Shown piece by piece: positions 1 to 33,053 of a DNA stretch of 33,053 bases. The DNA is from an uncultured Brachyspira sp. Its GTDB lineage: Bacteria > Spirochaetota > Brachyspiria > Brachyspirales > Brachyspiraceae. Below the pieces are notes generated by a model. That model saw only the letters and a list, made by a program, of their open reading frames with translations. It made no database searches and was not told where the DNA came from. The DNA is taken from assembly GCA_949300355.1 (NCBI GenBank), contig CASGDY010000029.1, positions 1 to 33,053 on the forward strand. The letters are read 5' to 3'. Both the position numbers and the translations under genes were made by a program. Within the stretch, counting starts at the first letter, position 1. Every line of letters starts with the position of its first letter.

Positions 1-1230
1 TTTCTCTTTTCCGAAACCTTTTTCTGTAGCATACTCTATAGCTCTTTTTATAGCATCTCTTGAAGAAAGTCCATTTAAAATATCTGAATTAACAACTGTT
101 CCGTCTTCAGTATAAGCCTCAGTCATATTCTCAGCTTTCAAAGAATTATCAGCATTTTGTATAACAACTTTTACAGGAATATTATATTTTTTAGCAAATT
201 CAAAGTCTCTTTGGTCATGAGCAGGAACAGCCATTACAGCACCGCTACCATACTCAGCTAAAACGAAATTAGCAGCATATAAAGGAGCTTTCTCACCATT
301 GAATGGATTAACTACATATCTTCCAGTAAATACACCTTCTTTCTCATAATCTGTTTTTTGGTCAATCTTAGCAGACTTTTTAATGAACTCCTCTACTGCA
401 CTTTTCTGTTCAGGAGTACACATATCCAAAAGTCCGTCATAGTTCCAAGCTATAGCCATATAAGTAACACCGTAAATAGTGTCCGGACGAGTTGTAAATA
501 TGGGGAACTCTTTACCGTCATCTAAATTGAAATTGATATAAGCACCTACACTTCTACCTATCCAGTTTTTCTGCATAGCTATAACATTATCAGGCCAATA
601 ACCTTCTAATAATTTCAAATCTGCATCTAATTGTTCTGCATAATCAGTAACTTTTATATACCATTGTTCAAGTTTCTTTTTAGTAACTTCTCCGTCGCAT
701 CTCCAACAAGTACCTTCAGGAGTAACCTGTTCATTTGCAAGCACTGTATTACAATGATCGCACCAGTTAACATCTCCGCCTTTTCTATATAAAAGACCTT
801 TCTCATACATTTTTAATATGAACCATTGTCCCCATTTATAATAATCAGGCAAACAAGTAGTAACTTCTCTATCCCAATCATAGGAATATCCAAGCAAGTT
901 TAACTGCTCTTTCATATTAGCAATATTTTTCAAAGTCCATTCAGCAGGGTGAGTTTTATGTTCTATAGCAGCATTTTCTGCAGGCATACCGAAAGCGTCC
1001 CAGCCCATTGGGTGCAAAATATCATATCCTAACAGTTTATAGTATCTAGCTATAGAGTCAGCTATAGTATAATTAGAAACATGTCCCATATGCATTTTTC
1101 CAGATGGATATGGAAACATTTCTAATACGTAATATTTTTTGTCTGTAGGTTTAGATACTGTTTTGAAAGACTGATTATCTTTCCAGAATTTCTGCCATTT
1201 CTTTTCAATGGTAGTAAAATTATATTCCAT
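1..1230 (-). CDS. leuS: Leucyl-tRNA synthetase, N-terminal 410 residues (cut by window edge)
   Basis: Class I aminoacyl-tRNA synthetase that charges tRNA-Leu with leucine in the cytoplasm. Reading the minus strand from the ATG at 1228-1230 gives an open frame to the window edge; the C-terminal half with KMSKS lies outside. The start MEYNFTTIEKKWQKFW is typical of bacterial LeuRS. The HIGH-type nucleotide-binding motif is seen as HMGHVSNY about residue 49, preceded by FPYPSGK. A zinc-type Cys cluster follows (NWCDHC, then CWRCDGE). The CP1 editing domain is recognisable from TTRPDT and later VPAHDQRDFEFA, which carries the editing-site Asp region. The gene has its own promoter about 90 bp upstream. 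Identity is very secure. Confidence 0.97.
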   Translation of the reverse strand, partial: MEYNFTTIEKKWQKFWKDNQSFKTVSKPTDKKYYVLEMFPYPSGKMHMGHVSNYTIADSIARYYKLLGYDILHPMGWDAFGMPAENAAIEHKTHPAEWTLKNIANMKEQLNLLGYSYDWDREVTTCLPDYYKWGQWFILKMYEKGLLYRKGGDVNWCDHCNTVLANEQVTPEGTCWRCDGEVTKKKLEQWYIKVTDYAEQLDADLKLLEGYWPDNVIAMQKNWIGRSVGAYINFNLDDGKEFPIFTTRPDTIYGVTYMAIAWNYDGLLDMCTPEQKSAVEEFIKKSAKIDQKTDYEKEGVFTGRYVVNPFNGEKAPLYAANFVLAEYGSGAVMAVPAHDQRDFEFAKKYNIPVKVVIQNADNSLKAENMTEAYTEDGTVVNSDILNGLSSRDAIKRAIEYATEKGFGKEK

Positions 1231-1318
1231 GATTAACACTCCGTAGTTTGTTTGATAGATACTATTAATTTTTATTAAAATATTAAAAAATTTAGTTTAC
1301 ATATTTTTAATGTCGAAA

Positions 1319-1347
1319 ATTATATTGCAAATTCATATATTTTTCAA
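1319..1347 (-). promoter_or_regulatory. Putative sigma-70 promoter of leuS
   Basis: On the minus strand there is a TTGAAA -35 box (1342-1347), a 17-nt spacer and a perfect TATAAT -10 box (1319-1324). It predicts an untranslated leader of about 80 nt before the leuS ATG at 1230. I looked for a T-box specifier hairpin and anti-terminator in that leader and saw none. Confidence 0.6.
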
Positions 1348-1377
1348 GTGATAATATTATTTTAAATTTTATTACAC

Positions 1378-1693
1378 ACCCCGCCCTTTTGTTTATATAA
1401 CTTTATTTTGAAATTCTAATTTTTATTCTCTTTACAGCCAAATAAGAAATTAAAGCACCCACCCAAGCGATTATTAAATATAAAAACTCACTTAACGCAC
1501 GGTTAATAAAACTTTATATATAATTAAAATTAACATTCAAAACCGATTTATATTCATAATGCCATTCTGCGTGCGGTGTGGAAATTCAAAATCTAAACAA
1601 ATCTAGGGCGGGCATTATAATAACAGTAATAACTCAAAAGAATAATAGAACAATAATAACAAAGAAAACTATAAAACAAAATGGGCGGGCATT
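1378..1693. repeat. GC-island intergenic element, copy A
   Basis: This non-coding stretch between leuS and the dehydrogenase is very AT-rich but is punctuated by short GC-rich islands. They are ACCCCGCCC at 1378-1386, AGCACCCACCCAAGCG at 1454-1469, AACGCACGGTT at 1494-1504, TGCGTGCGGTGTGG at 1568-1581, AGGGCGGGCATT at 1605-1616 and TGGGCGGGCATT at 1682-1693. The C-rich islands come first and the G-rich ones last, so the whole has interrupted mirror symmetry. The same islands in nearly the same order recur at 25372-25681. I see no plausible gene in 1231-1798. Function unknown. Confidence 0.6.
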
Positions 1694-1734
1694 TAAAATA
1701 AAATTTTATATATGAAGAAATTTAAAAAAATTGC

Positions 1735-1765
1735 TTGACTCTGGAGTTTACTTCAATGATATAAT
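1735..1765 (+). promoter_or_regulatory. MerR-type promoter/operator of the alcohol dehydrogenase
   Basis: TTGACT (-35, 1735-1740) and TATAAT (-10, 1760-1765) are separated by 19 nt instead of 17. The overlong spacer contains an imperfect dyad (CTCTGGAGT facing ACTTCAATG, six of nine positions matching). A 19-nt spacer with a dyad between the hexamers is the signature of promoters that MerR-family activators remodel, and MerR-type regulators are known to control alcohol dehydrogenase genes in other bacteria. The regulator itself is not in this window. Confidence 0.6.
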
Positions 1766-1798
1766 ATAATTGTATAAATTTATGAAGGAGATTATAAA

Positions 1799-3049
1799 AT
1801 GAAAAAAGCTATATTGATTACAATGCTCGCAATATTATATGTTCTGTCATGTAATAATTCATCAAATGCACAAACAAGTGTAAATAATCAAAATAATAAT
1901 GCTGTTAATAATCAGAATAATTCTTCAAACGCAATGTATAATCAGGAATTGAAAAAAGCACCTATTAATATACAAACCAATGCAAACGGCAGAGTAAAAA
2001 CAAGAGGCTTTGCTGCAGTTTCAGCTAACATGGATTTTAAATACCATGAGTTTACAAGACATGCAGTAGGAAGCAATGATGTTTTAATAGAAATACTTTA
2101 TGCCGGAATATGCCATAGCGATATACATGTTGTTGAAGGAAAATCAAGCAATACTCCTTTAGTGGTAGGACATGAAATAGCAGGAAGAGTTGTACAGGTT
2201 GGAAATGCAGTAACAAAATTCAAAGTAGGAGATTTTGCAGGCGTAGGCTGTATGGTAAACTCCTGCGGACAATGCGAAAGCTGTTTGGATAATTTGGAAC
2301 AGTATTGTTTAAATAGAGCCGTTTATACTTACGGATCAAGAGATAGATTCCATAATAATGAAATCACTCAAGGCGGATACTCTTATAATATAGTGGTGTC
2401 TGAAGATTTTGCAATACTTATACCAGATAATGCGGAACTAGATAAAGTTGCTCCGCTTCTTTGTGCCGGAATCACAACTTATTCACCTATACAGGTTATG
2501 AATGTACAAAAAGGCGATAAAATAGGTATTGCAGGATTCGGAGGACTTGGTTCTATGGCTGTAAAATATGCTGTTAAATTAGGTGCTGAAGTTACAGTAT
2601 TTGATATAACAGAAGATAAAAGACAGGACGCTTTAAATATGGGAGCTGTAAAGTATGTTAATGTTAATAATCAAGAAGATTTAAAAAATATTAATAACAC
2701 TCTTAATTATATAATAAGTACAATTCCAGCTTATTATGATGTTAATATGTATATGCGTATGCTTAAAAGAGGCGGTACTATGTGTATATTAGGACTTCCT
2801 AGAACATCCAAAATGCCAACTCTTATAGCAATGGTCGGACAGCATGGCAGTAAAAAATTATTCGGATCACTTATAGGAGGCATAAAAGAAACTCAGGAAA
2901 TGCTAAACTATTCTATAGAAAATAATATTTATCCTACTGTAGAAATAATAAAAGCAGATGCTCAGACTATATCAGATGCTTATAGAAAAGTTATAGACGG
3001 AAAAGTAAAATTCAGATATGTAATAGATATGCGTACTATAATAATTTAA
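1799..3049 (+). CDS. Zinc-dependent alcohol dehydrogenase with lipoprotein signal peptide
   Basis: Medium-chain zinc alcohol dehydrogenase of the YahK/cinnamyl-alcohol type, oxidising or reducing alcohol/aldehyde pairs with NAD(P). The core begins about residue 66. The catalytic zinc motif is C105-H-S-D with GHE at 124-126, and the structural zinc cysteines are C155, C158, C161 and C169. A Rossmann glycine motif, GFGGLG, lies near residue 245. Ahead of the core is an extension of about 65 residues: a hydrophobic signal ending in YVLSC (lipobox Cys18), then a low-complexity Asn/Gln/Ser linker, as in lipoproteins. The ATG has a good ribosome site (AAGGAG) and the promoter is directly upstream, so the long start looks real. 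The gene stands alone, convergent with the rubrerythrin gene. The enzyme class is secure; export as a lipoprotein is inferred and unusual for a nicotinamide-dependent enzyme. Confidence 0.9.
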   Translation: MKKAILITMLAILYVLSCNNSSNAQTSVNNQNNNAVNNQNNSSNAMYNQELKKAPINIQTNANGRVKTRGFAAVSANMDFKYHEFTRHAVGSNDVLIEILYAGICHSDIHVVEGKSSNTPLVVGHEIAGRVVQVGNAVTKFKVGDFAGVGCMVNSCGQCESCLDNLEQYCLNRAVYTYGSRDRFHNNEITQGGYSYNIVVSEDFAILIPDNAELDKVAPLLCAGITTYSPIQVMNVQKGDKIGIAGFGGLGSMAVKYAVKLGAEVTVFDITEDKRQDALNMGAVKYVNVNNQEDLKNINNTLNYIISTIPAYYDVNMYMRMLKRGGTMCILGLPRTSKMPTLIAMVGQHGSKKLFGSLIGGIKETQEMLNYSIENNIYPTVEIIKADAQTISDAYRKVIDGKVKFRYVIDMRTIII

Positions 3050-3062
3050 TACTATATAAAAT

Positions 3063-3093
3063 AAAGGCTGTCAGTATATAACTTTCAGCCTTT
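3063..3093. terminator. Bidirectional rho-independent terminator
   Basis: The 8-bp stem AAAGGCTG/CAGCCTTT with a 15-nt loop is followed by a T-rich tract on the plus strand and by AT-rich sequence on the minus strand. It lies between the convergent dehydrogenase (plus) and rubrerythrin (minus) genes and probably serves both. Confidence 0.75.
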
Positions 3094-3123
3094 TATTTTT
3101 TTATATTTTTAATAGTATATTAA

Positions 3124-3738
3124 TTATTTATATTCTTTAAATGTATTTTTAGCCTTGCCGCATATAGGACAATTATCAGGTGCTGAATTAGCTTCAACAT
3201 AACCGCAAGTTTCACATAAATAATATTTTTCTGCTAATGGCTTATTATTTTGCAAATTATTTATAGCTTGAGTAAATAAAATATTATGTGATTTTTCTGC
3301 TTTTATTATATTATTCATCTCATTTGCCATTTCTTTTTTATTATCTTTATTTATTACTTTCAATAATTCAGGATACATTTTAGTATATTCATAAGATGTC
3401 ATTGATTGAGCTGATTTCAAATTTTCAATGTCTGTTCCTACTTTAGGATATCCTACCTCAGCTTTTAAAATAGTATCTGTTATCTTATCTTGAATAGCGG
3501 CATTATATAAAATAGTAGCATGCCAAGATTTTGAATCAGAAACAGCCTGAAATAAGTTAACTATAGCTTTATTTTTTGAAGCTGCAGAAAATTTAGCATA
3601 AGCAAAAGAAGAATTAATTTCCATGTCATAAGCTATAGACACAGCCTCTAAAGTATTATTAGCAGTTTTCGGAGTTTGAGAATATACTAAAAAACTGAAA
3701 ATCAAAAAAATAGAAATTATTAATAATTTTTTTAACAT
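3124..3738 (-). CDS. Exported rubrerythrin-like protein (ferritin-like plus rubredoxin-like domain)
   Basis: Rubrerythrins reduce peroxide at a di-iron site in a four-helix ferritin-like domain, with electrons from a rubredoxin-like iron site. Here residues 1-20 form a clear signal peptide (KK, hydrophobic core, cleavage probably after YS), which is atypical because most rubrerythrins are cytoplasmic. The ferritin-like part covers about 28-165 and the C-terminus has LCETCGY and NCPICG, a rubredoxin-type C4 site. Of the expected Glu ligands, E40 and the second ExxH (EKSH) are present, but the first ExxH reads KSWH, so one ligand seems replaced by Lys. The start has a strong ribosome site (AAGGAG). 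It is followed by the terminator at 3063-3093 and preceded closely by a methyltransferase gene. The fold is secure; peroxidase activity is uncertain. Confidence 0.85.
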   Translation of the reverse strand: MLKKLLIISIFLIFSFLVYSQTPKTANNTLEAVSIAYDMEINSSFAYAKFSAASKNKAIVNLFQAVSDSKSWHATILYNAAIQDKITDTILKAEVGYPKVGTDIENLKSAQSMTSYEYTKMYPELLKVINKDNKKEMANEMNNIIKAEKSHNILFTQAINNLQNNKPLAEKYYLCETCGYVEANSAPDNCPICGKAKNTFKEYK

Positions 3739-3773
3739 AAATTCTTACTCCTTAATTTATTAAATATATTTTA

Positions 3774-4415
3774 TTATAATATATCAACAAATACAGAAAA
3801 ATCATTTGATAAATATTCATCAGATATTTTTATTTGGCATTTTAAATCCAAATCTTTCACTATATCGCAAACCATATTAAATATTTCATCTTTTTTATAA
3901 TAATAATATTTATCACCATATTTTTCTTTACATGAAATATCAAGCAAATTAAAACATACGCCTTTCCTAGCAGCAATTAAAAAATCTCTTACAGCATTTT
4001 TTAAAAACTCTTCATTATTTCCAAGATTAAGATTAAATATACCGGAAGAATATATATAATCAAAATCATCTTTTGTATCAGAATTCTTAAAAAAATCTAT
4101 AGTCATAAATTGAGGATTAATATTTTTAAATTTTTTACTCTTGGCTCTCTCAATCATCTCAGGCATTATATCAACACCAATATAGTAAGTATTAATATTC
4201 TGCTTATCTATGTATTCGGCTAAATGTCCGAGTCCGCATCCCACATCAAGCAAAACTGACTTTCTTATATCGAAATGACTAAGCAAAGCAGAAAATCTAG
4301 CCTCCTGAGCATCCTGCGATTCCCAATCCAAAACTTTATATTCCGGTATATTAAAATCTTTTACCCTTTCTATATAATGCTCTATTATTATTGATTTTTT
4401 ATTGTTACTGTCCAT
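3774..4415 (-). CDS. Class I SAM-dependent methyltransferase, substrate unknown
   Basis: Residues 44-150 form a Rossmann-fold methyltransferase. Motif I is LLDVGCGLGHLAEYI, followed by the acidic end of beta 2 (IGVDIMPEMIERAK) and a motif resembling FDYIYSSGIFNL at the beta 4 strand. It resembles generic Methyltransf_25/11-type enzymes, so the substrate cannot be read from sequence. I chose the ATG at 4413-4415 (MDSNNKKS) because GGAAAGG sits just ahead of it; a TTG four codons upstream lacks a ribosome site. It lies between galM and the rubrerythrin gene on the same strand with short gaps, so co-transcription is possible, but no functional link is evident. Confidence 0.8.
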   Translation of the reverse strand: MDSNNKKSIIIEHYIERVKDFNIPEYKVLDWESQDAQEARFSALLSHFDIRKSVLLDVGCGLGHLAEYIDKQNINTYYIGVDIMPEMIERAKSKKFKNINPQFMTIDFFKNSDTKDDFDYIYSSGIFNLNLGNNEEFLKNAVRDFLIAARKGVCFNLLDISCKEKYGDKYYYYKKDEIFNMVCDIVKDLDLKCQIKISDEYLSNDFSVFVDIL

Positions 4416-4461
4416 ATACCTTTCCAAAAATATTTTCTATAATTTTTATAATTTTTTATAG

Positions 4462-5490
4462 TTATTTCAATGATAATTTATATATTGTTTTATGACTGTA
4501 ATTTTTATCAGAATCAAATATTATGCTTGGAAAATGCGGAAAGTTTACAGCACCAGGTAAATACTCTGTTTCAAAACAAAATGCATTATGCTTATTCAAA
4601 ACTGTATTTCTAACTTCTCTATTATTAAGCATATTGCCCGAATAGAAATGCATAGCTGGTTTTGTAGTATAAAGCTCTAAAGTAATGCCTGTTTTTTCAC
4701 TATGGCATGAAGCTCTTAATTTATTCAAATTATTCTCTTCTTCATTGGTATGAGATAATATATTTTTTTCATTAAATATAAAACAGTTATCATAACCATT
4801 TGCTTTTTCTATATCAGCACCTATTTTTTTTGTTTTAGTAAAATCAAAAGGAGTATTTTCTGTTTTTAAAATCTCACCTGTAGATACGCATTCATCTGTT
4901 ACAGGCAAATAAAATGAAGAATCTATAAATAAATCATGATCATATATGACACCTTCTCCATCGAGATTCCAATAAGCATGATTAGTAAGATTTATAGGTG
5001 TAGGAGCATTCACTGCAGCAAAATATTCTATAATTATTTCATTATCATCTGTTAAAGAGTATGTTATATCTATATCAGCATTGGCAGGATAACCTTCATC
5101 GCCTTCATTTGAACTGCAGCTGAATAATACAGAATGATTATCCAAAACTTTAGAATCAAATTTTTGAAATGATATTCCTTTATCGCCGCCATGTAAATGA
5201 TGTTTTCCATTGTCATTTTTAGTTAAATTATATGTTTGTCCGTCAAGTGTAAACTCAGCATTTATGGTTCTGTTAGCTATTCTTCCAACAGAAGCACCTA
5301 TATAATCATGCGGATTCAAATAAAATGAATAATCATCGCTTCCGAATGATACCTGCACTTCATTTCCATTTTTATCTTTGAAAAACACGCCAACTATTGA
5401 AGCACCGATATCTGTAAGTTTTAATATCATATCATTTTCATTTTTTAATTCATATAAAAGATATCCATTTCCAAAATTTTTAACTTGCAT
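4462..5490 (-). CDS. galM: Aldose 1-epimerase (mutarotase)
   Basis: Interconverts alpha and beta anomers of hexoses such as galactose and glucose in the cytoplasm. Family signatures are visible along its length: GASVGRIANR near the N-terminus, HLHGGDKGISF, then NLTNHAYWNLDG containing the catalytic His, and FETEYLPGAVNFP containing the catalytic Glu near the C-terminus. The length of 342 residues fits the family. I prefer the ATG at 5488-5490 (MQVKNFGN) because GGAG lies 9 nt before it; an ATG five codons upstream overlaps that ribosome site and has none of its own. It heads a short minus-strand group and is divergent from the arsR-type gene. No other galactose genes are nearby. Confidence 0.93.
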   Translation of the reverse strand: MQVKNFGNGYLLYELKNENDMILKLTDIGASIVGVFFKDKNGNEVQVSFGSDDYSFYLNPHDYIGASVGRIANRTINAEFTLDGQTYNLTKNDNGKHHLHGGDKGISFQKFDSKVLDNHSVLFSCSSNEGDEGYPANADIDITYSLTDDNEIIIEYFAAVNAPTPINLTNHAYWNLDGEGVIYDHDLFIDSSFYLPVTDECVSTGEILKTENTPFDFTKTKKIGADIEKANGYDNCFIFNEKNILSHTNEEENNLNKLRASCHSEKTGITLELYTTKPAMHFYSGNMLNNREVRNTVLNKHNAFCFETEYLPGAVNFPHFPSIIFDSDKNYSHKTIYKLSLK

Positions 5491-5579
5491 AATAACAAAC
5501 TCCATATTTTATATAGTAATAATATATTATACCATTATACAGCATTATTTCAATAATATAAAAAAACATAAAAAATATA

Positions 5580-5622
5580 TTGATATTTATCGATATGTAT
5601 GCTATATTAACACATCGATAAA
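5580..5622 (+). promoter_or_regulatory. ArsR-type promoter with overlapping operator
   Basis: TTGATA (-35, 5580-5585), a 17-nt spacer and TATATT (-10, 5603-5608) form a promoter for the repressor operon. A dyad, TTTATCGATATGT at 5586-5598 and ACACATCGATAAA at 5610-5622 (12 of 13 matching), brackets the -10 box. A third TCGATA lies at 5625-5630. A dyad covering the promoter just ahead of an ArsR-family gene fits autorepression with derepression by a metal(loid). Confidence 0.65.
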
Positions 5623-5658
5623 CTTCGATATATAAATTTAATAAGGATATCATTAGAG

Positions 5659-5928
5659 ATGAAAGACTATAAAAAAGAAGCAATAATATTCAAAGCATTC
5701 TGCGATGAAAACAGACTTCAAATATTAGATATGATCAAAAACGATGAAATATGTGCCTGCAAACTTTTGGAAGAATTAAAAATAGTGCAGTCTACATTAT
5801 CTCATCATATGAAAATATTATGTGATGCTGAAGTAGTGATACCAAGAAAAGAAGGCAAATGGACCTATTACAGCATAAACAAAGAAGGTTTTGAAAGAGC
5901 AAAAGAATTACTAAATTACTATATTTAA
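5659..5928 (+). CDS. ArsR/SmtB-family transcriptional repressor
   Basis: Short winged-helix repressor of 89 residues. The recognition-helix region STLSHHMKIL (about 49-58) and the wing RKEGKWTYYSI are typical of ArsR proteins. Just before the recognition helix is EICACKLL, matching the ELCVCDL-type helix of arsenic-sensing ArsR, so Cys33 and Cys35 are likely inducer ligands for As(III) or another soft metal(loid); the third Cys (Cys55) is also a candidate. It starts an apparent operon with a permease 33 bp downstream and three thioredoxin-fold genes, behind an operator-like dyad. The family is secure; the inducer is inferred. Confidence 0.92.
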   Translation: MKDYKKEAIIFKAFCDENRLQILDMIKNDEICACKLLEELKIVQSTLSHHMKILCDAEVVIPRKEGKWTYYSINKEGFERAKELLNYYI

Positions 5929-5961
5929 TTATCAAATTCAATTTTAAGGAAACATAAAGTT

Positions 5962-6974
5962 ATGACAATAATAAAATCAATATTCATTTTCATACAAGAT
6001 CAAATCATATCTATGAAATGGCTTAATACTTTAATAGGAAATATATTAAATAATTTTGCATTATCAGAAACAGCTAAAGGAATAATACAATTTTTTATTT
6101 ATGATGTTATAAAAATATTTTTGCTCTATCAGTACTAATATTTTGTATATCATATATTCAATCATTTTTTCCTCCGGAGAGAACTAAAAAAATACTAAGC
6201 AGATTTAAAGGCATATCAGCAAATATATTGGCTGCACTTTTCGGTACTGTTACACCATTTTGCTCATGCTCATCAATACCCCTTTTTATAGGATTTACTT
6301 CTGCAGGAATACCTATATCAATGACTTTTTCATTTTTAATATCATCGCCTCTAGTGGATTTGGCTTCTCTGATACTTTTATCAAGCATATTCGGTATAAA
6401 GATTGCAATTGCTTATGTTGTAGTAGGACTTGTACTTGCAGTTCTTGGAGGTACTTTGATAGGCAAACTTAAAATGGAAAAATATTTAGAAGACTTTATA
6501 AAAAATATAAAAGTAAATAACACTGGATTAGAAATACAAACTATGACAAAAAAAGAAAGATTAATATATTCAAAAGAACAGGTTATAGAAACTATAAAAA
6601 AAGTTTATTTATATATTTTTGTAGGAGTTGGAATTGGAGCTTTCATTCATAATGTTATACCATCTGAATGGATAAATACAATACTAGGAAAAAATAATTG
6701 GTATTCTGTGCCTTTGGCTTCTTTGGTAGGAATTCCAATGTATGCAGATATATTCGGAACTTTACCTATAGCAGAGAGTTTATTTCATAAAGGTGCGGGA
6801 CTTGGCACTATTTTATCATTTATGATGTCAGTTACTGCCTTATCTCTGCCTTCTATTATTATGCTAAAAAAAGCAGTGAAAATGCCTCTTTTAATATTTT
6901 TTGTATTTATAGTAACTTTGGGAATAATTATTATTGGATATTTATTTAATAATTTTTATTTTCTATTTGTATGA
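5962..6974 (+). pseudogene. YraQ/ArsP-family permease (COG0701), frameshifted
   Basis: Multi-spanning permease of the UPF0718/COG0701 family, which includes the organoarsenical exporter ArsP. The key motif TPFCSCSSIPLFIG is intact, as are SSPLVDLAS and the C-terminal half. The frame from the ATG at 5962-5964 runs through IQFFIYDVIKIF but stops at 6136-6138. The continuation LSVLIFCISYIQSFFPPE lies in another frame. The break falls at the T5 run 6118-6122: one extra T would join the halves as IFFALSVLIF and give a 337-residue protein. The frame of the second half has stops upstream at 6075 and 6102, so the break lies between about 6102 and 6138. It may be a sequencing error, a real inactivation, or homopolymer phase variation. 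It sits between the ArsR gene and the thioredoxin-fold genes, suggesting metal(loid) export. Confidence 0.85.
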
Positions 6975-7025
6975 TTGAATCTTTAATAAAAATAAATAAT
7001 AGAAAACTATAAAAAGGAGTAAATT

Positions 7026-7337
7026 ATGTTTTTTAATAATAATAAAAAATCACAATGCAGCTGCGGCGGTTTATGTCAAACATCATCTGAAGAAAATGCA
7101 AGAATAAAAATATTAGGTACAGGCTGTAATAACTGTAAGAAATTAGAAGAAAACACATTAAAAGCTTTGAAAGATATGGGGATTAATTTAAAAGTAGTAC
7201 ATGTTTATGATATAGAAAAAATAGCTGCATACGGAGTAATATCCACACCTAGCTTAGTATTAGACGAAAATGTATTATCTTATGGTAAAGTATTAAATAA
7301 AGATGAAATAATAGAACTATTAAAAGATAAATTGTAA
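7026..7337 (+). CDS. Small thioredoxin-fold protein, paralogue 1 (all-Cys form)
   Basis: A 103-residue protein of the small thioredoxin/glutaredoxin-like family often called redox-active disulfide protein 2. The thioredoxin domain starts at ARIKILGTGCNNCKKLEE, with a CxxC redox motif (CNNC), and later has the cis-Pro loop STPSLVLDE. The short N-terminal tail carries a Cys cluster, CSCGGLC, ahead of the fold. It lies 51 bp after the permease with an AAGGAG ribosome site and is followed by two paralogues in which the tail motif contains an in-frame TGA. This Cys version is therefore the natural reference for reading those TGA codons as selenocysteine. Probably cytoplasmic, acting with the permease; partner unknown. 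Confidence 0.88.
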   Translation: MFFNNNKKSQCSCGGLCQTSSEENARIKILGTGCNNCKKLEENTLKALKDMGINLKVVHVYDIEKIAAYGVISTPSLVLDENVLSYGKVLNKDEIIELLKDKL

Positions 7338-7365
7338 AAAATGTATGATTTTTTTATTTTTAAAT

Positions 7366-7393
7366 TTGCAATTATTCAATATATACCTATAAT
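7366..7393 (+). promoter_or_regulatory. Possible internal promoter before paralogue 2
   Basis: TTGCAA (7366-7371) and TATAAT (7388-7393) are separated by 16 nt, in the 84-bp gap between paralogues 1 and 2. It may let the two selenoprotein genes be expressed separately from the upstream repressor-permease operon. Confidence 0.4.
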
Positions 7394-7421
7394 ATGTATA
7401 TGCTAACTTTGGAGGTATATT

Positions 7422-7739
7422 ATGGCTATAGAAAAAATACAATTTGGCTGAGGATGTTTGCCTGACCCTCTAGAGGATGAGGGTATAGAAAGAGAAGTAG
7501 AAAAAATACTGCTTTTAGGAAATGATGATGAAAATTCTCTTGATATGCTTGATAACTTAAGAAGAGCTATATTGGATTTAAATCTAGACTTATCCATAAA
7601 ATATACAGACAGTAAAGGAACTATGTCATATTATGGTGTAATGACTTTGCCCGCTCTTATTGTCAATGATGAGCTTATATCCTATGGAGAAGTTTTGGAT
7701 AGGGAAAAAATAGTAAATATTTTAAAAGAAAAATTATAA
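7422..7739 (+). CDS. Predicted selenoprotein, thioredoxin-fold paralogue 2 (CxxC lost)
   Basis: The ATG at 7422-7424 has a perfect GGAGG ribosome site. Codon 10 is TGA (7449-7451) in the context FG-U-GC, and the frame then stays open to 7739, giving 105 residues. Stopping at TGA would leave only 9 residues. The U aligns with the tail Cys of paralogue 1 (CSCG) and with the U of paralogue 3 (CGUG). A hairpin at SECIS distance follows. The C-terminal half (SYYGVMTLPALIVNDELISYGEVL) matches the paralogues closely, but where they have GTGCxxC this protein reads LLLGNDDENSLDML. The thioredoxin active-site cysteines are thus gone and redox chemistry would rest on Sec and the neighbouring Cys. An automated caller would start it falsely at the TTG at 7458. 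Confidence 0.8.
7465..7484 (+). promoter_or_regulatory. Candidate bacterial SECIS hairpin for paralogue 2
   Basis: ACCCTC (7465-7470) pairs with GAGGGT (7479-7484) around the 8-nt loop TAGAGGAT. The loop starts 20 nt after the TGA at 7449-7451, inside the window where bacterial SelB-binding hairpins lie. The stretch uses G/C-rich codons (GAC CCT CTA GAG GAT GAG GGT) uncommon in this AT-rich genome, as expected if RNA pairing constrains it. A U-A pair inside the loop with a bulged U would leave the loop AGAGG. Folding was done by eye. Confidence 0.55.
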
Positions 7740-7765
7740 ATATTAAAATTTTTTAAGGAGATAAC

Positions 7766-8107
7766 ATGTCATTAAAAGATATTTTATTCGGAAAAGGAGG
7801 ATGCGGCTGAGGCCCTTCTATTAATCCCTTCGTTGAAGAGGAAAAAACAAAAGAATCGCCTATAGAGGCAAGAGTAAAAATATTAGGTACAGGCTGTGCT
7901 AATTGTAAAAAGCTAGAAGAAAATACAATAGCTGCCATAGAAGAAGCAAAACTTGATTTAGCTATTAAATATGTAGAAGATATGGCGGAAATAGCTTCTT
8001 ATGGAGTAATGTCAACTCCTGCCCTACTATTAGATGATAAAGTTCTTTCTTATGGTAAAGTATTAAGCAAAGAAGAAATCATTAAAATTCTAAAAGAAAA
8101 TCTATAA
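7766..8107 (+). CDS. Predicted selenoprotein, thioredoxin-fold paralogue 3 (CGUG and CxxC)
   Basis: The ATG at 7766-7768 follows AAGGAG. The frame reads through a TGA at 7808-7810 (codon 15) in GGCG-U-GP and ends at TAA 8105-8107, for 113 residues. Downstream, ARVKILGTGCANCKKLEE and STPALLLDDKVLSYGKVL are almost identical to paralogue 1, so the reading frame after TGA is under protein-level constraint. The C-G-U-G motif aligns with C-S-C-G in paralogue 1. Without Sec insertion only a 14-residue peptide would be made, and no ribosome site or ATG restarts the frame. A SECIS-like hairpin lies 15 nt after the TGA. This paralogue keeps the CANC redox motif, so it may pair an N-terminal selenol/thiol with the thioredoxin disulfide. 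A strong terminator follows at 8133. Confidence 0.85.
7825..7842 (+). promoter_or_regulatory. Candidate bacterial SECIS hairpin for paralogue 3
   Basis: TCC-CTTC (7825-7831) pairs with GAAG-A-GGA (7835-7842), with one bulged A and the apical loop GTT (7832-7834). The loop begins with G followed by U, as in bacterial SECIS loops, and starts 21 nt after the TGA. That is nearly the same distance as in paralogue 2, although the two sequences differ. Folded by eye. Confidence 0.55.
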
Positions 8108-8132
8108 TACTTTTCTTATTCTCTAATATGAT

Positions 8133-8166
8133 AAAAGGTTAAATATAGAAAAATATTTAACCTTTT
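8133..8166 (+). terminator. Rho-independent terminator of the repressor-permease-selenoprotein cluster
   Basis: A perfect 14-bp stem (8133-8146 with 8153-8166) with a 6-nt loop is followed by ATTTTTAT. It marks the end of the cluster 25 bp after the third thioredoxin-fold gene. Confidence 0.85.
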
Positions 8167-8305
8167 ATTTTTATATAAATTATATAAAAATAAATACAAA
8201 TCCTTGCCTACATCATTTCAATATATATAGATAATTATAATATTTACTTTAATAATTAAGTATGATAGATTATAAATTATAGTTTTATATTTCACGGAGT
8301 TTTTT

Positions 8306-8938
8306 ATGTTAGAAAAATATATACAAAATAAAATAGTACCTGTAATAGTTGTTGAAAATGAGGAGGAGATAAGAAATATAGCAGAACTTTGTTTAGAATT
8401 TCTTCCTTCTATAGAATTAACTTTAAGAACAGAATACGGATATAAGGCTTTAGAAATTTTGGCTAAAGACTACCCTACACTCCCAAGATCTGCTGCTACT
8501 GTTTTAAATACAGAACAGGTTGATAAAATACTTGATTTAGGAACGAATATAATAATAAGTCCTGGATTTCAGCCTGTAATGCTCGAATATGCCAAAAAGA
8601 AAAATTATCATTATATACCAGGTGCTGCAACTCCTGCTGAAATAGAACAATGTTTAGCCTACGGACATAAATATATAAAATTCTTCCATGCTGGTTTATA
8701 CGGAGGAATTAATTGGATAAAAAATATAGCATCTGTTTATCAGCATACAGGAGTAAAATTCATGCCTTTAGGAGGCGTCACTATAGACAATGCAAAAGAA
8801 TACTTACAAAATAAAAATGTATTTGCATGCGGAGGTTCTTGGTTATGTCCTAGAAACTTAATGGAAGAAAAAAATTGGAAAGAAATAAAAAGAAGATTTG
8901 AAGAAGCTCATAATTTAATAAAAGAATTGAAAAACTAA
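8306..8938 (+). CDS. eda: 2-dehydro-3-deoxy-phosphogluconate / 4-hydroxy-2-oxoglutarate aldolase
   Basis: Class I aldolase that cleaves KDPG to pyruvate and glyceraldehyde 3-phosphate (Entner-Doudoroff or hexuronate breakdown), or KHG to pyruvate and glyoxylate. The family motifs are present: IELTLRTEYG with the catalytic Glu, TVLNTEQVDKILDLG, SPGFQPVMLEYAKK, PGAATPAEIEQCLAYG, and KFFHAG, whose Lys is the Schiff-base residue (usually KFFPA). The phosphate-binding end LGGVTIDNAKEYL is also there. At 210 residues it has the normal length. It is a single gene between strong terminators, with GGAG before the ATG. Which substrate is physiological cannot be told, since no edd, kdgK or uronate genes are adjacent. 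Confidence 0.93.
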   Translation: MLEKYIQNKIVPVIVVENEEEIRNIAELCLEFLPSIELTLRTEYGYKALEILAKDYPTLPRSAATVLNTEQVDKILDLGTNIIISPGFQPVMLEYAKKKNYHYIPGAATPAEIEQCLAYGHKYIKFFHAGLYGGINWIKNIASVYQHTGVKFMPLGGVTIDNAKEYLQNKNVFACGGSWLCPRNLMEEKNWKEIKRRFEEAHNLIKELKN

Positions 8939-8973
8939 TAAAACTTTTTATATCATCACATAGATTTTCATAT

Positions 8974-9018
8974 ATAAGTGAATGCAAATTTATATAAAAG
9001 AAATTTGCATTCACTTAT
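8974..9018 (+). terminator. Rho-independent terminator of eda
   Basis: A perfect 18-bp inverted repeat (8974-8991 with 9001-9018) with a 9-nt loop is followed by TATTTTTTG. It is among the strongest hairpins in the window and isolates eda from the TPR gene. Confidence 0.85.
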
Positions 9019-9070
9019 TATTTTTTGTATAATTTATATAATTATAATTTTTAATATATAGGATAATAAT

Positions 9071-9661
9071 ATGATTAGTGAAGAAAATAAATATTTTTAT
9101 AGTGCATTGAATAATATTCAAAATAAAAAATATGATGAAGCCATTAATGATCTGCTTAAAGTTATAGAAATAGATAATAATAATTTAGACGCTTATCATA
9201 ATTTAGCAAGGGTTTATTATGATATAAAAGATTATGACAAGGCAATAGATACATATAATAAATCTATAGAAATATATCCTTATGACAGTGATACATATTA
9301 TTACAGAGCTGAAGTTTATATTGATAAAAAAGATTATGATAAAGCTATAGAAGATTTAGAAAAAGCTATTGAAAAAAATAAAGGTTATTCTGATGCTTAT
9401 TATTTAATGTCAGTAGTATATAGAAAAAAGAAAAAATATAAAAAAGCAATAAAATATCTAAAAGAAACATTAGAGTTTAATCCTGAAGATTATATAGCAT
9501 ATTATGATTTATACAAACTATACAGCATACTTTCAAATTATGAAAAAGAAGATGAAATAAAAGAAAAGTATATTATCAAATCTCAAAAATATTTAAAAAA
9601 ATCATCTGATTTAGGATATGAAAAAGCTATAGAAAAATTAAATAATGATACAAGCCTTTAA
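9071..9661 (+). CDS. Tetratricopeptide-repeat protein
   Basis: A 196-residue protein made almost entirely of TPR units of about 34 residues, each with a recognisable Y-x3-K/D-Y-D-K-A-I core. Examples are KKYDEAINDLLKVIEID (about 18-34), KDYDKAIDTYNKSIEIYP, KDYDKAIEDLEKAIEKN and KKYKKAIKYLKETLEFNP, plus a weaker fifth unit near SNYEKEDEIKEKYI. No signal peptide or membrane segment is seen, so it is probably a cytoplasmic protein-protein scaffold. The ribosome site is AGGATAATAAT before ATG. TPR proteins are plentiful in spirochaetes and the partner cannot be inferred; the neighbours are unrelated metabolic genes. Confidence 0.85.
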   Translation: MISEENKYFYSALNNIQNKKYDEAINDLLKVIEIDNNNLDAYHNLARVYYDIKDYDKAIDTYNKSIEIYPYDSDTYYYRAEVYIDKKDYDKAIEDLEKAIEKNKGYSDAYYLMSVVYRKKKKYKKAIKYLKETLEFNPEDYIAYYDLYKLYSILSNYEKEDEIKEKYIIKSQKYLKKSSDLGYEKAIEKLNNDTSL

Positions 9662-9737
9662 TAATAAAATAGCTTGCAATATTATAAATATAAAATATTA
9701 TATATATTAGGGAATTATAATAAAAGGAGATTATAAT

Positions 9738-10295
9738 ATGTCAAAAAAAGTTTTAGTACCTTTAGCTGAAGGAGTTGAAGAAATTGAAGCTGTAACTATT
9801 GTTGATGTTTTAAGAAGAGCTAACATAGAAGTAGTAACAGCCTCTTTAACTAATAATTTGGATGTGAAAGGTTCTCATGGTATTTTTTTAAAAGCAGACA
9901 CAGCTTTAGAAAAAATAATTAATTATGATTTTGATGCTATATCTCTTCCCGGAGGAATGACAGGAATGAATAATTTAAAAGCAGATATGAGAGTTATAGA
10001 AAAAATTAGAGATATGTATGAAAGCAAAAAACTAGTATCTGCTGTATGTGCTTCTCCTATAGTATTGGGAGAAGCTGGAGTTATAAAAGGAAAATATACT
10101 TGCTATCCTAGCTGTGAAGTTTATGTAAAAGGCGGAGAATATATAGAAAAAGATTTAGTAGTTTGTGATGATAATATTATCACCTCTAAAGGTCCTGCTA
10201 CTACAATATTATTTACTTTAGAAATAGTAAAATATTTAAATGGCTCTAATGAAGAATTATCAAATGCTTTATTAATACCATTGATTAAAAAATAA
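9738..10295 (+). CDS. DJ-1/PfpI family protein (YajL-like)
   Basis: A 185-residue protein with the DJ-1 fold. Landmarks are the N-terminal VLVPLAEGVEEIEAVT containing the conserved Glu that polarises the nucleophile, the strand SLPGGMTGMNNLK, and the nucleophile elbow VSAVCASPIVLGEAGVIKGK with the reactive Cys of the A-V/I-C-A type. The C-terminal SKGPATTILFTLEIVKYL fits the family. Members act in oxidative and carbonyl stress; a glyoxalase or deglycase role has been proposed and disputed. The ATG has an AAGGAG ribosome site. The nucleotidyltransferase gene starts 16 bp downstream, so the two are likely co-transcribed, although no functional link is obvious. Confidence 0.92.
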   Translation: MSKKVLVPLAEGVEEIEAVTIVDVLRRANIEVVTASLTNNLDVKGSHGIFLKADTALEKIINYDFDAISLPGGMTGMNNLKADMRVIEKIRDMYESKKLVSAVCASPIVLGEAGVIKGKYTCYPSCEVYVKGGEYIEKDLVVCDDNIITSKGPATTILFTLEIVKYLNGSNEELSNALLIPLIKK

Positions 10296-10311
10296 ACAAA
10301 TTGAGGATTAA

Positions 10312-11298
10312 ATGAAAGTTATTATACCAGCAGCCGGAGAAGGCACTAGATTAAGACCGCACACCATTACAAAACCAAAACCAATACTTCCTATAGCAGG
10401 TTCTACAATTATAGATTTCATAATGACTGAAATATCTTCTATACAGGATTTAGAAGAAGTAATATTTATAGTTGGATATTTAAAAGATAAGATGATTGAA
10501 TATTTAACTGATAAATATAAAAATATAAAACTTAGATTTGTAGAGCAAAAAGAGTATAAAGGTTTAGCTCATGCAATATCACTTACAAGAGAGCATATAA
10601 AAGATGATGACAAAATATTCATCATTTTGGGAGATACTATATTCAAATTAAATCTTTCAAATATAGTGAGTAAAAATGAAAATTCTCTTGGAGTATGCGA
10701 AGTTGATAATCCGAGCAGATTCGGAGTAGCAATATCGAATGAACAAGGTGTTATTACAAAATTAGTGGAAAAACCAAAAGAGCCTATAAGTAATTTAGCT
10801 CTTACAGGTATGTATAATATAGTTAATGCTAAAGAGTTATTTGAAGCTATAGACTATATTATCAAAAATGATATAAAAACTAAAAATGAATATCAGCTTA
10901 CAGATGCTTTAGAGTATATGATAAAAAACTCAATCATATTTAAAACATTCAAATTAGACGGCTGGTATGATTGCGGTGAAAAATCTACTATGATAGAAAC
11001 AAATAAATCTATTATAAAACATAATATATTAAGCAAAGGTATAAAAGATACTGCTATAATACCGCCTGTATTTATAGATAGGGATGTAAAAATAGAAAAT
11101 TCTGTAATAGGACCTTATGTACATATTGGAAAGAATTCTAAAATAGAAAACTCTATATTAAAAAACAGCATTATATTTGAAGAAGTAAATATATCAAATG
11201 CTTTTATGGATAATTCTATAATATCTGAAAAAGTTACATATAGAGGAAAAACTCATTCAATGGACATAGGAGCTTCTATCACTATAGAACAAAACTGA
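10312..11298 (+). CDS. Sugar-phosphate nucleotidyltransferase with left-handed beta-helix tail
   Basis: Transfers a nucleotide to a sugar 1-phosphate to make an NDP-sugar for glycan or cell-envelope synthesis. The N-terminal Rossmann-like domain has the signature IIPAAGEGTRLRPHTITKPKP (first 25 residues), with the G-x-G-T-R-L-x-P loop and the downstream P-K-P lysine. LGDTIF supplies the metal-binding Asp, and VEKPKEPISNLALTGMY and YQLTDALEYMI are typical of RmlA/GlmU-like enzymes. From about residue 245 hexapeptide repeats (ENSVIGPYVHIGKNSKIENS) form a beta-helix, but no GlmU acetyltransferase signature is complete. At 328 residues it resembles archaeal-type glucose-1-phosphate thymidylyl- or uridylyltransferases. 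Nucleotide and sugar specificity are undetermined. TGA is its stop. Confidence 0.88.
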   Translation: MKVIIPAAGEGTRLRPHTITKPKPILPIAGSTIIDFIMTEISSIQDLEEVIFIVGYLKDKMIEYLTDKYKNIKLRFVEQKEYKGLAHAISLTREHIKDDDKIFIILGDTIFKLNLSNIVSKNENSLGVCEVDNPSRFGVAISNEQGVITKLVEKPKEPISNLALTGMYNIVNAKELFEAIDYIIKNDIKTKNEYQLTDALEYMIKNSIIFKTFKLDGWYDCGEKSTMIETNKSIIKHNILSKGIKDTAIIPPVFIDRDVKIENSVIGPYVHIGKNSKIENSILKNSIIFEEVNISNAFMDNSIISEKVTYRGKTHSMDIGASITIEQN

Positions 11299-11312
11299 TT
11301 TTTAATATAATT

Positions 11313-11343
11313 AGGAAGTCCTCATAATATATGAAGGCTTCCT
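11313..11343. terminator. Terminator between convergent genes
   Basis: AGGAAG (11313-11318) pairs with CTTCCT (11338-11343). The inner arms CCTCAT and ATGAAGG add further pairs with one bulged base on each side. TTTATTTTTAT follows on the plus strand. It serves the nucleotidyltransferase gene and may also halt the minus-strand operon that ends at 11350. Confidence 0.65.
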
Positions 11344-11349
11344 TTATTT

Positions 11350-11781
11350 TTATAATGCAGTATTCATAAATCCCATTACAAGAAACTGCAGAAAAGTCAC
11401 AAATAAAAATATAGCTGTATCCATTATTAAAAGCGAATACGGATAATTGGTAAGAAGTATTGAAAATCTTACTTTATCAGCTATTATAAAAGATGAATAT
11501 GTTAAAAATCCTATAAACAGTTTTACATGCTCTTTTAAATGTACAAAATGAAAAAATACCATAAAAAATAATGCTATAAGTAAACTTTGAATAAAAGAAA
11601 AAAACTCAAAATAATAAAGCATTTTAATTCTATTGTTCCAATTTCGTACTCCAGGTAATATTTCTCTTCTATAATAGAATTTTTTAACGGATTGAAATTC
11701 TAATATAAATCTTGTAGCTAAAAATCTAACTACATAACAAGCTAAAACAAATTCTAAATATTTTACTATTATATTTTCCAT
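11350..11781 (-). CDS. Small integral membrane protein of unknown function
   Basis: About 143 residues with three or four hydrophobic stretches: near the N-terminus (YLEFVLACYVVRFLATRFIL), in the middle (SFIQSLLIALFFMVFFHFV), then LFIGFLTYSSFIIAD and LLIMDTAIFLFVTFLQFLVM. The loop between the first two is basic (KKFYYRREILPGVRNWNNRIK), which suggests a cytoplasmic side. I do not recognise a family. The start is uncertain: the ATG at 11779-11781 or a TTG at 11787, which overlaps the TGA of the upstream gene as TTGA; neither has a clear ribosome site. It is the last gene of the prfA group, so translational coupling to the spiro-SPASM gene is plausible. Confidence 0.65.
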   Translation of the reverse strand: MENIIVKYLEFVLACYVVRFLATRFILEFQSVKKFYYRREILPGVRNWNNRIKMLYYFEFFSFIQSLLIALFFMVFFHFVHLKEHVKLFIGFLTYSSFIIADKVRFSILLTNYPYSLLIMDTAIFLFVTFLQFLVMGFMNTAL

Positions 11782-11783
11782 AA

Positions 11784-13237
11784 TCAAAAATTATATAAAT
11801 ACCATTCATCACAATTATTACAAAAATCTAATTTCTTGCAAACATTATCAATGAAATAATTTTCAAGTGTCTTCCATATATTATCTATATCCTCTTCATA
11901 TATAGAAGCTATTTTCTTTTCTTTGTTTATATCGAATCTGCAAATATAAATATCTCCGTAACTATCTATAAATAAATCTCTAGCTAAATGCCAGCAGCCT
12001 ATATTAATAATAGGAGCCATGTCCCCTACTCTATTGTCATCTATAATACCTCTGTAGTTATAATATTTCTGCATTATGATGTCTACTTTGTATTTATCAA
12101 AATATTTATAATATGAAGCTAAATAATCGAAATTATCCTTTTGCTTAGTTATCTGCAAATAAGTATTTTTAGGCTCTCTAAGCAAATAATAATCTATATT
12201 AGACATAATAGTTTTTATATCGCCATTATCATATATCTTATTATAAACATCTTCTTCTACAGTATCTAAATGTATAATAACATGAAGATTATTTCTCTCT
12301 GACTGCATAGATAATAATTTCTTAGCATTATCGCTGTCAAGAAGCAATGCATTAGTTTCTAAATATACATTAACATTTTTATTTCTTGTAGAATATTCTA
12401 ATATATCAAAAACATCTTTATTCAAAAGAGGTTCATAATAACTTCCTATAGACATATGGAAATCGCCGCAAAAATTATAAAGTTTATCATAAATAGTTTT
12501 AAACTCATCTAAAGTAATATTCTTTTCTTCTTTTGAAAGCTCATTTTTTATAGTTTCATTCTTTAACAAATATTTATTCAATACATTTTGTCTATTATTA
12601 ATATCTATTTCTACATAAGAAGGCAATGTTCTTCTGATGCTTGGATTTTCTTCTATTGCTTTCACCATTTCATTATAATTTTTATAATTGATAAGTTTTT
12701 TTATTAAAATAGAATTTCTTTTACTATCAGAAAATAGAGAAAGTCTGTAATATCTCATATCATGTTCAGATATAAGTATTTCTATTTCAAAGAAATTAGG
12801 ATCAACAAATACAATATTGTTTATAGCATTTTCAGATACTTTAATATCTTTAGTTTTTATAATATTAAATAATTTTTCAAAGGCAGTTCTTCTTATTATA
12901 AAAGGCACTATGCCGGAAGGATAATTTTCACCATAACTAAAATAAGATATATTTTCTTCATGTATTTTAGTTAATTTAACGGTTTCATCTTCATTAAATA
13001 AAGGCATATTTCCCAGTATATAAATTATATTGTCATAATTTTCGCTTTCTTTATATATGTTATTCAAATAATTTTCTATTTTTTCAAGATCATTATTTTC
13101 TATATATTTAACATCGCAATTTAATTTCTCTTTTAAAATATTAATCTTATCATTAAAATCTTATCATTAAAAATATTATCAAATTCTTTAGAGAAATCAT
13201 TGGAAAAAGTTTTATCAGCTAATATTAAAAAACTCAT
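11784..13237 (-). pseudogene. Spiro-SPASM-type protein, frameshifted by a tandem duplication
   Basis: The ATG at 13235-13237 has a GAGG ribosome site and begins MSFLILADKTFSNDFSKEF, but the frame ends after 34 codons. The rest (SPASM-like end included) continues in another frame from a TTG-only ORF. A 14-bp direct duplication at 13144-13171 causes the shift; removing one copy joins the halves as FDNIFNDKINILKEK and gives exactly 480 codons. Residues about 350-479 carry Cys residues in SPASM-like spacing: IGCWHLARDLFIDSYGDIYIC, then LDFCNNCDEW. A canonical radical-SAM CxxxCxxC is absent. This matches my memory of the spirochaete-restricted spiro-SPASM family, which is an inference. Function unknown. 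The disruption may be fixed, variable or an assembly artefact. Confidence 0.75.
13144..13171. repeat. 14-bp tandem duplication causing a frameshift
   Basis: ATCTTATCATTAAA occurs at 13144-13157 and again, immediately, at 13158-13171. Fourteen is not a multiple of three, so the duplication shifts the minus-strand frame of the spiro-SPASM gene. It could revert by slipped-strand mispairing. Confidence 0.9.
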
Positions 13238-13260
13238 CTTTTACCTCTTATAAAAATTAA

Positions 13261-13968
13261 TTAAATATAATCCATAATATTATCAGGACTTCTTGATATC
13301 AAACCGCATACCTTGCATATATACAAACTCTTTTCTGAATTATCATCATAATCAAAAATATCAATATCCTGCAAATTATTAATATCATTATTTACTATCT
13401 TGGATAAATTAGAAGCCCCGCAATATGAGCATCTGTAAATTAAATCTTCTGATATATCATCTATATATATTCTTTCATATCGTTTATCTTTCGATGAAAA
13501 TCTTATTCTGTTATTTATATATCTATGAGGAAAAATTTCTATAAACTCATCTAAAGTGATTTTTTTCAAAGAATTAGATTTTATATTGTCTATTTCATTT
13601 TTTCCTATCATTAAAGCACTAAACTGATTCATAGAAATATTATGTAAATTAATTAAATCATTAAATATTTCATGAGTAAGCTCATAATTATCTAAAGTTA
13701 TATATTCAGGATAATCGCTTACAATAAGTTTTAATTCCTCTCTATTTTCTTTAAAATATCCAAATTCTCCAAATAAATATTTATCATCTTTATGATAAGC
13801 AAATAATCCAATCAAAGAATCATCTGTTTCATAAGAATCATTTCCTTTATAAGAATAATCTGCATACAAAACATTATCAAAACTTTTTATATATCTAATA
13901 ACAGGATCATCATCATATAATTTATGAATAATCTTTTCTTCGCCTAATATATTTTCTATATCTTTCAT
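13261..13968 (-). CDS. Unknown protein with C-terminal zinc ribbon
   Basis: A 235-residue acidic protein without signal peptide or membrane segment. The first 170 residues are rich in Asp, Glu and Tyr and I recognise no domain there. The C-terminus has two CxxC knuckles, YRCSYCGASN (about 180) and YICKVCGLIS (about 218), spaced as in a zinc ribbon, with a very acidic linker of about 35 residues between them. It lies 19 bp after prfA and 23 bp before the start of the spiro-SPASM gene, so it belongs to the same transcript. A nucleic-acid or protein-binding role is possible but not shown by the sequence. Confidence 0.75.
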   Translation of the reverse strand: MKDIENILGEEKIIHKLYDDDPVIRYIKSFDNVLYADYSYKGNDSYETDDSLIGLFAYHKDDKYLFGEFGYFKENREELKLIVSDYPEYITLDNYELTHEIFNDLINLHNISMNQFSALMIGKNEIDNIKSNSLKKITLDEFIEIFPHRYINNRIRFSSKDKRYERIYIDDISEDLIYRCSYCGASNLSKIVNNDINNLQDIDIFDYDDNSEKSLYICKVCGLISRSPDNIMDYI

Positions 13969-13987
13969 AAAAATAACTCATAAAGTA

Positions 13988-15064
13988 TTAATCAGAATAT
14001 GAAGCAAGCATATCTTCTTGTTCTTTTTTAAATAAAGCATCAGTTATTTCTGTAATTTCACCGTCCATAAATCTATCCAATTTATAAAGAGTAACATTTA
14101 TTCTATGATCTGTAACTCTGTTTTGAGGGAAATTATAAGTTCTTATTCTCTCGCTTCTATCACCCGAACCAATCTGCTCTCTTCTTTCTTTAGCTTCTTT
14201 TGCCTTTCTCTCAGCTTCTTCTTTCTCATATATTCTAGCACGAAGAACTTTTAATGCTTTTGCCTTATTTTTATGCTGGCTCTTTTCATCTTGACACTGC
14301 ACAACCAATCCGGTAGGTAAATGCGTAATTCTAACGGCACTATCAGTGGTATTAACAGACTGCCCTCCAGGTCCGCTTGAACGAAATATGTCCACTCTTA
14401 TATCCTCATCTTTTATAACAACATCGCTTTCCATAGCTTCTGGCATAACAGCAACAGTAGAAGCAGATGTATGTATTCTTCCGCCTGATTCTGTAGCAGG
14501 TATTCTCTGTACGCGATGAGTTCCGCTTTCAAATTTCAATGTTCTGTAAGCATCTTTTCCGGATACTGAAAATATAACCTCTTTATATCCTCCAAGCTCT
14601 GTAGGACTAGTGTCTATTATTTCCATTTTTAAATTAGTTCTTTCTATAAAACGGGTGTACATTCTAAATAAATCTCCTACAAATAAAGCAGATTCATCTC
14701 CTCCTGTACCTACTCTAATCTCAACTATAATATTTTTTCCGTCATTTTTATCTTTGGGAAGTAAAAGAAGTCTAAGCCCATTTATTATATCTTCTTTCTT
14801 TTGATTAAGTTCATCTATCTCTAATAATGCCATATCTTTAAGCTCTTTATCAGTATCAGGATTATTAATCATCTCATTAGATTCATCTATTTCTTTTAAT
14901 ACTACTTTTAATTTTTTATATTCTTCTACAACATCTTCTATTTCTGATTTTTTTTTCATCAAATCCTGTATAACTCTATTGTCCTTTATATTGGCATCAT
15001 TAAGTTTTTGTACTATATCTTCATAAGTTTTTTCTACCAATGACAGTTTATCAATTATTGACAT
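13988..15064 (-). CDS. prfA: Peptide chain release factor 1
   Basis: Recognises UAA and UAG in the ribosomal A site and triggers peptide release. The catalytic GGQ loop is in RSSGPGGQSVNTTDSAVRI, and the stop-codon tripeptide P-A-T is in RVQRIPATESGGRIHTS, which identifies RF1 rather than RF2 (SPF). The flanking FRMYTRFIERTNLKMEIID and KNKAKALKVLRARIYEKE are family-typical. I chose the ATG at 15062-15064 (MSIIDKLSLVEKTY), which gives 358 residues and a GGAGTGGA ribosome site; a frame extension of 14 hydrophobic residues has no support. Unlike many bacteria, prmC (the RF methylase) is not next to it. The following genes are a zinc-ribbon unknown and the spiro-SPASM gene. Confidence 0.97.
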   Translation of the reverse strand: MSIIDKLSLVEKTYEDIVQKLNDANIKDNRVIQDLMKKKSEIEDVVEEYKKLKVVLKEIDESNEMINNPDTDKELKDMALLEIDELNQKKEDIINGLRLLLLPKDKNDGKNIIVEIRVGTGGDESALFVGDLFRMYTRFIERTNLKMEIIDTSPTELGGYKEVIFSVSGKDAYRTLKFESGTHRVQRIPATESGGRIHTSASTVAVMPEAMESDVVIKDEDIRVDIFRSSGPGGQSVNTTDSAVRITHLPTGLVVQCQDEKSQHKNKAKALKVLRARIYEKEEAERKAKEAKERREQIGSGDRSERIRTYNFPQNRVTDHRINVTLYKLDRFMDGEITEITDALFKKEQEDMLASYSD

Positions 15065-15123
15065 AAAATAAATTCCACTCCAAAAAATAAGTATAATTAT
15101 ATACAAATAATGATATTTATCAA

Positions 15124-16743
15124 CTATTTACTTACGTTATTGAAATTAGCTTTAAAATCTATATTAATATGTGTATAATTAGAATTAATAGAAGAACCTA
15201 TTATTATACTGTTAGGATAACTCCAAGTCCTTAAAGGTATATTGAAATATCTTAATATATCCTGAGATTTTGCAAGCTGTATAGTAAATATATAATCAGG
15301 ATTAATATTTTTTGATGTCTGAGATTTTATATATGTATCTAAAGATTCCCCGTCATAAACACTGTCTATAATCGTTTCTATAGCCTTTTCATTCTCGCTT
15401 ACAAAATATACTTTATCCACAAAAGTATAATAGAACATATTTCCATTATTTAAATCATAAGAATATATATAATGATTATTGTAATTTCTTTCTTTTTTAA
15501 TGAGATTAGGATATTTTTCTAATAATGCAACTTCTAATTTTGGAAGCAAGGCAGTATCATTTTCTATATTAAAAATCATTACAGGATAAATTAATTCAGA
15601 TCTTTTTGATTCTATATATGCCACAGCCATCTCGCCATACAAATCATTTATAATGCTTCCAAAAGAATAAACATCATTCATCTTTGTAAACAGATTATAT
15701 AATTCAGAAGACAATTTATTATTATGCTCCATTTTCAAATCATTATACATTACAGGATAAAGTCCTGCCAAATATGATTTCAAAGCAAAATACATAACAG
15801 TTCTTTCTTTAGGCAAATAATTTTGTATATCTATTTCCCCTTCTAAACCATAAAGAGAATATCTTTCAGAACCGCCGTACTCATAATCCACAAAAATATC
15901 CATTAATCCATTATCATTATTTATTTTGGCATTTCCATATATTGAATATGCATTATTAAAATATTGTAATGGAGTAAAGAGTAAAGAACCTTCGCATTTA
16001 TTATAATCAAAAAGCTGTTTATTAACATAGAAAGAAATATCCGATTCATATTTATTTTCAACATTCTTAAGCAATCGCACTTCATTAATACTTTCAGCAT
16101 TAGAATTTAAGAAATCAATTAATTTTTTTATATGATTATAATTTTTAGCAACTATTAAAAGCCCTTTATGAAAATTAAAGAACAAATAAGGGCTTCCATT
16201 ATCTAAAGCATATATTCTGCTTCCATTATAATTAATCTTTTTTACCTCATAAGTAATATTATCTATAGTTAAATTTTCAGAATTAAAAAAAGATTTAAAT
16301 ATGAAAGAATTCAATCTTCCTATATCAAATAAATAAAAAATTTCCGAATTATTTAAATTTCCATTATATCCCCAAAAAAGTAAAGCAGCATTTCTTCTTA
16401 ATATAGGTTTAGAAGCCATTTTAACCAAAAAATTATCATTTGTTCTTAATCTGTCAGCAAATGCATCTGCTTTTCTAAGCAAAATAGAAAAATCATACAT
16501 AGATTCATCATGAGATATTCTATAAGCGTATATGGAATCAGAAAATTTGAGTATGCTTTTATCAAGACTTTTAACGCTTACATAAGCAATATTATCTTTA
16601 GGTATTTTAACTTCAGACATATCTTTTTTATGAAGTCCGTAAGGAAAATACCCAAATATAATAAATAAAGAAATTATTACAATTAATATAATAGATAATA
16701 TAAAAAATAACTTAATCTGTCTTTGTCTTTTAATACTTACCAT
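15124..16743 (-). CDS. Membrane-anchored extracytoplasmic protein of unknown function
   Basis: A 539-residue protein. The N-terminus is MVSIKRQRQIK followed by one hydrophobic segment (about 11-31, FFILSIILIVIISLFIIFGYF), so it is anchored in the inner membrane with the large remainder outside. The rest alternates beta-like hydrophobic strands with Tyr, Asn and Ser-rich turns; no catalytic motif is obvious. The pattern IPKDNIAYVSVKSLDK followed by FADRLRTNDNFLVKM vaguely recalls the DUF3352-type periplasmic family, but I cannot confirm that. It is the first gene of the prfA group, behind the terminator at 16818, with AAAGGAAA as ribosome site. Its job is not deducible from context. Confidence 0.7.
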   Translation of the reverse strand: MVSIKRQRQIKLFFILSIILIVIISLFIIFGYFPYGLHKKDMSEVKIPKDNIAYVSVKSLDKSILKFSDSIYAYRISHDESMYDFSILLRKADAFADRLRTNDNFLVKMASKPILRRNAALLFWGYNGNLNNSEIFYLFDIGRLNSFIFKSFFNSENLTIDNITYEVKKINYNGSRIYALDNGSPYLFFNFHKGLLIVAKNYNHIKKLIDFLNSNAESINEVRLLKNVENKYESDISFYVNKQLFDYNKCEGSLLFTPLQYFNNAYSIYGNAKINNDNGLMDIFVDYEYGGSERYSLYGLEGEIDIQNYLPKERTVMYFALKSYLAGLYPVMYNDLKMEHNNKLSSELYNLFTKMNDVYSFGSIINDLYGEMAVAYIESKRSELIYPVMIFNIENDTALLPKLEVALLEKYPNLIKKERNYNNHYIYSYDLNNGNMFYYTFVDKVYFVSENEKAIETIIDSVYDGESLDTYIKSQTSKNINPDYIFTIQLAKSQDILRYFNIPLRTWSYPNSIIIGSSINSNYTHINIDFKANFNNVSK

Positions 16744-16817
16744 AAAAAATTATTTCCTTTTATATTATCCATATTATTTTTTATTTTCGTCAAAATTTAA
16801 AAATGGTTTAACAAAAA

Positions 16818-16846
16818 ACCGATTCAAGTTTATCACCTGAATCGGT
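16818..16846. terminator. Rho-independent terminator of the flavodiiron operon
   Basis: The 9-bp GC-containing stem ACCGATTCA (16818-16826) and TGAATCGGT (16838-16846) is followed on the minus strand by TTTTTTG. It ends the transcript that runs from the CoA-transferase through the flavodiiron protein. Confidence 0.85.
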
Positions 16847-16882
16847 CTTTATTATATAGATTAATAAATAATTATGGTATTA

Positions 16883-18097
16883 TTATTTATTAATAGATTC
16901 AACTATAGCGTCTACTAAAGCATCCATTTCGCCTACGTTAGCAGCTTTCATAGAAGAAGAAACAGAAACTTGAGCATCTAATACTTCGCATTGTTTTAAG
17001 TTGTTTTCAATGAACTCTTGCATTAAAGCACCAGATTTAGGAGCCCAAGAACCATTTTCTATGATAGCAAACTTACGTTTTTGAACGTTAAGAGCTTTCA
17101 TATCATTCAAATAGTCATGCATTGGAGGATAAATATTAAGGTTGTAAGTAACAGAAGCTAATACAACATGGCTTAATTTGAAAGTATCAGAAATCAAGTA
17201 AGAAACATGAGTGCTTGATACATCATGCATAGCTATATTAGTAACGCCTTTTTCAGCTAATTTAGCAGCTAAAACGCCAACCATATTTTCAGTATTACCA
17301 TACATAGAAGCATATACGATTAATACACCTTTTTCTTCAGGCTCATAAGTACTCCATTTGTTGTACTTATCAAGGATATAACCTAAATTGTTTCTCCAAA
17401 CTGGTCCATGTAAAGGACAGAACATTTTAATTTTGTCAATGATTCCGCCAGCTTTTTTAAGTAAGTTTTGTACGTGAGGGCCATATTTACCAACGATGTT
17501 AGTATAATATCTTCTAGCCTCATCTAACCAATCTCTGTCGAAGTTAACTTCGTCATTGAATAATCTTCCGTCTAAAGCGATGAAAGAACCGAAAGCATCA
17601 GCAGAGAATAATACGCCATTAGTAGTATCAAAAGTAACCATAGCTTCTGGCCAGTGTACCATTTGAGCAGCTACGAAAGCAACTTCGTGTTTACCGAATT
17701 TTTTGCTGTCGCCTTCTTTTACTTGTTCTTTTTTGTCTTCAGGAATAGTGAATCCAAACTGATCCATGAACATGAAAGCTTTTTCAGTAGCAATAACTTT
17801 AGTTTCAGGGTGTCTGATTAAAACTTCATCTATAGAAGCAGCATGATCTGGTTCCATGTGGTTAATAACCATATAGTCAAGTTTTTTACCGTTTAAAACA
17901 TATTCTAAGTTGTCTAAGAATTGTCTGCAAACAGCCCAGTCAACTGTATCAAAAAGAACTGTTTTTTCATCTAAAAGAACATAAGAGTTATAAGAAACAC
18001 CTTTAGTTAAAGGGTGTACATTTTCAAATAGAGCCAAGCGATGTTCATTCGCTCCAACCCAATATAAATCTTCAGTAACTTTTCTAACGCAATGCAT
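16883..18097 (-). CDS. Flavodiiron protein (A-type flavoprotein; O2/NO reductase)
   Basis: Cytoplasmic enzyme that reduces O2 to water and/or NO to N2O, usually with electrons from rubredoxin. The metallo-beta-lactamase-like domain (about 1-250) carries the di-iron ligands: INHMEPDHA (H-x-E-x-D-H), AAQMVHWPEAM, SADAFGSF and CPLHGPVW. The flavodoxin domain (about 255-404) has the FMN loop YASMYGNTEN and NGSWAPKSGALM. The ATG at 18095-18097 (MHCVRKVTEDLYW) follows GAGGAGG and gives 404 residues; the longer TTG start overlaps that ribosome site. It lies 40 bp after a fusion protein that ends in a rubredoxin domain, which is its expected electron donor type. It therefore probably protects this anaerobe against oxygen or NO using electrons from acyl-CoA metabolism. 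Confidence 0.95.
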   Translation of the reverse strand: MHCVRKVTEDLYWVGANEHRLALFENVHPLTKGVSYNSYVLLDEKTVLFDTVDWAVCRQFLDNLEYVLNGKKLDYMVINHMEPDHAASIDEVLIRHPETKVIATEKAFMFMDQFGFTIPEDKKEQVKEGDSKKFGKHEVAFVAAQMVHWPEAMVTFDTTNGVLFSADAFGSFIALDGRLFNDEVNFDRDWLDEARRYYTNIVGKYGPHVQNLLKKAGGIIDKIKMFCPLHGPVWRNNLGYILDKYNKWSTYEPEEKGVLIVYASMYGNTENMVGVLAAKLAEKGVTNIAMHDVSSTHVSYLISDTFKLSHVVLASVTYNLNIYPPMHDYLNDMKALNVQKRKFAIIENGSWAPKSGALMQEFIENNLKQCEVLDAQVSVSSSMKAANVGEMDALVDAIVESINK

Positions 18098-18137
18098 TAT
18101 TTTCCTCCTCAAAAATTATTAATAATTAATTTATAAC

Positions 18138-20057
18138 TTAAGCCTTAATGAAGTTAGCTTTTTCTTCACTACATTCAGGACATACCCATTCCTCTGGAAG
18201 AGCTGTAAAGTCTGTACCTGGAGCTATTTCTGATTCAGGGTCACCAATGAATGGATTATACTCATAACCACAACCGCTACATACATAGATTTTAGGTATT
18301 TCGATTGTTTTCTTAGGAGTAATCTTTTTCATCTTCTTATATGGTACTTCTGCAGGTTTCTTAGCGCCAGTATCAAGAGCTTTAGTAAGCAATGGAAGAA
18401 TCTCTTTAACATCTCCAACGATACCATAGTCAGCATTTTTGAAGATTTTAGCAGAACCTTTAACATTGATAGCTACGATGATAGAAGCGTTTTTGATACC
18501 TTTTAAGTGTTGGTTAGCACCTGAAATACCGCAAGCTATGTATAAGTTACCATTGAATTTCTGACCTGACATACCAACATATCTGATAATAGGCAAGTAT
18601 TTCAATTCTTCAGCAACAGGACGAGAACAACCTATAGCAGCACCAGCAGCTTTAGCTAAGTCCTCAACAAGTTTCATATTTTCTTTAGCACCTATACCTT
18701 TACCAGCAGAAACAACTCTTTCAGCATTAACAATAGGAGTATTAATATCAATACCTACAGAGAAGTCGATTCCATCTTTCTTAAGAGCAGCTACTAAAGC
18801 GTCAACTTTATCTTGAGCTGAACCTTCTTTGAAGATGATATTTCTTCTTTCACCAGTAATAGGACCTTTTTTAGCCATAGGACCAGCAGCAGCAACAGGA
18901 GCTTTAGGCATTTTACCAAGTATAGAAGCAGAAATAACAACTTTCTGAATTTCACTTGTACCTTCATAAATAGTACAGATCTTAGCATCACGATAAGCTC
19001 TTTCTACTATATAAGCACCTTTAATATATCCGTTACCGCCATGTATTTGAAGAGCTTGGTTAACAACTTCCAAACCTATTTCAGAAGCATATAATTTAGC
19101 CATAGCAGATTCAGTACCATAAGGTTCATGTCTGTCTTTCATAGCAGCAGCACTGTAGATAAGAAGTCTAGCAGCACGTAATTTAGTAGCCATATCAGCA
19201 AGTTTGAAACCGATAGCTTGCTGCTGAGCAATAGGACGACCGAACTGTATTCTTTCTTTAGAATAAGCAACAGCAGCTTCATAAGCACCTTGAGCGATAC
19301 CTAATGCCTGAGCAGCGATACCTATACGACCGCCGTCAAGAGTCTGCATAGCAATTTTGAATCCTTGTCCTTCTTTACCAAGCAAGTTTTCTTTAGGAAC
19401 TTTAACGTTATCGAAAAGTAACTGAGCTGTAGCAGAAGCACGAATACCTAATTTGTCGTATTTTTCACCAAATTCAAAACCTTCCCAACCTCTTTCAACG
19501 ATGAAAGCACTGATACCTTTAGTTCCGATACCAGGAGTAGTAACAGCAAATACTACATAAGTTTCAGCTTCTATAGAGTTAGTAATGAATATTTTTTCAC
19601 CATTTAATATATAGTGATCGCCTTTTAATTCAGCAGTAGTTTCTGTACCGCCTGCATCAGATCCAGCTTCAGGTTCAGTTAAACCGAAAGCACCTAATTT
19701 TTTACCTTCAGCAAGAGGAACTAAATATTTTTTCTTTTGTTCTTCAGTACCGAAAGCATAGATAGGATAACTGCCTAAAGAACAATGAGCTGATAAAATT
19801 ACGCCCATACTTCCGTCTACCCTTGAAAGCTCTTCTACAGCTATAGCATAAGCAATATTGTCGAATCCTGCTCCGCCGTATTTTGTTTCAAAAGGCAAAC
19901 CCATAATATCTAATCCGCCTTTACCTAATTGTTTTACAGCTTCTGTTGGAAATTTACCTGTTTGATCGTGCTCATGAGCTATTGGAGTTACAACTTCTTC
20001 AGCCCATGCTCTGATTTTAGCACGAAGTTCTTCATGCTTTTCTGTTGTTTTAAACAT
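18138..20057 (-). CDS. Acyl-CoA dehydrogenase / ETF-alpha / rubredoxin fusion
   Basis: A 639-residue three-part protein. Residues 1-380 are a butyryl-CoA-type acyl-CoA dehydrogenase: GAFGLTEPEAGSDAGG for FAD binding, IGIAAQALGIAQGAYEAAVAYS, and IYEGTSEIQ with the catalytic Glu. About 400-575 matches the C-terminal FAD domain of electron-transferring flavoprotein alpha (VVSAGKGIG, RPVAEELKYLP, GMSGQKFNGNLYIACGISGANQHL). The last 50 residues are a rubredoxin with YVCSGCGYEYN and WVCPECSE. The start ATG (20055-20057) follows AGGAG; the TTG six codons upstream is unsupported. No separate ETF genes are in the window. Similar fusions are known to me from fusobacteria and related anaerobes. It likely routes electrons between acyl-CoA, flavin and the adjacent flavodiiron protein. 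Confidence 0.94.
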   Translation of the reverse strand: MFKTTEKHEELRAKIRAWAEEVVTPIAHEHDQTGKFPTEAVKQLGKGGLDIMGLPFETKYGGAGFDNIAYAIAVEELSRVDGSMGVILSAHCSLGSYPIYAFGTEEQKKKYLVPLAEGKKLGAFGLTEPEAGSDAGGTETTAELKGDHYILNGEKIFITNSIEAETYVVFAVTTPGIGTKGISAFIVERGWEGFEFGEKYDKLGIRASATAQLLFDNVKVPKENLLGKEGQGFKIAMQTLDGGRIGIAAQALGIAQGAYEAAVAYSKERIQFGRPIAQQQAIGFKLADMATKLRAARLLIYSAAAMKDRHEPYGTESAMAKLYASEIGLEVVNQALQIHGGNGYIKGAYIVERAYRDAKICTIYEGTSEIQKVVISASILGKMPKAPVAAAGPMAKKGPITGERRNIIFKEGSAQDKVDALVAALKKDGIDFSVGIDINTPIVNAERVVSAGKGIGAKENMKLVEDLAKAAGAAIGCSRPVAEELKYLPIIRYVGMSGQKFNGNLYIACGISGANQHLKGIKNASIIVAINVKGSAKIFKNADYGIVGDVKEILPLLTKALDTGAKKPAEVPYKKMKKITPKKTIEIPKIYVCSGCGYEYNPFIGDPESEIAPGTDFTALPEEWVCPECSEEKANFIKA

Positions 20058-20125
20058 TTGCTTCTCCTTTAACAATATTATTTTATTTAATTAATAGTAT
20101 ATAAAAGTTATTGATATTTTCTCTA

Positions 20126-21469
20126 TTATTTGTTACTTTTTCTCCAAATTTTAGCTTTTTCTGCTTCTTTTATTAATCCATCTCTCAAATCAGGATGTGC
20201 TATGGAGATTAAGGCCTCAGCTCTCTGCCAAGTAGTTAAACCTTTCAAGTTTACTTTACCATACTCTGTTACTACATAATGAGTATTAGCTCTAGTATCT
20301 GTAATTACTGTACCATTAGCAAAACTTGGAACTATTCTTGATTTTAATTGTCCGTCTTTTCCTGTTACAGTTGAAGATAAACATATAAAACTCTTACCGC
20401 CTTTAGATAAATAAGCTCCTAATACAAAGTCTAATTGTCCGCCGGCACCGCTTATGTGCTTGAATCCTGTTGACTCAGCACTTACCTGTCCGAATAAATC
20501 TATTTCTACAGCATTGTTTATTGACATAAAATTGTCTATAGAAGAAATTACTCTTACATCATTAGTGTAATCTACAGGAGCTGATAAACATTCAGGATTA
20601 TTATGTATATAATCATATAATTTCTTAGTACCAGCACCAAATGCATAAGTTTGTCTGCCTCTGTCTATATTCTTTTTAGAACCTGTAATTTTTCCAGCCA
20701 AAGATATATCAACAAAAGCATCAACATACATTTCTGTATGAACACCTAAATCTTTCAAATCAGATTCAGCTATCAATGAACCTACAGCATTAGGCATACC
20801 GCCTATACCTAATTGCAAACAAGCTCCGTTAGGTATTTCTTCTACTATAAGTTTAGCTACTGTTTTATCTACTTCTGTAGCTCCGCCTGCAGGCATTTCT
20901 TTTATAGGAGTATTGCTTCCTTCTACTATCATATCTACCTGATTAATATGTACAGCTTCTCCTCCTATGCTTCCGCCCAAACATCTAGGCATATTTTTAT
21001 TTACTTCTACTATTACACATTTTGCTCTTTCTAGCATAGCCTGCATATGTGAAGAGTTAGGACCGAAATTGAAATAGCCGTTTTCATCCATTTCTGATAC
21101 TTGGAACATAGCTACATCTATTCCTCTTGGCAATTCTCTATAATATCTAGGCATTTCTGAATAACGAATAGGATCATAGAAACAAAAACCTTTATCAACT
21201 GCTTTTCTTTCTAAACCTGACATATGCCATGAATTCCAAGTAATATGTTTTTCAGGATTATCTATCTTAAAAATTTCAGGCTCCCACATTAATATACCGC
21301 CTCTGAAATTAAGATCTGTCAATTCAGGCAATCTTTTTGCTAGAGCTTTATCCAAATCTATTACTGTAGCAGTAACCCATCCGTAGTCAATCCAATCACC
21401 AGATTTTATTACTTTAACCGCTTCATCAGCAGTTGTTAGTTTTTGTTTATATAAGGCTTTGAAATCCAT
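20126..21469 (-). CDS. Acetyl-CoA hydrolase/transferase family CoA-transferase (butyrate or 4-hydroxybutyrate type)
   Basis: A 447-residue CoA-transferase that moves CoA between carboxylates such as butyryl-CoA and acetate, through a glutamyl-CoA intermediate. Family marks are [20 protein letters not shown], the glycine loop [13 protein letters not shown], and [10 protein letters not shown] with the catalytic Glu. [12 protein letters not shown]-like sequence appears as [20 protein letters not shown]. It ends with [21 protein letters not shown]. The start has a perfect GGAGG. It is the first gene of the operon with the acyl-CoA dehydrogenase fusion (51 bp before it) and the flavodiiron gene, which favours butyryl-CoA:acetate transferase. 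The exact substrate is inferred from context. Confidence 0.9.
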
Positions 21470-21513
21470 GAAATACCTCCGCTTAATTTTTTATAGTTAT
21501 TTTAATAAACTCT

Positions 21514-21550
21514 AGTATAGTAAAATTAAATTCAATTGTCAACTGAATTT
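21514..21550 (-). promoter_or_regulatory. Strong promoter with overlapping 23-bp palindrome (CoA-transferase operon)
   Basis: On the minus strand there is TTGACA (21537-21542), a 17-nt spacer and TATACT (21514-21519), close to the sigma-70 consensus. The -35 box lies inside a 23-bp dyad, 21528-21550, with arms AAATTCAGTTG and CAATTGAATTT around a single central A (10 of 11 positions pair). A near-perfect palindrome over the -35 box is a good repressor operator candidate. The binding protein is unknown; it does not match the Rex or FNR consensus as I know them. Confidence 0.7.
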
Positions 21551-21911
21551 TCATTTGCAGGTATTTTTTTTAATTTTATTTATAAAATTTTCTTTAGATT
21601 ATTTATAATTTTACAGCATATATAATAAGTCTTTTTTATTGTGAATAAAATAATATTATAATAAAAAATATAAATATAAAAATATTTTTAACGAAAAATA
21701 AAACTACTTATTGTGAAACTGTGTAACTATTTAAATCTTTATATATAATTTTTATGAGAATTGTATAATTCAATGTGAACTAAAAAATACATAATACCCT
21801 AAAGCAACTTAATGTATACCCGGTATTAGTATAAAAGTATAGTTAAAATTATATTATAAATTAATAAACAGAATGTATATCGCTTAAAGATTATTCCAAT
21901 ATTTGATTATA
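21551..21911. other. Divergent intergenic region without a gene
   Basis: About 360 bp of AT-rich DNA between the divergent CoA-transferase and OppA-type promoters. No credible ORF or RNA gene was seen. Two small dyads stand out: GAATT-GTAT-AATTC at 21758-21771 and ATACC-C-GGTAT at 21816-21826, the latter with an extra AATACC at 21793-21798. They could be binding sites for regulators of either direction. Confidence 0.35.
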
Positions 21912-21939
21912 TTGACTTTATATAAAATAAAAATATAAT
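21912..21939 (+). promoter_or_regulatory. Promoter of the first OppA-type gene
   Basis: TTGACT (21912-21917), a 16-nt spacer and a perfect TATAAT (21934-21939) lie 38 bp before the GTG start at 21978. Confidence 0.6.
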
Positions 21940-21977
21940 TATTAATAAATATTAGCATCTTCAATTAGGAGGTATCT

Positions 21978-23600
21978 GTGTACATAAAAAAAATATTCTT
22001 CATTTTTGTATTGCTGATAATACTTTCTTGTAATAATCAAAATCATACTGCAAATTCAGGTAAAGATATAATTATTAATATGGGAAATGAACCTGTAAAA
22101 TTAGATCCCACACTAAACCCAATAGAGGTAACAGGTATATACATATTACATGCCTTTGAAGGCCTCACAAAAATTGATAAAAATAATGATATAAAGCCTG
22201 GAATAGCAGAAAAATGGGATATATCTGAAGATGGAACAACATATACTTTTTATTTAAGAACAAATGCAAAATGGTCTGACGGAAAACCGGTAACAGCTGA
22301 AGATTTTGAATATAGTTGGAAAAGGGCTTTAGACAAGAAAGTCAATGTTCCATATTCAAATATACTTGAAATAATAAAAAATGCTAAAAATATAAATCTT
22401 GGAATTATGGATATTACAAATTTAGGGATAGAAGTTATAAATGAAAATACATTAAAAGTGCAATTGGAAAGGCCGTCTCTATATTTTACCGATTTATTAG
22501 CATCTTCTACTATATTTATGCCATTAAGAAAAGATATAGTAGAAAAGTATGGAAATGATTGGATTTTAAAACCGGAAAATTACATATGCAATGGACAATA
22601 TATACTTAAAGATAGAATAGAAAATGAAAAAATCATATTTGAAAAAAACCCTTTTTATTATGATCAAAATGAAATAGTTGCAGAAAGCCTTACTTTTATA
22701 TCAAGTGCTAATATATTTGATATGACAGAAAAAATAATTAAAAATGAAGTGCATTTTTCTGCCTTAGATCTATCAACTAATGAAATAAAATATCTTAAAG
22801 AAAAAGAATTAATTAGATCAAGCGAACCTATAGGAACAACTTATTTAGAATTAAATATAACAAATAAAGCATTAAATGATAAAAGAGTAAGAGAAGCATT
22901 ATCACTAGCTATAGATAGAAAATATTTAGTTAATAGTATATCTAAAATATCTAAAACATATAAAATCCCTGCTGGAGCATTTATACCAACCGCTATAAAA
23001 GGTATAAACACTTATTTTAGGCAAGAATCATCAAACTTTATAGATATTGATAATTATGAGAAAAATGTAATAAAAGCTAAAGAATTGATGGCTGAGGCCG
23101 GATATCCTAATGGAAAAAATTATCCTACTTTAGAATTAAAAGCATATCCAGGATTACTTTATGAGGTTGGAAAGCATATACAAAAAATGTGGAAGGATAA
23201 TCTCAATATTGATATAAAACTTACAAAAGAAAAATTTGAAGTTACATTAATATATCTTAACCAAAAAAAATATCAAATTGCATTAGTTGGATGGGAGTCA
23301 GATTATTATGATCCTATAAATATGCTTGATATTATGGCTAGTTATGGAAAAATTAATCATTCGGGTTTTTCTAATGCTAAATACGATGAACTTATAACAG
23401 AAGCTAAAACAACATACACAAATAATAATTTAAGAATGGAAAATATGAAACAGGCTGAAGCTATATTATTAGATGAAATGCCTATTATACCTTTATACTA
23501 TATGGGCAATTCATTTATGGTATCAAGTAATTTAAAAGGTCTTGTTTTAAACCCATTTGGAAGACATAGATTCAATTATTGCTATATAGATCCTAAATAA
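21978..23600 (+). CDS. Oligopeptide-binding lipoprotein, OppA family, copy 1
   Basis: Extracytoplasmic solute-binding protein of ABC peptide importers (SBP family 5). The lipobox LIILSC puts the lipidated Cys at residue 18. Family marks include PVKLDPTLNPIEVTG, HAFEGLTKIDKN, YTFYLRTNAKWSDGKPVTAEDFEYSWKRAL and RVREALSLAIDRKYLV. Near the C-terminus MPIIPLYYMGNSFMVSSNLKGL is typical. At 540 residues the length is normal. It starts with GTG, chosen because AGGAGG lies 5 nt before it and the signal peptide begins directly. A second OppA paralogue follows 111 bp later with its own promoter. No permease or ATPase genes are near, so it must share a transporter encoded elsewhere. Confidence 0.93.
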   Translation: MYIKKIFFIFVLLIILSCNNQNHTANSGKDIIINMGNEPVKLDPTLNPIEVTGIYILHAFEGLTKIDKNNDIKPGIAEKWDISEDGTTYTFYLRTNAKWSDGKPVTAEDFEYSWKRALDKKVNVPYSNILEIIKNAKNINLGIMDITNLGIEVINENTLKVQLERPSLYFTDLLASSTIFMPLRKDIVEKYGNDWILKPENYICNGQYILKDRIENEKIIFEKNPFYYDQNEIVAESLTFISSANIFDMTEKIIKNEVHFSALDLSTNEIKYLKEKELIRSSEPIGTTYLELNITNKALNDKRVREALSLAIDRKYLVNSISKISKTYKIPAGAFIPTAIKGINTYFRQESSNFIDIDNYEKNVIKAKELMAEAGYPNGKNYPTLELKAYPGLLYEVGKHIQKMWKDNLNIDIKLTKEKFEVTLIYLNQKKYQIALVGWESDYYDPINMLDIMASYGKINHSGFSNAKYDELITEAKTTYTNNNLRMENMKQAEAILLDEMPIIPLYYMGNSFMVSSNLKGLVLNPFGRHRFNYCYIDPK

Positions 23601-23653
23601 TTAATTATATTTTTAATAAATTTAAAAATCATAAAATAATAGTGTGCATAAAT

Positions 23654-23682
23654 TTGTACTTTTTATAATTTTATACTAAAAT
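23654..23682 (+). promoter_or_regulatory. Promoter of the second OppA-type gene
   Basis: TTGTAC (23654-23659), a 17-nt spacer and TAAAAT (23677-23682) lie in the short gap between the two paralogues, so the second copy can be expressed independently. Confidence 0.5.
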
Positions 23683-23711
23683 ATAGCATACTCTATAAAA
23701 GGATAAATACA

Positions 23712-25298
23712 ATGAAAAAAATTTTGATCTCAATAGTTATATTATTACTTTTTATATTTTCATGTTCATCTAAAGAAACTCAAGATGATTCTATAGTTGT
23801 ATCTTTAGGAGGAGAAGTTGCTACTATAGACCCGCATCTTAATACAGCAAGTGCAGGTACTGTTTATATAAGACATTTTTTTGAGGGTCTTATGAAAAAA
23901 GACAAAGATGGAAAATTAGTTGGTGGAATAGCTGAAAATTATAAAATGAGTGAAGACGGAATTACTTATACATTCTATTTAAGAACAAATGCAAAATGGT
24001 CTGACGGAGTGCCTGTAACTGCTGATGATTTTATTTACGGGTATAGAAGATTTGTAGACCCTAATACTGCTGCTCCTTATGCTTCGCTTATGGCTCCTGT
24101 AAAAAATGCATTAAAAATATCCAGCGGCGATGTGAATGTTGAAGAATTAGGTATAAAAAAGATTGATGATTACACAATAGAAATAACATTAGAAAATCCT
24201 ACTGCATATTTTTTAGAGCTTGCAGATATGTTTGTACCCGTTAGAAAAGACATTATAGAAAAATACGGTGATGATTGGGTTTCTTCACCTGAAAGCTATA
24301 TAGGAAATGGTCCTTATAAAATGACTGAAAGAGTTAGAGATGACAGAATAGTTATGGAAATCAATACCAACTATTATGATAAAGACTCTATAGTTGCTAA
24401 AAAAATTACAATATCAATGATATCAGATAAAAACACTGCATTAGCTGCTTTGAGAAACGGACAAATACATTTTTCTAATTTAGTACCTGCTCAGGAAGTT
24501 GACAATCTTCAGAAAGAAGGTTTAATAGTTATGAATCAGGCTTATGGCACTGTATTCTTTGAAATGAATCTAACTAATGAAGCATTGAAAGATTCTAGAG
24601 TTCGCAGGGCATTAGCTCTTGCCATTGACAGAAACTATATAGTAGATTCTATAAACAAATCTGGTCAGAAACCTGCTGGTGCATTCGTTCCTCCTCTAAT
24701 CAGTGATTATGAAGGCGAGTTCAGAGCTAAAGGAGGAGATTATATAAGCGTACAGAGTAATGATTATCAGAAAAATATAGAAGAAGCTAAAAAACTAATG
24801 GCTGAGGCTGGTTATCCTAATGGTGAAAATTATCCTGTTTTAGAGGTTTTAGTAGCAAATGACGGTAATGTTGTTATGGTTGAAGCTATACAGCAAATGT
24901 GGAAAAATATTGGTGTTGATGCTGTTATAGTACCTAGAGAATGGGCTGTTATACTTCAGAGTTTCAGAGATTTAAGCTATCAAATGGTTTTAAGCGGCTG
25001 GACTGGCGATTATAATGATCCTATGACTATGCTTGAATTATATTTAAGTTATGCTCCAAGCAATCCTGGATACAACAATCCTGAATATGATAAACTTATA
25101 GAAAGCTCTAAGCATATAGTTAATCCTCAGGAAAGAATGAAAGTTCTTCATGATGCTGAAAAAATACTTATGTATGATATGCCTATAATACCTATACATT
25201 ACAGAGCAAATGCTTTAATGGTTTCAAAACAGCTTAAAGATTATAAACTTGATCCTTTAGCTAAATACAGATTCCATTATTCATATTTAGAAAAATAA
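23712..25298 (+). CDS. Oligopeptide-binding lipoprotein, OppA family, copy 2
   Basis: Paralogue of the preceding gene, 528 residues, with lipobox FIFSC at Cys18. The same blocks recur (ATIDPHLNTASAGTVYIRHFFEGL, YTFYLRTNAKWSDGVPVTADDF, RVRRALALAIDRNYIV, AEAGYPNGENYPVLE, MPIIPIHYRANALMVS). The motif AEAGYPNG is shared exactly with copy 1. The two are clearly related but well diverged in the middle region that lines the peptide pocket, so ligands probably differ. Its base composition is less AT-rich than that of copy 1, which suggests stronger codon selection and higher expression. A terminator follows. Confidence 0.94.
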   Translation: MKKILISIVILLLFIFSCSSKETQDDSIVVSLGGEVATIDPHLNTASAGTVYIRHFFEGLMKKDKDGKLVGGIAENYKMSEDGITYTFYLRTNAKWSDGVPVTADDFIYGYRRFVDPNTAAPYASLMAPVKNALKISSGDVNVEELGIKKIDDYTIEITLENPTAYFLELADMFVPVRKDIIEKYGDDWVSSPESYIGNGPYKMTERVRDDRIVMEINTNYYDKDSIVAKKITISMISDKNTALAALRNGQIHFSNLVPAQEVDNLQKEGLIVMNQAYGTVFFEMNLTNEALKDSRVRRALALAIDRNYIVDSINKSGQKPAGAFVPPLISDYEGEFRAKGGDYISVQSNDYQKNIEEAKKLMAEAGYPNGENYPVLEVLVANDGNVVMVEAIQQMWKNIGVDAVIVPREWAVILQSFRDLSYQMVLSGWTGDYNDPMTMLELYLSYAPSNPGYNNPEYDKLIESSKHIVNPQERMKVLHDAEKILMYDMPIIPIHYRANALMVSKQLKDYKLDPLAKYRFHYSYLEK

Positions 25299-25319
25299 TT
25301 CAAAAAAATAAATTTAATA

Positions 25320-25352
25320 AAAAAGGAAGTCGGTTCTGCTGATTTCCTTTTT
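25320..25352 (+). terminator. Rho-independent terminator after the OppA pair
   Basis: A 12-bp stem including one G-U pair (25320-25331 with 25341-25352) closes a 9-nt loop and ends in a T tract. It lies 21 bp after the stop codon. Confidence 0.85.
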
Positions 25353-25371
25353 TTGTTAAAATCAATTACAT

Positions 25372-25681
25372 ACCCCGCCCATTAGATTTAAGATCAACTT
25401 TGAATTATAAAATTTATTATATATAAGGCTAAATAATAAAAAAGCATGCCCCACCCTAGCTGTGATTATGTTTGTTATATTCCTTACCGCACGTTTAGCA
25501 AAATTTATAATATAATAAAAATTGTATTTATAACCTGATTTAAAGTTTTAGATTCGCTCACCGTGCGTTGAATATACAAAAAATATAGCCTCCGCTTGGG
25601 TGGGATGCTGTAATACTGAATTAGACAATAAAAAATAAAAAAACTAATATCGAAAATAAAACAGTAAATATAAAGGGCGGG
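25372..25681. repeat. GC-island intergenic element, copy B
   Basis: AT-rich non-coding DNA with short GC-rich islands: ACCCCGCCC at 25372-25380, AGCATGCCCCACCCTAGC at 25443-25460, ACCGCACGTT at 25486-25495, ACCGTGCGTT at 25560-25569, CGCTTGGGTGGGATGCT at 25593-25609 and AGGGCGGG at 25674-25681. C-rich islands precede G-rich ones, giving interrupted mirror symmetry. The reverse complement of 25593-25609 closely matches 1454-1469, and the reverse complement of 25560-25569 equals 1494-1503. No gene is seen between 25299 and 25695. Confidence 0.6.
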
Positions 25682-25695
25682 AAATGAAAATGAAT

Positions 25696-26259
25696 CTATT
25701 TTTTTAAATTTCTATAGTGTGAAATAAGCATATCATAAGGATAAAGCTTAAAAGAATCATTATAAACATTCTCAAGTAAATTCTTTATTAAATTAAGTTT
25801 TTCTTGAAAAGTTTTATTTTTATCTCTTATTTTAGCAAACTCTGCAAAAAATGACTTTCTAACTATTTTCATAAAAATACTTATTCTTATCATCTCATCA
25901 AAAATATACCCGTTAGGAACTTTTAACTTTTTTATGATAATAAAGAAAATTGATAGGAAATAAAGTACAGAAGCTATTCTAATAAAGTAAATGATAGTAA
26001 AATCAGCCCCTACTTTATCAATATAGAATCCAAATAAATTATAATATTCGCCTCTGGAGTTTAAAACCTGAATTATGAATATAGCTAGGAAATAAGGTAT
26101 TAAATACAATAGCTTTTTTATAGTCATAAAAATAGATTTAGTAAATATTATATGAAGTATAAAAAAAGCTATTGCAATATATATCAAATAATTAACTTTT
26201 ATAAAAAATATAGTTATTAATAAGAATAAAGCTGAAATGATGTATAATATGTAAAGCAT
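25696..26259 (-). CDS. Integral membrane protein of unknown function
   Basis: A 187-residue protein with about four transmembrane segments in the first 115 residues (LYILYIISALFLLITIFFI, YLIYIAIAFFILHIIF, a third around LLYLIPYFLAIFIIQV, and FIRIASVLYFLSIFFIII). A basic, probably cytoplasmic, C-terminal tail of about 70 residues follows. I do not recognise the family; an ECF transporter T-component was considered, but its conserved ARG motifs are not seen. Its ATG overlaps the efp stop codon by one base (TAATG), so its translation is probably coupled to that of EF-P. Confidence 0.7.
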   Translation of the reverse strand: MLYILYIISALFLLITIFFIKVNYLIYIAIAFFILHIIFTKSIFMTIKKLLYLIPYFLAIFIIQVLNSRGEYYNLFGFYIDKVGADFTIIYFIRIASVLYFLSIFFIIIKKLKVPNGYIFDEMIRISIFMKIVRKSFFAEFAKIRDKNKTFQEKLNLIKNLLENVYNDSFKLYPYDMLISHYRNLKK

Positions 26260-26822
26260 TATTTATTTACACGTTCAACATAGCTGTCATCTCTAGTATC
26301 AACTTTAATTTTATCGCCTATATTTATGAATAAAGGTACATTAACTTCTATACCTGTTTCAAGTTTTGCAGGCTTTAAAGTAGTACCAGTAGTATCTCCT
26401 TTAAATCCAGGTTCTGTATAAGTAACCTCTAATATTACATGAATAGGGAAACGTACTGCTGTAACTTCATCATTAATGTATTGTAAATCAACTTCACAGC
26501 TGTCTAATAAATAATATTTGCTCTCTCCTAATATATCAGCACTTACATGAACTTGTTCATAATTGTCTAATATCATAAATACATAACTGTCGCCTTCTTC
26601 ATAAAGGTACTGAGCTTTTTTATATGATAAATCAGCTTCTTCAACGCTTTCTGTAGAAGAAAAAGTTTTTTCTATCATATTTCCTTTAAGCATATTTTTT
26701 AATTTTGTCTTAACATTTGCTTTTCTTTGCTGTGCTCTGTGAAAATGTGCATCTACTACTAAATAAGTTTCTCCGCCTAAAATTATAGCATCGCCTTTTC
26801 TTAAATCATTTACTGGTAACAT
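26259..26822 (-). CDS. efp: Translation elongation factor P with non-canonical tip loop
   Basis: EF-P relieves ribosome stalling at consecutive prolines. The three-domain, 187-residue length is normal, and domains II/III are well conserved (YEQVHVSADILGES, YTEPGFKGDTTGTTLKPAKL, VPLFINIGDKIKVDTRDDSYVERV). The domain I tip, where most EF-Ps carry K-P-G-K-G with a modified Lys, reads H-R-A-Q-Q-R-K-A. In an ungapped alignment with E. coli EF-P the modified Lys position is Gln32, with Arg33 and Lys34 beside it. No EpmA/EpmB, YmfI or EarP partner gene is in this window. AGGGG precedes the ATG. The downstream membrane protein gene overlaps the stop by one base; clpX lies 74 bp upstream on the same strand. 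Confidence 0.94.
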   Translation of the reverse strand: MLPVNDLRKGDAIILGGETYLVVDAHFHRAQQRKANVKTKLKNMLKGNMIEKTFSSTESVEEADLSYKKAQYLYEEGDSYVFMILDNYEQVHVSADILGESKYYLLDSCEVDLQYINDEVTAVRFPIHVILEVTYTEPGFKGDTTGTTLKPAKLETGIEVNVPLFINIGDKIKVDTRDDSYVERVNK

Positions 26823-26896
26823 TAAAAACCCCTATATAAAATTTTTAGTTTGTGAATTATATTTTATTAAAGATAAAACTAAAATATTGATAATCA

Positions 26897-28129
26897 TTAA
26901 TCATCAATACCTAATTTTTCATTAACATATTTTTTATCAAGCTCAAATACTTGCTTTTCTTTAGCTTCATTAGGCATATCATACATAGCATCAAGCATAA
27001 CACGTTCAAATAATGCTCTTAAACCTCTAGCACCTGTATGCTCTTCCATAGTCTTTTTAACTATAGATTTTAATGCCTCATCATCTATTTTTAATTCTAT
27101 ATTGTCATAAGAAAATAATTTCTGATACTGTTTAGTTAAAGCATTTTTAGGTTCTTTTAATATTTTTAATAGCTCTTCTTCTTTAAGCTCTTCTAAAGTA
27201 GCTATAACAGGAAGTCTTCCTATAAGTTCAGGTATAAGACCATATTTAACTAAATCCTCAGTAGCAATATTTTTCATTATCTCATCATAATTGAGATTAT
27301 CCATAGAATTAACTTCAGCAGCAAAACCAAGTCCTTTTTTAGAAGTTCTTTCAGCTATAGACTTTTCTATATCAATGAAAGCACCTCCGCATATAAAAAG
27401 TATATTAGAAGTGTCTATATGCAAATTATCCTGATGAGGATGCTTTCTTCCGCCATGAGGAGGAACAGTAGCAACAGTGCCTTCAACTATTTTTAATAAT
27501 GCCTGCTGAACTCCTTCACCTGATACATCTCTTGTTATGGAACGGGATTCGCTTTTGCGTGAAATTTTATCTATCTCATCAATATATATTATGCCTTTTT
27601 CAGCTAATTTTATATCTCCGTCAGCATTCTGTATGAGTCTTAATAGTATATTCTCAACATCATCGCCTACATAACCAGCCTCTGTTACAGTAGTAGCATC
27701 AGCAATAGCAAAAGGCACATTCAAAGCCTTAGCTAAAGTTCTTGCTAATAATGTTTTACCGCTTCCTGTAGGCCCTATCAAAAGTACATTAGACTTCTCT
27801 ATTTCTACATCATTTTTATCTTCAGCATTCTGTGTTATTCTCTTATAATGATTATAAACAGCTACAGACAATACTTTTTTAGCATAATCCTGCCCTACAA
27901 CATATTCATCAAGTAAAGATTTAATCTGTTTAGGAGGAACTATTTTTATTTCATAATCTTTTTCTTTAGATTTTTTTTTCTGCATATTCATGTTAAAATA
28001 GTCATTCGCTATGGAAGAACAATCTGAACATAAATATCCTTCATTACCTTCAATATATCGGTTTAATTCTTTTAATTCTCTTCCGCAAAGAGAACAAACC
28101 TCTTTCTTATCATTATTCTTTTTAGACAT
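26897..28129 (-). CDS. clpX: ATP-dependent Clp protease ATP-binding subunit ClpX
   Basis: AAA+ unfoldase that feeds tagged proteins into ClpP. The N-terminal zinc-binding domain has [11 protein letters not shown] and YLCSDCSSI. Walker A is [15 protein letters not shown] (about 118-132), Walker B is [11 protein letters not shown], the RKH pore loop is in [14 protein letters not shown], and sensor 2 is in [15 protein letters not shown]. The IGF-type loop region that contacts ClpP is represented by a [10 protein letters not shown] stretch. The start ATG follows GGAGAGAT. It lies on the same strand as clpP but is separated from it by a terminator and has its own candidate promoter, so clpP and clpX can be regulated separately here. 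Confidence 0.98.
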
Positions 28130-28187
28130 ATCTCTCCAATATCAACCATGTTATTTTTTATAAAAACAACAATAATTTAGTTAGCAT

Positions 28188-28215
28188 ATTCTATATTATA
28201 ATAAAACTATTGCAA
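28188..28215 (-). promoter_or_regulatory. Possible clpX promoter
   Basis: On the minus strand, TTGCAA (28210-28215), a 16-nt spacer and TAGAAT (28188-28193) lie just downstream of the clpP terminator and 59 bp before the clpX start. An alternative -10, TATAAT, lies inside the spacer. Confidence 0.35.
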
Positions 28216-28244
28216 TAAAAAATTACAATAAAAAAAGAAAAATA

Positions 28245-28280
28245 AAAGCTAATAAACTTAATAAAAAGATTATTAGCTTT
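28245..28280 (-). terminator. Rho-independent terminator of tig-clpP
   Basis: The 11-bp stem AAAGCTAATAA (28245-28255) and TTATTAGCTTT (28270-28280) is followed on the minus strand by TTATTTTTCTTTTTTT. It lies 21 bp after clpP and separates it from clpX. Confidence 0.8.
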
Positions 28281-28301
28281 ATATATTTCCAGATTAAAAA
28301 A

Positions 28302-28898
28302 TTATTCTCTGCTTGAGAAAACTTTATCTATGATGCCGTATTCTTTAGCTTCATCAGCACTCATAAAATAATCTCTATCCATATCAGCTTCAAGTTTTTT
28401 AATATCCTGACCTGTATGATTAGCCATAATATTATTAAGTATGCTTTTCAAACGAATAGTTTCTTTTAATTGTATTTCCATATCAGTAACCATACCTCTG
28501 GAACCTCCTGAAGGCTGGTGAATCATTATTCTTGAATTAGCAGTAGCAAATCTTTTACCTTTAGCTCCTCCTGCAAGAAGCAAAGCGCCCGCAGAAGCAG
28601 CCTGTCCGACACATAAAGTAGCAACATCAGGCTTAACATACTGCATAGTATCATACATACCTAAAGCAGCTGTAACAACTCCTCCAGGACTATTAATGTA
28701 TAAAGAAATATCTTTTTCAGGGTCAGCTGATTCCAAAAATAAAAGCTGTGCTATAACTACATTAGCAACATCATCATTAATCTCACCGCCCAAAAATATA
28801 ATTCTATCTTTTAAAAGTCTGGAATATATATCGTAGGAACGTTCTCCTCTGCTTGTTTGCTCTATTACATAAGGTATAGTCATATAATTCTTCTCCAT
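28302..28898 (-). CDS. clpP: ATP-dependent Clp protease proteolytic subunit ClpP
   Basis: Serine protease subunit that forms the tetradecameric degradation chamber. The catalytic triad is visible: Ser in [14 protein letters not shown], His in [10 protein letters not shown], and Asp in [17 protein letters not shown]. Other marks are [20 protein letters not shown] at the N-terminus and YINSPGGVV. Two starts are possible: the ATG at 28896-28898 (198 residues, GAGAGG 12 nt upstream) or the ATG five codons later at 28881-28883, which has GGAG ahead and would give the usual short ClpP N-terminus. It follows tig by 44 bp in one transcript, the common tig-clpP arrangement. Confidence 0.98.
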
Positions 28899-28942
28899 TC
28901 TATATATTACCTCTCTAATAACCTTTTAACTACAATTAATTA

Positions 28943-30253
28943 TTAATATCCGCCCCAAATATCGCTTTCTTCAGGCTTGAATTCACCTGCATCTTTTTCT
29001 GAAACATTTACATGCTCTTTTACATAATCCATTATAGCTTCAGAAGTTGCTCTTGTTTGAGCATCACGCATTATATAATTGATTATATTTTGCTGTTCTT
29101 CTTTAGGAAGTTTAGCAAGTCCCATATAGCTTTGATACTGATACATTCTATTAGTGTATTCTTTTGCTTTATCTTCATTTACTGTTATAGAATCTTTATA
29201 AGTTTCTGAAAGTTTAGCCATAATCATATCAAAAGTGATTTGCTTTCTTACATTTTCCTCATATTCTTTTTTGATATCTTCATCAGTTTTAGCAACAGAA
29301 ATTAAGAAATCAGTTTTACTCATTCCTCTGCTAGACATAGATCTTTCAAATTCATTTAAAGAAATTTCTAATTGCTCTTCAAAATAACCTTTAGGAAGAG
29401 TAATATTAACTAACTCTATTAATTTATTAAATAATGTATCATTAATAAGTTCGCTGTTAGCTCTGTCTTCTGCTCTTTTTATCAAGTGCTCTTTTAATGA
29501 TTCTTTTACTTTTTGTCTGTCTTCTTCTTTAGAATCATCTTTCATATCTGGTTTTTCTACTTTTACTATATTCATTATTAAAGTAGCTTCTCTGCCATCA
29601 ACAAAAGTTTTAAGAAGTTTTTTATCATCTTTTTTTACGCCTACAGCATTTTTAGCAAATATACTTTCATTTTCATCATCGCTGGCAACTACTGTAAGTT
29701 CTTTATCATATTTTTTATTTGCATCATCATCAAATTCTATTTTAACAAAAACTCTGTCTCCAAGTTCAGATTTTAACTCACTTTCTTCAAAATGAGAAAA
29801 TCTTTGAAGAGAAAGCTTATAAGCTGCTTCTACAACATTATCATCAACTATATATTTATTTTTTTCTACATTTATAGAAGCCAAATCAGGCAAATCAAAT
29901 TCAGGTATAGGATAATATTCATAATCAAGATGAAGTCCGTCGTCTTTTTTTTCTAAATTAAGAAGTTTAGGAGTACCTAAAGCCTTAACATTTTTTTCAT
30001 CATGATAAGTATTCCAAGCATCTTCTATTAAAACTTCATTAGTAGCACCTTCTAAAGCCTCTCTGTATCTTGAAAGTATAATATTATTAGGAGCATGACC
30101 TACTCTAAAACCTTTAACATTAACTCTAGGCTTATAATATTCTATTTGATTTTCTAATTCTTTATCATAAGCATCTTTAGAAATAGTGATTTTTAATGTA
30201 ACTAAATCTTTTTCATCTGTTGAAGTTTCAAAATTTAAATCTTTAATATCCAT
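28943..30253 (-). CDS. tig: Trigger factor, ribosome-associated chaperone/prolyl isomerase
   Basis: Binds the ribosome exit tunnel and shields nascent chains. The N-terminal ribosome-binding domain has the signature GFRVGHAPNNIILSRY (usual GFRKGKVP), with an unusually altered K-G-K-V-P. The middle region (about 150-240) corresponds to the FKBP-like domain and includes GDRVFVKIEFDD; it is divergent. The C-terminal substrate-binding arms (about 250-420) include the conserved LPKGYFEEQLEISLNEFERSM stretch. At 436 residues the length is normal. The ribosome site is AAAGG. Only 36 bp separate the start from the tRNA-Gly terminator, so its promoter must lie within or upstream of the tRNA unit. Confidence 0.94.
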   Translation of the reverse strand: MDIKDLNFETSTDEKDLVTLKITISKDAYDKELENQIEYYKPRVNVKGFRVGHAPNNIILSRYREALEGATNEVLIEDAWNTYHDEKNVKALGTPKLLNLEKKDDGLHLDYEYYPIPEFDLPDLASINVEKNKYIVDDNVVEAAYKLSLQRFSHFEESELKSELGDRVFVKIEFDDDANKKYDKELTVVASDDENESIFAKNAVGVKKDDKKLLKTFVDGREATLIMNIVKVEKPDMKDDSKEEDRQKVKESLKEHLIKRAEDRANSELINDTLFNKLIELVNITLPKGYFEEQLEISLNEFERSMSSRGMSKTDFLISVAKTDEDIKKEYEENVRKQITFDMIMAKLSETYKDSITVNEDKAKEYTNRMYQYQSYMGLAKLPKEEQQNIINYIMRDAQTRATSEAIMDYVKEHVNVSEKDAGEFKPEESDIWGGY

Positions 30254-30288
30254 TTTAGCAATACCTTTAAAATTAAAAATAAAAAAAA

Positions 30289-30324
30289 TAACCCCAATAG
30301 AAAAGAATACATCTATTGGGGTTT
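30289..30324 (-). terminator. Terminator after tRNA-Gly, just ahead of tig
   Basis: The 12-bp stem AACCCCAATAGA (30290-30301) and TCTATTGGGGTT (30312-30323) with a 10-nt loop is followed on the minus strand by ATTTTTTTTATTTTT. It lies 8 bp past the tRNA 3' end and ends 36 bp before the tig start codon. Confidence 0.85.
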
Positions 30325-30331
30325 ATTAATG

Positions 30332-30404
30332 AGCGGGAAACGGGACTCGAACCCGCGACAGTCTGCATGGCAAGCAGAAACTCTACCAACTGAGTTATTC
30401 CCGC
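30332..30404 (-). tRNA. tRNA-Gly(GCC)
   Basis: A 73-nt cloverleaf on the minus strand. The acceptor is GCGGGAA paired with TTCCCGC, the D-loop contains AGTTGGTAGAG, and the anticodon arm CTGCT-TGCCA-TGCAG places GCC in the anticodon. The T arm is CGGGTTCGAGTCCCG, preceded by a 5-nt variable loop. The discriminator base is T, which is typical of bacterial glycine tRNAs. CCA is not encoded. A consensus promoter lies upstream and a terminator follows. Confidence 0.96.
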
Positions 30405-30419
30405 ATAGACATTGAAAGC

Positions 30420-30448
30420 AATATAACATTAAATAAAAAAAATGTCAA
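30420..30448 (-). promoter_or_regulatory. Promoter of tRNA-Gly
   Basis: On the minus strand, a perfect TTGACA (30443-30448), a 17-nt spacer and TATATT (30420-30425) place the start of transcription about 8 bp before the mature tRNA 5' end. It may also be the source of tig-clpP transcripts by read-through. Confidence 0.75.
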
Positions 30449-30480
30449 TAGCATACTAACAAAAATATATTTAAACAGTA

Positions 30481-31272
30481 TTAAAATTTCATATATGTTT
30501 TAAGGAATTTACCTACTCCGTCCTCATCATTAGTTAAACATATATAATCAGCTTTTTTCTTTAATGCTTCTTCTGCATTTTCCATAGCAACTCCAACACC
30601 AGCATACTCTATCATTTCAATATCATTATAATTGTCGCCGAAAGCTATTACTTCATCTCTATTTATGCCTTTTTGATTGCATATCCATTCTAAAGCACTG
30701 CCTTTATTAATGCCAGAAGCTAACACCTCTAGAAAATTAGTATGAGAAAAACATGTATGTACATTAAAATTATTTCTTATATCATTTTGAAGCCTTTCTA
30801 GTTCTTCTCTATCGCCTATAAATACCATTTTATTAAACTCAAAATCTTTAATATTTTCTAAACCAATAGATACATCATTATTTTTTGATTTTTTTATATA
30901 TTTTTCTAGATAAAAATCTGATTCTGATGCTATATGACTATTGCCTTTATAAACATGTAAATGAACATCATATTCATCATAAATATCTATAATAGATTTT
31001 GATATATTAGAAGCGATAAACTTATCATATACAAAATTACCGTCATTATCTATTATTGCAGCACCATTAAATATTATTGAATAGTTATCATTAGAAAGAA
31101 TATCTTTATAAGATTTCATGCCGCTAAAAGATCTTCCTGTAGCAAGTATTATTTCTATACCATTTTTCATTAGAAATTGAAAAATATTTTTATTATAATC
31201 GCTTATAGAACTCCTGCTATTAAAAAATGTACCGTCTAAGTCTGTTGCTATTAATTTTATATTATTAATCAT
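30481..31272 (-). CDS. HAD-superfamily hydrolase, Cof-type phosphatase
   Basis: A 263-residue cytoplasmic phosphatase of the Cof/YidA (HAD class IIB) family, which typically removes phosphate from sugar phosphates or flavin nucleotides. Motif I is LIATDLDGTFF with the nucleophile Asp and the DxD pair; motif II is ILATGRS; the motif III Lys is in NKGSALEWI; and motif IV is AFGDNYNDIEMI. The cap lies at about 85-190. The substrate is not predictable. It follows rnhB by 39 bp on the same strand and is the last gene before the tRNA unit. Confidence 0.92.
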   Translation of the reverse strand: MINNIKLIATDLDGTFFNSRSSISDYNKNIFQFLMKNGIEIILATGRSFSGMKSYKDILSNDNYSIIFNGAAIIDNDGNFVYDKFIASNISKSIIDIYDEYDVHLHVYKGNSHIASESDFYLEKYIKKSKNNDVSIGLENIKDFEFNKMVFIGDREELERLQNDIRNNFNVHTCFSHTNFLEVLASGINKGSALEWICNQKGINRDEVIAFGDNYNDIEMIEYAGVGVAMENAEEALKKKADYICLTNDEDGVGKFLKTYMKF

Positions 31273-31311
31273 ATAAGTATATTATCATAAAATTTATCAA
31301 AAACAAGTATT

Positions 31312-31995
31312 TTATAATAATAATAAATCATCTTCAGTTTTTTTATAATTTGATTTCATAGGCTCAAAAGAATATCTATGCATATCGCTAGGTCCATACA
31401 TTTCTATATATTTCATATGCTCTTTAGTTCCATATCCTTTATTTTTTGCAACTTTATATTTCTGATACGAATCAGGAAGCTCATTCATCATCCTGTCTCT
31501 GTATACTTTTGCTAATATGCTTGCACAGCCTATACTATATGATTTAGAATCACCTTTTATTATGGAACATTGCTTTATATCTGTATCCAATTTCATAGCA
31601 TCTATTAATAATATGTCAGGTTTAATATTCAAATTATTAACAGCATTAACCATAGCAAGTTTTACAGAATTATAAATATTTATCTCATCTATAGTTTTTG
31701 AATCAACAGAGTAAATACTATAGCATAAAGCCTTATCTATAATTTTATCATAAAGCTCATCTCTTTTTTTGGCAGATATTTTTTTTGAATCATCAATATC
31801 TTCAACTATATTTTCTTTTATTAATTCTGTTTCATTATAAAATTCTAAAGGCATTATAACAGCGGCAGCAGTAACAGGTCCGAATAAACAACCCCTGCCT
31901 ACTTCATCAATGCCGCATATATATTTATAGCCTAATGATAAATATTCTCTTTCATAGATAAATTTATCTGCTTTATTATCTAAAAACATATCCAT
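31312..31995 (-). CDS. rnhB: Ribonuclease HII
   Basis: Removes RNA from RNA-DNA hybrids and starts repair of misincorporated ribonucleotides. Motif I is YICGIDEVGRGCLFGPVTAAAV, with the D-E metal ligands and the GRG loop. The further acidic ligands are in LLIDAMKLD and KVYRDRMM, preceded by KGDSKSYSIGCASILAKV. Near the C-terminus GYGTKEHMKYIEMYGPSDMHRYSF is the usual ending block. At 227 residues it is of normal length. Two in-frame ATGs lie at its beginning (31995 and 31989). It is 19 bp downstream of a coiled-coil gene and upstream of the HAD gene. Confidence 0.97.
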   Translation of the reverse strand: MDMFLDNKADKFIYEREYLSLGYKYICGIDEVGRGCLFGPVTAAAVIMPLEFYNETELIKENIVEDIDDSKKISAKKRDELYDKIIDKALCYSIYSVDSKTIDEINIYNSVKLAMVNAVNNLNIKPDILLIDAMKLDTDIKQCSIIKGDSKSYSIGCASILAKVYRDRMMNELPDSYQKYKVAKNKGYGTKEHMKYIEMYGPSDMHRYSFEPMKSNYKKTEDDLLLL

Positions 31996-32014
31996 ATATT
32001 ATATTCATAAAAAA

Positions 32015-33053
32015 TCATAGTAATTGATATGCTAAAAATATCACAACTATAATTGCAAAAATAGAAATGGATAATATAGTAACATCGCTTATTTTTTTAT
32101 CTAATCTTTTAATATCTTTAGCCACTCTGCTATCATTAATATCTTTGCATCTGTCATCATTATTTTTCACATACCTAACATGCTCAGAATTATTTCTTAC
32201 ATTATTAACTTCAGACTTTCTATTTACTGAATCAAACAGCTGTTCATACTTTATGTTATTTTTATTTAAAATATCATTTACAGCTTTTATAAACTCATCA
32301 TTTTTTGCTTCCTGATTATTTAATCTTTTATTGATAATATCAGCAAACTCTTCAAAGTTAGAATTATTAGGATTATATTGAATATCTTTATTAGAAAGTC
32401 TGCTAACCTCTTCTTCTAAATCTTTATAATGCTTTCTTAAATCTGATAATTCTTTAAAGTTTTTAAGATTTTGTTCCAGCATTATGCTGTTATAATTAGC
32501 ATTATTTTTTTCTATCTTCTCATCGATTTTTTCATCAATATTATCATACTCATTGTTTTCATCATCTAAAAATGGCTCTTCTTTATTATTAAAGTTTGCT
32601 ATTTTGCTTTCTAATTGACTTATTAATTCATCATATTTCAAAATATTTTCATTGATGGAATCTTCTAAATCTTTATGACCTTTTCTTAAATCTGATAACT
32701 CTTTAAAGTTTTTGAGATTCTGCTCTAACATTATGCTGTTATAATTAGCATTGTTCTTTTCTATCTTCTCATCGATTTTTTCGTCTATCTTATTATCAAA
32801 ATTATTAGATAGCTCTTCTTTGAGATTATTTAAAGTTTCTTTCTCTTCCTCTAAAAATTTAGTTTGCTCCTCTCTTGTCTCTTCTAATTTAGTGTTTAAA
32901 CTGTCTATTTCTTTTTTATGCTCTTCTGAAGTAGAATCCAATTTATCATTGATGCTATTAATATTATTTAGAACTTCTTCATATTTGGCATTATTGGACA
33001 AGATAGAATCTTCCAAATCTTTATGACCTTTTCTTAAATCTGATAGCTCTTTA
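32015..33053 (-). CDS. Tail-anchored coiled-coil repeat protein (5' end outside window)
   Basis: The minus-strand frame is open from the window edge to TAA at 32015-32017, so only the C-terminal 345 or so residues are seen; a TTG within it is not a credible start. Almost the whole sequence is heptad-like and Glu/Lys/Asn-rich, predicting long coiled coils. A block FKELSDLRKGHKDLEDSI recurs, preceded in two complete units by KIDEKIEKNNANYNSIMLEQ. The last 20 residues form one membrane span (VTILSISIFAIIVVIFLAYQLL) with nothing after it, a tail-anchor topology. I do not recognise the family; it recalls spirochaetal structural coiled-coil proteins. The rnhB gene follows 19 bp later. Confidence 0.75.
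   Translation of the reverse strand, partial: KELSDLRKGHKDLEDSILSNNAKYEEVLNNINSINDKLDSTSEEHKKEIDSLNTKLEETREEQTKFLEEEKETLNNLKEELSNNFDNKIDEKIDEKIEKNNANYNSIMLEQNLKNFKELSDLRKGHKDLEDSINENILKYDELISQLESKIANFNNKEEPFLDDENNEYDNIDEKIDEKIEKNNANYNSIMLEQNLKNFKELSDLRKHYKDLEEEVSRLSNKDIQYNPNNSNFEEFADIINKRLNNQEAKNDEFIKAVNDILNKNNIKYEQLFDSVNRKSEVNNVRNNSEHVRYVKNNDDRCKDINDSRVAKDIKRLDKKISDVTILSISIFAIIVVIFLAYQLL
32412..33053. repeat. Internal direct repeats of the coiled-coil gene
   Basis: A DNA-level repeat of about 125 bp begins at 32412, again at 32661 (249 bp away) and a third time at 33009, where it is cut by the window edge. All offsets are multiples of three, so the repeats preserve the reading frame. The copies are nearly identical over the blocks encoding KELSDLRK and NNANYNSIMLEQNLKN, which suggests recent duplication or gene conversion. 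Confidence 0.75.

Follow-up and report, generated by a model that had tools for sequence, protein, structure and literature searches.

Predicted selenoproteins with an N-terminal Cys/Sec arm in a probable arsenic-type operon of Brachyspira

A contig of an uncultured Brachyspira sp. contains two adjacent small genes, each crossed close to its start by an in-frame TGA codon. This raises the question of whether both codons are read as selenocysteine (Sec) and, if so, what a pair of thioredoxin-like selenoproteins would be doing at this locus. The whole stretch of DNA analysed here, called the window, is 33,053 nucleotides long, and the features of interest are collected in Table 1. The genes starting at 7422 and 7766 are referred to below as the first and second genes, and the Cys-containing gene at 7026 as the third paralogue.

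Table 1. Features of the gene cluster, in window coordinates
Feature	Position	Strand	Remarks
ArsR/SmtB-family repressor	5659..5928	+	NF033788 82.4 bits (cut-off 55), PF01022; Cys pair in EICACKLL
ArsP_1-family permease, split (5962-6138, about 6129-6974)	5962..6974	+	PF03773 179.6 bits (gathering score 32.3)
Cys paralogue (T3)	7026..7337	+	C-S-C-G-G-L-C tail and thioredoxin-like domain with CNNC; TIGR00412 92.3 bits
Predicted selenoprotein 1 (Sec.1 type)	7422..7739	+	tail FG-U-GC; thioredoxin fold without CxxC; PF13192 38.6 bits
TGA predicted to be decoded as Sec, codon 10 of the 7422-7739 gene	7449..7451	+	context FG-U-GC
bSECIS-like hairpin, first gene	7465..7484	+	stem ACCCTC/GAGGGT, 8-nt loop
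Predicted selenoprotein 2 (Sec.2 type)	7766..8107	+	tail CG-U-GP; thioredoxin-like domain with CANC; TIGR00412 97.9 bits
TGA predicted to be decoded as Sec, codon 15 of the 7766-8107 gene	7808..7810	+	context CG-U-G
bSECIS-like hairpin, second gene	7825..7841	+	TCCCTTC-GTT-GAAGAGG

In-frame TGA codons and the case for Sec decoding

Both genes begin with an ATG preceded at about 10 nt by a Shine-Dalgarno-like GGAG, so that the ribosome sites described in an earlier note, made from the sequence alone, are indeed present. Reading TGA as Sec gives products of 105 aa for the first gene and 113 aa for the second, with Sec at positions 10 and 15. In the protein alignment, C-S-C of the third paralogue, F-G-U-G-C of the first protein and C-G-U-G of the second share one position, the third paralogue reading C-S-C-G-G at the tail site where the other two proteins carry Sec. 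The Cys counterpart proposed by the note is therefore found at the aligned position, and Sec is located, as it had also stated, in an N-terminal tail rather than in the CxxC site. The CxxC is moreover gone from the thioredoxin domain of the first protein, where GNDDENS is aligned with GTGCxNC. This loss, like the arsR/ArsP/ACR3 surroundings of the cluster, had been overlooked in the note.

The locus was compared across the genomes of 26 Brachyspira species, 24 of which possess the cluster. The TGA codon, in the contexts listed in Table 1 and already reported for the window, occupies the same column in 23/23 genes of the first type and 22/22 genes of the second; it is invariant in all 45, a conservation that places these in-frame TGAs far beyond chance. 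Some species are without one or two of the three copies, and single copies appear damaged: the first-type gene of G009 (locus L049) is likely truncated late, and the second-type gene of G002 (L043) is likely frameshifted. A pairwise, aligned calculation on full-length genes (n=22 and n=21 for the first and second types, respectively) gave pN/pS values of 0.28 and 0.22 on the 3' side of the TGA, which denote purifying selection on the downstream frame and bear out the protein conservation claimed for it. The values on the 5' side, obtained from few codons, are 0.60 and 0.35.

The opposite reading, in which translation truly ends at the TGA and the domain is either translated from an internal start or encoded by decaying genes, is scarcely credible. 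An internal start is offered in many species by a TTG located 3 codons past the TGA of the first gene, but this codon is replaced by TTA or TCT in others, and in genes of the second type the nearest ATG, GTG or TTG is met 25-58 codons past the TGA, mostly beyond the CxxC. The invariance of the TGA and the selection exerted past it speak against this reading as well, as do the hairpins described in the next paragraph and the Cys/Sec exchange observed in the third paralogue.

A hairpin at about 20 nt past each TGA was another element of the note, and both were located, with loops beginning 19-21 nt past the codon. This spacing falls within the usual bacterial range. In the first hairpin, 93.8% of cells are paired, as against 43-66% in slid controls, and two-sided (compensatory) changes are found at 2/6 pairs. 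Its codons are constrained as well: CTA is used in 17/22 genes though it represents 4.1% of the Leu codons in window genes, and GAG is used in 22/22. The second hairpin shows little sequence variation and its covariation is weak alone (69/500 shuffles), so its support comes from codon constraint, with CCC in 16/21 genes versus 1.7% of the Pro codons in window genes, TTC in 20/21 versus 27%, and GAG in 20/21 versus 20%. Stems held by otherwise rare codons, together with the compensatory changes of the first gene, support both hairpins as putative SECIS-like elements.

The machinery needed for such decoding, which the note had proposed to look for, is present in full. The genome from which the window is taken carries selB and tRNA-Sec (over threshold), selA (454.9 bits) directly after the tRNA-Sec gene selC, and selD (350 bits). 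Since TGA is also the terminator of 3/25 window genes, the genetic code is the standard one, and a code change had been rightly set aside. Two other species (G001 and G003) have neither the cluster nor a true ACR3, yet they keep selB and tRNA-Sec, presumably because of other selenoproteins that sustain Sec decoding in these species. On these comparative grounds, which are strong, it is as good as certain that both genes would encode selenoproteins through Sec decoding of UGA. The codon would be read by SelB and tRNA-Sec, aided by the hairpin located just 3' of it.

If the selenoprotein part of the note stands, its description of the pair as uncatalogued does not. These proteins have been known since 2017, when Santesmasses, Mariotti and Guigo identified them first in B. 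hampsonii and subsequently in every other Brachyspira genome that they examined (PMC5330540). Each time, they reported a cluster of one Cys gene and two Sec genes, whose products combine PF13192 with a short N-terminal extension bearing Cys/Sec, the Sec.1 form being without CXXC. A bacterial SECIS was described after both TGAs, and the genes were missed or truncated in the NCBI annotation, the very misannotation that the note had expected. All of these traits are found in the window: PF13192 with a Cys/Sec extension, one Cys and two Sec genes, one Sec form without CXXC, a SECIS-like hairpin past each TGA, and the Sec machinery. A 2026 review (PMC13188914) lists Sec.1 and Sec.2, assigning CxU to the former and UxC to the latter as motifs. 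In PMC5330540, Sec.1 is the CXXC-less form, which in the window has UxC; the two labels thus seem to be swapped in one of these publications. The present results confirm the published Brachyspira selenoproteins and extend them to 26 species, and the two genes illustrate how gene callers overlook selenoproteins.

Exchange of Cys and Sec in the third paralogue and in relatives

The alternation of TGA with Cys codons, suggested by the note as a check, is not seen in the first and second gene types, where TGA is fixed, and is found in the third paralogue. This gene encodes a Cys form in 13 species, whereas the four species G002, G012, G015 and G021 have the Sec form (S-C-G-U), and a single Brachyspira cluster can therefore encode up to three selenoproteins. 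In a tree, in which many forks are open owing to the short length of the proteins, the Cys form of the window is placed inside a nine-species clade, and the sister of this clade is the Sec form of G012 (support 99/97). The well-supported branches force the Cys label to change at least twice. Cys and Sec are exchanged within one orthologous position of this paralogue.

Outside Brachyspira, relatives were collected at 75 loci. Their tails are rich in Cys, typically CCCGG-N-C, and no Sec was found in the tails at these 75 loci. An apparent U at two loci (L090 and L130) was rejected, since the reading there had run through sequence located 5' of the true start. Among about 270 other Spirochaetota genomes sampled, and apart from one weak match containing a TGA (G215), no TGA-bearing match covering the tail was obtained. 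The prevalence of Cys tails outside the genus indicates that Sec took the place of one tail Cys in Brachyspira.

The arsR/ArsP/ACR3 neighborhood

The ArsR-family gene holds the same upstream place in most relatives. The ArsP_1 permease that follows it is split in the window, where one base near 6125 is missing by comparison with all six relatives aligned, and is uninterrupted in most other Brachyspira species. The deletion may be a real loss or an assembly error. A true ACR3 above cut-off was detected genome-wide in 14/26 species, within the cluster in 13, while the 14th has it on a contig of its own; the copy of one relative scores 374 bits, over the arsenite-pump cut-off. A genome-wide profile search found no ACR3 in the genome of the window. 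Because this absence is combined with a permease broken by one base, the strain may have a weaker arsenic function, provided that the break is not an assembly error. At the 75 non-Brachyspira loci, many of them on short contigs, a permease is found within 5 kb of the relative in 67, arsR in 68 and acr3 in 18. In one group of species (G011, G014 and G017), other genes separate the permease from the selenoprotein pair, which leaves the cluster partly disrupted. Present there is a conserved 315-aa gene, alone in G014 (locus L054) and accompanied by a transporter-like gene in G011 and G017 (L051 and L057).

It is very probable that the cluster belongs to an arsenic/metalloid-resistance operon. The arsR/ArsP/ACR3 context gives the most likely function, and an arsenic role of the cluster is what we infer. 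An alternative is that the selenoproteins serve another metal or metalloid (Sb, Cu/Zn, Hg or an organometal) in a system resembling SAO or SO_0444, arsenic being a historical label. The permease lends itself to this view: with the SaoE profile NF040736 it scores 92.4 bits in the window and 105 in an intact relative (cut-off 325), and with the SO_0444 Cu/Zn efflux family 107.5 bits, the last two scores being alike and both far below cut-off, so that its substrate is not fixed by sequence. The metal sensed also varies among ArsR-family sensors, and 12/26 species are without a true ACR3. Against this stands the location of ACR3, over the arsenite-pump cut-off where present: of the 14 species having it, 13 carry it inside the cluster. 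The alternative is considered unlikely.

Possible role of the Cys/Sec arm and comparison with known systems

In AF2 models of both selenoproteins, the thioredoxin fold is predicted with a pLDDT of about 95 and the tail is disordered (below 50). The disordered N-terminal arm, C-x-C/U-G, could provide a mobile thiol/selenol ligand capturing trivalent arsenic or an organoarsenical, which the thioredoxin domain would reduce or hand on, through its CxxC where this is kept, ahead of efflux. Sec at the central tail position would allow a faster, tighter capture or exchange. Having no CxxC, the first protein would serve purely as a carrier or partner, with U-G-C as its sole thiol/selenol chemistry. 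The overall reading, of genuine selenoproteins whose mobile Cys/Sec arm handles trivalent arsenic in an arsenic-type operon, is regarded as reasonably probable.

Whether the arm binds cargo or simply donates electrons is more finely balanced. In the second case, the proteins would be pure redox partners passing electrons to an arsenate reductase, a peroxiredoxin or a membrane carrier, and the tail Sec would be a resolving residue or an electron relay. Such a role would agree with the thioredoxin fold, with the CxxC of two of the three paralogues, with the proposal by Castillo and Saier that the family acts as a reductant with ArsC (PMC2963123), and with the redox-gene neighbors in STRING according to PMC5330540. 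It accounts less well for the first protein, which has lost its CxxC yet retains fold and U-G-C tail throughout the 23 species, and for the steadiest neighbors among the three gene types counted (permease, arsR and acr3), which are the permease and ArsR in 67-68/75 loci. A purely redox role is thus possible, at limited weight. That a paralogue deprived of its CxxC has been retained with its U-G-C arm favors, without proving it, ligand binding rather than plain electron donation, and a cargo-binding arm is considered nearly an even prospect. More specifically, and rather doubtfully, Sec-armed thioredoxin-fold proteins, the CxxC-less one included, might use Sec as an arsenic or organoarsenic ligand and act as metallochaperones that pass trivalent arsenicals on to an ArsP/ACR3 exporter, and not as redox enzymes.

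Characterized ArsP permeases are exporters of methylarsenite and of organoarsenicals related to it. Organoarsenical export by the ArsP_1 member of the window, if true, would fit intestinal and livestock exposure. An arsenic role, if true, would explain why up to three clustered selenoproteins are devoted to one operon, and would make this selenoprotein family, so far without an explanation, a case in which the part of selenium chemistry in arsenic detoxification can be tested.

Several known systems can be compared with this cluster. The second and third proteins match the TIGR00412 profile of the MTH895/ArsE family over its cut-off of 62; the first misses it (36.3 bits) and clears the PF13192 cut-off. 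Among solved structures, MtH895 (PDB 1ilo) is the best relative by sequence, and the CxxC-less protein is nearest to thioredoxins and MtH895, with weak E-values. This family differs from the Brachyspira proteins, in which the N-terminal Cys/Sec arm is extra and the CxxC is missing from the first protein. The SAO system, as presented in PMC13188914, also pairs a thioredoxin-like selenoprotein, SaoT, with an ArsP_1-like efflux permease, SaoE. In that account, however, the Sec of SaoT lies in UxxC, whereas that of the Brachyspira proteins lies in the N-terminal tail. Membership in SaoT was rejected, NF040730 giving 13.8 bits for the third paralogue and no score for the first and second proteins (cut-off 65), and membership of the permease in SaoE was rejected on its NF040736 score.

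A closer parallel is provided by redox-active disulfide protein 2, found by Castillo and Saier (2010) in other ars operons (PMC2963123), which shares both the family name and the arsenic operon context. Those proteins are Cys forms, usually accompanied by arsC and CcdA, whereas Brachyspira combines Sec with an ArsP_1 permease; unlike the usual operons of that study, the window cluster has no arsC among its identified genes. The closest match is the Brachyspira cluster of PMC5330540, from which that of the window differs in nothing essential. In the genomes of that study, one Cys gene always accompanied two Sec genes, whereas here the third gene is a Sec form in four species, and the arsR/ArsP/ACR3 operon was not part of its description. 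This ArsR/ArsP_1/ACR3 operon context and the Cys/Sec swap of the third copy are what the present analysis adds.
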